From Yonghaparkia sp. Root332 (GTDB lineage: Bacteria; Actinomycetota; Actinomycetes; Actinomycetales; Microbacteriaceae), in the NCBI RefSeq assembly GCF_001425665.1, contig NZ_LMCX01000002.1, forward strand, positions 124,001 to 188,000: DNA of 64,000 nucleotides, written 5' to 3'. Shown piece after piece: positions 1 to 64,000 of the stretch. Below the pieces are notes generated by a model that was not told the origin of the DNA, did not search any database, and was given only the letters and a program-made list of their open reading frames with translations. Numbering within the stretch: the stretch's first letter is position 1; every line of letters begins with the position of its first letter. Made by a program: the position numbers and the translations under genes.

Positions 1-111
1 CGCCGCCCGCGCCCGAGCACGCGCCGCCGGGGCCGCGCCCCCGGCCCGGTCGCCGCTTCGCTCCTGCTCGCCGCGCGCGCGGTGCGGGGAGCCGTCGCAC
101 CAGTCGTCGGG

Positions 112-1251
112 GTGATCTCGCCACTGGGCTGGATCGTGCTCATCGCCGGCGTCGCCGCACTCCTCGCGGGGGCGGCGCTCGGCTGGCTGGAGTTCGTCGC
201 GCTCGGCGCGGTGCTGCTCGCGGCGCCGATCGTCTCGATCGCGTTCCTCCTGGGCCGCGCCGCCTACCGCATCGTCATCGAGCTCGAGCCGCGCCGAGTG
301 GTCGCCGGTGATCGCGCGCTCGGCCGCCTCGTGATCGCGAACACCCGCCCGCGGCGCTCATCGCCCTCGAGGCTCGAGCTGCCCGTCGGCGCCGGGTCGG
401 CCGAGTTCGTCGTCCCGGCGCTGTCGCCGGGGGAGGAGCACGACGAGCTGTTCGCCGTCCCGACCGAGCGCCGCGCGGTGATCGTCGCCGGGCCCGCCGT
501 CTCCGTCCGCGGCGACCAGCTGGGCATTCTGCGTCGAGCGGTCGCCTGGGGCGAGCCGGTCGAGCTCTTCGTCCATCCGCGCACCGCGCGGCTCGCCCCG
601 AGCGCGGCCGGCCTCGTGCGCGACCTCGAGGGCGAGGTCACCAAGACGATCACGAACCACGACATCTCCTTCCACGCGCTGCGCGCCTACGAGCCCGGCG
701 ATGACCGCCGCTACGTGCACTGGCGCACGTCGGCGCGCACCGGCCAGCTCATGGTGAGGCAGTTCGAGGAGACCCGGCGCTCGCAGCTGGTCATCCTCCT
801 CGACGCGGATCGGGAGAAGTACGCGAGCGAGGAGGAGTTCGAGCTCGCCGTCTCGATCGTCGCGTCCCTCGGGGTCCAGGTCATCCGCGACGGCACGCGC
901 GTCGCCGTCGTCAGCGAGACGCGGGCGCTCCGCACGGCCACCATCACGACCCTGCTCGACGACTCGTGCCGGCTCGAGCCGGTCGCCACCCGGCACGCGA
1001 GCGCGCGCGACTTCGCGCGCGCCGCGACCCTCCGGCTCCCCGCACCGAGCCTCGTCGTGCTCGTGGGAGGCTCCGGGCTCGCCGTCACCGACGCGCGGGC
1101 GGTGCAGACGCTCTTCGGGCGCGACGCGGTGACGATCGGCCTCCGCGCCGACCAGGGCGCCGCGAGCCGCATCGCGACGGTCGACCGGCTCCGCGTCGCG
1201 ACGGTCGGCTCGCTCGCCGACCTGCCGCGACTGGTGCGGAGGATGTCATGA
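112..1251 (+). CDS. DUF58 domain-containing membrane protein (copy 1)
   Basis: About 379 aa. Two hydrophobic segments at the N-terminus are followed by a soluble region carrying the DUF58 signature (YVHWRTSARTGQLMVRQFEE, around residues 205-225), a vWA-related fold usually encoded beside MoxR ATPases and transglutaminase-like proteins. I chose the GTG at 112 because the following SPLGW matches the usual N-terminus of the family and because it overlaps, as GTGA, the end of a possible upstream ORF in another frame (TGA 113-115). The frame is open to the window edge, so a GTG at 82 or a start outside the window cannot be excluded. The stop overlaps the next start (ATGA). The role is inferred: assembly or quality control of an exported complex. 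A second DUF58 gene lies at 39880. Confidence 0.85.
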   Translation: MISPLGWIVLIAGVAALLAGAALGWLEFVALGAVLLAAPIVSIAFLLGRAAYRIVIELEPRRVVAGDRALGRLVIANTRPRRSSPSRLELPVGAGSAEFVVPALSPGEEHDELFAVPTERRAVIVAGPAVSVRGDQLGILRRAVAWGEPVELFVHPRTARLAPSAAGLVRDLEGEVTKTITNHDISFHALRAYEPGDDRRYVHWRTSARTGQLMVRQFEETRRSQLVILLDADREKYASEEEFELAVSIVASLGVQVIRDGTRVAVVSETRALRTATITTLLDDSCRLEPVATRHASARDFARAATLRLPAPSLVVLVGGSGLAVTDARAVQTLFGRDAVTIGLRADQGAASRIATVDRLRVATVGSLADLPRLVRRMS

Positions 1252-3611
1252 CGCCCCGCACGATCGCCGACGTGCTCGTCCCGGTCGTCCTCGCCGCGAT
1301 CGGCCTCGTCGGCTTCGCGGCGGCCTTCGACTCCGGCGCCTCCGCGCTCGCCGGCGCGGGCGGGCTCCTCGTCGGCACCGCGGCGGCCCTCGCCGCCGCC
1401 CGCCTGCGTCTCGGGATCCTCCCGACCGCGGGTCTCGTGCTCGCCGCCTACTTCCTCCTCGGAACGCCCTTCGTCGCCCCGGCCGACGGCATCCTCGTCG
1501 TCCTCCCCTCGATCGCCTCCCTCGCGGCCCTCGCGATCGGAGCCGTGTACGGCTGGGCCGACATCCTGACCCTCCAGGCCCCCCTGAGCCTCCCCGACTA
1601 CGTCACGGCCGTCCCCTACGCGGCGGCGCTGCTGATCTCCTTCACCTCCACGACGCTCGCCGTGCGGTGGCTTCCCCGTCGTCGCACGGCGCCGCGCGCC
1701 GCGCTGCTGCTCATCGGGCCCGCCGTGCTCTACGCGGTCGGCGTCCTCCTCGGCACGGACGAGCCCGTGCTCGCCGTCGTCCGCGGAGCCGCCTTCGCCG
1801 GCATCGCCCTCGTCTGGCTCGGCTGGCGGCGCCGCGCCTCGGCGACGTCCTCGGGCACCGCCGCCCAGCAGCTGCTCCGCCGCAAGCTCGTCGGCACGGC
1901 GATCGTCGTCGTCGCGGCGATCGGTCTCGGCGCCGCGGCGGCCGCGCTCCTCGCGCCTCAGCCCGACAACCGCTTCGTGCTCCGCGACGAGATCGAGCCG
2001 CCTTTCGAGCCGCTGGAGTACCCGAGCCCGCTCGCGGGCTTCCGCGAGTACACGAAGGACCTCGTCGACACCGAGCTCATGGTCGTCGAGGGGCTGCAGC
2101 CCGGCGACCGCGTGCGACTCACCGCGATGGACGTCTACGACGGCGTCACCTGGAACGTCGCGGGCGCGAGCGAGGCGCTCGAGGGCTCCGGCCGCTTCCG
2201 GCTCGTCGGCCGCACCATTCCCGAGCCGCCGCTCGCGAGCACGGGCGCCCCCGAGCCGGTCACGGTCGACGTCGCCGGCTACACCGACGTGTGGCTGCCG
2301 AGCGCCGGCTACGCCGCCGACATCGCCTTCCTCGACGGGGCGGACGCGAGCGAGGGCGGCGCCGAGCGGGTGGATGTCCGCTACAACGCCGCGACCGGCG
2401 CCGCGCTCGTGACCTCCGGGGCCAGCGAGGGCCTGCGCTACCGCATCGCGACCGAGCGCCAGGTCGTCCCGGAGGACGCCGCGCTCCAGGATGCCCCGGT
2501 CGCGTCGTTCGCGCCCGCTCCCGTCGTCGGAGTGCCCGACACCGTCGTCGCGCTCGCGGCCGAGCTCACCGCGACCGCGGAGTCGCCCATCGAGAAGCTG
2601 CGCGCCCTCGAGCAGCACCTCGCCACGACCGGCTACTACAGCCGCGGCACCGCCTCGGACCAGGTGCCCTCGCGCGCCGGTCATGCCGCCGACCGCATGA
2701 ACGACATGGTGACGCTGCCGAGCATGGTCGGCGACGAGGAGCAGTACGCCTCCCTGTTCGCGCTCATGGCTCGCAGCCTCGACTATCCGACCCGCGTCGT
2801 CATGGGCTTCGCTCCGGAGATCGGCGAGGGCGCGGGGCCGGTGACGATCACGGGCGACGACGTCACGGCCTGGGTCGAGGTCGCCTTCGAGGGCGTCGGC
2901 TGGGTGCCGTTCTTCCCCGTACCCGACGAGACCGACGTGCCGCAGGACCAGATCCCCGAGCCGCGCACCGAGCCGCAGCCGCAGGTGCGGCAGCCGCCGC
3001 GCACCGACTCCGAGCAGGACGACCTCGTCACGGCGGTCGAGATCGACGACTCGGACGACGAGGAGCCCGATGGCCCCGGCGTCCCGGGCTGGCTTCTCGG
3101 GGCGCTGCTCGCGCTGGGCATCCCGCTGCTGCTGGTGCTCGCGCCGATGCTCGTCATCGCCCTGCTGAAGCGGCGTCGTGCCGAGCGGCGCCGTCGCGCC
3201 GACGAGGGGCACCGGTCGGTCGCGGGGGCGTGGGACGAGCTCGTCGACCGGTTCTCCGAGCTCGGTGCGGACATCCCGCAGCGCACGACGCGCGTGCACG
3301 TGGCCGCCGGGCTCGCGGCCGCGCACGATGCGGAGGAGTCCGCCGGCGACCCGCTGCGTCGGCTCGCGCTGCGCACCGACGAGGCCGTCTTCTCGGGCCG
3401 CGACGTCGACGCGATGGAGGCCGAGGACGTGTGGGCGGAGGCCCTCGCCGCCGCGGCCGCGGCGCACGATCGGGCGACGCGCGCGGCCCGGCTCCGCAGT
3501 CGCTTCCGGCTCGCGAGCGTCCGCGCGGCCGGCCGGCGACTGGTCGATCGTGCGGCGGCGGGAACGGGGAGCGCTCCCCATCGACCGCCCGCTCCGCCCG
3601 CGGTTGACTGA
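1248..3611 (+). CDS. TgpA-like transglutaminase-fold membrane protein, catalytic triad lost
   Basis: 787 aa. Roughly eight hydrophobic segments in the first 215 residues are followed by an extracytoplasmic transglutaminase-like domain, one transmembrane segment near residue 620, and a C-terminal cytoplasmic region resembling DUF4129. Aligned without gaps to the intact paralogue at 41216, the catalytic Cys position is Glu497 (GDEEQYASLF against GYCVHFGSAM), the His is Thr540 (DDVTAW against DDLHTW), and the acidic residue is Phe556 (FFPVP against FEPTP). The fold is kept but cysteine chemistry is not possible, so a structural or scaffolding role is likely. It starts with an ATGA overlap with the DUF58 gene and is followed by an EspC-like gene. 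Confidence 0.88.
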   Translation: MTPRTIADVLVPVVLAAIGLVGFAAAFDSGASALAGAGGLLVGTAAALAAARLRLGILPTAGLVLAAYFLLGTPFVAPADGILVVLPSIASLAALAIGAVYGWADILTLQAPLSLPDYVTAVPYAAALLISFTSTTLAVRWLPRRRTAPRAALLLIGPAVLYAVGVLLGTDEPVLAVVRGAAFAGIALVWLGWRRRASATSSGTAAQQLLRRKLVGTAIVVVAAIGLGAAAAALLAPQPDNRFVLRDEIEPPFEPLEYPSPLAGFREYTKDLVDTELMVVEGLQPGDRVRLTAMDVYDGVTWNVAGASEALEGSGRFRLVGRTIPEPPLASTGAPEPVTVDVAGYTDVWLPSAGYAADIAFLDGADASEGGAERVDVRYNAATGAALVTSGASEGLRYRIATERQVVPEDAALQDAPVASFAPAPVVGVPDTVVALAAELTATAESPIEKLRALEQHLATTGYYSRGTASDQVPSRAGHAADRMNDMVTLPSMVGDEEQYASLFALMARSLDYPTRVVMGFAPEIGEGAGPVTITGDDVTAWVEVAFEGVGWVPFFPVPDETDVPQDQIPEPRTEPQPQVRQPPRTDSEQDDLVTAVEIDDSDDEEPDGPGVPGWLLGALLALGIPLLLVLAPMLVIALLKRRRAERRRRADEGHRSVAGAWDELVDRFSELGADIPQRTTRVHVAAGLAAAHDAEESAGDPLRRLALRTDEAVFSGRDVDAMEAEDVWAEALAAAAAAHDRATRAARLRSRFRLASVRAAGRRLVDRAAAGTGSAPHRPPAPPAVD

Positions 3612-3662
3612 CTCTCACCATCGGGTGCGGGGCGGCGGGCGGGCCGCTCGGGAGGGACGGCC

Positions 3663-3968
3663 ATGACCGACGTGCGACTGGATCGCGCGGCGCTGCAGGA
3701 TGCGGCGGACCGGATCCGGCGGCTGGGCGGCGACCTGGAGCGATCGGAGGCCCTGCAGGGCGCCCTCGTCGACGCCGCGGGCCATGAGCGCCTGCGGGAT
3801 GCCCTCGGGGCCTTCGCCCACGGATGGCGCGTCAGCCGCGGCGAGCTCGCCGATCGCCTCCGAGCGCTCGAGCACCGCGCGAGCGCGATCGCCGAGACCG
3901 TCGCCGAGCTCGACCGGGCGATGGCCGACGGGCTCACCGCGGTGGCCCGCGAGGAGGGTCGATCGTGA
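3663..3968 (+). CDS. EspC/WXG100-like small helical protein
   Basis: 101 aa, predicted all-helical, with no signal peptide. The layout (short N-terminal helix, then AFAHGW, then a long Leu/Ala/Arg helix) resembles the small EspC/WXG100-like proteins associated with type VII secretion. A strict WXG motif is not present; GWRV sits near the expected turn. The stop overlaps the GTG of the next gene (GTGA), so the two are translationally coupled. In type VII loci such small proteins partner larger effectors with a matching helical N-terminus, which fits the neighbour. The family assignment rests on size, helicity and context. Confidence 0.7.
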   Translation: MTDVRLDRAALQDAADRIRRLGGDLERSEALQGALVDAAGHERLRDALGAFAHGWRVSRGELADRLRALEHRASAIAETVAELDRAMADGLTAVAREEGRS

Positions 3969-5608
3969 GCATCCGCGGGATCCCCGGCGACGCGTCCGTT
4001 CTCGCCCGCGAGGGCGCCGGGCTCGACGAGGCGGCGAGCGGGCTCCTCGACCTCACCCGCGCCCTGCACCGCCTCGCGGACGAGGACGAGAGCATCGGCC
4101 GCGCCGCCGATGCGCTGCGCGAGCGCACGGGCGAGGCGGCGCAGTCGGTGCTGCGCGTCGAGCCGCGCTACCGCGTGACCGCCGAGGTCGTCTCCGGCTT
4201 CGCCTCCGTCGTCGACGACGCGCAGGGGCGTGTGCGCGCTGCCGCCTCGCGCGCGGAGGACGCCCTCGTGGACAGGCTCGGCATCGACGACCGGCTCGCC
4301 GAGCTCGACGCGGCGCGCCCCGGGGTCGAGGAGGTCGCCGAGCTGCTGGACTGGGAGGAGCGCCGCGATGCGCTCCTGCGCCTGCGGGAGGACGCCGTCG
4401 AGCGGCTGCGCGACGCCGAGGCGGCCGCCGAGCGCGCCCGCGACGAGTGGTGGGAGGCGGGGGGGCGCGCGGCCGAGCGGGTGAGCCGCGAGTTCGAGGA
4501 GCTCTCCGACTCCCTCGTCGACGCGATCGTCTCCGCGGTGGTGTCGGCCGCCGAGGCCGCGGTCGACGCGATCGAGCAGCTCGACGCCTGGATCGACGCC
4601 GTCGCGGAGTGGGCGTCCACCGTGCTGCGCGATGCCGTCACGATGCTCGTCATCTCCTCCGCAGCGCTCGCCGCGGCCGGCTTCCTGCTCTCCGTTCTCG
4701 TGGTCGCGTTCAGCAGTCCGCTCGTGCTCTCCGCGCTCGCGAGCGGCGCGCTCACGGTCGAGCAGGTCATCGATCAGGGGATCGCGCTGACGCTCCAGGC
4801 GCTGCCCGTGCTCGCGCCCGCCATCCTGCTCCTGCTCGCCGACGAGGCGTCGCGGCCGACCCCGGCGATGCGCCGCGACCGCTCGCTCGAGAAGGGGCAC
4901 CTGTCTCGCGACGATCAGGGGCTCGCGCAGTACGCCTTCCAGCAGGCGGCGGTCGTCGACGCCCTCGGCCACGATTCGAGCACGGTCGTGCAGGTCGTGG
5001 AGGTGCTCGACGAGAGCGGCGAGCGGGTCGGCTGGCGCGTCACGCCGCCCAGCACCCAGGACTGGCAGCTGCACGGCGACCGCGGCGCGATGAACGATCT
5101 CAGCTCGAACCTCGCGCTCATGCTGCAGCCGGAATCGCAGGCCGCGTACGAGCGGGCCGTGCTCTCCGCGATGGAGGGCGCGGGCATCCAGCCCGGCGAC
5201 CCGGTCATGCTCGTCGGGTTCAGCCAGGGCGGGATCCTCGCCGGCAAGCTCGCCGCCGACCCCGACGTGCCGTACGAGATCGACGCGATCCTCGTCGCGG
5301 GCGCGCCGATCGACCACTTCGACATCCCCCGGAGCGGGCCGGATGCGCCCGTCGTGCTGTCGCTCCAGCACGGGCGCGGGGACATCGTGCACCGGCTCGA
5401 CGGCGTCGCCCCGGTCGATTCCGAGCGCTGGCGGACCGTCGCCGTCGACCCGCCCCCCGGTGAGGCCGCGCACAATGCCGGCAGCTACGCCGCGACCGCC
5501 CGCGAGCACCTCGACGGCGCGCCCGCCGGCGAGCTCTCGTCGGCCGACATCGAGCGCTTCTTCAGCGAGAACGAGCGCGTGCAGTACTTCCAGGGAGCGG
5601 AGCGGTGA
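3965..5608 (+). CDS. Helical N-terminus plus alpha/beta hydrolase; candidate type VII effector
   Basis: 547 aa from the GTG at 3965, which overlaps the previous stop. Residues 1-215 are Glu/Arg/Ala-rich helices like an ESX-type targeting region. About 220-297 holds two hydrophobic segments. The C-terminus is an alpha/beta hydrolase with nucleophile elbow GFSQGG (Ser420), a candidate Asp473 (HGRGDI) and a candidate His503 (AAHNAG), so a complete triad is visible. A lipoprotein gene overlaps its stop. This layout, with a small helical partner upstream and a lipoprotein downstream, resembles secreted lipase effectors with lipoprotein immunity proteins, but a housekeeping esterase is equally possible. 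The substrate is unknown. Confidence 0.75.
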   Translation: MSIRGIPGDASVLAREGAGLDEAASGLLDLTRALHRLADEDESIGRAADALRERTGEAAQSVLRVEPRYRVTAEVVSGFASVVDDAQGRVRAAASRAEDALVDRLGIDDRLAELDAARPGVEEVAELLDWEERRDALLRLREDAVERLRDAEAAAERARDEWWEAGGRAAERVSREFEELSDSLVDAIVSAVVSAAEAAVDAIEQLDAWIDAVAEWASTVLRDAVTMLVISSAALAAAGFLLSVLVVAFSSPLVLSALASGALTVEQVIDQGIALTLQALPVLAPAILLLLADEASRPTPAMRRDRSLEKGHLSRDDQGLAQYAFQQAAVVDALGHDSSTVVQVVEVLDESGERVGWRVTPPSTQDWQLHGDRGAMNDLSSNLALMLQPESQAAYERAVLSAMEGAGIQPGDPVMLVGFSQGGILAGKLAADPDVPYEIDAILVAGAPIDHFDIPRSGPDAPVVLSLQHGRGDIVHRLDGVAPVDSERWRTVAVDPPPGEAAHNAGSYAATAREHLDGAPAGELSSADIERFFSENERVQYFQGAER

Positions 5609-6093
5609 TGGCTCGACGCGCTGCGCCGATCGGGGGCGCCCTCGCCGGTGCGCTCACCCTCCTCCTGGGCGGATGCTCGGTCTCGATCGAGCCCGCGGCG
5701 ATCGAGTCGCGCGTGGTCGCCGCGGTGGGCCGCGTCGACGGCGTGGAGGCCGCAGCGGCCCGCGCCGTCGCCTCGGGCCTCGACCGCCGCCTCGTCGTCA
5801 TGCTGGCCGTCGGCTCGGCCGAGGGCTCGGAGCTCGCGACGATCGTCGACGGCGCCGCCGGGGCCGCGTGGGCCGCGAGCCCCGTGCCGGTCGTCGAGAT
5901 CTCGATCGTCGCGAAGTCCGGCGACGGCCCGACCGGCGCGCAGGCTGACGTGCTGGGCGAGATCGACCTCCGACCGCTCATCCCCGAGCTCGGGCTCAGC
6001 GAGTCCGCCGGCGAGCTGCGGGCGATCCGGATGCCGGCCGCCGTTCTCGAGGAGCGCTACGGCCCGCGCGACATCCCCCGGGAGGAGGGATGA
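5608..6093 (+). CDS. Small lipoprotein; possible immunity partner of the hydrolase
   Basis: 161 aa. An Arg-rich start, a hydrophobic stretch and a lipobox (LLLGGC, Cys23) mark a type II signal peptide; the mature protein should sit on the outer face of the membrane. I chose the ATG at 5608 (ATGA overlap with the hydrolase) over the GTG three bases earlier. The mature part has no motif I recognise. The overlap with the hydrolase upstream and the next gene downstream places it firmly in this operon. Protection against the hydrolase is an inference from gene order only. Confidence 0.72.
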   Translation: MARRAAPIGGALAGALTLLLGGCSVSIEPAAIESRVVAAVGRVDGVEAAAARAVASGLDRRLVVMLAVGSAEGSELATIVDGAAGAAWAASPVPVVEISIVAKSGDGPTGAQADVLGEIDLRPLIPELGLSESAGELRAIRMPAAVLEERYGPRDIPREEG

Positions 6094-6788
6094 CGGTCGT
6101 CGCGATCCCGCTCGGCGGAGCGACGCTCGCGCTGCGCCTGCCGGGGGAGTGGGCGTCCGTGCCGCTCGAGGACCCCGCGAGCGCTCGCCGCGCCGTCCGC
6201 TCCCTCGCGCTCGCAGCGGCGGGATCGGCCGACGAGGGCGCCGTCCTGCGCTCTCCGCTCGTGCGCGCGGCGCTCGCCGAGATCGACCGGGGGCTCGCGG
6301 CGCCCGGCCGCCCTCGCCTGCTCATCGCCCGGTCGATCGTCGAGGGCATCGCGCTCCCGCTGAGCATCCTCGTCTCGCCGCTCGCTCAGCCGGTGACGCC
6401 CGCGCGACTGCCGACGTCCCAGGACGTCCTCGACGTGCTCGAGCTCGCCCTCGCCGCGCGCGACGACGGCTTCCCGCCCGCCGTGCGCCCCGACCTCGGC
6501 CGCACGATCGCCCTGCGCCGCCACCGCGTCGTGCCCGCGGCGCCGAGCGGTCCCGGAGCGTCGCCCGCGGGCCCGGTCGAGGAGGTCGCGGGCCTCGCCC
6601 GCCTGGAGGTCGAGCACTGGCTCGCCGTGCCCGGCACCCGCCGCGCGGTGCGCCTGCTCGCCACGACGCCCGTCGTCGGCATGGAGGAGGTCATCGTCGG
6701 CTTCCTCGACGCCGTCGTGCGCGCGGCCCGGTGGGAGCATCCCGCGCGCACGGCAACCCCCTCGGCGGCGGCGGCGCGCGAAGGCTAG
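6090..6788 (+). CDS. Uncharacterised protein of the type VII-like cluster
   Basis: 232 aa, soluble, with no signal peptide or membrane segment. The start overlaps the lipoprotein stop (ATGA). The composition is Ala/Leu/Arg-rich with alternating strands and helices, and there is no catalytic motif. By position it could be a cytosolic chaperone or adaptor of the EspG kind, but I see no sequence feature that proves it. I do not recognise the family. Confidence 0.65.
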   Translation: MTVVAIPLGGATLALRLPGEWASVPLEDPASARRAVRSLALAAAGSADEGAVLRSPLVRAALAEIDRGLAAPGRPRLLIARSIVEGIALPLSILVSPLAQPVTPARLPTSQDVLDVLELALAARDDGFPPAVRPDLGRTIALRRHRVVPAAPSGPGASPAGPVEEVAGLARLEVEHWLAVPGTRRAVRLLATTPVVGMEEVIVGFLDAVVRAARWEHPARTATPSAAAAREG

Positions 6789-6816
6789 GATCTCTCGCGA
6801 CCCTCGAGGGAGCTCG

Positions 6817-7536
6817 ATGACCGATCACGACGACGCCCGGCCGCCCCGGCCGCTCATCACCCCGCCTCCGGGCCTCGTGCCCGACGCCGCGCCGACCCCG
6901 CGCGGGCCCGCCGTCGAGCGCGCGGCGGGCGGCCCGCTCATCGACCTCCCGCCGGGCCTCGCCGACTCCGGCACGGTGCGGGTGCCCGCGGTGCGTCGCG
7001 CGAGCGTCGTCGCGCCGCCCGCGGGGCCGGCCCCGGCGGCCCCCGCCGCTCCCGCGACCGCGCCCCGGTTCTTCCCCGCCGTGCCCGGCATGCTCCCGGT
7101 GCCGCCGACCCCGCCGGCGCCGCCCGCGCTCCGGCCCGCGCCGGAGGGCGCCGCGAGCCCCGAGCCGACCCCGGAACCGGACGTCGCCGCGAGCCCCGAG
7201 CCCGGCGCGCTCGCGATCCAGCTGCCGGACGGCCGCCGCCTTGCGGTGACGGGGCGCATGCTGCTCGGCCGCGACCCGGCCGAGCTCGACGGCTGGCGCG
7301 GGGCGGAGCTCGTGCGCCTCGCCGACCCGGATCGCTCCGTCTCCAAGACCCACGCCGCGATCGAGCCGGATCAGGGCGCCCTGCTCGTCCACGATCTGGC
7401 CTCGACGAACGGCACCGAGCGGGCGACGCCGCACGGCCACGTGCTGCCCGTCGCCCCTGGCCACCCGCTGCGGGTCGAGGCGGGCGACGCGCTGCGCCTG
7501 GGCTCCTTCGTCATCCTCCTGCTCGAGGAGCTCTGA
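6817..7536 (+). CDS. FHA domain-containing protein
   Basis: 239 aa. The first 110 residues are Pro/Ala-rich and probably disordered. The C-terminal 95 residues form an FHA phosphothreonine-binding domain: LLGRDP, then SVSKTHAAI (the Ser/His of the binding loop), then DLASTNGT. FHA proteins with proline-rich tails are common in actinobacterial type VII and MoxR loci, where they read Ser/Thr kinase signals. A TAGGAT -10 box at 6787-6792 and a GAGGGAG ribosome site precede the ATG, so it may have its own promoter as well as read-through from the operon. Confidence 0.88.
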   Translation: MTDHDDARPPRPLITPPPGLVPDAAPTPRGPAVERAAGGPLIDLPPGLADSGTVRVPAVRRASVVAPPAGPAPAAPAAPATAPRFFPAVPGMLPVPPTPPAPPALRPAPEGAASPEPTPEPDVAASPEPGALAIQLPDGRRLAVTGRMLLGRDPAELDGWRGAELVRLADPDRSVSKTHAAIEPDQGALLVHDLASTNGTERATPHGHVLPVAPGHPLRVEAGDALRLGSFVILLLEEL

Positions 7537-7561
7537 CCGTCTGACCGGGCTCTGACCGCGC

Positions 7562-7903
7562 TCAGCCCCGCAGCACCTTCTCCATCGCCTTCCCGCGCGC
7601 GAGCTCGTCGACGAGCTTGTCGAGGACGCGGATGCGACGCATGAGCGGGTCGTCGATCTCCTCGACGCGCACGCCGCAGATCACGCCCGTGACCAGGTCG
7701 GCGTTCGGGTTCAGCCGGGCGTCCGCGAAGAACTCCTCGAACGTCGCGCCCTGCTCGAGGTGCCGCGCGAGCGCGTCGTCGTCGAACCCGGTCAGCCACT
7801 CGATGACCTCATCGAGCTCGGCGCGCGTGCGCCCCTTGCGCTCGAGCTTGGTGACGTAGAGCGGGTAGACCGCGGAGAAGGCGACCCCGAAGATCCGGTG
7901 CAT
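7562..7903 (-). CDS. DUF2200 family protein
   Basis: 113 aa. The start [17 protein letters not shown] and the segment [17 protein letters not shown] are characteristic of DUF2200, a widespread small family of unknown function. Cytosolic, with no catalytic residues that I can name. The -10 box TACACT (7910-7915, minus strand) ends 6 nt before the ATG, so the mRNA is probably leaderless. It converges with the FHA gene. Confidence 0.85.
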
Positions 7904-7965
7904 GCGGGCAGTGTAGACCCGGGCCGGACGGCGCCCGGGGGGCGCGGGGGCTCAGGGGCGCCGAT

Positions 7966-7971
7966 GATAGT
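7966..7971 (+). promoter_or_regulatory. -10 box of the leu leader/leuCD transcript
   Basis: GATAGT, 8 nt before the ATG of the leader peptide at 7980. This spacing predicts transcription starting at or next to that ATG, giving a leaderless leader ORF. No convincing -35 is visible. Confidence 0.5.
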
Positions 7972-7979
7972 CTGAGCCG

Positions 7980-8024
7980 ATGCTTCACGGTCGACTCCTC
8001 CTTCGTCGCCGCGGCGAGTCCTGA
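7980..8024 (+). CDS. Putative leucine leader peptide (14 aa)
   Basis: A 14-codon [17 protein letters not shown], with three consecutive Leu codons (CTC CTC CTT) followed by three Arg codons. It lies 73 bp upstream of leuC. In actinobacteria, branched-chain amino acid operons are often preceded by short ORFs rich in the regulatory amino acid, where ribosome stalling alters RNA folding. A -10 box 8 nt before the ATG suggests it is the first thing translated. A partial inverted repeat (GTTCGCCG...CGGCCGGAAC) lies between its stop and leuC, but I cannot show a full terminator/antiterminator pair. Confidence 0.55.
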
Positions 8025-8097
8025 TCATCCAGGCCACTCTCGTCGCGGAGTTCGCCGTCGGCCGGAACCCCTGAACGAAGAAGGACACGAACGCGTC

Positions 8098-9597
8098 ATG
8101 ACCGCTCACTCCGCCGGTACCCCTCGCCCGCGCACGCTCGCCGAAAAGGTGTGGGACTCGCATCTCGTCGCCAAGGGCGAGAACGGCGAGCCCGACCTCC
8201 TCTACATCGACCTCCACCTCGTCCACGAGGTCACGAGCCCGCAGGCCTTCGACGGCCTCCGCCTCGCGAACCGCCCCGTGCGCCGCCCCGATCTGACGAT
8301 CGCGACGGAGGACCACAACACCCCGACGCTCGCGATCGACCGGCCGATCGCCGAGCCGACGAGCCGCATCCAGATCGAGACGCTGCGGAAGAACTGCGCC
8401 GAGTTCGGCATCCGTCTGCACTCGCTCGGCGACGTCGAGCAGGGCATCGTCCACGTCGTCGGTCCGCAGCTGGGGCTCACGATGCCCGGCATCACGGTCG
8501 TCTGCGGCGACTCGCACACCTCCACGCACGGCGCGTTCGGCGCGCTCGCGATGGGCATCGGCACGAGCGAGGTCGAGCACGTCCTCGCGACGCAGACACT
8601 GCCGCTCAAGCCGTTCAAGACGATGGCGATCACGGTCGAGGGCACCCTGCGGCCCGGCGTCACGGCGAAGGACATCATCCTCGCCGTCATCGCGAAGATC
8701 GGCACCGGCGGCGGTCAGGGCTACGTGCTGGAGTACCGCGGCTCCGCGATCCGAGCGCTGTCGATGGATGGCCGCATGACGATCTGCAACATGTCGATCG
8801 AGGCGGGTGCGCGCGCCGGCATGGTCGCGCCCGACGAGACCACCTTCGCCTACCTGAAGGGCCGCCCGCACGCGCCCGAGGGCGCCGACTGGGACGCCGC
8901 CGTCGAGCACTGGACGACGCTCCGGACCGACGACGACGCCGTGTTCGACGCCGAGGTGTTCATCGACGCCGATCAGCTCGAGCCGTTCGTCACGTGGGGC
9001 ACCAACCCCGGGCAGGGCGTCAACCTCAACGACTCGGTGCCCGACCCGTCGACGATCATCGACCCCAACGAGCGCAGCGCCGCCGAGCGCGCGCTCGAGT
9101 ACATGGACCTCGCGGCCGGCACCCCGATGAAGGAGATCGCGGTGGACGCGGTCTTCATGGGCTCGTGCACCAACAGCCGCCTCGACGACCTCCGCGTCTT
9201 CGCCTCGATCATCAAGGGTCAGAAGAAGGCCGACGGCGTGCGCGTCATGGTCGTCCCCGGATCGGCGCGCGTGCGCCTGGAGGCCGAGGCGGAGGGCATC
9301 GACAAGGTCGTCGAGGCCTTCGGCGGCGAGTGGCGCTTCGCGGGCTGCTCGATGTGCCTCGGCATGAACCCCGACCAGCTGGCGCCCGGCGAGCGGTGCG
9401 CGTCGACCTCGAACCGCAACTTCGAGGGGCGCCAGGGCAAGGGCGGGCGCACGCACCTGGTGAGCCCTCTCGTCGCGGCGGCCACGGCCATCCGCGGCAC
9501 GCTCTCGAGCCCGGCCGACCTCGTCGCCGACGGCATCGAGGTCGACCCGAGCCTGCTCGACGCGGGAATGACCGGCACGACGAAGGCGGGTGTGTGA
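8098..9597 (+). CDS. leuC: 3-isopropylmalate dehydratase large subunit
   Basis: 499 aa, full length. It isomerises 2-isopropylmalate to 3-isopropylmalate in leucine synthesis, as a heterodimer with LeuD in the cytosol. The three [4Fe-4S] ligands are present: Cys357 (MGSCTNSR), Cys417 and Cys420 (CSMCLG). The aconitase-type motif [13 protein letters not shown] is also present. The ribosome site GAAGAAGGA precedes the ATG. The stop overlaps the leuD start by one base (TGATG), so the two subunits are coupled. Probably controlled through the Leu leader peptide upstream. Confidence 0.97.
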
Positions 9598-10193
9598 TGG
9601 AGAAGATCACGACGATCACGGGGGTCGCCGTGCCGCTGCGGCGCTCCAACGTCGACACCGACCAGATCATCCCGGCGGTGTACCTCAAGCGCGTGACGAA
9701 GACCGGCTACGACGACGGGCTGTTCTCCGCCTGGCGCCAGGACCCGGAGTTCGTGCTGAACCAGCCCGCCTACGCGAACCCGCGCGTGCTCATCGCCGGC
9801 CCCGACTTCGGCACCGGCTCGAGCCGAGAGCACGCCGTGTGGGCCCTGCGCGACTTCGGGTTCCGCGCGGTCATCAGCCCGCGCTTCGGCGACATCTTCC
9901 GCGGCAACGCCGGCAAGCAGGGACTGCTGGCCGGCACCGTCGACGAGCCGGCCGTCGAGCGCATGTGGGCGGCCATCGAGGCTGAGCCCGGGCTCGAGGC
10001 GACGGTCGACCTGGAGGCGAGGAATGTCCGGGTCGGCGATATCGTTGCACCCTTCGACATCGACGACTACACGCGGTGGCGCCTGCTGGAGGGGCTCGAC
10101 GACATCGGGCTGACCCTCCGCGACGAGCAGGCGATCACCGATTTCGAGGCCCGCCGCGAGTCCTGGCGGCCCCGCACGCTCCCCGCCCGGTGA
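9597..10193 (+). CDS. leuD: 3-isopropylmalate dehydratase small subunit
   Basis: 198 aa, the usual length. The swivelling domain partner of LeuC. Characteristic motifs are [10 protein letters not shown] near residue 18 and [13 protein letters not shown] near residue 65, which orders the substrate, followed by [13 protein letters not shown]. It starts at the ATG overlapping the leuC stop. It is followed after 26 bp by murA on the same strand, so leuCD-murA may share a transcript. Confidence 0.97.
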
Positions 10194-10219
10194 TCCCGGG
10201 CAGAACGGAAGAGGCATCA

Positions 10220-11587
10220 GTGACCACCACCCTCGACAAGGACTCGCAGAAGGCGGCCGCGCGCGTCGGCCTCGCCTCCGACACGATCGTCATCCGCGGG
10301 GGGAAGCCCCTCGCGGGTCGCATCGAGGTCCGCGGTGCCAAGAACCTCGTCACCAAGGCGATGGTCGCGGCCCTCCTCGCCGACGATCCGAGCGTCCTGA
10401 AGTCGGTTCCCGAGATCAGCGACGTCCACGTCGTCCGCGGGCTCCTCGAGGCGCACGGCGTCGTCGTCACCGAGCAGGCGCCGGGCGAGCTGCTGCTCGA
10501 CACGACGAACGTGCAGAGCGCGCACATCGCCGAGATCAACGCGCACGCCGGCTCCAGCCGCATCCCGATCCTCTTCTGCGGCCCGCTGCTGCACCAGCTC
10601 GGCGAGGCGTTCATCCCCGACCTCGGCGGGTGCAAGATCGGGGACCGCCCGATCGACTTCCACCTCAACGCCCTCCGCGCGCTCGGCGCCACCGTCGAGA
10701 AGCTCGCCGACGGCATCCGCCTCACCGCACCCGACGGGCTGAGCGGTGCCCGCATCGAGCTGCCCTACCCGAGCGTCGGCGCGACCGAGCAGGTCCTGCT
10801 GTCGGCCGTGCGCGCGACGGGCACGACCGAGCTCAAGAACGCCGCGATCGAGCCCGAGATCATGGACCTCATCGCGATCCTGCAGAAGATGGGCGCGATC
10901 ATCTCGGTCGAGCCCAACCGCGTCATCGTCATCGAGGGCGTGGAGAAGCTGCACGGCTACCTGCACTCGGCGATCTTCGACCGCAACGAGGCCGCGAGCT
11001 GGGCATCCGCCGCTCTCGCCACCCGCGGCGACATCGTCGTCGGCGGCGCGAAGCAGCAGGAGCTCATGACGTTCCTCAACGTCTACCGCAAGGCCGGCGG
11101 CATGTTCGACGTGCTGGAGGACGGCATCCGCTTCTGGCACCCCGGCACGCCTCTGCGCCCCGTCATGGTCGAGACCGACGTCCACCCCGGCTTCATGACC
11201 GACTGGCAGCAGCCGCTCATCGTCGCCCTGACGCAGGCCGAGGGCCAGTCCGTCGTGCACGAGACCGTCTACGAGAACCGCTTCGGCTTCACCGACGCCC
11301 TCAACGAGATGGGCGCCGACATCGTCGTCTACAAGAGCGGCATCGCGTCGATCACCCGCCGGGTGCCGCGCCGTCCGCTCGAGCAGGCGGCCGTCATCAC
11401 GGGGCCGACGCCGCTCCACGGCGCCGACGTGCGGGTCCCCGACCTGCGCGGCGGCTTCAGCCACCTCATCGCGGCGCTCGCGGCCGAGGGCACGTCGACG
11501 ATCAGCAACGTGGGCATCATCAGCCGCGGGTACGAGCTGTTCATCGACAAGCTCGAGCAGCTCGGCGCCGACTTCGAGCTCGCCTGA
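10220..11587 (+). CDS. murA: UDP-N-acetylglucosamine 1-carboxyvinyltransferase
   Basis: 455 aa from the GTG at 10220, preceded by GGAAGAGG. It transfers enolpyruvate from PEP to UDP-GlcNAc, the first committed step of peptidoglycan synthesis, in the cytosol. The catalytic cysteine is Cys138 in LGGCKIGDRPIDFHL, so the enzyme should be of the fosfomycin-sensitive Cys type. The usual N-terminal KNA(A) motif appears as GAKNLVTKAMVAALL. The leuD-murA-plsC-gpsA order is the normal one for this family of bacteria. Confidence 0.95.
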   Translation: MTTTLDKDSQKAAARVGLASDTIVIRGGKPLAGRIEVRGAKNLVTKAMVAALLADDPSVLKSVPEISDVHVVRGLLEAHGVVVTEQAPGELLLDTTNVQSAHIAEINAHAGSSRIPILFCGPLLHQLGEAFIPDLGGCKIGDRPIDFHLNALRALGATVEKLADGIRLTAPDGLSGARIELPYPSVGATEQVLLSAVRATGTTELKNAAIEPEIMDLIAILQKMGAIISVEPNRVIVIEGVEKLHGYLHSAIFDRNEAASWASAALATRGDIVVGGAKQQELMTFLNVYRKAGGMFDVLEDGIRFWHPGTPLRPVMVETDVHPGFMTDWQQPLIVALTQAEGQSVVHETVYENRFGFTDALNEMGADIVVYKSGIASITRRVPRRPLEQAAVITGPTPLHGADVRVPDLRGGFSHLIAALAAEGTSTISNVGIISRGYELFIDKLEQLGADFELA

Positions 11588-11631
11588 GCGGCCTTCTCTG
11601 CCGCGCCCGCGGCACCGGCTAGCCTGGAGCC

Positions 11632-12426
11632 GTGACCGACGACACCCCCTCGAGCACGACCGCGGCTCCGAGCCCCGCCGGCCGCCCCGCGACGCGGCGG
11701 CGCGAGAAGACCGCGATCTGGTACCTCCTCGCCGGCCTCCTGCTGCCGATCCTTGAGCTCATGACGAAGTTCGTGACGATCGACGGGCACAAGCTTCCGA
11801 AGCAGGGCGCGTTCATCCTCTCGCCGAACCACTACAGCGAGATCGACCCCGTCATCATGGGCCGATTCGTCTGGGGCCTGGGGCGCGTACCGCGCTTCCT
11901 CGCGAAGTCGAGCGTGTTCAAGAATCCGATCGTCGGCGCCATCCTGCGGGCCTCCGGGCAGATCCCCGTCGACCGCGAGGGCGGCGGGCGCTCCGCCGCG
12001 CCGCTCCGGGCCGCCCAGCAGCTCGTCGACAACGAGCTCGCCGTCATCATCTACCCCGAGGGCACTCTGACCCGCGACCCGGACCTGTGGCCGATGCGCG
12101 GCAAGACGGGGGCGGTGCGGATGGCGCTGACCGCGGGCGTGCCGATCATCCCCGCGGCCCATTGGGGCACGCAGCAGATCATGGCGCGGTACTCGAAGAA
12201 GATCAGCTTCTTCCCCCGCAAGCGCGTCGTCTGCAAGATCGGCGATCCGGTCGACCTGAGCGACCTCATGGGCCGCCCCATCGACCAGGCCGTCCTCGCC
12301 GAGGGGACCGAGCGCGTCATGAACGCCATCGCGGCGCTGCTCGGCGACCTCCGCGGCGAGACGCCGCCGCCCGAGCGGTGGGACCCGGTGAAGAACAACC
12401 AGAAGGAGACCGGCCGTTTTGAGTGA
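11632..12426 (+). CDS. 1-acyl-sn-glycerol-3-phosphate acyltransferase family protein
   Basis: 264 aa. Acylates lysophosphatidic acid in phospholipid synthesis at the inner face of the membrane. The PlsC motifs are present: NHYSEID (HX4D, about residue 64) and YPEGTLTRD (about residue 142), with one N-terminal hydrophobic segment. The -10 TAGCCT (11620-11625) is 6 nt before the GTG, so a leaderless transcript is likely. It overlaps gpsA by 8 bp; the two act on neighbouring steps of glycerolipid synthesis. Confidence 0.93.
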   Translation: MTDDTPSSTTAAPSPAGRPATRRREKTAIWYLLAGLLLPILELMTKFVTIDGHKLPKQGAFILSPNHYSEIDPVIMGRFVWGLGRVPRFLAKSSVFKNPIVGAILRASGQIPVDREGGGRSAAPLRAAQQLVDNELAVIIYPEGTLTRDPDLWPMRGKTGAVRMALTAGVPIIPAAHWGTQQIMARYSKKISFFPRKRVVCKIGDPVDLSDLMGRPIDQAVLAEGTERVMNAIAALLGDLRGETPPPERWDPVKNNQKETGRFE

Positions 12427-13501
12427 CGCGACGTCCGCCCGCGAGCATCCGCCGCTGACCGAGGCGCTGCGCCTGCCGCTCGCCCAGCTCGAGCCGGATG
12501 CCCTCCGCATCGCCGTCCTCGGCGCCGGTTCGTGGGGCACGACGTTCGCGAAGCTGCTCGCCGACGGCGGCAGCGACGTCGTCCTGTGGGCGCGGCGGCG
12601 CGAGGTGGCGCAGGAGATCACCGAGACGCACCGCAACAGCGACTACCTGCCCGGCATCAACCTGCCGCCCAACCTGCGCGCGCACGACTCGCTCGAGCGC
12701 GTGCTCGCCGGGGCGCAGCAGGTCTACCTCTCGGTACCGAGCCAGTCGCTGCGCTCGAACCTCCACTCGATCCGCGACATCGTGCCGCCCGACGTGCCGA
12801 TCGTGAGCCTCATGAAGGGCGTCGAGCGCGGCACGGGCCTGCGCATGAGCGAGGTCATCGCCTCCGAGCTGCGGGTCGACGCCGACCGCATCGCCGTCGT
12901 GAGCGGGCCCAACCTCGCGCTCGAGATCGCGAACAGGCAGCCGACCGCGGCGGTCGTCGCGAGCTCGAGCCTCGCCACCGCCGTCGCCGTGGCCGCCGCC
13001 GCGACCAACGACTACTTCGCCTCCTTCGTCAACACCGACGTCATCGGCACCGAGTTCGGCGGCGTGCTGAAGAACCTCATCGCCGTGGCCGTGGGCATCG
13101 CCGACGGCGTCGGCTACGGCGAGAACACGAAGGCCTCGATCATCACGCGCGGGCTCGTCGAGCTCACCCACTTCGCGGTCGCCTACGGCGCCCGCCCCGA
13201 GACGATGTCGGGCCTCGCGGGCCTCGGCGACCTCATCGCCACGTGCGAGTCGAAGCTCTCGCGCAACAACACGGCCGGTCGGCTGCTGGGGCAGGGCTAC
13301 GCCTTCACCGAGGTCATCGCCCAGATGAACCAGACGGCCGAGGGCCTGTCGTCGGTGGGGCCCATTCTCGAGCTCGCCGAGCAGCGCGGCGTGCACATGC
13401 CGATCGTGCGCCAGGTGGCGCAGGTGCTCGACGGGACGCTCGACCCGCGCGAGCTGGCTCCGCACCTCGCGACCGACAGCGACGAGCCGCAGGGGGAGTG
13501 A
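12419..13501 (+). CDS. gpsA: NAD(P)H-dependent glycerol-3-phosphate dehydrogenase
   Basis: 360 aa from a TTG start inside the end of the acyltransferase gene. It reduces dihydroxyacetone phosphate to sn-glycerol-3-phosphate for phospholipids. The Rossmann motif GAGSWGTTFAKLL is near residue 39, the catalytic Lys region is GVLKNLIAVAVG, and the C-terminal signature is GLAGLGDLIATC. The N-terminus is about 35 residues longer than in many homologues, so a downstream start is possible. The TTG choice rests on the tight coupling to the upstream gene. Confidence 0.94.
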   Translation: MSDATSAREHPPLTEALRLPLAQLEPDALRIAVLGAGSWGTTFAKLLADGGSDVVLWARRREVAQEITETHRNSDYLPGINLPPNLRAHDSLERVLAGAQQVYLSVPSQSLRSNLHSIRDIVPPDVPIVSLMKGVERGTGLRMSEVIASELRVDADRIAVVSGPNLALEIANRQPTAAVVASSSLATAVAVAAAATNDYFASFVNTDVIGTEFGGVLKNLIAVAVGIADGVGYGENTKASIITRGLVELTHFAVAYGARPETMSGLAGLGDLIATCESKLSRNNTAGRLLGQGYAFTEVIAQMNQTAEGLSSVGPILELAEQRGVHMPIVRQVAQVLDGTLDPRELAPHLATDSDEPQGE

Positions 13502-13580
13502 GGGGCGTGCGGCCGGACGACGCGCGCGCGCGTCGCATCCTGACCCCTGTTCGGGGGATCCCTGACGGTAGGCTGAACGC

Positions 13581-14321
13581 GTGATCACCTCACTCGCGGG
13601 CGGCCGCGTCCTCGCCGAGAAGACCGGCGCGACCCCTCCGCGCGTCGTCGCCCTCCACGGCTGGGGGCGCGACGGCACCGACTTCCAGACGATCGTCTCG
13701 GGTCTCGACGCCGTGAGCCTCCACCTGCCCGGCTTCGGCCCCGCCCCTGCGCCGGACGAGGTGTGGGGCACGGAGCAGTACGCCGAGCTCGTCGCCGAGG
13801 CCGTCGCCGCCTACTCGCCCGTCGTGATCGTCGGCCACTCCTTCGGCGGTCGCATCGCGGTGCGGCTCGCCGCACGGCGCCCCGAGCTCGTGCGCGGGCT
13901 CGTCCTCACCGGCGCGCCCCTCGTGCGGCTCTCCGCTCCCGCCGCACCGCCCCTGTCGTACCGCCTGGCGCGGTGGGCGAACAGCGCCGGCCTCCTGAGC
14001 GACGATCGCATGGATGCCCTGCGCAACCAGCGCGGCTCGGCCGACTACCGCGCCGCCCAGGGCGTCATGCGCGGCGTGCTCGTGAAGACCGTGGGCGAGA
14101 ACTACGACGACGACCTCGCGGCGCTCTCGTGCCCCGTTCGCATGGTGTGGGGCGAGGGCGACACCGCCGCCCCGACCGACGCCGGACGCGTCGCCGCCGA
14201 GCGCTGCGGCGCGAGCTTCCGCGTCGTCGCCGGCACCGAGCACCTCCTCACCGGCGACCTCGAGCTCGCCGTGCGCGAGGAGCTCCTGACCTTCCTCGAC
14301 GAACTGGATCGCACCGAATGA
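13581..14321 (+). CDS. Alpha/beta hydrolase
   Basis: 246 aa. A classical small alpha/beta hydrolase: oxyanion region ALHGWGRDG, nucleophile elbow GHSFGG (about residue 90), late Asp in MVWGEGDTAAP and His in GTEHLLTGD. The substrate is unknown. The -10 TAGGCT (13569-13574) is 6 nt before the GTG. Its stop overlaps the Mur ligase start (ATGA). This pair sits inside an otherwise conserved gpsA-ddl-DUF3515-thiL order, so it probably serves a cell-wall role with its partner. Confidence 0.88.
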   Translation: MITSLAGGRVLAEKTGATPPRVVALHGWGRDGTDFQTIVSGLDAVSLHLPGFGPAPAPDEVWGTEQYAELVAEAVAAYSPVVIVGHSFGGRIAVRLAARRPELVRGLVLTGAPLVRLSAPAAPPLSYRLARWANSAGLLSDDRMDALRNQRGSADYRAAQGVMRGVLVKTVGENYDDDLAALSCPVRMVWGEGDTAAPTDAGRVAAERCGASFRVVAGTEHLLTGDLELAVREELLTFLDELDRTE

Positions 14322-15910
14322 CCCTGCTGACCTCGCCGTTCACCCTCGTGGCGCTCGGCCTGGCGGTCATCGCCGCCGTGCCCGTCGGCGCCCGCTGGCT
14401 GCGCGTCGCCCAGCGCGAGCACTACGTGCCCACCTGGGTCTCGCGCATGGCCGGGCTGTGGCTCACCCGCGAGCCGATCACACTGCTCGGCGCGGCCGTC
14501 GCCGCCCTGCTCGTGGTGGTCGCCGCGATCGGCATCGCCTCGAGCGGCGCCGGCTCCCCGCTCGCGATCGCCGCCCTCGCCGCGATCGTCCTGCTCGCCC
14601 TCCTCCCGGTGGGTCTGAAGCCCCGCGGCACCTCGGCGACGTTCGTGCTCACCGATCGGGTGAAGCGCCTGCTCGTCGTGTGGATCCTGGTCCACCTCAT
14701 CCTCGCGGTCGCGCTCGCCGCGCTCCTCGGCGCGGCCGGCCCCGCGGTCGTGCTCCTGCTGAGCGCGCCCCTCACCGACCTCGCCCTCGCGATCACCGCC
14801 CCGATCGAGAAGGCCGGCTCGAAGCGGTTCGTCGAGCAGGCCAAGAAGCGTCTCGACCAGGTGAAGCCGCGCGTCGTCGCGATCACCGGGTCGTACGGCA
14901 AGACGAGCACGAAGAACTACGTCGCCCACCTGCTGTCGGCCACGTACACGACCGTCGCGAGCCCCGCATCCTTCAACAACCGCCTCGGGCTCTCGCGTGC
15001 CGTCAACGACAGGCTCGTGCCGGGCACCGAGATCTTCGTCGCCGAGATGGGCATCTTCGGCGCCGGCGAGATCCGCGAGCTCTCGACGCACTTCCCGCCC
15101 GACATCGCGGCGATCACCGTCATCGGCGAGGCGCACCTGCAGCGCATGCGCTCGACCGACGTCATCTTCCGCGCGAAGGCCGAGATCACCGAGCGGGCGC
15201 GCACCGTCGTCCTGCCGATCGACGACGAGCGGCTCGCGCGCCTCGCCGAGGAGTGCGCCGCGGCCGGCAAGCGCGTCGTCAGCGTCTCGCTGCGGCCGGG
15301 CGCCGACGCCGACGTCGTGCTCGACGCGAGCGGCGCCGACGACGCTGCCGCGACCGGCGCGGCGAGCATTCGCATCGGGCGCGACGCAGCTCCTGTGCCC
15401 GTGACGATCTCGAGCACCGGCCACGCCGTCAACATCGCGGTCGCGGCGGGCATCGCCCTCGCGGCGGATGTCCCCGTCGCGACGATCGCGGGCCGCCTGT
15501 CCGACCTCCCCGGCTCGCAGCACCGCGCCGAGGTCCAGCAGGCTCCGAGCGGCGCGCTCGTCATCGACGACACCTACAACTCCAACCCCGTCGGGGCGCA
15601 CCGCGCGCTCGAGGGCGCCGCCCGCCTCGCCGCCGAGCGCGGGGGAGCCCTCGTCGTCGTGACCCCCGGCATGGTCGAGCTCGGGCCCGTCCAGGCCGAG
15701 CGCAACCGCGCGTTCAGCGCCGCCATCAAGGCCGCCGGCGCGACCCTCTACGCGGTCGGCCGCACCAACCGCGCCGCACTGCTGGACGGCTACGGAGAGG
15801 GCGCCCACGCGGTCGCCTCCCGCGAGGTCGCGGTCGCCGAGGCCGTCCGTGCCGCCGCCGACCGGGGCGTTATCCTCTACGAGAACGACCTCCCCGACCA
15901 CTACCCGTGA
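14318..15910 (+). CDS. Membrane-anchored Mur ligase family protein (MurF-like)
   Basis: 530 aa. About five N-terminal hydrophobic segments (residues 1-165) precede a Mur ligase catalytic region: the ATP loop ITGSYGKTSTKNY near residue 190, then SFNNRLGLSRAV, EMGIFGAGEI and the carbamoyl-Lys/His region IGEAHLQRM, and DDTYNSNPVG in the C-terminal half. Soluble MurF lacks the membrane part, so this is a distinct subfamily that joins an amino acid or dipeptide to a nucleotide- or lipid-linked acceptor near the membrane. It lies directly upstream of a Ddl-like ligase, which could supply a D,D-dipeptide. Confidence 0.88.
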   Translation: MTLLTSPFTLVALGLAVIAAVPVGARWLRVAQREHYVPTWVSRMAGLWLTREPITLLGAAVAALLVVVAAIGIASSGAGSPLAIAALAAIVLLALLPVGLKPRGTSATFVLTDRVKRLLVVWILVHLILAVALAALLGAAGPAVVLLLSAPLTDLALAITAPIEKAGSKRFVEQAKKRLDQVKPRVVAITGSYGKTSTKNYVAHLLSATYTTVASPASFNNRLGLSRAVNDRLVPGTEIFVAEMGIFGAGEIRELSTHFPPDIAAITVIGEAHLQRMRSTDVIFRAKAEITERARTVVLPIDDERLARLAEECAAAGKRVVSVSLRPGADADVVLDASGADDAAATGAASIRIGRDAAPVPVTISSTGHAVNIAVAAGIALAADVPVATIAGRLSDLPGSQHRAEVQQAPSGALVIDDTYNSNPVGAHRALEGAARLAAERGGALVVVTPGMVELGPVQAERNRAFSAAIKAAGATLYAVGRTNRAALLDGYGEGAHAVASREVAVAEAVRAAADRGVILYENDLPDHYP

Positions 15911-15962
15911 GTCGCCGCCCGGGGAGGGACCAGGCCGCGGCGCACGACCTGACAGGGGAATC

Positions 15963-17120
15963 ATGAGCGCTGCCGCGCAGTCCGCACCGTGGGCCGTCGT
16001 CTTCGGGGGGCCGAGCCCGGAGCACGAGATCTCCATCCTCACCGGGCTGCAGGCCGAGCGCGTGCTCACCGCCGCGGGCCACCGCGTCGTGCCGATCTAC
16101 TGGTCGCCGACGGGCGAGTGGTTCCGGGTCCCCGACGCGACCGAGGCGAAGGACTACCTGGAGGGCGCCCCGCGCGACGCGGTCGCGCTCGAGGTGCGGC
16201 TCTCCGGCGAGCCGGGAATCTACCGCCGCAAGAAGTTCGGCGCCGAGAGAGTCGAGATCGAGGCGGCGCTGCTGTGCCTGCACGGCGGCGTCGGCGAGGG
16301 CGGCGGCGCCGCGGCCGTGTTCTCGCTGCTGGGCATCCCCGCCACCGGGTCGACGCTCTTCGCCGGGGCCGTGGGCATGGACAAGCTCGCGTTCGGCGGT
16401 CTCATGACGGCCGCGGGCATCCCCTCGCTGCCGCGCGAGGCCGTGTCGACGCTGCGCGAGCCGGGCTTCGGCGGGCCGTACATCGTCAAGCCGCGCTTCG
16501 GCGGGTCGTCGATCGGCATCGAGATCGCCGACGACATCGAGGCGGCGCGGGCGCTCGGGGGCGCGAGCGTCCACTTGCGCAACGGTGCCGTGCTCGAGCC
16601 GTACCGGCCCGAGCTCGTCGACCTGAACATCTCGTTCCGCACGCACCCCGAGCTCGAGATCACGCAGCTCGAGAAGCCGCTGCGCGGCGAGAGCCAGAGC
16701 GCCCTCTACTCGTACGCCGAGAAGTACCTCGCGGGCGGCGCCGGAGCCGACGCCGGCCTCTCGAGCGCCCCGCGCGAGTTCCCGGCCGAGGTCGCCGAGA
16801 GCGTTCACGAGGCCGCGCGCGATCTCGCCGCGCGCGTCGCCGACGTCACGCGACTCACGGGCGTCGTGCGCGTCGACCTGCTGCTCGACGAGGCCACGGG
16901 CGAGCTGTTCGTCAACGAGGTCAACTCGATCCCCGGAGCCCTGTCGCTCTACCTGTGGGCCCCGCAGCGACCCGCCGCCGAGGTGCTCGTCGACGCGATC
17001 GTCGAGGCGCGCGACAAGCGCATCGTCTTCCCGCAGGCGGGGTTCGGCGGCGGGGCCGCGCTGCGGGCCGCGGGAGGCATCGCGGGCAAGCTCGTCGGGC
17101 TCGACGGGCCGCGCGCGTAG
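15963..17120 (+). CDS. ddl: D-alanine--D-alanine ligase family protein
   Basis: 385 aa, ATP-grasp fold. It joins two D-amino acids for the peptidoglycan stem peptide. The N-terminal VVFGGPSPEHEIS, the ATP-binding KPRFGGSSIG, and the Mg2+-binding end RVDLLLDE...FVNEVNSIPG are all present. The N-terminal loop has GPSPEHEIS instead of the commoner GRSSEHE, and the C-terminus reads GALSLYLW, so the second substrate may not be D-alanine. The ribosome site AGGGGAA is 5 nt before the ATG. Conserved position before DUF3515 and thiL. Confidence 0.9.
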   Translation: MSAAAQSAPWAVVFGGPSPEHEISILTGLQAERVLTAAGHRVVPIYWSPTGEWFRVPDATEAKDYLEGAPRDAVALEVRLSGEPGIYRRKKFGAERVEIEAALLCLHGGVGEGGGAAAVFSLLGIPATGSTLFAGAVGMDKLAFGGLMTAAGIPSLPREAVSTLREPGFGGPYIVKPRFGGSSIGIEIADDIEAARALGGASVHLRNGAVLEPYRPELVDLNISFRTHPELEITQLEKPLRGESQSALYSYAEKYLAGGAGADAGLSSAPREFPAEVAESVHEAARDLAARVADVTRLTGVVRVDLLLDEATGELFVNEVNSIPGALSLYLWAPQRPAAEVLVDAIVEARDKRIVFPQAGFGGGAALRAAGGIAGKLVGLDGPRA

Positions 17121-17187
17121 GGCGCCGGCGCTCGTCGAGCGGGTCGGCCGCGGACTGAGCTCGTCGGCGGCGGGTCGGCCGCGGGTT

Positions 17188-17718
17188 CTACTCGTCGGCG
17201 GGCGGGTCGCCTTGCGGGGCGACGCTTCCGCCGGCGAACACATCGGTCGCGGCGAGGCACTGCGCGGTCGGCTCGGTCGACGCGACGGCGACGCTCAGCG
17301 GGCGAAGGGCATCCGGGCCCCTGACCACGTCGTTGTCGACGATGACCTCCGTGGCCGGCTCGCGTCCGTAGGTCGTGAACACGTAGCGCGGCGCGTCGGA
17401 CTCGTCGAGCAGCCAGTCGACCCCGTCGACCGTGAAGCACGGCAGCTCGCTCGGCCCCGGAGCCGGCAGCCCGCACCGGTAGATGACCGCCGCCGGGTCG
17501 CCCCACGCGGCCGTCGCCTGCGCGTTCGTCGCGCGGCGGTCGAGCCCCGCCACCTCGTCGGGCAGTCGCACCGAGATCTCGGCGCACGCGTAGGCGTTCG
17601 ACTCGGGAGCCGCCTCGAGGTTCACCGTGCCCGCGCACCCCGCGAGCGCGAGCGGAGCGCTCGCGATCAGGGCGACGGATGCCCGCCTCACGCGGGCAGG
17701 ACGGCTGCGGGTCGACAT
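17188..17718 (-). CDS. DUF3515 family lipoprotein
   Basis: 176 aa. An N-terminal signal with lipobox (ALAGC, about residue 28) marks a surface lipoprotein. The body has paired cysteines (YACAEI, YRCGLP, LPCFTV, QCLAA) and the WGDPAAVIYRCG motif typical of DUF3515, an actinobacterial family of unknown function regularly found between ddl and thiL. The -10 TAGCGT (17727-17732, minus strand) lies 8 nt before the ATG. Confidence 0.88.
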   Translation of the reverse strand: MSTRSRPARVRRASVALIASAPLALAGCAGTVNLEAAPESNAYACAEISVRLPDEVAGLDRRATNAQATAAWGDPAAVIYRCGLPAPGPSELPCFTVDGVDWLLDESDAPRYVFTTYGREPATEVIVDNDVVRGPDALRPLSVAVASTEPTAQCLAATDVFAGGSVAPQGDPPADE

Positions 17719-17859
17719 CGGTCACCACGCTATCGCGGCGCGGCTCGGCACGGGCTCCGAGGCCTGTCGGCCGGGTTCCGGCCCCGGTCGCGACTTCGGC
17801 GCGCGCGGGGTCGGGTGCGGACGCCCGAGGCGCTCCCACTGCGCCTGTCCGCCCCACGG

Positions 17860-18225
17860 CTACGGCAGAAGACCGCCCAGCCTGAGGACGAGCGAGCTCC
17901 AGATCGCGCTGAGCACCCCGAGCCCCATGAGCAGGAGCGCGACGGCGATGAGCCCCCGGACGATCGCGTCGGCCCGTTCGCGATCCGGAGGGGTCGAACC
18001 GGTGCGGGCACGGCGCTCGAGCGCTCGGGCCCGCAGCAGCGCGAGCACCCCGAGCAGGAGCGCGAGCGGCGGCCCGACGAACCGCACTCCGTCGATCGCG
18101 ACGCGCACGGGGGCGGTCACGGCGAGTGGGGGAGCCACCAGCTGCGCCCCGATCACGAGCACGGCGCCGATCGCGGCAAGGGTCAGCAGCAGGCGGGCGG
18201 CCGATCGCAGTCGGTCCGGCGTCAT
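17860..18225 (-). CDS. Small four-helix membrane protein
   Basis: 121 aa from the ATG at 18225, which has a good GAGAGGAG ribosome site; longer versions of the frame read into the antisense of thiL and are not credible. Hydrophobic segments lie at about residues 10-35, 48-66 and 88-112, with a charged loop (ERRARTGSTPPDRERAD) between the last two. No family recognised. Divergent from thiL and 140 bp upstream of DUF3515 on the same strand. Confidence 0.68.
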   Translation of the reverse strand: MTPDRLRSAARLLLTLAAIGAVLVIGAQLVAPPLAVTAPVRVAIDGVRFVGPPLALLLGVLALLRARALERRARTGSTPPDRERADAIVRGLIAVALLLMGLGVLSAIWSSLVLRLGGLLP

Positions 18226-18327
18226 GGGGGCTCCTCTCGCGCGACGGCGCGTCGGCTGCGGCGCACTCGAGGTCGCGCACAGCGCCGGCGGATCACGACG
18301 CGCGCGGGCCAGGCTAGCGTGGACGAC

Positions 18328-19416
18328 ATGCCCTCCGCCGAGCACGCGCCCGACCCGCACGGCGCCCCCGACGCACACGGCGCCCCCGACGCAGACGGCG
18401 CCCCCGACCACGCCGCCGACACTCTCGGCGCGGTCGGCGAGCTCGCCGCCCTCGCACGCATCATCCCGCGCCTGCCCCCGAGCGCGGTCACCGAGCTCGG
18501 CCCGGGCGACGACGCCGCCGTGCTCGCTGCCCCTGACGGCCGGTTCGTCGTGACGACCGACATGATGATCCACGGCCCCGACTTCCGCCTGGCCTGGTCG
18601 AGCATGCACGACCTCGGGTGGAAGGCCGCCGCCACCAACCTCAGCGACGTCGCCGCGATGGGAGCCCGCCCCACGAGCCTCGTCGTCGCCCTCGCGGCTC
18701 CGGCCGAGACGCCCGTCGCCGACCTCGAGGCCTTCGCCGACGGGCTCGCCGACGCGTGCGCCGCGCTCGCTCCCGGCTGCGGCGTCGTCGGCGGCGACCT
18801 GAGCGTCTCGCACACCCTCACGATCGCGGTGACGGCGTTCGGCGACCTCGAGGGCCGCCCTCCCGTGCGGCGCGACGGCGCGCGCCCGGGCGACGTCGTC
18901 GCGGTCTCCGGCCCCCTGGGGCTCGCCGCGCAGGGCCTCGCGCTGCTGTTCGAGCGCGGCGTCGATGCGACGGGGGCGCCGGATGCCTCGGCGGCCGCTC
19001 GGCTGCGCTCCGAGCATCCCGTGCCCATCGCCGCCCAGCTCGCCCCGCGCCCGCCGATCGCGGACGGCCCCGCCGCCGCGATCGCCGGCGCGACCGCGAT
19101 GCTCGACCTGAGCGACGGGCTCGCGCTCGACGCCCGCCGCGTCGCGCGCGCGAGCGGCGTCGTGATCGACCTCGACGGCCGCGCGCTCGCGGCCCACGGC
19201 ACGGGGGCGCTCGCGCTCACGGGCGGGGAGGACCACTCGCTGCTCGCGACCTTCCCGCCGACCGTGCCGCTGCCGGCGGGCTTCGAGCGCGTCGGTCTCG
19301 TGGTCGCTCTCGACGAGCGCGCCGGCGGTCGACCCGCGGTGCTCGTCGACGGCCACGTGGTCGACGAGCGGGGCGGGTGGGACCCGTTCGCGGGGTGGAG
19401 CGGCGAGGCCGATTGA
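18328..19416 (+). CDS. thiL: Thiamine-monophosphate kinase
   Basis: 362 aa. Phosphorylates thiamine phosphate to thiamine pyrophosphate, the last step of the pathway. Motifs in order: GPGDDAAVL, TTDMMIHGPDF, NLSDVAAMGARP, GGDLSVS, and LDLSDGLALDA near the C-terminal half. About 35 residues at the N-terminus are low complexity and contain three HGAPDA-type repeats coded by an 18-bp DNA repeat; the true domain begins near GELAALARI. The -10 TAGCGT (18315-18320) is 7 nt before the ATG, which supports this start and so the repeat as coding. Confidence 0.93.
   Translation: MPSAEHAPDPHGAPDAHGAPDADGAPDHAADTLGAVGELAALARIIPRLPPSAVTELGPGDDAAVLAAPDGRFVVTTDMMIHGPDFRLAWSSMHDLGWKAAATNLSDVAAMGARPTSLVVALAAPAETPVADLEAFADGLADACAALAPGCGVVGGDLSVSHTLTIAVTAFGDLEGRPPVRRDGARPGDVVAVSGPLGLAAQGLALLFERGVDATGAPDASAAARLRSEHPVPIAAQLAPRPPIADGPAAAIAGATAMLDLSDGLALDARRVARASGVVIDLDGRALAAHGTGALALTGGEDHSLLATFPPTVPLPAGFERVGLVVALDERAGGRPAVLVDGHVVDERGGWDPFAGWSGEAD
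18358..18411 (+). repeat. 18-bp tandem repeat inside the thiL 5' end (3 copies)
   Basis: Three consecutive in-frame copies of CACGGCGCCCCCGACGCA, the last with a few changes, encoding HGAPDA, HGAPDA, DGAPDH. Probably a slippage product in a non-conserved N-terminal tail. Confidence 0.9.
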
Positions 19417-19517
19417 GCCGATCTCGGGAGTTCCTGTAAGAACCGCCTCCCCCTCGACATAACCCTCATGATGAGGCGCCCGCCATCGGGGGCGGAGCCG
19501 GAGCAGGGGGTCGTACC

Positions 19518-19931
19518 GTGATCAGTCCGTCCGAGCACCGAGAGCTCGCCCGCTGGGCCGCCGCGTGCGCGCTCCCCGCCTTCGAGGCCGAGCACCCCGA
19601 CGACCCGCGGCCCCGCGCGGCGATCGCCGCCGCCCGCGCCTGGGCGAACGGTGCGATCACGGTGCAGGCGGCGCGCGAGATCGCCTTCCTCGCTCACGCC
19701 GCGGCGCGCGAGTCGACCGGCCCCGCTGCGGACGCCGCCGCCCGCGCCGCCGGTCACGCCGCCGCCACCGCGCACCTCGCGACGCACGCGCCGCACGCCG
19801 CCGACTACGCCGCGCGCGCCGCCTCCGATGCCGCCGACGAGCGCTGCTGGCAGCGTTCGGCGATCGGGGCCGAGCTGCACGCGGCGGTGTCGCGCCAGTC
19901 GCAGCGCGAGCTCGACCGGCAGCCGGCCTAG
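19518..19931 (+). CDS. Putative immunity protein (Imm5-like)
   Basis: 137 aa, Ala-rich and all-helical. The pattern RELARWAAACALPAFE, then PDDPRPRAAIAAARAWANG, then AAGHAAATAHLATHA matches the small Imm5-like putative immunity family. No toxin gene is next to it, so it would be an orphan or act on an incoming toxin. The start is GTG with a weak ribosome site. Its TAG stop shares bases with the rsmD stop on the other strand (CTAG, 19928-19931), so the genes converge without spacer. Confidence 0.75.
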   Translation: MISPSEHRELARWAAACALPAFEAEHPDDPRPRAAIAAARAWANGAITVQAAREIAFLAHAAARESTGPAADAAARAAGHAAATAHLATHAPHAADYAARAASDAADERCWQRSAIGAELHAAVSRQSQRELDRQPA

Positions 19932-20512
19932 CTCTCCGGCCCCGCCTCGGTCGCCGCGAGCCAGAAGATCGCGGTCTCGCCGTAGTCGGAGCGCCGCTCC
20001 AGCGCGAGCCCCGACGGCCAGGCCGGCACGGGCGTCCGCGACGAGCGCTCGAGGACGACCACGGCATCCGCCGCTAATCGGGGCACGAGCGCGGCGAGCA
20101 CGTGGTCGAGCTCGACCCCGCCGAGCTCGTACGGCGGGTCGATGAAGACGAGATCCCACGCGCCGGGCGTCGACGTCAGGTACGACTGCACGGGCTTCCC
20201 CGTGACGCGGATGCTCGGGCTCGCCCCGCGCGGAGCCCGCTGCTCGACGAGCCGCGCATTGGCCTTGCACACCTGGACGGCGGCGTGGCTGCGCTCGACG
20301 AGCATCACGGTCGCGGCTCCGCGCGAGGCGGCCTCGAGCCCGAGGGCTCCCGAGCCGGCGTAGAGGTCGAGCACGCGGGCGCCGTCGAGGAGGTCGCGGG
20401 CCTGCAGCGCGCTGAAGATCGCCTCGCGCACGCGGTCGGAGGTGGGGCGCGTGCCCGCGCTCGGCACCGTGAGGGTGAGAGACCCGGCGTACCCGGCGAT
20501 GATGCGCGTCAC
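19928..20512 (-). CDS. rsmD: 16S rRNA (guanine(966)-N(2))-methyltransferase
   Basis: 194 aa. SAM-dependent methylation of G966 in 16S rRNA. The start TRIIAGYAGSLTLTVP, the motif RPTSDRVREAIFSAL, the SAM site LDLYAGSGALGLEA and the catalytic DPPYE (IDPPYEL) are diagnostic. The GTG at 20512 gives the family-typical N-terminus; an upstream ATG would add eight unconserved residues. Usual position next to recG and coaD. Confidence 0.94.
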   Translation of the reverse strand: MTRIIAGYAGSLTLTVPSAGTRPTSDRVREAIFSALQARDLLDGARVLDLYAGSGALGLEAASRGAATVMLVERSHAAVQVCKANARLVEQRAPRGASPSIRVTGKPVQSYLTSTPGAWDLVFIDPPYELGGVELDHVLAALVPRLAADAVVVLERSSRTPVPAWPSGLALERRSDYGETAIFWLAATEAGPES

Positions 20513-20580
20513 GGGTTCCACGGTAGCCGTCAGCACGGTGCGGCCGGGCGCGGTCGGCGCGCGCGGCTACCGTAGTGATC

Positions 20581-22788
20581 GTGCCCGGCCCTCTCGACGC
20601 GAAGCTCGTCTCGGTGCTCGGCGACCGCAGCGCGAAGTCGCTGAGCAAGGCCTTCGGCATGACGACGGTCGGCGACCTGCTCGCGCACGTTCCGCGCCGG
20701 TACGCGCGCCGCGGCGAGCTCACGGCGCTGAGCGAGCTGCAGGTCAACGAGTCGGTGACGATCGTCGCCGAGATCCTGAGCGTCACCGAGCGGTCGATGC
20801 GCGCCCGCCGGGGGAGCATCCTCGAGGTCACGATCGGCGACGGCCGGGGCATCCTCGCCCTGACGTTCTTCAACCAGGCGTGGCGCAAGGCCGACCTCGT
20901 GAAGGGGCGCCGCGGCATCTTCGCCGGCAAGGTCGGCGGGTACCGCGGCATCCGACAGCTCGCCCACCCCGACTACGAGCTCTTCGAGGCCGGCGACGAG
21001 CGCGACTCGGGGCCGACGGCGCAGAAGTGGGCGATGCAGCCGATCCCGATCTACCCGGCGACGTCGACGGTCGCGAGCTGGCAGCTGCAGAAGGCGATCG
21101 CGGTCGCGCTCGACACGCTCGGGCCGCTCGACGACCCCATCCCCGCCGAGGTGCGCGCCGAGCGCGAGCTGCTCGACCACGCGACCGCCCTCGAGTGGAT
21201 CCACCGCCCGGAGGACGACCGGCAGTGGCGACGCGCCCGCGACACTCTGCGCTTCCACGAGGCGTTCCTGCTGCAGGTGGCGCTGCTGCAGCGCCGGGCC
21301 CTGCTGCGCGAGCAGCCCGCGACCCCGCGCACGCCCGGCACCGAGCTCGCGGGCTTCGACGCCGAGCTGCCGTTCACCCTCACCGCCGACCAGGAGCTCG
21401 TCGGCCAGGAGGTCGAGCGCGATCTCGCCTCGCCCGTGCCCATGAACCGGCTCGTGCAGGGCGAGGTCGGCTCGGGCAAGACGCTCGTCGCCGTGCGCGC
21501 GATGCTCACGGTCGCGGAGGACGGCGGCCAGAGCGCGCTGCTCGCCCCGACGGAGGTGCTCGCGGCCCAGCACCTGCGCTCGATCGTGAGCGTGCTCGGC
21601 CCCGACCGCGCGGCCAGGATGCGCCCGGTGCTGCTCACGGGGCAGCTGAGCGCGGGGGAGCGCCGCGCGACCCTCCTCGCGATCGCGAGCGGGGCATCCC
21701 GCATCGTCGTCGGCACGCACGCACTGCTCGGCGATAAGGTGCAGTTCGCCGACCTCGGGCTCGTCGTCGTCGACGAGCAGCACCGGTTCGGCGTCGAGCA
21801 GCGCGAGACCCTGCGCCGCAAGGGCGCGGTGCCGCCGCACGTGCTCGTCCTCACGGCCACGCCCATCCCGCGGACGGTCGCGATGACGGTCTTCGGCGAC
21901 CTCGACGTCTCGACGATCGCGACGCTGCCGGCCGGGCGCATCCCGATCGTGAGCCACGTCGTGCCGCTCGCCGAGCGCCGCGAGCTGTGGCACCGCGCGT
22001 GGCAGCGCCTCGGCGAGGAGCTCGCGCAGGGCCGCCAGGGCTTCGTCGTCGTCCCCGCGATCGACGCGACGACCCCGGAGGACGACCCCGACGCGCTCGC
22101 GACCGACGCCGAGGAGTCGGGCTCGGTCGGCGCCGCCGATGCGGCCGTCGGGCAGGCGGATGCCCCGCCCCGCCCGCCCGCGTCGGTCGCCGAGCTCACA
22201 CCCCTGCTGCGATCGCACCCCGCGCTCGAGGGGCGACGGGTCGAGCCGCTCCACGGCCGTATGTCGACGGAGGAGAAGGACGCGACGATGCGCGCCTTCG
22301 CCGCCGGCGAGATCGACGTGCTCGTCGCGACGACGGTCATCGAGGTCGGCGTCGACGTGCCCAATGCCTCGACGATGGTCGTGGTGGAGGCCGACCGGTT
22401 CGGCGTGAGCCAGCTGCACCAGCTGCGCGGCCGCGTCGGCCGCGGCGGCGTGCCGGGCCTGTGCCTCTTCGTCACCGCCGCCGAGCAGGGCAGTCTCGCG
22501 CGCGAGCGCGTCGAGGCGGTCGCGTCGACCCTCGACGGCTTCGAGCTCGCGTCGATCGACCTCGAGCTGCGCCGCGAGGGCGACGTTCTCGGCGCGACGC
22601 AGAGCGGCGGCCGGTCGAGCCTGCGGCTGCTGCGCGTCGCGAAGGACGGCGATGTGATCGGGGATGCGCGCGAGGCCGCGGCCCTGCTCCTCGAGCGCGA
22701 CCCGCGGCTCGACGGGATGCCGGCGCTCCGCGACGCCCTCGACCGCCGGCTCGACGACGAGGCGCGCGCGTACCTGGAGAAGAACTGA
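20581..22788 (+). CDS. recG: ATP-dependent DNA helicase RecG
   Basis: 735 aa. Remodels stalled forks and branch-migrates Holliday junctions. An OB-fold wedge domain (about residues 1-170) is followed by the SF2 motor: Walker A GEVGSGKT (about 299), DEQHRFGVEQR in place of DEAH, TATPIPRT, and the C-terminal GRVGRGG. A roughly 45-residue acidic Ala/Asp/Pro-rich segment (near residues 490-540) interrupts helicase motif IV compared with shorter RecG proteins. The -10 TACCGT (20568-20573) is 7 nt before the GTG at 20581, favouring it over the GTG at 20575. Confidence 0.95.
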   Translation: MPGPLDAKLVSVLGDRSAKSLSKAFGMTTVGDLLAHVPRRYARRGELTALSELQVNESVTIVAEILSVTERSMRARRGSILEVTIGDGRGILALTFFNQAWRKADLVKGRRGIFAGKVGGYRGIRQLAHPDYELFEAGDERDSGPTAQKWAMQPIPIYPATSTVASWQLQKAIAVALDTLGPLDDPIPAEVRAERELLDHATALEWIHRPEDDRQWRRARDTLRFHEAFLLQVALLQRRALLREQPATPRTPGTELAGFDAELPFTLTADQELVGQEVERDLASPVPMNRLVQGEVGSGKTLVAVRAMLTVAEDGGQSALLAPTEVLAAQHLRSIVSVLGPDRAARMRPVLLTGQLSAGERRATLLAIASGASRIVVGTHALLGDKVQFADLGLVVVDEQHRFGVEQRETLRRKGAVPPHVLVLTATPIPRTVAMTVFGDLDVSTIATLPAGRIPIVSHVVPLAERRELWHRAWQRLGEELAQGRQGFVVVPAIDATTPEDDPDALATDAEESGSVGAADAAVGQADAPPRPPASVAELTPLLRSHPALEGRRVEPLHGRMSTEEKDATMRAFAAGEIDVLVATTVIEVGVDVPNASTMVVVEADRFGVSQLHQLRGRVGRGGVPGLCLFVTAAEQGSLARERVEAVASTLDGFELASIDLELRREGDVLGATQSGGRSSLRLLRVAKDGDVIGDAREAAALLLERDPRLDGMPALRDALDRRLDDEARAYLEKN

Positions 22789-22865
22789 CGCGCGATCGTC
22801 AAGGCGTCCATCAGGTTCGCGCGGTCGACTAGCGTTGTCGCCGGGGAACACCAGGGGGAGGACGC

Positions 22866-23555
22866 ATGAAGGTCATCAGCTACAACCTCCGCAAGCACGC
22901 GGCCGTCGGCGAGCTCGTCGATCTGGTCGCCGCGCACGACCCGCACCTGGTCTGCCTGCAGGAGATCGACACCTCGCAGCTCCCCGCCGAGCTCGGCCCC
23001 CTCCACCTCGCCGACGCCACCAAGCGCAATCGGCTCGGCCTCGCCGTCTACTACGACCGCGACCGCTTCGAGTCGCGCGCGACGGCCGCCTTCGCCCTCA
23101 AGAAGTCGCTCCACGATCGCATCGCCGCGCCCGCGCACGAGCGCGTGCTCGGCTCGCACCTGCTCGACCGCGAGACGGGGCGCGAGATCGTCGTCGCCTC
23201 CTTCCACGCCGCCCCGCTCACGGCGCTCAACTCGCTGCGGCGCAAGCAGATCCACGCCGCTCACGAGGCGCTGCGCGGCTTCGGGCCCGATCTGCCCACC
23301 CTCATGGTGGGCGACTTCAACTACCCCGTCTTCAAGGACTTCCTCGGAGCCGACGTGCGCGGCACCGGCTACGACCTGACGCTCAGCGACGCGCGCACCT
23401 ACACGCGCTACAAGTTCTTCCGCGGCCACTTCGACTTCGCGACCTCGATCGGGCTCGACATCGATTCCGTCCGCACGCTGCCGCAGGGCGTCAGCGACCA
23501 CCTGCCCATCCTCGTCGCCGCCGGCTACCGCGAGCGCGCTGAGGCGGCCGCATAG
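22866..23555 (+). CDS. Endonuclease/exonuclease/phosphatase family protein
   Basis: 229 aa. A Mg2+-dependent phosphoesterase fold: ISYNLRKH at the start, CLQEID (catalytic Glu), VASFHAAPL, GDFNYPVFKDF (Asp/Asn pair) and SDHLPILV (catalytic His) near the end. No signal peptide, so cytosolic. The substrate could be DNA, an inositol phosphate or a lipid. A GGGGGAGG ribosome site precedes the ATG and a TAGCGT -10 lies about 30 nt upstream. Confidence 0.88.
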   Translation: MKVISYNLRKHAAVGELVDLVAAHDPHLVCLQEIDTSQLPAELGPLHLADATKRNRLGLAVYYDRDRFESRATAAFALKKSLHDRIAAPAHERVLGSHLLDRETGREIVVASFHAAPLTALNSLRRKQIHAAHEALRGFGPDLPTLMVGDFNYPVFKDFLGADVRGTGYDLTLSDARTYTRYKFFRGHFDFATSIGLDIDSVRTLPQGVSDHLPILVAAGYRERAEAAA

Positions 23556-23589
23556 CGTTCGCGCGACGCCGCCCCGGTAGGCTGGCTCC

Positions 23590-24078
23590 GTGAGCAGAGT
23601 CGCCGTCATCCCCGGGTCGTACGACCCCGTCACCCTGGGGCATCTCGACGTCATCGAGCGCGCCGCGCGCATCTTCGACGAGGTGCACGTGGTCGTCGTG
23701 CACAACCCGGGCAAGACGGCCATGCTGCCGATCGCGCAGCGCGTCTCCCTCATCGAGCAGGCCATCGCCGATCGGGCCCTGCCCTCGGGCATCGTCGTGA
23801 CCGGCTGGAGCGTCGGGCTGCTGGTCGACTACTGCACCGATGTCGGCGCGACCGTGCTGGTGAAGGGGATCCGCAGCCAGGTCGACGTGGCCTACGAGAC
23901 GCCGATGGCGATCGTGAACCGCAACCTCGCCGGCGTCGAGACGATCTTCATGCTCCCCGACCCGGCCCACGCGCACGTGTCGAGCTCGCTCGTGCGTCAG
24001 GTGGCCTCCCTGGGCGGCGACGTGGCGCCCTACGTCCCCCGCGCTGTCGCGGAGTTCCTGCACTCCTTCCAGGACTGA
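23590..24078 (+). CDS. coaD: Pantetheine-phosphate adenylyltransferase
   Basis: 162 aa, the typical length. Makes dephospho-CoA from phosphopantetheine and ATP. The nucleotidyltransferase motif [14 protein letters not shown] is at residues 9-22 and the C-terminal signature [10 protein letters not shown] is present. The -10 TAGGCT (23578-23583) lies 6 nt before the GTG, so the mRNA is probably leaderless. A strong hairpin follows the stop. Confidence 0.96.
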
Positions 24079-24122
24079 GCCCCGCACATCCGTCCCGATC
24101 GTCGCGGTCTCGGAATGCGGAA

Positions 24123-24155
24123 GGCCGCCACCGGGGCGAGCCTCCGGTGACGGCC
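24123..24155. terminator. Hairpin terminator after coaD
   Basis: GGCCGCCACCGG and its near-complement in CCTCCGGTGACGGCC form a stem of about 14 bp with one mismatch and a short CGAG loop. No U-tract follows, as is usual at high GC. It lies between two convergent genes and could serve both. Confidence 0.7.
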
Positions 24156-24209
24156 CTCTGAACGAGCCCGCTGCGATGTCGGGCGGGGATGCGCGGCGCA
24201 CGGTCGTGC

Positions 24210-24473
24210 TCAGCGCGGGATGAGCGTCAGCAGCATCGTGCGCTGCATCTGCCGCTCGCGCTGCTCGCGAGCGAGCTCCTGGTTCACGCGCGTCGCACGG
24301 TGGTCGTGCCGCACGGCGACGGTCGAGCGGCGGCTCCACTGCACGAGGGCGATGCCGACGTGCAGCGCGATCCGGTCGATCAGACCGATCCGGCGCGCGG
24401 GGACGCTCCGGGTGCGGGGGCGCGACGGGCGCACCGGCTGCGGGTGACTCGGGCGAGTCGTGGTGGTGTTCAT
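24210..24473 (-). CDS. Small basic protein, function unknown
   Basis: 87 aa from the ATG at 24473 (ribosome site GAAGGA). A Thr/Pro/Arg-rich start is followed by one amphipathic or weakly hydrophobic helix (IGLIDRIALHVGIALVQW) and an Arg/Gln-rich tail. I do not recognise it. It lies 284 bp downstream of a 22-codon ORF with a perfect ribosome site, on the same strand. Confidence 0.55.
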   Translation of the reverse strand: MNTTTTRPSHPQPVRPSRPRTRSVPARRIGLIDRIALHVGIALVQWSRRSTVAVRHDHRATRVNQELAREQRERQMQRTMLLTLIPR

Positions 24474-24757
24474 GAGTGGTGGTGTTCCTTCACTGCGCGT
24501 GGGTCGCCACCGGCGCGCGCGGTCGCGCGCCGGAGGAGGCCCGAGGGTGCCGCTCGTGGCGGCGGAGGGGGAGCGGCGGCGTCGGCGCATCCTCACCATG
24601 GAGAAGCGGAGCGACTCGCCGTGAACGGGGCGGTGACCCGCAGATGCACATCGGTCGACGAGCGGCGGCGAGAGCCGACGAGCGCGAGCGCGCGGTGCCC
24701 GGGTCGGGCTTCTTCAGCGCCGCCACCGTCGAACCGGCGGCGTTCCGACCGACGCGG
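24474..24757. other. Non-coding stretch between tiny ORF and small basic protein
   Basis: 284 bp with no credible gene; the longer frames here are arginine-rich shadows. It could be the long 5' leader of the 87-aa gene or an unrecognised RNA. No clear terminator seen. Confidence 0.4.
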
Positions 24758-24826
24758 TTAGGCGGTGACGACGCCGACGAAGCCGGCGCGGATACGGGAG
24801 ATTCCCGTCAGAGTGGTGATCAACAT
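24758..24826 (-). CDS. Tiny ORF (22 aa) with consensus ribosome site
   Basis: Reads MLITTLTGISRIRAGFVGVV plus two residues, then TAA. The sequence AAAGGAGG five bases before the ATG is the best Shine-Dalgarno in the window, and a promoter-like pair lies about 80 bp upstream. It may be a leader peptide for the downstream small gene or a small membrane-active peptide. It is too short for sequence statistics. Confidence 0.45.
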   Translation of the reverse strand: MLITTLTGISRIRAGFVGVVTA

Positions 24827-24851
24827 GCTGGCCTCCTTTCGGCGTCTCGTG

Positions 24852-24904
24852 GGCCCTCGTGCAGGGCCTCGGGAAATCTAGCGGCGCGACGCCGCCGAGC
24901 GCAA
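24852..24904 (-). promoter_or_regulatory. Promoter and leader hairpin of the tiny ORF
   Basis: On the minus strand, -35 TTGCGC (24899-24904) and -10 TAGATT (24875-24880) are 18 bp apart. Just downstream, GGCCCT-GCACG-AGGGCC (24852-24868) forms a perfect 6-bp hairpin in the predicted 5' leader. Confidence 0.5.
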
Positions 24905-25077
24905 CTGTTTTATTCCCCTTTCTCCGGGTCAGATCGGCCGAGGCCTCGCGTCGCACCGTGGCGATCATGCCGTTCGGGTCCTGCGCGGGGGCGCCGCCTG
25001 AGCGCTCGGCGGCCTGCGCGAACGGGTCGGAGGCTGGCGCGGCCGCGGTGCCGCCCGGCCGCCGTAGAGTGGCGCCC

Positions 25078-25653
25078 ATGGTCGCGAACGCCGACAAGCC
25101 CGTGCTGCTCTTCGAGACGGTCGCGGCGTGGGAGGCGTGGCTGGAGGCGAATCCCGACCACCCGGGCGTCCGGCTGAAGATGCGGAAGAAGGCATCCGCC
25201 GCCCCCGGGATCACCTACGACGAGGCGCTCGAGTCGGCGCTCTGCTTCGGCTGGATCGATGGGCAGATCTACGGGCTCGACGCCGACTACTCGCTGCAGG
25301 TCTTCACACCTCGGCGGCCGCGCTCGGTCTGGTCGCAGCGGAACGTGGGCATCGTCGAGCGCCTCACCGGGGCCGGCCGCATGCGACCGCCCGGGCTCGC
25401 CCAGGTCGAGCGGGCGCAGGCGGACGGTCGCTGGGCCGCCGCCTACCGGCAGAAGGGGATGATCGTGCCCGACGATCTCCGGGCGGCGCTCGACGCCTCG
25501 CCCGCAGCCGCCGCGACCTTCGGCGCGCTCGCCGCCCAGCAGCGGTTCGGCATCGTCTTCCGACTCGACGGCGTCGCGCGCGCCGAGACCCGCGCCCGGA
25601 AGCTCGCCGACTACGTCGCCCGCCTCGAGCGCGGCGAATCCCCCGTCGCGTGA
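25078..25653 (+). CDS. YdeI/OmpD-associated family protein
   Basis: 191 aa. Contains the family pattern: WLEANPDHPGVRLKMRKK, YDEALESALCFGWIDGQ, FTPRRPRSVWSQRN, and a C-terminal helical region with AAQQRFGIVFRLDG...RARKLADYVA. Cytosolic, of uncertain function. I used the ATG at 25078 because a -10 TAGAGT (25065-25070) ends 7 nt before it; a much longer upstream frame is not supported. Confidence 0.85.
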   Translation: MVANADKPVLLFETVAAWEAWLEANPDHPGVRLKMRKKASAAPGITYDEALESALCFGWIDGQIYGLDADYSLQVFTPRRPRSVWSQRNVGIVERLTGAGRMRPPGLAQVERAQADGRWAAAYRQKGMIVPDDLRAALDASPAAAATFGALAAQQRFGIVFRLDGVARAETRARKLADYVARLERGESPVA

Positions 25654-25666
25654 GGCAGGACGACCG

Positions 25667-26635
25667 ATGAGAGCGATCACGGTGCGCGAGTACGGCGGCC
25701 CCGAGGTTCTGCGAGTCGATGACGCGCCCGACGTCGTGCCGCGGGCGGGGGAGATCGTGGTGCGCCAGCAGGCGAGCTCGGTGAACCCGCTCGACTGGCA
25801 CACCATGCGCGGGACGCCGTTCCTCGTGCGGGTCGGGCGCGGGCTCCGCCGGCCGACGAGGCCCGTGCTCGGCAGCGACATCTCGGGGGTCGTCGACGCC
25901 GTCGGGCCGGGAGTCGAGCGGTGGCGCGTGGGCGACCCCGTGCTCGGCTTCGGCATCGCGGCGTGGGCCGAGCGCGTCGTCGTGAAGGCGGATGGCGTCG
26001 TCTCGCGACCGGCCGGGCTCGACCCGGTGGATTCGGGCGGCGTCGGCATCGCGGGCATCACCGCCCTGCAGGCGCTCACGCGGGCCGGGGCCGAGCGCGG
26101 GCAGCGCATCCTCGTCAACGGCGCGTCCGGCGGCGTGGGAACGTTCGCCGTCCAGATCGGCAAGCTCCTCGGCGCGCACGTCACCGCGACGACGAGCGCC
26201 CGCAACCTCGCTCTCGTCGCGCGCATCGGCGCCGACGACGTCATCGACTACACGGTCGACGATGTCGTGTCGGGCCTCCCGCGCTTCGACGCGGTGATCG
26301 ACCTCGTCGGCGACCGCCGCATCGGCGAGCTGCGCCGCGTGCTCAGGCCGGAGGGCGCGCTCGTGCGGTGCGGCGACCCCGGCGGGCTATGGATCAGGCC
26401 GGTCGCCGCGGTCGCGGGCGCGGTCATCACCGACCGGCTCGTGACGCACCGCATCATCCCGCTGCTCGCGACGCGCGACCAGGCCGACCTGCAGCGTCTC
26501 GCCGACTGGCTCGGCACGACGGCCCTGCGCGTCGTCGTCGACCGCGTCGTCCCGCTCTCCGAGGTCGCCGAGGCCGTCGCGCACGTCGAGTCGCGCCGTG
26601 CCCGCGGGAAGGTGCTGCTCGCGGTCGATCGCTAA
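25667..26635 (+). CDS. Zinc-independent MDR oxidoreductase (quinone-reductase-like)
   Basis: 322 aa, medium-chain dehydrogenase/reductase. The N-terminal GroES-like domain has no zinc ligands; the NAD(P) site is NGASGGVGTFAVQIGKLLGA (about residue 150). Related to NADPH:quinone reductases. The substrate is unknown. It follows the YdeI-family gene by 13 bp. The stop codon is adjacent to a CsoR-type palindrome belonging to the next gene. Confidence 0.88.
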   Translation: MRAITVREYGGPEVLRVDDAPDVVPRAGEIVVRQQASSVNPLDWHTMRGTPFLVRVGRGLRRPTRPVLGSDISGVVDAVGPGVERWRVGDPVLGFGIAAWAERVVVKADGVVSRPAGLDPVDSGGVGIAGITALQALTRAGAERGQRILVNGASGGVGTFAVQIGKLLGAHVTATTSARNLALVARIGADDVIDYTVDDVVSGLPRFDAVIDLVGDRRIGELRRVLRPEGALVRCGDPGGLWIRPVAAVAGAVITDRLVTHRIIPLLATRDQADLQRLADWLGTTALRVVVDRVVPLSEVAEAVAHVESRRARGKVLLAVDR

Positions 26636-26653
26636 TACCCCTGGGGGTATAAT
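26635..26653 (+). promoter_or_regulatory. CsoR/CstR-type operator overlapping a -10 box
   Basis: ATACCCC-TG-GGGGTAT is a perfect 7-bp inverted repeat (26635-26650) of the kind bound by CsoR-family copper or persulfide sensors. A consensus -10 TATAAT (26648-26653) overlaps its right half, so binding would block RNA polymerase. It precedes the Cys-rich 51-aa gene. No CsoR-family gene is in the window. Confidence 0.72.
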
Positions 26654-26685
26654 CGACTCGTTCCCGCGACCGAAGGAGACCCCTC

Positions 26686-26841
26686 ATGTGCCAGCAGATC
26701 ACCTGCCGGACGTGCGGCAAGAGGACCGGGACCGGCTGCGGCCAGCACGTGAGCCAGGTGATGCGCGGCGTGCCCCAGTCGCGGCGATGCCCGGGCCACG
26801 ATGCCGAGCCCGGCTTCTTCGCGCGGCTCTTCCGCCGCTGA
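26686..26841 (+). CDS. Cys-rich 51-aa protein under CsoR-type control
   Basis: Starts MCQQITCRTCGKRTGTGCGQ: five cysteines, four of them in two CxxC-like groups, with His residues later (GQHVSQ, CPGHDA). It ends FFARLFRR. Small proteins of this type are common in actinobacteria and could bind metal or sulfane sulfur. A GAAGGAG ribosome site is 7 nt before the ATG. The operator upstream suggests induction by copper or by reactive sulfur species; which of the two cannot be told from the sequence. Confidence 0.8.
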   Translation: MCQQITCRTCGKRTGTGCGQHVSQVMRGVPQSRRCPGHDAEPGFFARLFRR

Positions 26842-26893
26842 ACCGACCGGGCGGTCGAGCGTCCGTCCGGGCTGGAGAGACCCCCGGACGCGC

Positions 26894-27574
26894 CTACGTC
26901 TCGATCGCCCCGCCTCGGGCCGCCAGGTGGTCGCGCAAGGAGTAGCCCGGGTTCTCGGCGCGCAGGGCGAGGTACTCGTCGAACGCGAGCTGCGAACGGA
27001 GCGATTCCCCCGCGCGCATGCGCTCGGCCTGCGCGACTTCGGTCGTCATGATCCGTCGGGCGAGCGCTCCGACCTCCTCCGCGAGCGCGGCGGCCACGAC
27101 CACGACTCCGTCGTCGTCGGCCGTGATGATGTCGCCCGGGCGGATCGTCACCCCGCCGATCGTCGCGGAGCGCATCGGCGGGGCCGCCGGCGGCACCCGG
27201 ACCGGTCCGCGCGGAAAGGCTCCTCGGCTGAAGATCGGGATGCCGATGTCGACGAGCTGCGCGGAGTCGCGGTGGAACCCGTCGATCACGATCCCTGCCA
27301 GTCCGGCGAGGTGAGCCTCGAGCGCGAGGAGGTCGCCGACGCAGGCCTCGTCGTCGCGACCGCCGTTGTCGACGACGAGCACCGAACCCGTGGGCGCCTC
27401 GCCGATCACCTCGAGGATGACATCGACGCTCCCGAGGTGCGTCACGGGCGCGGCGGGACCGGCGACGATGCGCCCGGGGGCGATCGGGCGGAGGGCGAAC
27501 GCGGGCGCGGGGAGTCCGAGCCGCACGAGGGCGTCGACGACCGCGGCCGTGGGGAGCGCGGTCGTCCCGCTCAT
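26894..27574 (-). CDS. RraA/HMG-aldolase family protein
   Basis: 226 aa. The RraA fold, shared by 4-hydroxy-4-methyl-2-oxoglutarate aldolases and related decarboxylases: DNGGRDDEACVGDLLALEA, then GIVIDGFHRDSAQL (the typical motif is GxVxDGxxRD), then GDIITADDDGVVVV. The conserved Arg and Asp of the active site are present, so it may be an enzyme rather than an RNase regulator. It lies 15 bp behind the GntR gene, hence the same operon, and is divergent from the ABC-amidase genes. Confidence 0.85.
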   Translation of the reverse strand: MSGTTALPTAAVVDALVRLGLPAPAFALRPIAPGRIVAGPAAPVTHLGSVDVILEVIGEAPTGSVLVVDNGGRDDEACVGDLLALEAHLAGLAGIVIDGFHRDSAQLVDIGIPIFSRGAFPRGPVRVPPAAPPMRSATIGGVTIRPGDIITADDDGVVVVAAALAEEVGALARRIMTTEVAQAERMRAGESLRSQLAFDEYLALRAENPGYSLRDHLAARGGAIET

Positions 27575-27589
27575 GGCCGGTGCGGACCC

Positions 27590-28408
27590 CTACGCGTCGG
27601 CGCCGGGGCGATCGGCGCTCGACCGGATGGTGGGGAGGCTGGACACCGTCATGTCGTCGACCTGGAGGTTCGTCAGGGCCTCCTTGCGAACCTCGTCGAG
27701 GTATGTCACGTGGTTCTGGAAGGCGTCCCGCGCCGCCTCCGGATCTCCGGCGGCGATCGCGAGGTAGATGGCTTCGTGCTGCTTCATGACGGTCTCGCGC
27801 CCGAGCAGCTCGACGAAGACGGTGTTCGTCGCCGGACGGCTGAGGTGCACCGACATCATGGCCAGTTCGAGGATCTTGTTCTTCGCTGCCTTCGTGACCG
27901 CGGTGTGGAATTCGAGGTCGAGGTCGAGCCAGTCCGCGATGTCCATGTCGAAGTCGCGGGCAGCCTCGACGGGGCGACGGATCGCCTCGAGGTCCTCGGG
28001 GGTCGCTCGTCGTGCGGCCATGTCGACGCAGTGCATCTCGAGCACCCACCGGGCCTCGTCGACATCGCTCAGCGAAACGTTGCCCACGCGGTACCAGAGG
28101 CGGATGGCGTCGCTGAGCTGCTCGGCGACCTCCTCCGAGTCGGGCACCGCGACGAACGTGCCCCCCGACCCGCCTCGCGTGGTGACGACCATGCCCGTGG
28201 CGGAGAGCAGCTTGAGCGCCTCGCGGGCGGTCGCGCGGGAGACGTCGAAGGTCTCGCCGAGCTCGAGCTCGGTCGGCAGACGCTCGCCGGGCATCCACAC
28301 CGCGTTCGAGATCGCCTCGCGCAGCTGCCTCGCGATCTGACCCGAGGCGTCCTTCCTCGACAGCTGCTCAGGGACGAACGTTCGCTCCGACACCGACCTG
28401 TGCTCCAT
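27590..28408 (-). CDS. FadR-subfamily GntR transcriptional regulator
   Basis: 272 aa. An N-terminal winged helix (RLPTELELGETFDVSRATAR, about residues 43-62, then REALKLLSATG) is followed by an all-helical FCD effector domain with the metal-binding pattern: Asp and His in LDLDLEFHTAV, and further His residues (KQHEAIY, FQNHVTYL). It is divergent from the ABC transporter operon and probably controls both directions by sensing a small carboxylate-like ligand. Confidence 0.92.
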   Translation of the reverse strand: MEHRSVSERTFVPEQLSRKDASGQIARQLREAISNAVWMPGERLPTELELGETFDVSRATAREALKLLSATGMVVTTRGGSGGTFVAVPDSEEVAEQLSDAIRLWYRVGNVSLSDVDEARWVLEMHCVDMAARRATPEDLEAIRRPVEAARDFDMDIADWLDLDLEFHTAVTKAAKNKILELAMMSVHLSRPATNTVFVELLGRETVMKQHEAIYLAIAAGDPEAARDAFQNHVTYLDEVRKEALTNLQVDDMTVSSLPTIRSSADRPGADA

Positions 28409-28474
28409 TCCCGTGAAATCAGATCTTTACATTCACCGTACCTGGATGCAACATGGTCGAACTAAGAATGTTCA

Positions 28475-28485
28475 ATGTCTGACAT
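28475..28485. promoter_or_regulatory. Candidate GntR operator
   Basis: ATGTCTGACAT, an 11-bp palindrome with one central base, in the AT-rich 114-bp gap between the divergent GntR gene and the transporter operon. FadR-type regulators bind short palindromes of this size. No second copy was seen. Confidence 0.5.
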
Positions 28486-28522
28486 ACAAACTTAGACACA
28501 CTCTCACATTGAGGAGCTCAAC

Positions 28523-29608
28523 GTGCAACAGAAGCTTTCAGCAGTGCTGCTGTCCTTCGGGGCGGTGGCGGTCCTCCTGGCGGGGTGCGCCGCACCCTCG
28601 CCCCAGGGCGGAAACGCCCCCGAGCCGCAGGACGCGGTCGCGGATTCGACCGCCATGTCCACGACGCTCGACTACATCGAGGCGGGCCTGCCCGACCTCG
28701 AGGGGGCGTCTCTCGCCTTCATCGTCGAATGCGCCACCCAGAACGCGTTCTGCCAGACCCGGTGGGAGGGAGCGCAGGATGCGGCGGAGGCCGTCGGCGC
28801 GAAGATCACCCTCTTCGATGCCGGATTCGACCCGAACGCGCAGCTCGCGCAGACTCAGGACGCGATCCTGCAGGACTTCGACGGGTACATCCTGTCGCCC
28901 GTCGCCGACGCGACCGGATGCGCCAACTTCGAGCTGCTGCAGGAGACCGGGAAGCCCGTCGTCAACATCAACAGCCCGATGTGCGGGAACGCGGACTACA
29001 CCGAGGGAACTGCGGGCTTCGTCGCCATGCAGACGGAGTCGTTCTTCCTCGAGCACGTCGAGAACGCCTTCTCGCTCTGCGAAGGGGAGTGCGAGGCGAT
29101 CGCCGTCGGCGGCTTCATCGGCAGCGACCTGTTCACGCGGTGGGAGAACGCGATCCAGCGCGCTCTCGAGAGCTACCCCAACGTGACCCTCGTGTCCGAC
29201 CAGCCCGGCAACTTCGACCCGGCTGCCGCACTCACGGTCGTGCAGGACGCGCTGCTCGCCAACCCGGACGCCGAGATCGTCGTCTCGTCGTGGGACGACA
29301 TGACGCGAGGCGTCGAGGAGGGGATTCGCGCGGCCGGCAAGGTGCCGGGCGAGGACGTCCGCATCTACAGCGTCGGAGGCACGGACTACGGCGTCGGGCA
29401 GGTCGAGGCCGGCGCGTGGGATTCCACGACCATCCTGCTCCCGTACGAGGAGTCGTACTACGGCATCGTGCAGCTCGCTCGAGCGATCGACACCGGCGAG
29501 ATGACGCCTGGATTCACCTACCTGGCCGAGTCGCCTCTCGTGCTGGACGGTCCGGGCTCGCTCTTCATCACGGTGGACAACGCCGACGGATTCACGCCGG
29601 AGTACTGA
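28523..29608 (+). CDS. ABC transporter substrate-binding lipoprotein
   Basis: 361 aa. Signal peptide with lipobox LLAGC (Cys22), then a type I periplasmic-binding-protein fold like RbsB: ANFELLQETGKPVVNINSP, AIAVGGFIGSDLFTRWEN, and a late SVGGTDYGVGQVEAGAWDST. Cysteines in the mature part (ECATQNAFCQ, LCEGECEAI) may form disulfides. It should bind a sugar- or purine-like ligand outside the membrane. Ribosome site GAGGAG; stop overlaps the ATPase start (ATGA). Confidence 0.9.
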   Translation: MQQKLSAVLLSFGAVAVLLAGCAAPSPQGGNAPEPQDAVADSTAMSTTLDYIEAGLPDLEGASLAFIVECATQNAFCQTRWEGAQDAAEAVGAKITLFDAGFDPNAQLAQTQDAILQDFDGYILSPVADATGCANFELLQETGKPVVNINSPMCGNADYTEGTAGFVAMQTESFFLEHVENAFSLCEGECEAIAVGGFIGSDLFTRWENAIQRALESYPNVTLVSDQPGNFDPAAALTVVQDALLANPDAEIVVSSWDDMTRGVEEGIRAAGKVPGEDVRIYSVGGTDYGVGQVEAGAWDSTTILLPYEESYYGIVQLARAIDTGEMTPGFTYLAESPLVLDGPGSLFITVDNADGFTPEY

Positions 29609-31158
29609 TGACTGATCCCCGCGCCGTCGCTCCGCTCGCCCTCGAGGTGACTCGGCTGTCCAAGTCGTACCCCGGCGTGAACGCCCTCCGCGGCGTCTCC
29701 CTCCAGGTGCGATCAGGAGAGGTGCATGGGCTCGTCGGTGAGAACGGCGCGGGGAAGTCGACCCTCCTGAAGTCGATCGCCGGTGCTGTCCCGTTCGATT
29801 CGGGTTCGGTCCGGGTGCTCGGCACCGACCTGGTGGGGGGAAACCCCCGCCAGGCGGCCGAGGCCGGTCTGGCGATGATCTACCAGGAGCTCACGATCGT
29901 GCCTGAGCTGTCGGCCTCGGACAACGTGCATCTGGGAGACCCGCCCAGGCGCTTCGGCGTCGTGGACCGTCGTCGGGTCGACGCGCAGTTCCGAGAGGCC
30001 GCAGCGCGGATCGGTCTCCAGGTGTCGCCCCGAGCCAAGGCCGGCAGTCTGTCGACCGCGAACCAGCAGCTGCTGGAGATCGTGCGGGCGATGGTCAGCG
30101 AGCGCCGACTCGTGATCATGGACGAGCCGACGGCGTCGCTCGGTCCGGAGGACATCGGTCGGCTCCACGCGGTGATCCGCGGGCTGCGTGAGACGGGCCA
30201 TGCCGTCGTGTACGTCTCGCACGACCTCGATGCGGTGCTCGACATCTGCGACGCCGTGACCGTCCTCCGGGAGGGGGAGGTCGTCGAGAGCCGGCCCGCC
30301 GTGGAGTGGACCAAGCCCGCCCTCATCCGCTCCATGCTCGGCGGAGTCGAACTCGATTCGGCCGGGGCCGGGGAGTCCACGACCACAGCGGGCGACGCCG
30401 TGCTGTCGGTGCGCGGTCTCCGAGCTCCCGGTGTCCGTCTCGATGAGCTCGATGTCGCCGCCGGCCAGATCATCGGAGTCGCCGGTCTCGTCGGCTCGGG
30501 CCGCTCGCGGCTGCTCCGGGCGCTGGCCGGTGCCCTGCTCATCGACGAGGGGCGGTGCGAGATCCGGGGCGAGGCCCGTACCTGGCCGCGCTCGCCCGCC
30601 GCCGCCTGGCGGCTCGGGATCGCGATGGCGCCGGAGGACCGGAAGCTGCAGGGACTCGTCCTCGATCAGAGCGCCGCCTGGAACATCGCCCTCGGTGACT
30701 TCTCGGGGGCCGCCGGTCGCGGCCCGGTGACGCTTGACCGCCTCGGGGCCGGGGTGCGCGCGGCGGCGGAGGCGATGGCCTTCTCCGCCTCCCGCCTCGT
30801 CGTCGCCGCGGGCACGCTGTCGGGCGGGAACCAGCAGAAGCTCATGCTCGCCCGGCTGATGAATCGCTCGGTCTCGGTCCTCCTGCTCGACGAACCCACT
30901 CGAGGCATCGACATCGGGGCGAAAGCCCACGTCTTCACCGCGATGCGGGAGATCGCCGACTCGGGACGAGCGGTGATCTGGTCCAGCAGCGAGATCGAGG
31001 AGGTTATCGAGCACAGCGATCGAGTCCTCGTGGTCGCCGGTGGCCGCGTCATCGACGAGCTTCCCCCTCGGTCATCACCGCATGACGTGCTGACCCGCAT
31101 CTTCGACCACCAGCGCACGCACGACGTGCACTCGACCGATGGAGAACCAGCCCTGTGA
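29608..31158 (+). CDS. ABC transporter ATP-binding protein, two NBDs (RbsA-like)
   Basis: 516 aa. Two fused nucleotide-binding domains. The first has Walker A GENGAGKST and Walker B VIMDEPTASL with an odd signature LSTANQQ. The second has the degenerate A-loop GLVGSGRSR, the signature LSGGNQQK and LLLDEPTRGIDIG, as is normal for sugar and nucleoside importers of this class. The start overlaps the binding-protein stop and the stop overlaps the permease start. Confidence 0.94.
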   Translation: MTDPRAVAPLALEVTRLSKSYPGVNALRGVSLQVRSGEVHGLVGENGAGKSTLLKSIAGAVPFDSGSVRVLGTDLVGGNPRQAAEAGLAMIYQELTIVPELSASDNVHLGDPPRRFGVVDRRRVDAQFREAAARIGLQVSPRAKAGSLSTANQQLLEIVRAMVSERRLVIMDEPTASLGPEDIGRLHAVIRGLRETGHAVVYVSHDLDAVLDICDAVTVLREGEVVESRPAVEWTKPALIRSMLGGVELDSAGAGESTTTAGDAVLSVRGLRAPGVRLDELDVAAGQIIGVAGLVGSGRSRLLRALAGALLIDEGRCEIRGEARTWPRSPAAAWRLGIAMAPEDRKLQGLVLDQSAAWNIALGDFSGAAGRGPVTLDRLGAGVRAAAEAMAFSASRLVVAAGTLSGGNQQKLMLARLMNRSVSVLLLDEPTRGIDIGAKAHVFTAMREIADSGRAVIWSSSEIEEVIEHSDRVLVVAGGRVIDELPPRSSPHDVLTRIFDHQRTHDVHSTDGEPAL

Positions 31159-32156
31159 CCACCGCATTGGATGCCCGCCCGTCTCGATTCGTGCGCCTCG
31201 CTCAGGCGAGTCGTTCGTACGGTGTCGTGATCGCACTGGTGGTGCTCGTCATCGCGATCTCCGTGGCGCAGCCCTCGTTCCTGAGCTTCCCCAACCAGAT
31301 GAACATCCTCAGCCAGTGGGCGCCGGTCGCGATCATGGGCATCGGCATGACCTACGTCGTGATCACGGGCGGCTTCGACCTCTCGGTCGGGGCGACCTAC
31401 GCCCTCGCGGCGGTCGTCGCCGCCGCGATCGGCCAGAGCCAGCCCCCTGTCGTGGCGTTCTCGGCGGCCATCGCCGCCGGACTCGTCGTGGGCGTCGTCA
31501 ACGGCTTCATCGTCACGGCCCTGCGGGTCAACCCCTTCATCGCCACGCTCGGAACCTCCCTCGTCGTCGGCGGCATCACGCTCGCGATCACCGGCAACAA
31601 GGCCTTCATCGTCGCCTTCGAGCCGTTCACCGCCCTCGGGCGGGACCGCCTCGCCGGCGTTCCCTACTCCGGGATCCTCGTCATCGTCCTGTTCGTGATC
31701 GCCGGTCTCGTGCTCGCGTACACCTCGTGGGGGCAGTCGGTGTACGCCGTCGGCGGGAACCTCGAGGCCTCGCGGCTCGCCGGGATCCGGACCTCCGGCG
31801 TCGTCGGAAGCGCCTACGCGATCGCCGGCCTCACCGCCGGGGTGGCCGGCGTCGTCACCGCATCGCAGCTGAGCTCGGCGCAGGCGAGTCTCGGTGCCAC
31901 GCTCGTCTTCGACGTGCTCACCGTCGTCATCGTCGGCGGCACGGCCCTGTCGGGCGGTCGTGGCGCCATCTGGCGGACGGCCGTCGGCGTCGGCATCCTC
32001 GCCACGCTGCAGAACGGCTTCAACCTGCTCGACATCGACGCCTACTACCAGGACGTCATCAAGGGCGTCATCATCATCGCCGCGCTGGCGACGCTCGACC
32101 GCGGGGGCGCTCGTCACCTCCGCCGTCTGCTCGCCGGCCGCGGGCCCTCGCACTGA
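31155..32156 (+). CDS. ABC transporter permease (RbsC-like)
   Basis: 333 aa, eight to ten hydrophobic segments. The family signature VITGGFDLSVGATYALAAVV lies near residue 75 and a later one is VGGTALSGGRGAIWRT. A single permease with a double ATPase is the ribose/simple-sugar importer layout. GTG start overlapping the ATPase stop (GTGA). The amidase follows after 40 bp. Confidence 0.93.
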   Translation: MTTALDARPSRFVRLAQASRSYGVVIALVVLVIAISVAQPSFLSFPNQMNILSQWAPVAIMGIGMTYVVITGGFDLSVGATYALAAVVAAAIGQSQPPVVAFSAAIAAGLVVGVVNGFIVTALRVNPFIATLGTSLVVGGITLAITGNKAFIVAFEPFTALGRDRLAGVPYSGILVIVLFVIAGLVLAYTSWGQSVYAVGGNLEASRLAGIRTSGVVGSAYAIAGLTAGVAGVVTASQLSSAQASLGATLVFDVLTVVIVGGTALSGGRGAIWRTAVGVGILATLQNGFNLLDIDAYYQDVIKGVIIIAALATLDRGGARHLRRLLAGRGPSH

Positions 32157-32196
32157 ACCTCATCACCCCGGATCCACCGAACCGAAGGAGAGCACA

Positions 32197-33690
32197 ATGA
32201 AGAGCATCACCGAGATCGAAGAGGCGACGATCGCCTCCGTCCACGCCGGATTCCGCGCGGGGGCATTCACCGCGCGCGAGCTCGTCCAGGCCTACCTCGA
32301 CCGCATCGACGCGCTCGACAGGAACGGCCCCGGACTCAACTCGATCATCTCCGTGTCCGACACGGCGCTCGACGAGGCCGACGCACTGGACGCCGCGCTC
32401 GCGTCGAGCGGCGAGCTCTCCGGTCCGCTCCACGGAGTCCCCGTGGTCGTGAAGGACCAGATCGAGACGGCCGGTCTGCGAACGACCTTCGGCAGCGCCG
32501 CCGCGGCGGGCTACATGCCGGAGAAGGACGCGACGGCGATCGCGCGACTGCGCGCCGCCGGCGCCATCATCCTCGCTAAGACGACCATGCCCGACTTCGC
32601 GACCTCGTGGTTCTCGACGTCGTCGCAGAGCGAGATCACGAAGAACCCCTACGACCTCTCCCGCGACCCGGGCGGCTCGAGCAGCGGATCCGCCGCCGCC
32701 GTCGCCGCCAACCTCGGGCTCGTCGGCATCGGCGAGGACACGGGCGGGTCGATCCGACTGCCCGCGTCGTTCTGCAACCTGGTCGGCGTGCGCGTGACGC
32801 CCGGGCTCATCAGCCGCAGCGGGATGTCCTCGCTCGTCGTGCCCCAGGACACCTCCGGGCCCATGACCCGCACCGTCGAGGACGCGGCGAGGCTCCTCGA
32901 CGTCATGGTCGGCTACGACAGCGAGGACGCATACACGACGGTGGTCGGCGTCGCTCGACACGAGGGCTCCTTCCTCGACGGGCTGGACGAGGCCACCGTC
33001 GCCGGCAAGCGGATCGGAGTCCTCCGGGAGGTCTTCGCCGACGACACCGACCCCGAGGGCGCCGCGGTCAACGCCGTGCTGACCGACGCGCTGGACAAGC
33101 TCAGCGCGGCCGGCGCCACGCTCGTCGACGTCGAGATCCCCGACCTCATGCACTTCGTGGGCTTCACCTCGGTCTACTTCACGCGGTCGCTGCAGGACAT
33201 GAACGCCTTCATCCAGGCTCGCCCGCAGCTCGGCTTCTCGGGCATCGACGAGCTCCACGCCGCCGGCCGGTTCCACCCCAAGCTCGACCTCTTCGAGGGC
33301 ATCGCGACGGGCCCGAAGACCGCCAAGGACGACCCGCAGTACCTCGATCGGATCCTCGCTCAGGGCGAGTTCCAGCGCTCGGTGCTCGCGATCATGGTCG
33401 AGAACGAGCTGGACGCCATCGCGTTCCCGGACACGAAGCTCCCGGCGCCGACGCACGAGGACGTCTACGCCGACCGGTGGACCTGCCTCACGTACCCCAC
33501 CAACACCGTCATCGCCTCGCAGCTCTACTTCCCGGCAGTGACCGTCCCGGCGGGCTTCACCGAGTCGGGGCTCCCGGTCGGGCTGGAGCTCATGTCGGTC
33601 CCCTACGACGAGGCCCGTCTGCTGAAGGTGGCGCGCGGTGTCGAGAAGGCGACCGACGCACGACGCGCTCCCGCGCTGAGCGCCGAGTGA
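32197..33690 (+). CDS. Amidase signature enzyme
   Basis: 497 aa. Hydrolyses a C-N amide bond through the Ser-cisSer-Lys triad, all visible: Lys in GVPVVVKDQIETAG, cis-Ser in DPGGSSSGSAAAV, nucleophile Ser in EDTGGSIRLPASF. It has no GatB/C partner here and no signal peptide, so it is a free-standing cytosolic amidase. GAAGGAGAG ribosome site. It is coupled to the LamB/YcsF gene (GTGA) and downstream of the importer, so it probably acts on the imported compound. Confidence 0.92.
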   Translation: MKSITEIEEATIASVHAGFRAGAFTARELVQAYLDRIDALDRNGPGLNSIISVSDTALDEADALDAALASSGELSGPLHGVPVVVKDQIETAGLRTTFGSAAAAGYMPEKDATAIARLRAAGAIILAKTTMPDFATSWFSTSSQSEITKNPYDLSRDPGGSSSGSAAAVAANLGLVGIGEDTGGSIRLPASFCNLVGVRVTPGLISRSGMSSLVVPQDTSGPMTRTVEDAARLLDVMVGYDSEDAYTTVVGVARHEGSFLDGLDEATVAGKRIGVLREVFADDTDPEGAAVNAVLTDALDKLSAAGATLVDVEIPDLMHFVGFTSVYFTRSLQDMNAFIQARPQLGFSGIDELHAAGRFHPKLDLFEGIATGPKTAKDDPQYLDRILAQGEFQRSVLAIMVENELDAIAFPDTKLPAPTHEDVYADRWTCLTYPTNTVIASQLYFPAVTVPAGFTESGLPVGLELMSVPYDEARLLKVARGVEKATDARRAPALSAE

Positions 33691-34436
33691 TCGTGGGGGC
33701 GACGGGCGAGAGGCCTCCACCCGGGGGGCTCTCGATCAATGCCGACATGGGGGAGTCCATCGGGATCCACCGCTTCGGCAACGACGAGAGGCTCCTGGAG
33801 TTCGTGGACACGATCAACGTGGCGGGAGGGATGCATGCCGGAGACCCGTCATCGATCGCATCGATCGTCCATGACGCGGTGGAGGCGGGAGTCACGGTGG
33901 GAGCCCATCCCGGGCTTCCGGACATCACGGGATTCGGCCGGCGCGAGATGGTGATCACGGCCGATGAGGCGCGCGATCTGATCCGGTATCAGGTCGGCGC
34001 GGTGGCGGCATTCGTCACCGCCGAGGGCGATCGGCTGCACCACATCAAGCCGCACGGCGCGCTGTTCGGGATGATGGCGCGGCAGCCCGAGCTGATGCAC
34101 GCGCTGTGCGACGTCGCCGGCGACTTCGATGTGCCGATCTTCGGGCTCGCCGGAACCCTGCACGAGAGCGTCGCCGTCGAGCGGGGCGTGCCCTTCGTCG
34201 CCGAGTACTACGTCGATCTCGACTACCAGGAGGACGGCACCGTCACGGTCAACCGATGGGGGGTGACGCGCGATCTGGACGAGGTCGAGGCCCGCGCGCG
34301 TCGCGCCCTCGAGCACGGCACGACGACCTCGGTCACCGGCCGCGACATCGCGGTCCGGGTCGACTCGTTCTGCGTCCACTCGGATCTGCCCAACGCGGTC
34401 GAGGTCGCCGCGCGCGTCCGTGCGGTAGTCGGATGA
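33687..34436 (+). CDS. LamB/YcsF family protein (PxpA-like)
   Basis: 249 aa. A family with 5-oxoprolinase subunit A: LSINADMGESIG, NVAGGMHAGDP, GAHPGLPDITGFGRREM, HIKPHGALFGMM, and the C-terminal VHSDLPNAVE. PxpA normally needs PxpB and PxpC, which are absent here, so it may open a different cyclic amide or work with the upstream amidase. The GTG start overlaps the amidase stop and gives about 16 residues before the conserved N-terminus. The stop overlaps the MFS start. Confidence 0.9.
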   Translation: MIVGATGERPPPGGLSINADMGESIGIHRFGNDERLLEFVDTINVAGGMHAGDPSSIASIVHDAVEAGVTVGAHPGLPDITGFGRREMVITADEARDLIRYQVGAVAAFVTAEGDRLHHIKPHGALFGMMARQPELMHALCDVAGDFDVPIFGLAGTLHESVAVERGVPFVAEYYVDLDYQEDGTVTVNRWGVTRDLDEVEARARRALEHGTTTSVTGRDIAVRVDSFCVHSDLPNAVEVAARVRAVVG

Positions 34437-35713
34437 CGACGCCCGCCCGACCGCGGAGCTCGCTCCGACGGTCGGGCGGGCGCTCGGCGGGCCCCGCGCC
34501 GGGTCTGCTCGCCCTGCTCGCGGTGCTCGTCATCGCGGGCTGTCTGCGGGCGCCCATCACCGCCGTGCCTCCCGTTCTCACCGCGATCGGTCTCGAGAAC
34601 GGGATCGGGGCGCTCGGACTGGGCGTGCTCTCGGCGCTCCCTCTCGCCGGGTTCTCCGCGGCATCGCTCCTCGCCATCCCGCTCGCACGGACGCCGGGCC
34701 CGCGACGGGCGATCCTCCTCGCCGCCGCGGTGCTCACCGGGGGGATCCTCCTGCGATCCGTCCCCGACCCGGTCGCGCTGTGGGCGGGCACCGCCGTCCT
34801 CGGATTCGCGATCGCGGTCGGCAATGTCCTGCTGCCGGTAGTCGTGAAGGAGCTCTGGCCCCGATCGATCGCCGCGGTCACCGGCGTGTACACCGCGGCG
34901 AGCGCGGTCATGGCGGCGATCGCCGCGGCGACGATCGTGCCGCTCACCGTCGCGCTCGGCGGCGACTGGCGATCGGCCCTGGGGGCATGGTCGATCGCGG
35001 CAGCATCCGCCGCTCTCGTCTGGTGGGCCGTGCAGGTGCGCGGGAGGGTCCAAGATCGGGAGGTCGCGACATCGGCACCGTCCACCCGCGGAGGGTCGCT
35101 GGCGCGCGTGCCGCTCGCCTGGTCGGTGATGCTCTACATGGGCCTCCAGGCCGCGACCTACTACGCGCTTCTGGCGTGGATACCCGGCATGGAGCGGTCG
35201 ATCGGAATCGACGACGAGGTCTCGGGCATCCATCTGGCGATCTTCATCGGTGTCGGAATCGTCTCCGGCCTGCTCGCCTCCGGCGCGGCCCAGGCGCTCC
35301 CCGATCAGCGATGGCTGAGCGCCGGGTCCAGCGCGCTGCTCGCGGCGGCCGCGCTCGGCGCCCTCCTGGCGCCGCAGCTCGCGCTGCTGTGGATCGTCAT
35401 CGCCGGGGTCAGCTGCGGCGCCGTGTTCCCCGTCGCCGTGGCGTTCATCGGCCTGCGCTCGGATGACCGCGCCCTCACGGCGAGGCTCTCCGCGTTCGTG
35501 CAGTTCGGCGGCTACCTCATCGCCATGGCCGGGCCCGCTGCGCTGGGCGCCGTCGCGGAGCTCACCGGCGGGTGGGAATGGACGCTCGTCGCGATCGCGC
35601 TGCTCTCGGTCCTGCAGAGCGCCGTCGGCTACCTCGCCGGGGGTGCGCGGACGATCGACGACCGCATGGGGATCCAGCGAACGCGAGCGGGAGCCACCAG
35701 ACTGGAGGCATGA
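34433..35713 (+). CDS. MFS transporter, CynX/NimT type
   Basis: 426 aa, about 12 membrane segments. The CynX-like start GCLRAPITAVPPVL follows the first helix, with PVVVKELWPRSIAAVTGVYTAA in the central part. Family members move cyanate, nitroimidazoles or small organic anions. Translationally coupled on both sides (ATGA with YcsF, ATGA with the F420 enzyme), so it probably exports a product or brings in a second substrate of this pathway. Confidence 0.9.
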   Translation: MTTPARPRSSLRRSGGRSAGPAPGLLALLAVLVIAGCLRAPITAVPPVLTAIGLENGIGALGLGVLSALPLAGFSAASLLAIPLARTPGPRRAILLAAAVLTGGILLRSVPDPVALWAGTAVLGFAIAVGNVLLPVVVKELWPRSIAAVTGVYTAASAVMAAIAAATIVPLTVALGGDWRSALGAWSIAAASAALVWWAVQVRGRVQDREVATSAPSTRGGSLARVPLAWSVMLYMGLQAATYYALLAWIPGMERSIGIDDEVSGIHLAIFIGVGIVSGLLASGAAQALPDQRWLSAGSSALLAAAALGALLAPQLALLWIVIAGVSCGAVFPVAVAFIGLRSDDRALTARLSAFVQFGGYLIAMAGPAALGAVAELTGGWEWTLVAIALLSVLQSAVGYLAGGARTIDDRMGIQRTRAGATRLEA

Positions 35714-36711
35714 CCGCCCCGCAGATCGGCTACGCCGCCGCGCTCGAGCAGTTCGCGCCGCTCGAGGCCATCGAGCTCGCAGCGCTCGCCGAGCAGCACG
35801 GCTTCGCGGGCACCGTCGCGACGGAGGGCTTCCAGCCCTGGACGCCGCAGCAGGGACAGTCGAGCTTCGTGTGGAACGTGGTCTCCGCGCTCGGCGCGCG
35901 GACGAGCGGGGCCCTGGGCGTCGGACCGGTGTCGCCGACGTTCCGGTGGCATCCCGCGATGGTGGCCCAGGCATCCGCGACGCTCGCTGCGATGTACCCC
36001 GGGCGGCACTGGCTCGCCCTCGGCAGCGGCGAGGCGATGAGCGACCACATCGTCGGCGAGCGCTGGCCCGAGCCCGCCGAGCGCATCGCGCGCATGTTCG
36101 AGGCGCTGTCGATCATCAAGAAGCTCTTCTCCGCCTCGCTCGCCGGCCGCGACACCAAGCACGACGGCGACGTCCTGCGCCTCGAGACCGCGCGGCTCTG
36201 GACGATGCCCGAGTTCGCGCCGGACATCCTCATCCAGACCGCCGGCCCCCTGACGGCGAAGCGGGCCGGGCGCAGCGCCGACGGCCTGCTCATCGAGGCC
36301 GCGCCGATCGAGCGCATCGGGATGCTCTTCCAGCGCTTCGAGGAGGGCGCGCGCGAGGCGGGCCGCGACCTCGCCACCACGACTCGCGTTCTGCGTCTGC
36401 ACCTGTCGTGGGCGCCGACCGACGAGGAGGCGATGGGGAACGCGCTCGCCGAGTGGCCCAACGGCGGCATGCGGTTCGCGAAGAGCGACATCCGCTCGCC
36501 GTTCGACCTCGAGCAGATCGCGAAGCTCGTGCGACCGGAGGACTTCGGCGGCCGCGTGGTGGTCTCCTCCGACCCCGACGTGCACCGCGCGAACATCCAG
36601 GCGCACCTGGATCTGGGCTTCGACGGGGTCTACCTTCATAACGTCGGTCGGAACCAGCGAGAGTTCCTCGAGGTGTTCGGGCGCGACGTCCTCCCCGCGC
36701 TGCACCGATAG
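35710..36711 (+). CDS. LLM-class F420-dependent oxidoreductase (TIGR03557-like)
   Basis: 333 aa, a TIM barrel of the luciferase-like group. GYAAALEQFAPLEAIELA at the start, the segment TFRWHPAMVAQASATLAAMYPGR and the GSGEAMSDH loop are typical of F420-dependent G6PD-like enzymes, so the cofactor is likely F420 rather than FMN. Substrate unknown. Its start overlaps the MFS stop. An F420 ligase gene lies 1.3 kb downstream, which shows that the cofactor is made here. Confidence 0.87.
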   Translation: MTAPQIGYAAALEQFAPLEAIELAALAEQHGFAGTVATEGFQPWTPQQGQSSFVWNVVSALGARTSGALGVGPVSPTFRWHPAMVAQASATLAAMYPGRHWLALGSGEAMSDHIVGERWPEPAERIARMFEALSIIKKLFSASLAGRDTKHDGDVLRLETARLWTMPEFAPDILIQTAGPLTAKRAGRSADGLLIEAAPIERIGMLFQRFEEGAREAGRDLATTTRVLRLHLSWAPTDEEAMGNALAEWPNGGMRFAKSDIRSPFDLEQIAKLVRPEDFGGRVVVSSDPDVHRANIQAHLDLGFDGVYLHNVGRNQREFLEVFGRDVLPALHR

Positions 36712-36719
36712 GAGACTCC

Positions 36720-37013
36720 ATGTCGTTCCAGGCCTACCTCGACGCGATCGAGAAGAAGACCGGCCGAACGCCGCGGCAGCTGCTCGACGAGGCGATCGAG
36801 CGCGGCTACAAGGAGCCGGGGGTGAAGGCTGGCGTCATCGTCCAGTGGCTCGCCGACGGCTACGGGCTCGGCCGCGGTCACGCGATGGCGATGGTGCACG
36901 TGATCCAGAAGGGCCCGGAGATCTCGACGAAGCATGTCGGCTCCGACGGCGTGCACCGCGACGCGACCGACACGCTGTGGCTCGACGGGGCGGCGACGAA
37001 GCCGGCGGGCTGA
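36720..37013 (+). CDS. DUF4287 domain-containing protein
   Basis: 97 aa. MSFQAYLDAIEKKTGRTPRQ and the later LADGYGLGRGHAMAMVHVI are the DUF4287 pattern, a small helical domain of unknown role. GATAGGAGA ribosome site, 8 bp after the F420 enzyme, so still in the same transcript. Confidence 0.88.
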   Translation: MSFQAYLDAIEKKTGRTPRQLLDEAIERGYKEPGVKAGVIVQWLADGYGLGRGHAMAMVHVIQKGPEISTKHVGSDGVHRDATDTLWLDGAATKPAG

Positions 37014-37017
37014 CGCG

Positions 37018-37446
37018 ATGGCGGATGACGCCGCGGACGCGCTCGCGCCGGGCGAGGGCGGGCTCGACGCCGAGGGTCGACGTCACGGCCCATGGCGTGA
37101 GAGCGACCCGCACGGCGGCACGATCGCGGGCGAGTACGTCCACGGCGACCGGCACGGGCCGTGGACGCACTTCTTCGCCGACGGCCGCGTGCGCAGCGAG
37201 ATGCACTACGAGCGCGGCGAGCTCGCGGGGCCCACCACGTGGTACCGCGCGACCGGCGGGCTGCTGCAGCGCGGCGCCTTCCTCGACGGCGAGAAGCACG
37301 GCCGCTGGACGCGCTGGGACGCCGCCGGCCGGCTGCTCGACGAGGGCGAGTTCGACCGCGGCGCCAGGACGGGGGAGTGGAACCGGTACGCGCCCGACGG
37401 CTCGGTGCGGAAGATCACGCGCCATCGGGGCCGCCCCGACGCATGA
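37018..37446 (+). CDS. MORN-like repeat protein
   Basis: 142 aa. At least four repeats of the form G.hGPW..F..dGr....Y.rGel.G (GPWTHFFADGRVRSE, GPTTWYRATGGLLQ, GRWTRWDAAGRLLDE, GEWNRYAPDGSVRK), as in YwqK-type proteins sometimes labelled antitoxins. No toxin neighbour. The ATG is four bases behind the DUF4287 stop. Confidence 0.82.
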   Translation: MADDAADALAPGEGGLDAEGRRHGPWRESDPHGGTIAGEYVHGDRHGPWTHFFADGRVRSEMHYERGELAGPTTWYRATGGLLQRGAFLDGEKHGRWTRWDAAGRLLDEGEFDRGARTGEWNRYAPDGSVRKITRHRGRPDA

Positions 37447-37504
37447 CCGCCTCGGCGCGAGAACGCCGTAGCGCAACATGCGGAACCCTCACTATGGTGA
37501 GCGC

Positions 37505-37882
37505 GTGTACATCCTGCTGGGCGCGATCCCCGTTCTCGTCATGATCGCGTCGCTCGCCGACATCATCACGCGCGGCGAGCACGAGGTGAAGAACCTCAAC
37601 CGCACTTTCTGGATCATCATCGTGATCCTCCTGCCGCTCGTCGGCAGCCTCCTGTGGTGGGCCGTCGGCCGCGAGTACCGTCGCAGCGAGCCCGTCGTCG
37701 GCTTCGGCGACCCGCACCGCACCGAGGCGATCGAGCGACGCCTCGCCGATCGCGCGGCGTCGACCACGGAGGCGGAGCTCGCCCGCCTCGACGCCGAGAT
37801 CGCGCAGGCGGAGAACGAGGCGCGCATCCGCCGCCTGGAGGACGAGCTGCGGCGCCGCCGCGGCGAGCCGACGCCGTCCTGA
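37505..37882 (+). CDS. PLDc_N domain small membrane protein
   Basis: 125 aa. Two membrane helices (ILLGAIPVLVMIASLADII and FWIIIVILLPLVGSLLWW) separated by a short charged loop are the PLDc_N domain; a coiled, highly charged tail follows (residues 70-125). The -10 TATGGT (37493-37498) is 6 nt before the GTG. Its last codons lie in the first copy of a 16-bp tandem repeat. Confidence 0.85.
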   Translation: MYILLGAIPVLVMIASLADIITRGEHEVKNLNRTFWIIIVILLPLVGSLLWWAVGREYRRSEPVVGFGDPHRTEAIERRLADRAASTTEAELARLDAEIAQAENEARIRRLEDELRRRRGEPTPS

Positions 37883-37928
37883 GCCGACGCCGTCCTGAGC
37901 CGACGCCGTCCTGAGCCGACGCCGTCCT
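37865..37928 (+). repeat. 16-bp tandem repeat, four copies
   Basis: Four perfect copies of GAGCCGACGCCGTCCT. The stop codon of the PLDc_N gene straddles the first and second copies, so unit gain or loss would not change the protein. A minisatellite just upstream of cofE. Confidence 0.97.
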
Positions 37929-37970
37929 GGGTCGGCCGCGCCGGTCGGCGGCCCCTGCGATGATGGGCCG

Positions 37971-38780
37971 GTGACCACCCCGCCTCTCGTCGTCTTCGGC
38001 ATCCCCGGCCTGCCCGAGATCGTCCCCGACGACGATCTGCCCCACCTCATCGCCGATGCCGCCCGCCGGGCCGACGTGCTGCCGGGCGACATCCTCGCCG
38101 TGACGAGCAAGATCGTGAGCAAGGCCGAGGGCCGCATCGTCGCCGCCGACTCGCGCGAGCAGGCGATCACCGACGAGACCGTGCGCGTCGTCGCGACGCG
38201 CGAGCACCCGGGCGGCGTCACGCGCATCGTCGAGAACCGCCTCGGCCTCGTCATGGCCGCGGCGGGCGTCGACGCGAGCAACACCGCCGACGGCACCGTC
38301 CTCCTCCTGCCGCTCGACCCCGACGAGAGCGCGCGGCGCATCCGCGAGGCAGTCGAGGCGTGCGTCGGCGCGCCCATCGGCGTCGTCATCACCGACACCG
38401 CGGGTCGCGCCTGGCGCGAGGGCCAGACCGACATCGCGATCGGCGCGAGCGGCGTGCGCCTGCTCGACGACCTCCGCGGAGCGCACGACGCGAGCGGCAG
38501 GCTCCTCGCCGTCACGGCTCCCGCGGTCGGCGACGAGATCGCCGCCGCCGCCGACCTCGTGAAGGGCAAGACGAGCGGGATGCCCGTGGCCGTCGTCCGC
38601 GGACTCGACCGGCACCTCGACCCGGCCGCGCCGGGCGGCCGCAGCCTCGTCCGCCCCGCAGCCGACGACATGTTCTACATCGGTCATCGCGAGGCGCACG
38701 AGGCCGGCTACGCGCAGGGTTACTCCCAGGGGCTCGCCGAGGGGCAGGCGGAGGAGCGCGGCCCCGGCGGGGCATCCTGA
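37971..38780 (+). CDS. cofE: Coenzyme F420-0:L-glutamate ligase
   Basis: 269 aa. Adds glutamate to F420-0. [39 protein letters not shown] and [20 protein letters not shown] are the family motifs. It matches CofE or the N-terminal half of FbiB; the C-terminal reductase domain of FbiB is absent. The tail has a Gly/Gln-rich stretch of its own ([16 protein letters not shown]). The -10 GATGAT (37959-37964) is 6 nt before the GTG. Confidence 0.92.
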
Positions 38781-38843
38781 CGAATCATCATTCACGGCGG
38801 TTCTCTCGGCCGTTTTCCCGCGTCGGCGTGGAAGAGTGAGCGG

Positions 38844-39869
38844 GTGAGCACGATGACGAGCCCCGCACCCGACGCGCCCGCCGGAACCGATCAGCCGCTC
38901 GAGGCCGAGGCGTTCGCCGAGCTCGGCGACGGGATCCGTCGCGCGATGAACGGCGTGATCGACGGCAAGCCCGAGGCGGTCGACACGGCGCTCACCGTGC
39001 TGCTGGCCGAGGGCCACCTGCTCATCGAGGACGTCCCGGGCGTCGGCAAGACCGTGCTCGCCCGAGCGCTCGCCCGCTGCATCGCGGGCACGGTCAGCCG
39101 CATCCAGTTCACGCCCGACCTGCTGCCCGCCGACATCACGGGCGTGAGCGTCTTCCGCCAGCAGCAGGGCGTGTTCGAGTTCACCCCCGGCCCCGTCTTC
39201 GCCCACATCGTCATCGGCGACGAGATCAACCGCGCGAGCCCGAAGACCCAGTCGGCGCTGCTGGAGTGCATGGAGGAGGGTCAGGTCACCGTCGACGGCC
39301 GCACCCACCGCCTCGAGGCTCCGTTCCTCGTCGTCGCGACGCAGAACCCCGTCGAGATGGAGGGCACGTACCCGCTCCCCGAGGCGCAGCGCGACCGCTT
39401 CATGGCGCGCATCTCGATCGGGTACCCGGATGCCGAGAGCGAGCAGCGCATGCTGCGCGACCGCGAGCACGGGTCGCCTCTGGATCGCCTCGCCCCGATC
39501 GTCGACGTGGCGGGCCTGCGCCGCATGATCGCGACCGTGCGCGAGGTCTACGTGAGCCCCGCGGTCGAGGCGTACGCCGTCGCGATCGTGCAGTCGACGC
39601 GCGACGACACCGCGCTGCGGCTCGGCGCCAGCCCGCGCTCGACCCTGCAGCTCGTGCGCGCCGCGCGAGCCCGGGCGGCGCTCGACGGCCGCGACTTCGT
39701 CGTCCCCGACGACATCGACGCGCTCGCGACGACGGTGCTCGCCCACCGGATGATCCTCGTGCCCCGGGCGCAGCATCCCGACGGCCGCCCCGTGCGCAGC
39801 GTCGAGGAGGTCGTCGAGCGCATCGTCGCGGCGACCCCCGTGCCGGTGCCGCAGGCTCCTCGCGCGTAG
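38844..39869 (+). CDS. MoxR family AAA+ ATPase
   Basis: 341 aa. Walker A DVPGVGKT near residue 62, Walker B VIGDEINRA, sensor region TQNPVEMEGTYPLPEAQRDRF and the lid domain SPRSTLQLVRAARA. MoxR ATPases act as chaperones for vWA/DUF58 partners. First gene of a three-gene operon with DUF58 and transglutaminase proteins. GTG start; a downstream ATG (38853) is possible. Confidence 0.94.
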   Translation: MSTMTSPAPDAPAGTDQPLEAEAFAELGDGIRRAMNGVIDGKPEAVDTALTVLLAEGHLLIEDVPGVGKTVLARALARCIAGTVSRIQFTPDLLPADITGVSVFRQQQGVFEFTPGPVFAHIVIGDEINRASPKTQSALLECMEEGQVTVDGRTHRLEAPFLVVATQNPVEMEGTYPLPEAQRDRFMARISIGYPDAESEQRMLRDREHGSPLDRLAPIVDVAGLRRMIATVREVYVSPAVEAYAVAIVQSTRDDTALRLGASPRSTLQLVRAARARAALDGRDFVVPDDIDALATTVLAHRMILVPRAQHPDGRPVRSVEEVVERIVAATPVPVPQAPRA

Positions 39870-39879
39870 GGCTCGGCTC

Positions 39880-41223
39880 ATGCGGGCACGGCGCGAGCGC
39901 GCGAGCGGCGGGGTGCCGCGGCTCACCGGCCGCGGCTGGGGTTTCCTCGTGGTGGCCGCGAACCTGTTCGCGCTCGCGTACGGGCTGCAGCGGCCCGAGC
40001 TCGTCCCCGGCGCCGTCATCGCCGCCGCCGCGCCGCTGCTCGCGCTTGTCGTCGTCGCCGCGGCCCGGCCGCGCGTGCGCGTCACCCGCCACCTCGACCC
40101 CGTCGTCGCCACCGAGGGCGAGCCGGTGCGCGTGGGCGTGCTCGTGTCGGGCCGGGCGCGCGGCGCCGAGTGGATCGAGCGCGTGCCGATGCGCCCCGGC
40201 TACGCGGGCCCGGGTCAGCTCCTGCCGGTGCGCACGGGTCGCCCGCGCTCGCTCGGCTACCGCTACTGGCCGGCCCACCGCGGCCTCGTGAGCGTCGGCC
40301 CCCTGCTCATCGAGGACCGCGACCCCTTCGCCCTCGCCGTGCGCGTCACCGACACGATCGCCGTCGCCACGCAGCTCGTCGTGCCCGAGGTGGCTCCGCT
40401 GTCGCCCGGCCCCGTTCCCGACCCGTCCGCCGAGAGCGGACCCCGCACGACCCGCTCGCGCGAGCGCGCGGCCGACGACGTCGTGACGCGCGAGTACCGG
40501 CAGGGGGATGCCCTGCGGCGCGTCCACTGGCGGGTGTCGGCGCGCCAGGGCGAGCTCATGGTGCGGCAGGACGAGCCGCAGGCGGGGCCGCGAGCGCGGG
40601 TGCTCCTCGATTCGCAGCGGGCCGGGCATCCCGACCTCGCCCGCCCCGCGGCCGCCGCGCCGTCGGGCTCGCGCACCTTCGAGTGGAGCGTGCGCATGAC
40701 CGCGGCGGTCGCCGCGCACCTCGCCGAGCGCGGCTACGCCGTCGACCTGCAGACCCCGAGCGCGCGCCCGACCGAGGCCCCGCGGGGCGATGGGCCCGTC
40801 GGCGAGCTGCTCGGCGAGCTGGCCGTCCTCCCGCTCGCCGACCGCGAGCCGCTGCCCGCCGTCTCCGCCGCCCCCGGCTCGGTGCCGGTCGTCGCGATCG
40901 CGAGCAGCCCCGACGACGCGACGCTGCGGTGGATGCTCGCCCAGCGCTCCGCCGGAGCCCTCGGCGTCGCCCTGCTCGTGCGCTCCGCGTCGACCGCACC
41001 CGACGACCCCGGAGCGCTCGCCGTCGAGGCGGCCTTCGCCGCCGCCGACTGGAACGTCGTCACCGTGCCCATCGGCACGCCGCCGGACGCGGCGTGGCTC
41101 GCGCTCATCGGCCAGCAGCCCGAGCTGACCGGGGCCGAGGCGCTCGCCGCGCGGGTCGCGGGGGCGGCGGGGCCAGGGCTCGCGGGGCAAGGGCTCGCAG
41201 GGGCCGGGGCTGCTCGTGGCTGA
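39880..41223 (+). CDS. DUF58 domain-containing protein (copy 2)
   Basis: 447 aa. Two N-terminal membrane helices after RLTGRGWGFLV, then the DUF58 region with RVHWRVSARQGELMVRQDE near residue 215 and a longer C-terminal part than copy 1, including AIASSPDDATLRWML. Ten bp behind moxR and overlapping the next gene by 8 bp. Paralogue of the gene at 112. Confidence 0.92.
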   Translation: MRARRERASGGVPRLTGRGWGFLVVAANLFALAYGLQRPELVPGAVIAAAAPLLALVVVAAARPRVRVTRHLDPVVATEGEPVRVGVLVSGRARGAEWIERVPMRPGYAGPGQLLPVRTGRPRSLGYRYWPAHRGLVSVGPLLIEDRDPFALAVRVTDTIAVATQLVVPEVAPLSPGPVPDPSAESGPRTTRSRERAADDVVTREYRQGDALRRVHWRVSARQGELMVRQDEPQAGPRARVLLDSQRAGHPDLARPAAAAPSGSRTFEWSVRMTAAVAAHLAERGYAVDLQTPSARPTEAPRGDGPVGELLGELAVLPLADREPLPAVSAAPGSVPVVAIASSPDDATLRWMLAQRSAGALGVALLVRSASTAPDDPGALAVEAAFAAADWNVVTVPIGTPPDAAWLALIGQQPELTGAEALAARVAGAAGPGLAGQGLAGAGAARG

Positions 41224-43579
41224 GGCGGAGAGCCAGGGCACCCGCCGGGTCGCGGGGCGCGGCGCGCGCGCGGGGCGCGGCACCGTGCTCGTGCCGCTCG
41301 CGGCGCTGCTCATGCTCGCCGCGGCGCTCTCGGCCTTCACCGTCCTGCTCGACGAGGGCCCGTGGTTCGCCTCCACGATGGTCGTCGTCGCGGTCGTGGT
41401 CGGTGCGGGTGCGCTGGCGCGCCTGCGTGCGCGGAGATGGCGACCCGCGTGGTCGGTGCTCGCGTCGAGCGCGGCGCTCGTGGTCATCCTCACCGCGGTG
41501 TTCGCGGCCGAGGTCTCGTTCGCCGTCGTCGTCCCGACCGCCGACACGCTCGAGAGGTTCAGCGAGCTCGTCGCCGCGGGGGAGCAGTCGATCGCCGAGC
41601 AGTCGCTGCCGGCGGAGGCCGACCCGGGCATCCGGTTCCTGCTCGCGCTCGGGGTCGGGGGGATCGCGATCGTGACCGACGCCCTCGCCTCTCTCAGCCG
41701 GCGGCCGGCGCTCGCCGTCGTGCCCGCCCTGGGCATCCTCGCCGTACCGGTCGTGCTCGCCCCGGGCGCGCTGCCGCTCCCGACCGTGGTCGCGACGGCC
41801 GCCGCATACCTGCTCATGCTCGCGCTGCACCGCCCGGCCGCGATCGGCGGCGGAGCGGGCGTCGCGCGGGCCGTCACGGCCGCGGCCGTCGTGCTCGTCG
41901 CCGCCGTGGTCGTTCCGCCCGCGTTGCCGTCGGTGCTCGCCGGCGACCGGTTGCCCGGCTCGGGGCCGGCGGGGCTCGTGACCGGCATCAACCCGGTCGT
42001 CGAGCTCGGCGACGACCTGAGACGGCAGAACCCGGTGACGGTGCTGACCTACTCGACGGGTCTCGAGGGCGGGCAGTACCTGACGCTCTCGCATCTGGCC
42101 GAGTTCGCCGGGCAGGAGGTGCTGCCCGTACCGTTCGAGGCGGAGACGCGCGAGGCGGGCGAGATCGGCCCGCCCGCGTGGTTCGCGGACGACGTCGCGT
42201 TCACGAGCGTGGAGACGACGATCACGCTGCGCAGCGTCCGCTCGCGCTGGGTGCCCCTGCCGTCGGCGCCGGTGCGGGCCGACGGGCTCACCGGCGGCTG
42301 GGTCATCGACCCCGACGGCGTGACGATGCGCACCGCCGAGGGGTCCATCCGCAACGGCACGTACACGGTCGAGAACCGCCTCGCGCGCCCGACTCCCGAG
42401 CAGCTGCGCGCGACGACCGTCGACGCGCCCGGACTCGACCAGTACCGCGCCCTGCCCGAGGACATCGACCCGATCATCGAGGCGACCGCGCGCGAGGTCG
42501 TGGCGGGCATCGACAACCCCTACGAGCAGGCGGTCGCGCTGCAGCGGTTCTTCACCGACGGCGGCTTCACCTACTCGGAGGACGCCCCCGTCGAGGGCGG
42601 CTTCGACGGCTCGGGCGCCGAGATCGTCGCGGCGTTCCTGGAGGCGCGCTCCGGGTACTGCGTGCACTTCGGCTCGGCGATGACGCTCATGGCGCGCACG
42701 CTGGGAATCCCGACGCGCATGGCGGTGGGGTTCCTGCCGGGGTCGCGGAACCCGGTGATCCCGAGCGAGTACACCGTGTCGTCGGACGACCTGCACACCT
42801 GGCCCGAGCTGCACTTCGACGGCATCGGCTGGGTGCGCTTCGAGCCGACCCCCTCGCGCGGCGTGACCCCCGACTACGCGACCGAGGAGGCCCTCACCCC
42901 GAGCGGATCACCCTCGCCCGACCCGCTCACGCCCGAGCCGATCGAGCCCACGGCGACCGCGACGCCGGGTGCGCCGTCGCCGGGTGCGTCCGGCGGCCCC
43001 GACCTCCCCGACGAGCAGATCGACGCGGGCGGCACCGCTTCCGGCGGCCTGCTCGGGGGGCGGTCGACGATCGGGGGCGTGGATGCCCGGCTCGTGCTCG
43101 CCCTCGCGCTCATGCTCGTCCTCGCGCTGCTCGCCGCGCCCGGGGTCTGGCGGGCCGTGCTGCGCGCGCGCCGACTGCGCTCGCCGGATCCGCTCGACGC
43201 CTGGCGCGAGCTGCGCGACACGGCCCGCGACCTGGGGCTGCCCGCGGAGGCGACCCGCACGCCGCGCGAGCTCGCCCGCGCGTGGGCGGGGGTGGGGGCT
43301 GGCGGCGGTGCCAGGGCCGGGGCGGGTGCCGCTGGTGGCGTCGCGGAGCCGTCGGCCGAGGGGCTCGAGGTCTTCGAGGCCGTGCGCCGCGCCCTCGAGG
43401 CGCGCGCCTACGGAGCGCCGGCCGCGGTGTCGGGCGCCCCGGACATCCGCCCCGCACTGCGCGCCCTGCGCGCGCGCACGCCGTGGTGGCGTCAGCTGCT
43501 CGCCGCGGTCGGGCCGCGCTCGCTCGCGTCGCGCGAGCCGCGCGACCCGGCCCTCGAGCTGCCCGCAGCCCCCGCCTGA
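41216..43579 (+). CDS. Transglutaminase-like (TgpA-type) membrane protein, triad intact
   Basis: 787 aa, the same length as the first copy. Six to eight N-terminal membrane helices, an extracytoplasmic transglutaminase domain with Cys482 (SGYCVHFGSAM), His527 (DDLHTW) and Glu543 (FEPTP), a Pro-rich linker, one membrane segment near residue 630 and a C-terminal cytoplasmic region with DAWRELRDTARDLGLP. Probably an active peptidase or transglutaminase facing outward. The Ala/Gly-rich tract near residues 690-720 looks like a flexible spacer. Confidence 0.93.
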   Translation: MAEAESQGTRRVAGRGARAGRGTVLVPLAALLMLAAALSAFTVLLDEGPWFASTMVVVAVVVGAGALARLRARRWRPAWSVLASSAALVVILTAVFAAEVSFAVVVPTADTLERFSELVAAGEQSIAEQSLPAEADPGIRFLLALGVGGIAIVTDALASLSRRPALAVVPALGILAVPVVLAPGALPLPTVVATAAAYLLMLALHRPAAIGGGAGVARAVTAAAVVLVAAVVVPPALPSVLAGDRLPGSGPAGLVTGINPVVELGDDLRRQNPVTVLTYSTGLEGGQYLTLSHLAEFAGQEVLPVPFEAETREAGEIGPPAWFADDVAFTSVETTITLRSVRSRWVPLPSAPVRADGLTGGWVIDPDGVTMRTAEGSIRNGTYTVENRLARPTPEQLRATTVDAPGLDQYRALPEDIDPIIEATAREVVAGIDNPYEQAVALQRFFTDGGFTYSEDAPVEGGFDGSGAEIVAAFLEARSGYCVHFGSAMTLMARTLGIPTRMAVGFLPGSRNPVIPSEYTVSSDDLHTWPELHFDGIGWVRFEPTPSRGVTPDYATEEALTPSGSPSPDPLTPEPIEPTATATPGAPSPGASGGPDLPDEQIDAGGTASGGLLGGRSTIGGVDARLVLALALMLVLALLAAPGVWRAVLRARRLRSPDPLDAWRELRDTARDLGLPAEATRTPRELARAWAGVGAGGGARAGAGAAGGVAEPSAEGLEVFEAVRRALEARAYGAPAAVSGAPDIRPALRALRARTPWWRQLLAAVGPRSLASREPRDPALELPAAPA

Positions 43580-43636
43580 CGTCGGCCTCCGTCGCTGCCT
43601 GCCGCGCCGCGCCGCCGGCCGCGTAGTCCGGCTGCT

Positions 43637-43725
43637 CATGCGCAACTCAGGATCGTTCGACGATCATCCGTGCGGCGCCGCGGGTCGGAACCCTCCTCAG
43701 CCGCACCGTTCCTGAGTTGCGCATG
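43637..43725. repeat. Palindromic element A (89 bp)
   Basis: Perfect 16-bp terminal inverted repeats: CATGCGCAACTCAGGA at 43637-43652 and TCCTGAGTTGCGCATG at 43710-43725. The interior contains a second arm pair, CGTGCGGC and GCCGCAC, giving a nested cruciform or hairpin. It ends 12 bp from the stop of the DUF559 gene. The same tips occur in element B on the other side of that gene. Confidence 0.92.
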
Positions 43726-43737
43726 GTGGGTCTCGCA

Positions 43738-44586
43738 TCAACGGTGGTCACCGCGCTGGAGAGCGGCGAGGACCGCCGCTTCGACAATCGACCAGTGCTC
43801 CATCACCTGCCGATAGCTGAACCGCAGCACCCGGAATCCTCGTCGCGAGAGCTCAGCATCTCGTCGACGGTCGTTCTCGAAGGTGCTCTCCGTGTCATGG
43901 AACGACTCGCCGTCGATCTCGACGACCAGCCGTTCCGCGATCAGGAAGTCGACGGAGCCCACGCCGGGAATCCGCACCTGCGGTCGGAGCGACGGGAGGC
44001 GGCCGTGCATGCGCAGTCGGAAGAGGGTCTCCGTGCCCGACTCGCAGGTCCCGTCGACGAGGCCGGGCACGATGCGGTGGCCGCCGGCGACCAGGTCCTG
44101 CCTGAGGCCCGGCGATCGGTGGAGCACCGACTCGAGCGATGCGAGGTACAGCTCGCGCGGCGCGCAGGAGCGAAGTGTCGCGATGGCATCGACCGGATCG
44201 GCGACGAGCCGATTGCGGGGCGCCCGGGGAGGCATCCAGTGCACGCGGAGCCCGGGAGTTCCTGGCTCGTAGGCGCGTCGTGCATCACCCGCCGACCGCA
44301 GTCGCGCGGCGTTCCTCGGAACGAGAACATGCAGACTGCCGTCGGGGACGGCCCAGTATCCGTGAGCCCGAAGCGACTGCGCGCACGTGATCGTTCCCCC
44401 CACTCGTGCCGCTCGAACCGCGTCGGCAGCGATGTCGGGCGCCGAGAACCATCCCCGCCTCACGCGTACCAGTGCGCGGCGGCTGACGAGTCCCGCCAGC
44501 CGCCCTCGCGTGACGCCGATCGTCTCGAGCTCGGATGTCGAGATGAGCCCGCCGAAGTGACGGACGGCGTGATGAATGTCGACCAT
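43738..44586 (-). CDS. AbiEi-type wing plus DUF559 endonuclease-like protein
   Basis: 282 aa from the ATG at 44586; longer versions of the frame read through element B and are unlikely. The N-terminal 60 residues resemble a winged helix (HHAVRHFGGLISTSELETIG, then RGRLAGLVSRRALVRVRRGW) as in AbiEi-type antitoxins. The C-terminal 90 residues are DUF559, a Vsr/PD-(D/E)XK-like nuclease fold: VDFLIAERLVVEIDGESFHD, then RRRDAELSRRGFRVLRFSYRQV. The Asp and Glu-x-Asp residues suggest an active nuclease. No AbiEii partner is present. It is flanked by palindromic elements A and B. Confidence 0.85.
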   Translation of the reverse strand: MVDIHHAVRHFGGLISTSELETIGVTRGRLAGLVSRRALVRVRRGWFSAPDIAADAVRAARVGGTITCAQSLRAHGYWAVPDGSLHVLVPRNAARLRSAGDARRAYEPGTPGLRVHWMPPRAPRNRLVADPVDAIATLRSCAPRELYLASLESVLHRSPGLRQDLVAGGHRIVPGLVDGTCESGTETLFRLRMHGRLPSLRPQVRIPGVGSVDFLIAERLVVEIDGESFHDTESTFENDRRRDAELSRRGFRVLRFSYRQVMEHWSIVEAAVLAALQRGDHR

Positions 44587-44679
44587 GGCGGACAGAGTGC
44601 CGCGCCGCATCCGCTCGCCCAGCCGGAGGGGCGCTGGCGGGGGCACGAGGCGAAAGGGGTGCGGTTGGGGAGGAGGGGA

Positions 44680-44764
44680 TGCGCAACTCAGGAAGTACGA
44701 TCGCGCTGGCGCGTGATGGTGCGGCTGGTCGCTGCCCGCACGGCTTCGGTTCCTGAGTTGCGCA
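44680..44764. repeat. Palindromic element B (85 bp)
   Basis: Perfect 15-bp terminal inverted repeats TGCGCAACTCAGGAA (44680-44694) and TTCCTGAGTTGCGCA (44750-44764), the same tips as element A. The interior differs but keeps a GTGCGG / CCGCAC arm pair. It lies about 94 bp upstream of the DUF559 start. Confidence 0.92.
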
Positions 44765-44851
44765 CGGGCGTGGTGGCGCGCCTGCTCCGGGGCGAGACGC
44801 ATCGGGGAGCGGCGCCCGGCGCGCGGCCTCGCGGTGCCGAGCGCGCGGCCC

Positions 44852-44905
44852 GGGCCCGCGGCGCCCAGGCCCGCGGCGCCCAGCGCGCCCGGGCCCGCGG
44901 CGCCC
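44852..44905. repeat. 15-bp GC repeat, three copies
   Basis: Three copies of GGGCCCGCGGCGCCC or AGGCCCGCGGCGCCC at 44852, 44867 and 44891, within the 342-bp gene-free gap between the DUF559 and ybaK genes. The rest of that gap holds element B and GC-rich sequence in which I see no gene. Confidence 0.75.
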
Positions 44906-44928
44906 GGCGCGCGGTGCGGCCCGCACGC

Positions 44929-45423
44929 CTACCGCGCGATATCGCCCAGCACCCCGCCGGTCGCGCGCAGCAGGTCGGCGGGCGCGAGCTCGAGGTCGAA
45001 CCCGCGCCGGCCGCCCGACACGAGCACGGTCTCCCACAGCAGGGCGGACTCGTCGACGACGGTCGGCAGCGCTGTCTTCTGCCCGATGGGCGAGATGCCG
45101 CCGACGACGTATCCGGTCTTGCGCTCGGCGAGCTCGGGCGCGGCCATCGCCGCGCGCTTCGCCCCGACGGCCGCCGCGAGCGCCTTGAGGTCGAGCAGCG
45201 ACGAGACCGGCACCACCCCGACCACGAGTCGTCCATCCGCTTCGGCGAGCAGCGTCTTGAACACGCGCTCCGGCTCGACGCCGAGCGCGGCCGCCGCCTC
45301 CAGCCCGTAGGCGGTGACCGCCGCGTCGTGCGCGTACGCCCGCGGCGTGAACGGGATTCCCGCGGCCGTCAGCGCGACCGTCGCCGGAGTCCCCGGCGCG
45401 GCCTGCGATCGCGGCCTACCCAT
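44929..45423 (-). CDS. ybaK: YbaK/EbsC family Cys-tRNA(Pro) deacylase
   Basis: 164 aa. Removes cysteine mischarged onto tRNA-Pro. FKTLLAEADGRLVVGVVPVS, VGAKRAAMAAP and the GGISPIGQKTALPTVVDESAL signature with its conserved Lys are present. The start overlaps the end of glgX by 8 bp, so it is co-transcribed behind it. Confidence 0.92.
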   Translation of the reverse strand: MGRPRSQAAPGTPATVALTAAGIPFTPRAYAHDAAVTAYGLEAAAALGVEPERVFKTLLAEADGRLVVGVVPVSSLLDLKALAAAVGAKRAAMAAPELAERKTGYVVGGISPIGQKTALPTVVDESALLWETVLVSGGRRGFDLELAPADLLRATGGVLGDIAR

Positions 45424-47545
45424 CGCCGTCCGCGGGCGACTCGACCCCCGGGCCGCCGCTGCCCGGCCCCGCCACCGGGTCGCCGTGCGCCCGGAACAGC
45501 AGCATCGACGCCGGCCCGACCTGCAGCCGCTCGCCCGGCACGTGCGACGGCTCGATGCCGGAGATGTCGTCGTGCGAGCTGTCCCACAGCAGCGTGTAGC
45601 CGGTGACGCCGACGTGCGACGGCAGGGTGACCTCGACCGACTCCTCGAGCCCGTGCACGATGAGAAGCACGCGGTTGAACTCCTCGAACTCGGGAGTCGA
45701 GGCGGCGAGGTACTGCAGCGTCCGCTCGCTGGGCGAGTCCCAGTCGAGCATCGTCATCGACCGGCCGTCCTTGTTGTACCAGTCCATCTGCGTGGCGCTC
45801 GGCACGGTCTCGCCCCACTTGCCGTAGCGCCCCGGCCGAAGCGCGGGGTTCGCGCGTCGCAGCGCGAGCAGCCGCGCGGTCACCCGGTGCAGGTCCTCCT
45901 GCCACCCGGCGCGATCCCACGAGTGCCAGGTGAGCTCGCTGTCGTGGCAGTAGGCGTTGTTGTTGCCGCGCTGCGTGCGGCCCCATTCGTCGCCGGCGGT
46001 GATCATCGGGATGCCCGCGCTGAGCAGGAGGGTCCCCAGGAGGTTCCGCATGGCCTTGCGCCGGTCGGCGACCACGCGCTGATCGTCGGTGGGGCCTTCG
46101 ACGCCGAAGCTGTACGACCGGTTGCTGTCGGTGCCGTCACGGTTGCTCTCGCCGTTGCCGAGGTTGTGCTTGCGGTCGTAGGCGGTGAGGTCGGCGAGGG
46201 TGAACCCGTCGTGGGCGGTGATGAAGTTGACGCTCGCGAGGGGCCCGCGGTCGGCCGCGAACACGTGGGCCGACCCGGTCATGCGCCGCGCGAGCGAACC
46301 GATGCCCTCGGGGGCCGAGCCGGCGTGCCGGCCGGCCGCGGCATCCGTCAGCCAGAATGCGCGGGCGCGGTCGCGGAAGCCGTCGTTCCACTCGGAGTAC
46401 CCGGCGGGGAAGTTGCCGACCTGCCAGCCGCCGAGCCCGACGTCCCACGGCTCGGCGATCATCTTGACGCCCTGCAGCGAGGGGTCGTCGAGGATCGCCC
46501 GCAGCAGCGGGTGCTCAGGGTCGTAGTGGGCGTGCCGGTCGCGCCCCAGAGTCGCCATGAGGTCGAAGCGGAACCCGTCGACCTGCACCTCGTTGGCCCA
46601 GTACCGCAGCGAGTCGAGCACGAGCCGCTGCGCGGCCGGGCGCGAGAGGTCGACGGTGTTGCCGCAGCCGGTGGTGTCGATGTACTCGCCGTCGGCGGTG
46701 TTCCGGTAGTAGTCGGCGTTGTCGATGCCGCGCAGGCTCGAGGTGGGGCCGTCGAGCCCCTCCTCGGCGGTGTGGTTGTAGACGACGTCGAGCACGACCT
46801 CGAGGCCGGCCTCGTGCAGCAGGCGCACCATGCCCTTGAACTCGCGGAGCACGGCTCCGGTGCCGCCGAACTGCGCGTGCCGGGTGGCGTACGCGGCGTG
46901 CGGGGTGAAGAAGTTGAGGGTGTTGTAGCCCCAGTAGTTGGTGAGCCCCTGCTTCAGGAGGCGCTGCTCGCTGATGCTCTGGTGCACGGGCAGCAGCTGC
47001 ACGGTGGTGACGCCGAGGTCTTTCAGGTACGCGATCGTCGTGGGGTGGGCGAGGCCGGCGTAGGTTCCCCGCAGCTCGTCGGGCATGGCCGGGTTGAGCT
47101 TGGTGAGGCCTTTGACGTGCGCCTCGTAGATGACGGTGTGATCGAGGGGGATGCCCGGCTTCGGCACCCCGCCCCAGTCGAATTCGTCGTTCTGCACGTA
47201 CGAGCGCCATTCGCCGCTGGAGGTGCGCGCGAGGCCGCGCGCGTAGGGGTCGATGAGGTGCCGGTGCGGGTCGAACGCGTGGGGCGGCCCGTCGGGCCCG
47301 TCGACGCGGATCGAGTACCGGGCACCGACGCGCAGGTCGGGGTGCTCGGCGCTCCACACATGGTGGCGGTTGGGCGTCATGGCGACGGCCTCGGTGACCC
47401 AGTTGGGGTCGTCGGGGTCGAAGAGGCAGAGCTCCATGCGGGTGGCGTGACGGCTGTAGACCCGCAGTCGGCCGCCGTGGGCCGTGGGGGTCACGCCGAG
47501 GTGGCCCAGGTGGCCGTGGGGGCCCAGGGCGTCGGCGTGAGACAT
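45416..47545 (-). CDS. glgX: Glycogen debranching enzyme GlgX
   Basis: 709 aa. Hydrolyses alpha-1,6 branches of glycogen or maltodextrin, in the cytosol. An N-terminal CBM48 domain precedes a GH13 barrel with the catalytic set Asp328 (GFRFDLMA), Glu365 (MIAEPWD) and Asp446 (FITAHDGF). On the minus strand the -10 TAGCCT (47552-47557) is exactly 6 nt before the ATG, so the mRNA is probably leaderless. Divergent from the cysteine desulfurase gene. Confidence 0.96.
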   Translation of the reverse strand: MSHADALGPHGHLGHLGVTPTAHGGRLRVYSRHATRMELCLFDPDDPNWVTEAVAMTPNRHHVWSAEHPDLRVGARYSIRVDGPDGPPHAFDPHRHLIDPYARGLARTSSGEWRSYVQNDEFDWGGVPKPGIPLDHTVIYEAHVKGLTKLNPAMPDELRGTYAGLAHPTTIAYLKDLGVTTVQLLPVHQSISEQRLLKQGLTNYWGYNTLNFFTPHAAYATRHAQFGGTGAVLREFKGMVRLLHEAGLEVVLDVVYNHTAEEGLDGPTSSLRGIDNADYYRNTADGEYIDTTGCGNTVDLSRPAAQRLVLDSLRYWANEVQVDGFRFDLMATLGRDRHAHYDPEHPLLRAILDDPSLQGVKMIAEPWDVGLGGWQVGNFPAGYSEWNDGFRDRARAFWLTDAAAGRHAGSAPEGIGSLARRMTGSAHVFAADRGPLASVNFITAHDGFTLADLTAYDRKHNLGNGESNRDGTDSNRSYSFGVEGPTDDQRVVADRRKAMRNLLGTLLLSAGIPMITAGDEWGRTQRGNNNAYCHDSELTWHSWDRAGWQEDLHRVTARLLALRRANPALRPGRYGKWGETVPSATQMDWYNKDGRSMTMLDWDSPSERTLQYLAASTPEFEEFNRVLLIVHGLEESVEVTLPSHVGVTGYTLLWDSSHDDISGIEPSHVPGERLQVGPASMLLFRAHGDPVAGPGSGGPGVESPADGDG

Positions 47546-47651
47546 GGACTTAGGCTAGGCGACAGTCGGCGGCGCACCCTGCCCGCGCGCCGTGCGGCGG
47601 CGGCGGGCGCCGCGCCGATCGTGTCCGCCGCAGCAGCAGAGAGGGGATGCC

Positions 47652-48962
47652 GTGGTCGTCTATCTCGATCACGCCGCCGGTTCCCCCATGCCGGCCTCCA
47701 TCCGCGGCGCGTACCTGGCGGCGCTCGAGCACGTGGGCAACCCGTCGTCGATCCACTCGGCGGGGCAGGCGGCGCGCGGCATGCTCGAGGGCGCGCGCGA
47801 GCGCATCGCCGCGACCCTCGGCGTCGACGCGGTGGAGGTCGTGCTCACGGGCGGCGGCACCGAGGCCGTGAACCTCGGGGTGAAGGGACTGTTCTGGCAG
47901 CGGCAGGCAGGGGCGGCCGGCGACCGGGCCGTGGCGCCGGACGCCGCGCCCGACGCCGCGCCCGCACGCGCCGACCGGCCGCGCCCGCGCATCCTCATGC
48001 CGCGCGCCGAGCACCACGCGACCCTCGACGCCGTCGAATGGCTCGCCGCGCACGAGGGCGCGCAGCTGCGCTGGCTCGAGGTCGACGAGGTCGGGGCGCT
48101 GCGGCTCGACGACTTCGAGGCCGCCCTGGCCGAAGGCGCTGGCCCAGTCGATGTCGCCCTCCTCACGATGCTCGCCGCCAACAACGAGGTCGGCACGCTG
48201 CAGCCCGTCGCCGAGGCCGCGGCGCTCGCCGCCGCCCACGGCGTGCCCGTGCACGTCGACGCGATCGCCGCCTACGGGCAGGTCCCGCTCGCACCCCTTC
48301 CCGCCGGAGTCTCGGCCGTCTCGCTCTCGGCCCACAAGCTCGGCGGCCCCGTCGGCGTCGGAGCCCTCGTGCTGCGCCGCGGCGCCGACGTCGTTCCGCT
48401 GCTGCACGGCGGCTCGCAGCAGCGCGGGCGCTCCGGCACGATGGATGCCGCGGGAGCGGCCGCCTTCGCCGCCGCCTCCGACGAGGCCCACGCCGCGATC
48501 GCGGAGCGCGCCGCACGCAAGGCGCAGCTGCGCGACCGCCTGGCGGCGGGCATCCTCGCCGCTCTGCCGCAGGTCGAGCTGCGCGGCGCCGCGGGCCGCG
48601 CGGCCGCCGCGCGCGCGGCCGGCCGCGTCGCCGAGGCCGACGCGTGGGCCGCGCGCGCCCTGCCCGGCACGCTGCACCTGACCGTTCCGGGGGCCGAGGG
48701 CGACTCGCTGCTCATGCTGCTCGATCTCGCGGGCTTCGCCGTCTCGACGGGCTCGGCGTGCCAGGCCGGGGTTCCCGAGCCGAGCCACGTGCTGCTCGCG
48801 ATGGGCCTTCACGAGCAGGCGGCGCGCGGTGCCCTGCGCGTCTCGCTCGGCCCCGAGACGACCGAGGCCGACGTCGATGCGCTGCTCGCGGCGCTGCCCG
48901 ACGCCGTCGCCCGCGCGACGTCGGCGGGTCTCGCGGCCCGCACCCCGACCCTCGGCCGCTAG
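47652..48962 (+). CDS. Cysteine desulfurase
   Basis: 436 aa from the GTG that gives the family start VVYLDHAAGSPM. A PLP enzyme that passes sulfur from cysteine to a protein persulfide. PLP-binding Lys229 (SLSAHKLGGP), His in PRAEHHATL and the catalytic Cys370 (GSACQAG) are present. About 25 residues of Ala/Asp/Pro-rich insert (near 85-112) interrupt an early surface loop. It is 37 bp upstream of mnmA, which needs such a sulfur donor. Confidence 0.93.
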   Translation: MVVYLDHAAGSPMPASIRGAYLAALEHVGNPSSIHSAGQAARGMLEGARERIAATLGVDAVEVVLTGGGTEAVNLGVKGLFWQRQAGAAGDRAVAPDAAPDAAPARADRPRPRILMPRAEHHATLDAVEWLAAHEGAQLRWLEVDEVGALRLDDFEAALAEGAGPVDVALLTMLAANNEVGTLQPVAEAAALAAAHGVPVHVDAIAAYGQVPLAPLPAGVSAVSLSAHKLGGPVGVGALVLRRGADVVPLLHGGSQQRGRSGTMDAAGAAAFAAASDEAHAAIAERAARKAQLRDRLAAGILAALPQVELRGAAGRAAAARAAGRVAEADAWAARALPGTLHLTVPGAEGDSLLMLLDLAGFAVSTGSACQAGVPEPSHVLLAMGLHEQAARGALRVSLGPETTEADVDALLAALPDAVARATSAGLAARTPTLGR

Positions 48963-48999
48963 CGGCTCGACGCCCGACGCAGCCGCGTACCCTTGACGG

Positions 49000-50178
49000 G
49001 TGCGAGTTCTGGCAGCGATGAGCGGCGGCGTCGACAGCGCCGTCGCCGCGGCGCGCGCGGTCGACGCCGGCCACGACGTCGTCGGCGTGCACCTGGCGCT
49101 GAGCCGCATGCCGGGCACGCTGCGCACCGGCAGCCGCGGCTGCTGCACGATCGAGGACAGCCTCGATGCCCGCCGCGCGGCCGACCTCCTGGGCATCCCG
49201 TTCTACGTGTGGGATTTCTCCGAGCGCTTCCGCGCCGACGTCGTCGACGACTTCATCAGCGAGTACGCCGCCGGCCGCACCCCGAACCCGTGCATGCGCT
49301 GCAACGAGCGCATCAAGTTCGCGGCCGTGCTCGAGAAGGCGCTCGCTCTCGGCTTCGACGCGGTCGTCACCGGCCACTACGCCCACATCGTCACCGACGA
49401 GCACGGCAATCGCGAGCTGCACCGGGCCAGCGACGAGGCGAAGGACCAGTCGTACGTGCTCGGCGTGCTGACGACCGAGCAGCTCGCGCACGCGATGTTC
49501 CCGCTCGGCACGACCCCGTCGAAGGCCGTCGTGCGCGCCGAGGCCGCCGCGCGCGGGCTCACGGTCGCGCAGAAGCCCGACAGCCACGACATCTGCTTCA
49601 TCCCCGACGGCGACACGCGCGGCTGGCTCGCCGGCCGCATCGAGCCCGAGCAGGGCAGCATCGTCGACCGCGCCGGCACCCCCGTCGGCACCCACGATGG
49701 CGCGACGAGCTTCACGGTCGGCCAGCGCCGCGGTCTGAATCTCGGCGTTCCCGGCCCCGACGGCCGCCCGCGCTTCGTGCTCGAGGTGCGCCCGCGCACG
49801 AACGAGGTCGTCGTCGGCCCGAAGGAGGCCCTCGCGATCCGCGAGCTCGCCGGCGCCCGCATCTCGTGGGCGGGCCTCGACCCGGTGGCGAGCGGGCTCA
49901 CCCGCGTGACCGCTGAGGGGGATGCCTGGGCCCCGTTCCCGTGCGAGGTGCAGGTGCGCGCCCACGCCGACCCGGTCGCGGCGACCGCTCGGCTGGCCCC
50001 GACCACCACCCCCGACGGCGAGCCCGACGGCCGCGCCACCGAGCTCGTCGTCGAGGTCGACGAGCCCCTGTTCGGGGTCGCTCCCGGACAGACCGCCGTG
50101 CTCTACTCGGGCACGCGCGTGCTGGGCCAGTGCACGATCGACCGCACCGTGAGCGCGGTCCCGGCCACGGCATCCTGA
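49000..50178 (+). CDS. mnmA: tRNA-specific 2-thiouridylase
   Basis: 392 aa. Puts sulfur on U34 of Glu, Gln and Lys tRNAs. The PP-loop [12 protein letters not shown] at residues 5-16, the first catalytic Cys in NPCMRCNE and the second in [11 protein letters not shown] are present. The -10 TACCCT (48988-48993) is 6 nt before the GTG. Confidence 0.96.
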
Positions 50179-50243
50179 CCGCTCGTCACGGCACCGCACG
50201 CCCCCGGCGCAACCCCCGGTCGCCCGTCAGTGCTCGCTCCTAG

Positions 50244-52541
<2,298 letters not shown>

Positions 52542-52768
52542 TCGCGAGCGGCACGCAGAACGGTCGGTCGCGAGCGGGATCGCAGCGGGTGAAACCCCTC
52601 CAGCCCCACCAGTCACACGCGCAACATCCCCGGAATTCCGCGGATCTCGCGCTTCCGTGTCCTCCTTTTTGTGGACACGCTTACGTCACAGGCTGTGAGA
52701 ATTGCGGGGGATTCCAAATCCGACCCCCCGATCGGAGGCCATTTCCCCTAGCATGAAAACGCGTCAGT

Positions 52769-52787
52769 CGACCCCGATTCGGGGTCG
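52769..52787. promoter_or_regulatory. 8-bp hairpin in the leader of the secreted hydrolase gene
   Basis: CGACCCCG-ATT-CGGGGTCG, a perfect stem, between a TAGCAT -10-like box (52749-52754) and the GTG at 52821. Could be a leader structure or part of a terminator after ligA. The rest of the 279-bp ligA-hydrolase gap holds a second imperfect G5/C5 hairpin (about 52707-52731) and no gene. Confidence 0.45.
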
Positions 52788-52820
52788 TCCCCCACTGATG
52801 CCCTAGAGGGGAACCCGACC

Positions 52821-54239
52821 GTGCTGCTTGAGGCGACGGCAGTTCTGCTGGCCTCGTTGACCGTCGCGACGGTCACGGGGCCCGTCAGCATGCCTCGCGC
52901 CGGCACCGTCGCCCCTCCCGTCGCGATCGAGGTGCACGCCTCGCAGCGCGTCGTCGGCCCCGTCATCGGAGGCGTCGACGCCCACGCCCCGCGCCTCATC
53001 GATCCCGCCACTGTGAGCGTTCCCGCCCCCCGCGCGGCCCGCCCTCTCGCCGAGCTCGCCTCGCTCGGCGGCACGAGCCTCCTCCGCGAGCTCGCCGCCA
53101 CCTCACCCGCGACCGTCGCGCGCCTCGCCGACCGTCACCCCGAGACGGTGAAGAACCTGCTCGCCTCGCCGCCCGCCCCGCGGCTCGTCGAGAGCTGGTG
53201 GCGCAATCTGGACGCCCGCGCGCAGAGCTCGCTCGCGGCGTCCGCCCCCGAGTTCGTCGGCAATCTCGACGGCGTCCCCTTCGCCACCCGCAACGAGGCG
53301 AACCGCAGCGTGCTGCGCGACACGATCCGCGACCTCGAGCTCAGCCTCGTCGGCGAGACGAGCCGCGCGCTCGCCACGCAGAGCAACGAGCGGCTCCAGA
53401 TGCTCTACTCGGTCGCTGACGCTCTCGGCCCGTCGACCGCCAACCCGCAGCGCCAGCTCATCACCCTCGACACGGAGGGCGCGGGCAAGGCCGCGATCGT
53501 GCTCGGCGACCTGCAGACCGCCGACTACGTCAGCTACCTGATCCCGGGCATGTTCATCAGTGTCGGCGGCAACATCGTGGAGTGGACGGACACCGCCGCG
53601 CGGCTCTACGACGAGCAGGTGTCGTGGCTCAACCTGCTCGCCGACGCCGGCGCCGAGACGGAGACCCGCTCGGTCGCGACCGTCGCGTGGATCGGCTACC
53701 AGACCCCTCACCTGCTGAACGTCGGCAGCCTGGATCTCGCCTACGAGGGCCGCGACGCGATCAGCGACGCCCTCATCGGCCTCGAGACGCTGCGCCGCAA
53801 CGACCAGCCGTACGTGAGCCTCCTCGCGCACTCCTACGGCTCGACCGCGGCGATGCTCGCCCTCAGCGAGACCGAGGCGTCGGTCGACGCGCTCGCGATG
53901 ATCGGCTCGCCCGGTTCGCCCGTCGCGACGGCGGAGGAGCTCCACGTGCGCGGGGCCGTGTTCGTCGGCGAGGCGGCGTGGGATCCGATCCCGAACAGCT
54001 CCTTCTTCGGCGGCGACCCCGGCTCGGCCGAGTTCGGCGCGGCGGCCATGAGCGTCCGCGGCGGCATCGACGTCGTCACCAGCAAGGTGCTCGTCGGCTC
54101 CACCGGCCACAACGAGTACTTCAGCCCGGGCACCGAGGCGATGCGCAACATGGCGCTCGTCGGCATCGACAAGTCCGAGCTCGTCACCGACGGCACCGAG
54201 CGCGACAGCGGTCGCACGCTCGCCCTCGCACTCGGCTGA
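52821..54239 (+). CDS. DUF1023-type alpha/beta hydrolase, probably exported
   Basis: 472 aa. A hydrophobic N-terminus (ATAVLLASLTVATVTG) without an Arg-rich start is a weak signal or anchor. A helical region (60-220) leads to an alpha/beta hydrolase domain: LLAHSYGSTAAM (nucleophile Ser), a late Asp in EAAWDPIPN and His in TGHNEYFS. The pattern of large Ala-rich N-terminus plus hydrolase is typical of DUF1023 proteins of actinobacteria; the substrate is unknown. AGAGGGGAA ribosome site upstream of the GTG. Confidence 0.82.
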   Translation: MLLEATAVLLASLTVATVTGPVSMPRAGTVAPPVAIEVHASQRVVGPVIGGVDAHAPRLIDPATVSVPAPRAARPLAELASLGGTSLLRELAATSPATVARLADRHPETVKNLLASPPAPRLVESWWRNLDARAQSSLAASAPEFVGNLDGVPFATRNEANRSVLRDTIRDLELSLVGETSRALATQSNERLQMLYSVADALGPSTANPQRQLITLDTEGAGKAAIVLGDLQTADYVSYLIPGMFISVGGNIVEWTDTAARLYDEQVSWLNLLADAGAETETRSVATVAWIGYQTPHLLNVGSLDLAYEGRDAISDALIGLETLRRNDQPYVSLLAHSYGSTAAMLALSETEASVDALAMIGSPGSPVATAEELHVRGAVFVGEAAWDPIPNSSFFGGDPGSAEFGAAAMSVRGGIDVVTSKVLVGSTGHNEYFSPGTEAMRNMALVGIDKSELVTDGTERDSGRTLALALG

Positions 54240-54352
54240 GCGCCGGCAGCGCGACCGATCGCCGCCTGACCCGCAGACCGGTTCGTCCACCAGCGCCTCG
54301 GCGGTCGCGTCGGTGCGCGGTGCTACTGTGCCCTCGCACCCCGCGCGAACGG

Positions 54353-54802
54353 ATGACCATGCTGAGACCGTCGTTCCTCGGGCCCGTGGCGGCGATGTTG
54401 CTCCTGGGCCTCAGCGGCTGCGCGCTGGAGGGCCCGAGCGGGGTCTCCGACACCGAGGCGCGCGACCGCTTCATCGCGGTCATCGACGAGGCCCAGCGCA
54501 CGATCGGCGGCGACTGGCAGGTCGATGACGACCCGACCTCGCGCGAGTGCACGATCCCGCTGTGGGTCGGCGGTCACCGCTACCCGGCGCTCCGCATCGG
54601 CGAGGCGCCGTCCTCGGTCGAGCGCACGGCCGACGCCGTCGAGCAGGCGTGGCGAGACGACGGGATGTCCGTGGAGCGTCAGCTCGTCGGCGACGTCGTC
54701 GAGGTCTCGGCGACGAGCGAGTTCGGCGAACTGTTCATCCTCCGCGTCAGCGAGGGCGCCGCGACGCTCCAGGGCGAGAGCGAGTGCCGGCCCGCGGCGT
54801 GA
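54353..54802 (+). CDS. Small lipoprotein, function unknown
   Basis: 149 aa. Signal with lipobox GLSGC near residue 22; the mature part has two cysteines (SRECTIPLWV, ESECRPAA), probably a disulfide, and no family I recognise. Two start ATGs (54353, 54359) are possible. Converges with the META-domain gene 24 bp downstream. Confidence 0.75.
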   Translation: MTMLRPSFLGPVAAMLLLGLSGCALEGPSGVSDTEARDRFIAVIDEAQRTIGGDWQVDDDPTSRECTIPLWVGGHRYPALRIGEAPSSVERTADAVEQAWRDDGMSVERQLVGDVVEVSATSEFGELFILRVSEGAATLQGESECRPAA

Positions 54803-54826
54803 GCCCGGACCGCGACTTGGCCCCGC

Positions 54827-55264
54827 TCAGTCGGCCGCGAAGACGAGCTCGACGCCCGGCCCGGTGAGCACGAGCTCGCCCGAGCTCCGCTCAGCCCGCT
54901 CGATGTCGGAGAGCGCGGCGTAGTAGCGGCCCTCGAGCGCTTGCTGCTCGGGGTCGGCGCACGCCTGCTCGGTCGTCGCGATGCCCTCGCCGAGATCGAT
55001 CCCGCCCCCGCGAGCGACGATCGTGCCGCTGTAGACGTTGCACGGACTGTTCCCCGAGAACTCGCTGCCCTCGACTTCGAGCGTGACGGGACGCGTCGGG
55101 TCGATGAACGCGCCGTCGGCATCCGAACCGTTCGCGAGCGTCCACGAGCCCTGCAACGGCTCGATCGAGCCGGCGGAGTCGGCGCAGCCGCCCAGGAGCG
55201 TCGCGAGAGCGAGCGGAGCGAGCAGCGCGAGGGCGCGCATCCGTCGTCTGATCCTGGTCATCAT
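54827..55264 (-). CDS. META domain lipoprotein
   Basis: 145 aa. Lipobox TLLGGC near residue 27, then one META/HslJ domain: LQGSWTLANG, GSEFSGNSPCNVYSG and TEQACADPEQQALEGRYYAAL, including the two conserved cysteines. Such proteins sit on the outer face of the membrane and are linked to heat or stress tolerance in other bacteria. Divergent from gatC. Confidence 0.87.
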   Translation of the reverse strand: MMTRIRRRMRALALLAPLALATLLGGCADSAGSIEPLQGSWTLANGSDADGAFIDPTRPVTLEVEGSEFSGNSPCNVYSGTIVARGGGIDLGEGIATTEQACADPEQQALEGRYYAALSDIERAERSSGELVLTGPGVELVFAAD

Positions 55265-55373
55265 CGACCGCCTCTCGGGTGGTTCTGCGCCCAGTATGGC
55301 CCCCCGCGGATCGCCCCGCGAGCCCTCACTAGACTGGGTTCATCCCCCCACTGACGGCCCTCGAGGGAGCTGC

Positions 55374-55673
55374 ATGTCTGAGATCACGCCCGAGCGCGTC
55401 GCCCATCTGGCGATGCTCGCGCGCATCGCCCTGACCGACGACGAGATCGAGAAGCTCACGGGTGAGCTCGGCGCGATCGTCGACTCCGTGGCGAAGGTGC
55501 AGGAGGTCGCGACGCCCGAGGTGGCCGCGACGAGCCACCCGATCCCGCTCACCGGCGGCATGCGCCCCGACGTGCCCGGTCAGACGCTCACGACCGAGCA
55601 GGCCCTCGCGGGCGCGCCCGACCACGACGGCAGCCGCTTCCGCGTCACCGCGATCCTGGGGGAGGAGCAGTGA
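55374..55673 (+). CDS. gatC: Asp-tRNA(Asn)/Glu-tRNA(Gln) amidotransferase subunit C
   Basis: 99 aa. [19 protein letters not shown] at the start and [12 protein letters not shown]-like ending ([12 protein letters not shown]) are the GatC pattern. Wraps the GatA-GatB interface. GAGGGAG ribosome site; a TAGACT box lies about 40 nt upstream. Its stop overlaps the gatA start (GTGA). Confidence 0.95.
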
Positions 55674-57220
55674 GCGCCGCCGATCTGACCCGCACCACCG
55701 CCGCCGACCTCGCGCACCGCCTGAGCACGGGCGAGGTCTCGAGCGTCGAGGTCACGCAGGCGCACCTCGACCGCATCGCCGCCGTCGACGGCGACGTGCA
55801 CGCCTTCCTCCACGTCTCCGAGAACGCGCTCGAGACCGCCCGCCAGGTCGACGCCGACCGCGCCGCCGGTGTCGCGCTGCCCGAGCTCGCGGGCGTGCCG
55901 ATCGCGATCAAGGACGTCCTCTGCACGATCGACATGCCGTCGACGTCGGGCTCGAAGATCCTCGAGGGCTGGATCCCGCCGTACGACGCGACGGTTGTCG
56001 CGCGCCTCCGCGCCGCCCGCATGGTTCCGCTCGGCAAGACCAACATGGACGAGTTCGCGATGGGCTCCTCCACCGAGCACTCGGCCTACGGCCCGACGAA
56101 GAACCCGTGGGATCTCGAGCGGATCCCCGGCGGCTCGGGCGGCGGCTCGGCCGCGGCCGTCGCCGCGTTCGAGGCGCCCGTCGCGCTCGGCTCCGACACG
56201 GGCGGCTCGATCCGCCAGCCCGGAGCCGTCACCGGCACGGTCGGCGTCAAGCCGACGTACGGCGGCGTCAGCCGCTACGGCGCGATCGCCCTCGCGAGCA
56301 GCCTCGATCAGGTGGGCCCCGTGTCGCGAACGGTGCTGGATGCTGCGCTCGTGCACGACGTGATCGGCGGGCACGACCCCCGTGACGCGACGAGCATCCC
56401 CGACCAGTGGCCCTCGATGGCCGAGGCCGCGCGACGCGGGCTGACGGGCGACGTGCTGAAGGGCATCCGCGTCGGGGTCGTGAAGGAGCTCGAGGGCGAG
56501 GGCTTCCAGTCCGGCGTGAAGCAGCGGTACCACGAGACCCTCGACCTGCTGGCCGCGGCCGGCGCCGAGATCGTCGAGGTGAGCTGCCCCCACTTCGAGT
56601 ACGCGGTCGCCGCCTACTACCTGATCCTGCCGGCGGAGGCGTCGAGCAACCTCGCGAAGTTCGACTCGGTGCGCTTCGGCATGCGCGCGAACGTGACAGG
56701 AACGGTCGAGGACGTCATGGCTGCGACCCGCGAGGCGGGCTTCGGGCCGGAGGTGAAGCGCCGGATCATCCTCGGCACCTATGCGCTGAGCGCCGGCTAC
56801 TACGACGCCTACTACGGCAGCGCGCAGAAGGTGCGCACGCTCATCCAGCAGGATTTCGACGCCGCGTTCGAGAAGGCCGACATCCTCGTCTCGCCCTCGG
56901 CGCCGACGACGGCTTTCAAGTTCGGCGAGAAGCTCGAAGACCCGCTCGCGATGTACCTCAACGACGTCACGACGATCCCCGCGAACCTCGCCGGCGTGCC
57001 CGGCATGGGCCTGCCAATGGGCCTCGCGCCCGAGGACGGCCTGCCGACGGGCCTGCAGCTCATGGCGCCCGCGCGCCACGACGCGCGCCTCTACGAGGCC
57101 GGGGCTGCGATCGAGCAGCTGCTCGAGGGCAACTGGGGACACTCGCTGTGGAGCCAGGCTCCTGAGCTCGGTGCGAATGGGCTCGCGACGGCGCTCGGAT
57201 CGAACGGAGGGGCCCGCTGA
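55670..57220 (+). CDS. gatA: Asp-tRNA(Asn)/Glu-tRNA(Gln) amidotransferase subunit A
   Basis: 516 aa. Amidase-family glutaminase that frees ammonia for transamidation. The Lys of [12 protein letters not shown], the cis-Ser of [11 protein letters not shown] and the nucleophile Ser of [11 protein letters not shown] are present. GTG start coupled to gatC; stop shares a base with the gatB ATG. A paralogue of the free-standing amidase at 32197. Confidence 0.97.
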
Positions 57221-58734
57221 TGGCGAAGGCAGAGCTGATGGACTTCGACAAGGCCCTCGAGCTGTTCGAGCCCGTGCTCGGCTTCGAGGTGCACGTCGAG
57301 CTGTCGACGCAGACGAAGATGTTCTCCGACGCCCCGAACCCCGCGTTCGGCGGCCACGAGATCACCGAGCCGAACACGGCGATCACGCCCGTGTGCCTCG
57401 GCCTGCCGGGCTCGCTCCCGGTCGTCAACGAGACGGCCGTGCGCTACTCGATCTCGCTCGGGCTCGCGCTCGGCTGCCAGATCGCGCCGACGAGCCGGTT
57501 CGCGCGCAAGAACTACTTCTACCCCGACCTCGCGAAGAACTACCAGATCAGCCAGTACGACGAGCCGATCGCCTTCGAGGGGATGCTCGAGGTCGAGCTC
57601 GAGGACGGCACGCTCGTGCAGGTTCCCATCGAGCGCGCCCACATGGAGGAGGACGCGGGCAAGCTCACGCACGTCGGCGGCTCGACCGGCCGCATCCAGG
57701 GCGCCGAGTACTCGCTCGTCGACTACAACCGCGCCGGTGTGCCGCTCGTCGAGATCGTGACGAAGCCGATCTACGGTGCCGAGCACCGCGCGCCGGAGCT
57801 CGCGAAGGCCTACGTGTCGACGATTCGCGACATCGTGCGCGCCCTCGGCATCTCGGAGGCCCGCATGGAGCGCGGCAACCTGCGCTGCGACGCGAACGTC
57901 TCGCTGCGCCCGCGCGGGCAGGCCGCTCTCGGGACGCGCACCGAGACGAAGAACGTCAACTCGCTGCGCAGCGTCGAGAGGGCCGTGCGGTACGAGATCC
58001 AGCGCCAGGCCGCGATCCTCGCTAAGGGTGGCACGATCACGCAGGAGACCCGGCACTGGCACGAGGACACCGGCGCGACCTCGCCCGGCCGCCCGAAGAG
58101 CGACGCCGACGACTACCGCTACTTCCCCGAGCCCGACCTGCTGCCCGTCGCGCCGACGCCGCAGCTCATCGCCGAGCTGCGTGTCGCGCTCCCCGAGGCG
58201 CCGGCCGCTCGCCGTCGTCGCCTGAAGGAGGAGTGGGGCTTCAGCGACCTGGAGTTCCGCGACGTCGTGAACTCGGGTCTGCTCGTCGAGGTGACCGACA
58301 CGGTCGCCGCGGGTGCCTCACCTCAGCAGGCGCGCAAGTGGTGGACGGGCGAGATCGCCCGCATCGCCAACGCGCAGAACGCCGAGCCGGCCGCGCTCAT
58401 CTCGCCTGCCCATGTGGCGGAGATCGTCGCGCTCGTGGAGTCGGGGTCCTTGAACGATCGGCTGGCCCGTCAGGTCGTCGAGGGCGTCATCGCGGGGGAG
58501 GGTTCGCCGGCTGACGTCGTGTCGGCTCGTGGGCTCGAGGTCGTCTCGGACGACGGCGCGCTCATCGCCGCGGTCGACGCGGCGCTCGCGCAGCAGCCCG
58601 ACGTGCTCGAGAAGATCCGCGACGGCAAGGTGCAGGCTGCCGGCGCCGTCATCGGTGCCGTCATGAAGGCGATGGGCGGCAAGGCCGATGCGGCGCGCGT
58701 GCGCGAGTTGGTGCTGGAGCGGGCTGCGCAGTAG
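57220..58734 (+). CDS. gatB: Asp-tRNA(Asn)/Glu-tRNA(Gln) amidotransferase subunit B
   Basis: 504 aa. The kinase/transamidase subunit that binds the misacylated t[18 protein letters not shown] at the start, [43 protein letters not shown], and the C-terminal YqeY-like domain. It ends the gatCAB operon; composition falls sharply in GC just beyond its stop. Confidence 0.97.
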
Positions 58735-58809
58735 CTCTGGCAAAATGCCCGTAGAGGGCTCTCGCGTTCTCAATCGATCTTTAGCAGTGTTCGGATTCCC
58801 AGCCGGTCG

Positions 58810-59439
58810 CTACCCCCAGGAGTCAGGGCCGATCGGCATCGACATCCGGTAGAAACCAGGAATGAGATCCGGCAGTACCGGCACATAAAGACGCTCATCG
58901 TCGGCAAACCATTCGGTTAACTCGTCGAATGGAACTCGAGTGCGGAAGTCATCTTGTTGAATATATAAAAGGCACATTCTTTGACAGATCGCATCGAGGA
59001 TGCGTAGCAATTCGCGAAGATCGCCTCCGAAAAACGAAACCGGTACAATGACGGTGTCGGTGGGCGTGACGTTGTACGCCAGGCCGAAAGGTGAGTTCTC
59101 AAGGTCTGCAAGGCTATCAATTGAGCCCATCTCACGTGGCCCCGAATAGTTGTGACGGTACATAAAGAGCGCCGTGTTTTCGAACTCAGTCTTCTGCTGG
59201 AGTCTGTCAAAGAATTCAGCAAACGCCTGATTGTGGATAAATGGTTCAAGCGATCCCGCTGTCCCGCGGTCTCGAGAGAATTGGCCGTTCTCGTCAAACT
59301 GAGCTTCAAACGCGGATTTCAGGAACTCGCGCTTCACCCCTTCCGGCACTTCCCATCCCCGCATCGAGCGGCAAACACTATCAATATCTTTGAAAACCCT
59401 CATCAATTCTTGTACAGCAGGATCGTTGTGATCTGTCAT
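58810..59439 (-). CDS. Uncharacterised AT-rich protein of the helicase locus
   Basis: 209 aa, no signal or membrane segment. About 50% GC, against about 70% around it. The N-terminal half is helical and charged (EGVKREFLKSAFEAQFDENG, FIHNQAFAEFFDRLQQKTEF); the C-terminal half is strand-like with TPTDTVIVPVSFFGGDLREL. No known motif. The ATG overlaps the stop of a 39-codon ORF (ATGA) and has an AGAGGAA ribosome site. It is the last gene of a minus-strand series that begins with the helicase. Confidence 0.75.
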   Translation of the reverse strand: MTDHNDPAVQELMRVFKDIDSVCRSMRGWEVPEGVKREFLKSAFEAQFDENGQFSRDRGTAGSLEPFIHNQAFAEFFDRLQQKTEFENTALFMYRHNYSGPREMGSIDSLADLENSPFGLAYNVTPTDTVIVPVSFFGGDLRELLRILDAICQRMCLLYIQQDDFRTRVPFDELTEWFADDERLYVPVLPDLIPGFYRMSMPIGPDSWG

Positions 59440-59555
59440 TTTTCCTCTTTTCTTAATCGACGCGACGGGAACGGCACTTCGTGGGCTCTGTTGGTTCCTC
59501 GGTGACAGCGAGCCGCGTTCTTAAAATCGAACTCGTGAAACGTGTGATCGGCCAT
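59436..59555 (-). CDS. Small 39-aa ORF coupled to the 209-aa gene
   Basis: Begins MADHTFHEFDFKNAARCHRG and ends in a basic/acidic tail (RRLRKEEK). His/Phe/Arg-rich with a single Cys. The evidence for it is the exact 4-bp ATGA overlap with the next gene, the shared strand, and its place in the only gap of the locus. Against it: a weak ribosome site and its short length. No family recognised. Confidence 0.45.
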   Translation of the reverse strand: MADHTFHEFDFKNAARCHRGTNRAHEVPFPSRRLRKEEK

Positions 59556-59627
59556 CGTCTGCACTCAGCGCAGGTCTTGCGTCAGTGCTCAAACAGAGGA
59601 TTAGGACCGCCTATCGAGGCCTATGTG

Positions 59628-61130
59628 TCATGCCTTTGACCACTCGGGGGCGTACACCCAGCGGGCCTTGCGAAGTTCGTCAGACATCCTTGGCTTCCAG
59701 AATTCCACAGGCAACTTCTGCATGCGCTTGTCTACAAGCGCAGGAATGTCCACCATGAACACGACGGTGTCAACTTTTCTCATCGAAGCAGCGTTCGGAC
59801 GGGTCTGCATGATCCTGTGGACGAATCTCAAGTCCTCCAACTGAACGATCTGCCGTCCCCAATCGGAGTCCAAATCCGCCCGCTTCACCAGGAAGAAGTA
59901 GGTGTCTCGATCTCGAACAAACGAGACTAAGTCCGCGAAGCGGCTGTCAAGAGCCGCTACATCCTGACCCGCATCGTTGCGCAAATCGGTTTGTTTACGT
60001 TCGAGCATGCGCCCCGCCGCAGCTTGAACGCTCTCCGCACCAATTCGAAACTTTCCCACTGGTGACGGGCCTCCTTGGCGTTGCTCCCATTCTGCATCAG
60101 CAGACGCAATCAGGAGATCGAAGTAATCCCGAGCGACCGCGCCGCCGGCAACTAGAACAGCGCGTTCCCGGGCGGTGTCAGTGAGAGTATTTCGAATATT
60201 GAGCCCGTGTGGGGCTAGGACGCCATCAGCGATGTCCTCGAGAAACGACTTCGCCGTTTTGAACTCGGACAGGCCAAGGTCAAGGGACACATGTTGGAAG
60301 TCATTTGGCGGCTGCATTCCACGGGGCGGGTCCCCCTCGACATACGACCGCGTGCGAGAATGAACACTGCCGATCTTGAGCCAGACGCGGCTTCGCTTGG
60401 TTATCCCGTGCAGGTGGTCTAGCACGAGTGGTTGTCGGTCCTGGGAGATGAAATAGAAATCGTCCAGGACTAGTAGCAATTTGCGTTTGCCTTCACTCTT
60501 TGTGGCACGCTCTAGCAAACTCGAGATCGCGGGGGCCAGGTCCCTAAGGACGCTGTCCTTGCGTTTGATCGTCTTTGACACCTTAGTCACCGTGGCCAAT
60601 CGTCGACTGCCTCGTGCTGCGGAGGCGACGATCGCGGCGTATTTCTTTGAGGCGGCCCCGCTGAGGGTGACAGTGGTCGATGAGAGGTCCGTTGCCTCAC
60701 TGCTGCGATGTTCCTCCTGCACTTCGGGTGCGTCTCGAAGGCTACGCAGGACCGAACTCAGATCGCGCACGTCGCGACGAATTTTCCAGGCTCGGAAGTT
60801 TGTCCACCGAGGAGACACTGCGTCCAGAATCTCCAGAACGATCTCAATAAGTACGTCTGGATAGAGCCTGTCCTTGTGAGTCTCTATGTCGACAAATATG
60901 ACCCAGTCGCCGACCTCTTCAGCTCGCTTCTGCAGCAATGCGAGAGTCGTTGACTTGCCAACTCCTCGTCGCCCGGTCAATAGGTGGTTAACAGGTGCCA
61001 GCAGCGTCGCGATGAGACCCGGCTTCAATTCCACAAATCGTCGGACAAGTGCGTCGTCAGCAGACATCGTTGTGCGGGTAGCCGCCGACAACGACCCCTT
61101 GAAATCCTCGAGTTTGTCACGATCTAGCAC
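59628..61130 (-). CDS. P-loop ATPase of the helicase locus
   Basis: 500 aa, GTG start. Walker A LTGRRGVGKSTTLALL (near residue 50) and Walker B KLLLVLDDFYFI (near 220) define an AAA/STAND-like ATPase of the ORC-related sort. The insert around 120-200 is rich in Ser/Arg/Lys, and the C-terminal third (FVRDRDTYFFLVKRADLDSD, RFVHRIMQTRPNAAS) is unlike any family I know. Moderately AT-rich against the surroundings. It lies 28 bp behind the helicase gene on the same strand. Confidence 0.8.
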   Translation of the reverse strand: MLDRDKLEDFKGSLSAATRTTMSADDALVRRFVELKPGLIATLLAPVNHLLTGRRGVGKSTTLALLQKRAEEVGDWVIFVDIETHKDRLYPDVLIEIVLEILDAVSPRWTNFRAWKIRRDVRDLSSVLRSLRDAPEVQEEHRSSEATDLSSTTVTLSGAASKKYAAIVASAARGSRRLATVTKVSKTIKRKDSVLRDLAPAISSLLERATKSEGKRKLLLVLDDFYFISQDRQPLVLDHLHGITKRSRVWLKIGSVHSRTRSYVEGDPPRGMQPPNDFQHVSLDLGLSEFKTAKSFLEDIADGVLAPHGLNIRNTLTDTARERAVLVAGGAVARDYFDLLIASADAEWEQRQGGPSPVGKFRIGAESVQAAAGRMLERKQTDLRNDAGQDVAALDSRFADLVSFVRDRDTYFFLVKRADLDSDWGRQIVQLEDLRFVHRIMQTRPNAASMRKVDTVVFMVDIPALVDKRMQKLPVEFWKPRMSDELRKARWVYAPEWSKA

Positions 61131-61158
61131 GTTGAGGTGTCCCCTTTGCTTGGTTGTA

Positions 61159-63264
61159 TTAGCTGCTTGTCGGCGTGAAGTGGGCGCGTATGGCGCTTAC
61201 CCAGAGCCCATCTCGAGCTCGAGTCATCCCGACATAGAGCTCGCGCCGCTCGATATCCCAGCGTTCGCGCGCGCCGTCGCCCGAAGGTGCCGTGGCTACG
61301 AGCAGCGCGTCGCGCACGCGCGCTACGAGCACCTGCTTGAACTCGAGCCCCTTGGCGCGCTTGATCGTGCCGACCTTCACGTGGTCGGTCACCGCGCCTG
61401 AGTAGTCGGTCAGCATGACCGTCTCGAGCCCGGCCCGGCGCAGCGCGCCAGCGCACGCCTCAGCGTCGCGGTTCGTCGAGCAGAGCACGCCGATGTCTCC
61501 GGCCGAGACGCCCGAGATGACGAGCGACCGCACGTGCGACACGAGCGCCGCGTCGTGCTCGGTCGCGGAGGTGAAGACCGCCGACTGCGGGGCGGGGCCC
61601 GTCCTCGGAATGGCGACCGCCGCATCCCCTCGCAGCGCGCCGCCCTCGATGTCGACGAACTCGTCGCCTTCGACGACCGTCGCCGCGAACGCCGCGATCT
61701 CGCGGGTGTTGCGGTAGTTCGTCGAGAGCACGACGCCGCGTCCGGTGACCGTCAGGCCGGCCTCGCTGAGCGTGTAGCCGCCGGGGTAGATGGTCTGCTG
61801 GCTGTCGCCGATGAGTGTGAGGCCGTCGGGGCGGTCGCCGACGAGGGCGTAGAGCATTCGGATCATGGCGCACGAGAGGTCTTGCGCCTCGTCGATGACG
61901 ACCGCGCTGACTCCCTCGAGCGGCCGCTCGCGCAGCGACGCCTCGGCGCGCAGGATGACGTCCTCGAAATCCATGACGCCCGCGTCGCGGAGGTTCTGCT
62001 GGTACTGCAGGTAGAGCCGCCACACCTCGCGGCGCTGGTCGACGCTCAGCCGTCGGCGGCGGCCGGCGCGGGCGAGGTCGGCGTACTGCTCGAAGGTCGT
62101 CAGGCCGCGGCCCTTGATGACGTGCAGCAGCTCGTCGTGCCAGTACTTCGTGTTGCGGTCGAGCGCGGCGAGCGGGCCGCGCGCGCCGACCTGCGCCCAC
62201 GCACGCGTGAAGGCCTGATTCGCCTCGGGCAGCTTCACGACCACGCGATGCCCGCGCTCGAGCAGCACTCGCAGCGCGAACTGGTGGATGCCGGTGAACT
62301 CCACCCGGTCGGCCACCTCCGGCGCGAGCCGCGTCATGAGCGTGGCGAGCACGTCGGGCAGCGTGCGCACGTAGGTGGTGACGATGACGCGACCGGTGGA
62401 TGCCCGAGCCAGGTACGCCGCACGATGCAGCCCGACGACCGTCTTGCCGCATCCTGCCGGGCCGCGGATGCGCGAGGGGCCGCTGAAGCTGCGCCGCACG
62501 AGCTTCGCCTGGTCGGGGTGCAGGAAGGCCATCCACTCCTCGATGGGGGCGGCGAGCATCCCAGCCAGGAAGGTGTCGGCGATCTCGTCGAGCGTCAGCA
62601 GCGGCTCGGCCTCGGTGACGATCGGGTCAGGGATGCTCACGTCGAGTTCGAGCGGAGCCTCGCCCACGAGCGGGAAGTGGTCGAGCACCAGGCTCAGCAC
62701 GGCGTTCTGCTGGTGATCGGTGAGCCGGCGCCCGAAGCCGGCGATGTGCTTCGCCGCGGCTCGCTCGCCGACCACCATGAGGCCGCCGAGCCCCTGCAGG
62801 GGAGTGGGCGGCATCGACGACCCGGCGAGAACGACGAGCACGTGCACCTCGCCCGGCGCGAGGCCGAGCTCGGCGAGGGCGGCTTCGGTGCTGTAGCCGA
62901 CGTCGGCGAGGCCGCCGAGCTCGTCGGTGACGTCAGCCTGGCCGCGGAAGATGCGGCCCGGGGCGATCGTGACGTCTTTCCAGCCCTTGGTGTCGACGAC
63001 GAAGACGCCGCCGGGCCCGACGAGCACGTGGTCGATCTGGGCGCGACTGCCGCGGCGGGCTCCGGGCCAGCCGCGGTCGTGGAGGAAGGTGTAGCCCTGG
63101 GCGGTCAGCGGCGCGAGGGTGCCGGCGACCTGGCGCTCGGTGCGGTTCGCTACCATCCACCGCTGCGCCTCGTCGCGTGCGATGGCGGCGAGACGCTGGT
63201 GCTCGTCGGCGATGGCGACAAGACGGCGAGCTTCTGTGCTCGCAGACCGTCCCGCCTCGCTCAT
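61159..63264 (-). CDS. NERD domain plus UvrD-like SF1 helicase
   Basis: 701 aa. The N-terminal NERD nuclease-related domain (about 40-135) has QIDHVLVGPGGVFVVDTKGW, with the Asp and the Lys after VDTK expected of the fold. The helicase follows: Walker A GPAGCGKTVVGLHRAAYLA, DEAQDLSCAMIRMLYAL, LIGDSQQTIYPGG, the motif STNYRN, and the C-terminal VGTIKRAKGLEFKQVLVA and YVGMTRARDGLW. GC is normal for this genome, unlike the genes behind it. It probably resects or unwinds DNA, and similar genes occur in defence and repair loci. Confidence 0.93.
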   Translation of the reverse strand: MSEAGRSASTEARRLVAIADEHQRLAAIARDEAQRWMVANRTERQVAGTLAPLTAQGYTFLHDRGWPGARRGSRAQIDHVLVGPGGVFVVDTKGWKDVTIAPGRIFRGQADVTDELGGLADVGYSTEAALAELGLAPGEVHVLVVLAGSSMPPTPLQGLGGLMVVGERAAAKHIAGFGRRLTDHQQNAVLSLVLDHFPLVGEAPLELDVSIPDPIVTEAEPLLTLDEIADTFLAGMLAAPIEEWMAFLHPDQAKLVRRSFSGPSRIRGPAGCGKTVVGLHRAAYLARASTGRVIVTTYVRTLPDVLATLMTRLAPEVADRVEFTGIHQFALRVLLERGHRVVVKLPEANQAFTRAWAQVGARGPLAALDRNTKYWHDELLHVIKGRGLTTFEQYADLARAGRRRRLSVDQRREVWRLYLQYQQNLRDAGVMDFEDVILRAEASLRERPLEGVSAVVIDEAQDLSCAMIRMLYALVGDRPDGLTLIGDSQQTIYPGGYTLSEAGLTVTGRGVVLSTNYRNTREIAAFAATVVEGDEFVDIEGGALRGDAAVAIPRTGPAPQSAVFTSATEHDAALVSHVRSLVISGVSAGDIGVLCSTNRDAEACAGALRRAGLETVMLTDYSGAVTDHVKVGTIKRAKGLEFKQVLVARVRDALLVATAPSGDGARERWDIERRELYVGMTRARDGLWVSAIRAHFTPTSS

Positions 63265-63428
63265 GAGCCTCCTTGCTGAGTAGACCTCCAGTCTGAGGGA
63301 CGGGCGGTGGGTTCGGGCGGTCGCGCGTGAGCCCCGTTCGGGGGGTCTGCGTGGGCGTCGCGCGCCCGCGTAGGCACTTTCGCGCCGAGGGCAGTCTCCG
63401 AACGCATCGCACTCGGCCCGCGCTTGGA

Positions 63429-64000
63429 CTACGAACCTCGAGTTGGGTTGATCGTGCTCGCGGTCGCGTCACCCGCCGAGAGCGGGTCGGCGAGCAAGCC
63501 GTCCCACGCGAGCTCGGCGGCTCCGATGAGCAGCCGCTGCCCGCCGAGCGCCGCGACCTCGATCGTCGCGTCGGCTGCGTTGACCGGTAGCGCCTGACCG
63601 AGGAGGGATGCCCGCTGGTCGCGGTCGGCCGCGCGCCACAGCGCCGCGAGATGGCCGCCGAGCACGACCCGCTCGGGGTTCAGTAGGTTGACGGCGCCGC
63701 GGAGGGCGATCGCGAGCCATCGCAGCTGCCGCGCGACCTCCTCGTGGACGGGTCCTCCGGCCTCCTCCGCGACGATCGCCGTGAGCAGCGCGCTCTCGAG
63801 CGCATCGTCGTCGGGGTGCTCGAGCCTGACGGCCGCCGCGAGCGCCGAGCGCGGCACGAGCGCCTCGAGGCACCCGACAGCGCCGCACGCGCAGAGCGGC
63901 CCGTTCGGGTCGACGCTCGCGTGCCCGAGCTCGCCGGCGTAGCCGGCGACGCCGTCCATGGGCTGCCCGTCGACGACGAGTCCGCCGCCGATGCCGCTCG
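63429..64000 (-). CDS. ROK family protein (N-terminus outside the window)
   Basis: C-terminal 190 residues. GVAGYAGELGHASVDP and the zinc-binding GPLCACGAVGCLEAL identify a ROK sugar kinase or repressor; the ATP-binding and any helix-turn-helix part lie beyond 64000. LNPERVVLGGHLAAL is the usual C-terminal ROK motif. Whether it is kinase or regulator cannot be told here. Confidence 0.88.
   Translation of the reverse strand, partial: SGIGGGLVVDGQPMDGVAGYAGELGHASVDPNGPLCACGAVGCLEALVPRSALAAAVRLEHPDDDALESALLTAIVAEEAGGPVHEEVARQLRWLAIALRGAVNLLNPERVVLGGHLAALWRAADRDQRASLLGQALPVNAADATIEVAALGGQRLLIGAAELAWDGLLADPLSAGDATASTINPTRGS

Follow-up and report, generated by a model that had tools for sequence, protein, structure and literature searches.

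How does a single nuclease-like gene come to stand between two palindromic elements with the same tips, and do gene and elements belong together? The question arises in the window, by which we mean the whole stretch of 64,000 nucleotides analysed here, from a host genome of the genus Microcella (2.63 Mb in 2 contigs). A sequence-only reading had placed two such elements around a DUF559 gene, one tip lying 12 bp from the stop, and had likened them to REP sequences and their RAYT proteins. Both elements were confirmed where they had been placed, with four exact 14-mers as their tips, and 12 bp do separate element 1 from the stop of the gene, here called dufA, at 43738. The observation is real and extends further than was reported. 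Its parts in the window are the following:

43637–43725, no strand: element 1, the 3' bracket, an inverted pair of TGCGCAACTCAGGA(A) with a non-conserved interior of 57 bp between the 14-mers
43639–43652, plus strand: left half-site (14-mer) of element 1
43710–43723, minus strand: right half-site (14-mer) of element 1
43738–44586, minus strand: dufA, with a predicted AbiEi-like DNA-binding region and a predicted DUF559 (EDxHD/Vsr-like) nuclease, 282 aa from the ATG at 44586
44680–44764, no strand: element 2, the 5' bracket upstream of the dufA start, an inverted pair with the half-site of element 1 and an unrelated interior
44680–44693, plus strand: left half-site (14-mer) of element 2
44751–44764, minus strand: right half-site (14-mer) of element 2

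A single half-site, TGCGCAACTCAGGAA, forms the ends of both elements, in each as an inverted pair. Element 1 measures 85 bp from tip to tip (43639–43723), or 89 bp (43637–43725) when two paired bases are added on each side, and element 2 measures 85 bp (44680–44764). All four occurrences of the 14-mer TGCGCAACTCAGGA in the 64-kb window are exact, where 0.41 ± 0.64 were expected at up to two mismatches and four were reached in 0 of 100 shuffles. Nor is the motif unique to these two sites: the genome-wide search that had been proposed returned 22 exact copies of TGCGCAACTCAGGA and 14 inverted pairs of the window half-site, and at up to two mismatches the 14-mer matched 36 places, against 7 for the reversed control. 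Across the 14 pairs, positions 1–14 of the half-site agree in 25 to 28 of the 28 half-sites and position 15 in 23. The distances from start to start are 70, 71 (nine pairs), 72, 82 (two pairs) and 92 bp. A conserved mobile interior for this family was rejected, since the interiors score like shuffles (mean 16.3 vs 15.7); the highest of 91 comparisons scored 27.0, the shuffled 99th percentile being 24.8. The nested GTGCGG/CCGCAC arms that had also been described are present in both window elements and missing from the remaining 12 pairs with the TGCGCAACTCAGGA half-site, so that they were discarded as a general feature (2 of 14 pairs). The sequence-only reading had further expected copies to gather near DUF559 genes and to be missing from genomes without one. 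The outcome was mixed: 12 of the 14 host pairs lie away from dufA, and the searched spellings were absent from genomes without the cognate gene; exact pairs of the host's own spelling numbered 9 in the host and 0 in 39 other genomes.

The gene starts at the ATG at 44586 or at an upstream ATG at 44610, and its neighbours in the window are, by their Pfam matches, a TgpA/transglutaminase and a tRNA-editing (YbaK-like) gene. Its product matches Pfam DUF559 at E 2.7e-9, with a sub-threshold match to MTES_1575, and in a 354-aa frame the best PADLOC AbiEi model covers residues 76–167 (E 1.8e-6) and a PADLOC homing-endonuclease model residues 283–328 (E 3.9e-4). The predicted structure (mean pLDDT 93.9) aligned with the AbiEi antitoxin PDB 6y8q over 194 columns (E 4.7e-6; the fold search gives no residue ranges). 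Weaker alignments were with I-Bth0305I, an EDxHD homing endonuclease, in its catalytic domain (3r3p, E 1.4e-3, 93 columns), and with NGO0050 (3hrl, E 5.2e-3, 102 columns). Across 23 aligned relatives D213, D225, G226 and H230 do not vary and E223 hardly does (282-aa numbering), and the nuclease domain therefore looks kept rather than decayed. By its model the protein has an AbiEi-like antitoxin fold, and predicted fold and conserved residues together assign its nuclease domain to the EDxHD type. No HuH transposase appeared among the Pfam, NCBIfam, PADLOC or leading PDB fold matches of the product. Relatives of the window protein outside chromosomes are rare: at E 1e-5 matches to it were present in 4 plasmid records among 72,556 and in 1 phage record among 50,697.

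Within the window's family, 81 of 120 sampled genomes contain DUF559 genes. Named genomes (Microcella, Salinibacterium, Microbacterium, Cryobacterium, Arthrobacter, Sinomonas, Gordonia and others) were scanned and yielded 50 loci, some of them closely related and with a common half-site, such as those of Arthrobacter. At 31 of the 50 the same inverted pair stands on both sides of the gene with a score of at least 50 of 56, a score reached by 0 of 41, 0 of 47 and 0 of 43 same-locus controls (0 of 131 in total); the remaining 19 fall below it. When equal spacing was required together with a score of at least 48, 35 of the 50 loci qualified and 15 failed, against 0 of 131 controls. Where a score of 50 was reached, the 5' pair ends 42–152 bp upstream of the estimated gene start, the 3' pair begins 8–160 bp past the matched region, and the bracket sequence differs from lineage to lineage. 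In a smaller set, made up of 29 loci taken from the listed matches of the family search and four host loci (one locus partial), 17 of 33 DUF559 loci, the window gene included, exceeded the 99th percentile of swapped-flank controls. One swapped-flank control was contaminated (37 of 1000 at 50 or more) because relatives have half-sites in common, and the same-locus controls were used in its stead. In both sets, genes of this kind are thus found flanked by palindromic elements of their own.

Dispersed copies follow the same rule. The half-site CCAAATGAAGG, read from the brackets of the genes in G114 and G077 and of the L033 gene of the host, was searched in 20 genomes. With the brackets counted, pairs numbered 11 in G114, 11 in G077 and 4 in the host (9, 10 and 3 outside the brackets themselves), and 0 in the 17 others, which were picked by hand among DUF559-matching genomes and in which half-sites were read for some of the DUF559 genes. 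For three spellings dispersed copies were found only together with the cognate gene. A half-site CCAAATCAAGGCTG at L175 (JABBOD010000002.1, titled as an Acidobacteria MAG) occurs also in G106 of the window's family, and the title is probably misassigned. The host genome itself has four PF04480 matches, and its three loci L032, L033 and L034 did not pass the automated bracket test. By eye, each shows an inverted pair in a sequence different from that of the window: L032 has pairs, 61 bp apart, on both sides of its DUF559 gene; at L033 one flank carries a full pair and the opposite flank a lone copy; and at L034 a pair on one flank is answered across the gene by a half-site with one mismatch. 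The open frame at L033:1480–2223 (host C1:905820) encodes DUF559 without the usual N-terminal DNA-binding part; a half-site sits at its 5' end, and its element family keeps 4 exact pairs genome-wide.

A second system of the same design was met at another locus. The relaxed pattern CAACTCAGGA-N50..80-TCCTGAGTTG was searched in 26 genus and 299 family genomes and gave pairs in 14 of the former and 15 of the latter (7 of 85 genera), and its reversed form gave none in either set. Most of the listed pairs lie clustered within about 45–80 kb in 8 of these 14 genus genomes, and the host cluster surrounds a second dufA-type gene between glyS and a dsbA-like gene (by Pfam, a class II tRNA synthetase and DSBA). 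This gene is 39% identical to the window protein, with identical conserved nuclease residues; it was missed by PF04480 and receives from Pfam only a sub-threshold AbiEi_4 match. Around it, over about 75 kb, CGTCAACAACTCAGGACTAACG-type half-sites form pairs and arrays in the order (+..+)(-..-), some within coding sequence, as mapped in two genomes:

Host, C2:532681–604614 (L071–L074): CGTCAACAACTCAGGACTAACG-type array region
G014, C1:1642219–1719040 (L075–L079): CGTCAACAACTCAGGACTAACG-type array region

The locus was compared at up to one mismatch in 20 of the 26 genus genomes, six fragmented assemblies being left out. All 18 genomes with the gene carry the 5' pair and 15 of them a full 3' pair; in G002 the second 3' half-site has two mismatches, and G009 and G018 have no 3' pair. 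G008 and G006 lack the gene block between glyS and dsbA, and at up to one mismatch no half-site was present in 20 and 19 kb of the two, respectively; no target duplication was recognised by eye when they were compared. Among genomes with the gene and with the segment covered, pairs return in the same places: the nadB end in 15 of 15, the csd end in 15 of 17, across recO-uppS in 13 of 18 and in the dsbA-ybaK gap in 13 of 14. In G009 about 6 kb of extra sequence (C1:1250446–1256817, L094), absent from the other 17 genomes with the gene, separates glyS from the nuclease gene's 5' pair. Outside the genus, CAACTCAGGA/CAATTCAGGA-type pairs stand on either side of a DUF559 relative at L068, whereas 11 of the 12 other-genus CAACTCAGGA-pair loci examined showed no dufA relative in the available stretch, so that for single CAACTCAGGA pairs in other genera the cognate gene is established for one only. 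Two pairs about 0.9 kb apart need not have a dufA-type gene between them: an example in G213 (C14) holds no such relative, and the general rule was given up. In another genus, G119 and G277 (L062, L063) have near-tandem units of about 22 bp with AACTCAGGAG/AATTCAGGAG, some of them inverted, unlike simple pairs.

The spelling of the sites varies between genomes and, by comparison, varies with the nuclease. Typical spellings in the glyS region are GTCAAC.. or GTCGAC..CAGGAC, GTCGACAACTCAGGAG, GTCGACAATTCAGGAG and CTCCACAATTCAGGAG, and some are mixed, as gradual change would predict. G024 is 95% identical to the host in glyS at the nucleotide level but only 51% in the nuclease; its nuclease is 71–72% identical to those of G016 and G010 (glyS 87–88%), and it carries the G016/G010 spelling. 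The reverse case is G021, whose nuclease is 71% identical to that of the host at a glyS identity of 84%, and 50–51% to those of G016 and G010 at 90%. Over the recO-glyS stretch, which holds four sites only, G024 differs from the host in 26% of site columns and 7% of others, and G023, with a host-type spelling, in 11% and 8%. In such discordant genomes site spelling is, by these sequence comparisons, seen to track the nuclease allele and not the species. In the window system the same intergenic gap can likewise hold a pair of different spelling (host C1:765968 and G024 C51:4336; host C1:392591 and G023 C5:7583), and host C1:488692 and G023 C5:108788 are close together at different spots. Bracketing that is specific to the gene, together with dispersed copies that change with the enzyme, argues for an undescribed enzyme-and-site system.

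Two ways in which sites arise may be read from the comparisons. The uppS peptide PPELRRE is encoded as CCC CCC GAG CTT CGG CGA GAG in G008 and by similar codons in G006, both without the glyS-locus gene. In G016, G012, G022 and G003 it is encoded as CCT CCT GAA TTG CGG AGA GAA, which is the half-site with the peptide unchanged, and G001 and G010 have one-codon variants of this. In G019, of another spelling, the protein itself is altered (CPELPTA for PPELRRE), and at csd the half-site is due to a substitution of equal length that alters residues. The silent uppS half-site and the csd substitution indicate that a site can be created where it stands; those that are silent point to selection on the DNA. 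Other genomes suggest copying. The 11 pairs of G077 have an interior identity of 0.59, against 0.30 when shuffled and 0.35 for the 60-bp outer flanks; the nine of G009 reach 0.60 (shuffled 0.34, flanks 0.39), by eye mostly in an inner hairpin; and the four of the L033 family reach 0.53 (shuffled 0.38, flanks 0.38). The likeness is weak in the eleven pairs of G114 (0.36, shuffled 0.30, flanks 0.32) and absent in the four of G023 (0.32 vs 0.32 shuffled). The simplest reading would be that whole elements of about 80 bp were copied, after which the interior drifted and the tips were kept. Interiors common to copies in some genomes thus suggest that elements also spread by copying, and the unlike interiors of the host's 14 and G023's four pairs mean that copying is not visible everywhere.

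The account that we favour, and think probable, is that the nuclease recognises a bipartite site of its own and that paired binding, copying and re-spelling give it a life like that of REPIN/RAYT systems, with an unrelated, homing-endonuclease-like enzyme. The site would consist of two inverted half-sites of about 15–20 bp, set some 6 to 9 helical turns apart around an interior of free sequence, with one pair closely preceding the gene, another closely following it, and more copies dispersed over the chromosome. The protein would bind the half-sites through its AbiEi-like part, and two units of it would span a pair, the DNA in between being looped or bent, as AbiEi biology, the phasing of the sites and the dimer target of about 60 bp of I-Bth0305I together suggest. 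The 5' pair would probably also repress the gene, and the nuclease part may act at paired sites and so spread or maintain the elements. In some lineages whole elements of about 80 bp appear, from their shared interiors, to have been copied, presumably with a part played by the nuclease, and the tips, as the comparisons show, are held and then re-spelled when the specificity of the protein changes, partly via point substitution in place. The account offers no route by which an EDxHD nuclease could copy an element of 80 bp.

A more modest possibility, which we regard as rather unlikely, is that the protein does nothing but bind. It would then be a repressor or a site-holding nuclease, and the pairs operators, decoys or a DNA antidote, created by point mutation in place and kept there by host or selfish selection, as an addiction in which loss of the sites would set the nuclease free, with nothing moving. 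The silent recoding of uppS PPELRRE in six genomes, beside native codons in two without the gene, would be expected of it, as would the csd site made by same-length substitution, the site positions common across species with altered spelling, and the ordered (+..+)(-..-) arrays with stepped spacings; AbiEi, moreover, autoregulates via inverted repeats (PMC7319586). What it accommodates poorly is the eleven elements of G077, which share interiors and not flanks and are most simply explained by whole-element copying, those of G009 behaving likewise, and a distribution of sites that varies by system, local in one and genome-wide in the other. A role as operators, one of the original suggestions, is in itself compatible with the data; it leaves the 3' pair and the scattered copies unexplained.

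The window locus in relatives bears on whether gene and brackets form a mobile unit. Nineteen genomes were compared, 18 fetched and the host, with eight of the 26 genus genomes left out; dufA is present in 6 and absent from 13. At one mismatch, at least one convergent pair stands beside ybaK in 5 of the 6 genomes with dufA, on both sides in 4, and G019 has none; looser pairs of TCCGAAATGCAGGA flank its gene on both sides (L174). The spellings here are TGCGCAACTCAGGA in the host, TGCACAAATGCAGGA in G009, GGCACGAATTCAGGC in G018, TTGCCAAATGCAGG in G023 and CCAAATGCAGTCTG in G024. Among the 26 genomes, CAAATGCAG pairs occur only in G009 (9), G023 (4) and G024 (2), all three of which have dufA bracketed by the CAAATGCAG spelling. 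The gene and its brackets are present or absent as one block, in keeping with the suggested mobile unit of about 1.1 kb, whereas the few plasmid and phage relatives speak against it. In G005, which lacks dufA, an inverted repeat GCTGAGTTGCCCCGTG lies near ybaK with its arms in the opposite order and 40–50 bp apart, and was not counted as a pair. The aligned window stretch holds no counterpart of the pairs at G023 C1:178901 and G009 C1:889330; at the former (L158, window 48962–48973) a pair-bearing segment of about 150 bp in G023 is absent from the window, between the same flanking genes. A clean empty site of 80 bp at C1:765968 was also considered and rejected, as the segment that the host and G024 have and G019 and G023 lack is about 100–150 bp long and exceeds the element.

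These comparisons also weigh on the thought that the gene is an excisable cassette. Cuts in mid-pair would free the gene unit, joining it into a cut solo pair would restore two full pairs, and solo pairs would be empty or vacated targets. The scheme accounts for two complete, equally spaced pairs around the gene and for their non-specific interiors, and I-Bth0305I binds its target of nearly 60 bp as a dimer (PMC3943268). Against it, a search of the 1.2 kb beside ybaK with all six spellings, allowing one mismatch, gave a solo convergent pair in 0 of the 13 genomes without dufA. Nor, in unsystematic reading, was a gene noticed inside a site that is solo elsewhere, and sites in coding sequence are not explained. 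We consider this cassette improbable.

That the pairs are transcription terminators, as had also been suggested, or RNA hairpins is disfavoured and must be called very improbable. The 12 pairs of the window spelling outside the window are all intergenic, as far as a crude codon-usage gene caller that missed or clipped nuclease genes allows, and in other systems a GC-rich hairpin lies inside some of the pairs; of those 12, however, 7 lie between tandem and 2 between divergent genes, with 3 between convergent ones. Positions 43500–44950 hold no T-tract terminator and no Rfam match up to E 1. Some sites of other systems are intragenic, spelling tracks the protein, and spacing is stepped: in the glyS regions 92 adjacent convergent distances (40–130 bp) fall at 66–67 (15), 77–80 (52), 88–91 (21) and 100 bp (4), and only 3 adjacent half-site pairs within 130 bp are in divergent order. 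Pooled statistics, which include many orthologous sites, give R of 0.81 at 10.0, 0.89 at 10.5, 0.93 at 11.0 and 0.88 at 12.0, so the period is not sharp; the 11 distances of G014 alone are all 66–67, 78 or 88 bp, a single-genome result partly driven by the dominant lengths. Steps of about one helical turn speak for a protein on double-stranded DNA rather than for hairpins of RNA or of single strands. The hairpin CGGCGTGTCG-N-CGACACGCCG, or the 9-mer CGACACGCC, recurs in 11 of 26 genus genomes (L223–L240); it lies within pairs of G009, G016, G012, G022, G001, G003, G024, G007 and the L033 family, and also within CAACTCAGGA pairs of another genus (G090, G213, G302). As a part of every element the CGGCGTGTCG...CGACACGCCG motif was rejected, being found within some element families only.

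Chance palindromes are refuted: high-GC genomes are rich in short inverted repeats and swapped-flank controls average 45 of 56, but the window, genome, own-spelling, bracket and CCAAATGAAGG controls are all far lower or zero.

Returning to the favoured account of a nuclease with its own bipartite site, a wider claim may be drawn from it, for which we see the case as evenly balanced. DUF559-AbiEi nucleases may be an unrecognised actinobacterial class of genome colonisers that lay, copy and re-spell phased sites, even in silent codons, with alleles and dialects evolving as a unit. No role for dufA-type DUF559 genes, and no DUF559/AbiEi-type gene with palindromic sites of its own, was found described in the literature searched, a body that excludes most subscription papers and bioRxiv preprints. 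Since the gene arrives with a readable target, its sequence context allows nuclease-site pairs to be predicted by the dozen, and these can then be tested together. If the account is true, it would provide a natural set of long-target DNA-binding proteins with specificities readable from their flanks, and a second, independent partnership of a nuclease with small palindromes, through which the drivers of such systems can be asked about.

Several known systems offer parts of this arrangement. In AbiE type IV toxin-antitoxin systems AbiEi matches the predicted dufA fold over 194 columns and autoregulates by binding inverted repeats (PMC7319586); dufA differs in having its own nuclease domain, in sites that reach far beyond a promoter, and in that no AbiEii nucleotidyltransferase toxin gene adjoins a dufA-type gene at the two loci examined (window and glyS-dsbA). 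The dufA nuclease belongs to the same superfamily as Vsr and the MTES_1575-type REase domains. Vsr is not known to be linked with palindromic sites of its own. The MTES_1575 protein is a large HEPN fusion (PMC3710099). With I-Bth0305I the likeness lies in the fold of the catalytic domain (3r3p) and in a long target to which a dimer binds (PMC3943268). Unlike homing endonucleases, dufA is not in an intron, intein or interrupted target: intact pairs flank the gene and occur elsewhere, and alleles without the gene show no such pair. The closest parallel is that drawn at the outset, with REPIN/RAYT systems, which holds well as an analogy (31 of 50 loci against 0 of 131 controls, and spelling that tracks the allele) and not for the protein. 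In both, a single-gene nuclease is flanked by its own palindromes, and the elements are inverted doublets with conserved tips and a variable spacer, scattered and co-evolving with the gene. The GI REPINs of P. fluorescens have 71 bp between first residues (PMC3116915), the figure of 9 of the 14 host pairs, which may be coincidence. The differences are that the dufA protein joins AbiEi to an EDxHD/Vsr-like domain and is no HuH/Y1 transposase, because of which membership of REPIN/RAYT fails, that lengths in dufA systems step by about 11 bp and some coding sites arise by substitution, and that copies are few, 2 to 14 pairs per system counted. If the account is true, the life-style of REPIN/RAYT systems would have been invented independently, with a homing-type enzyme.
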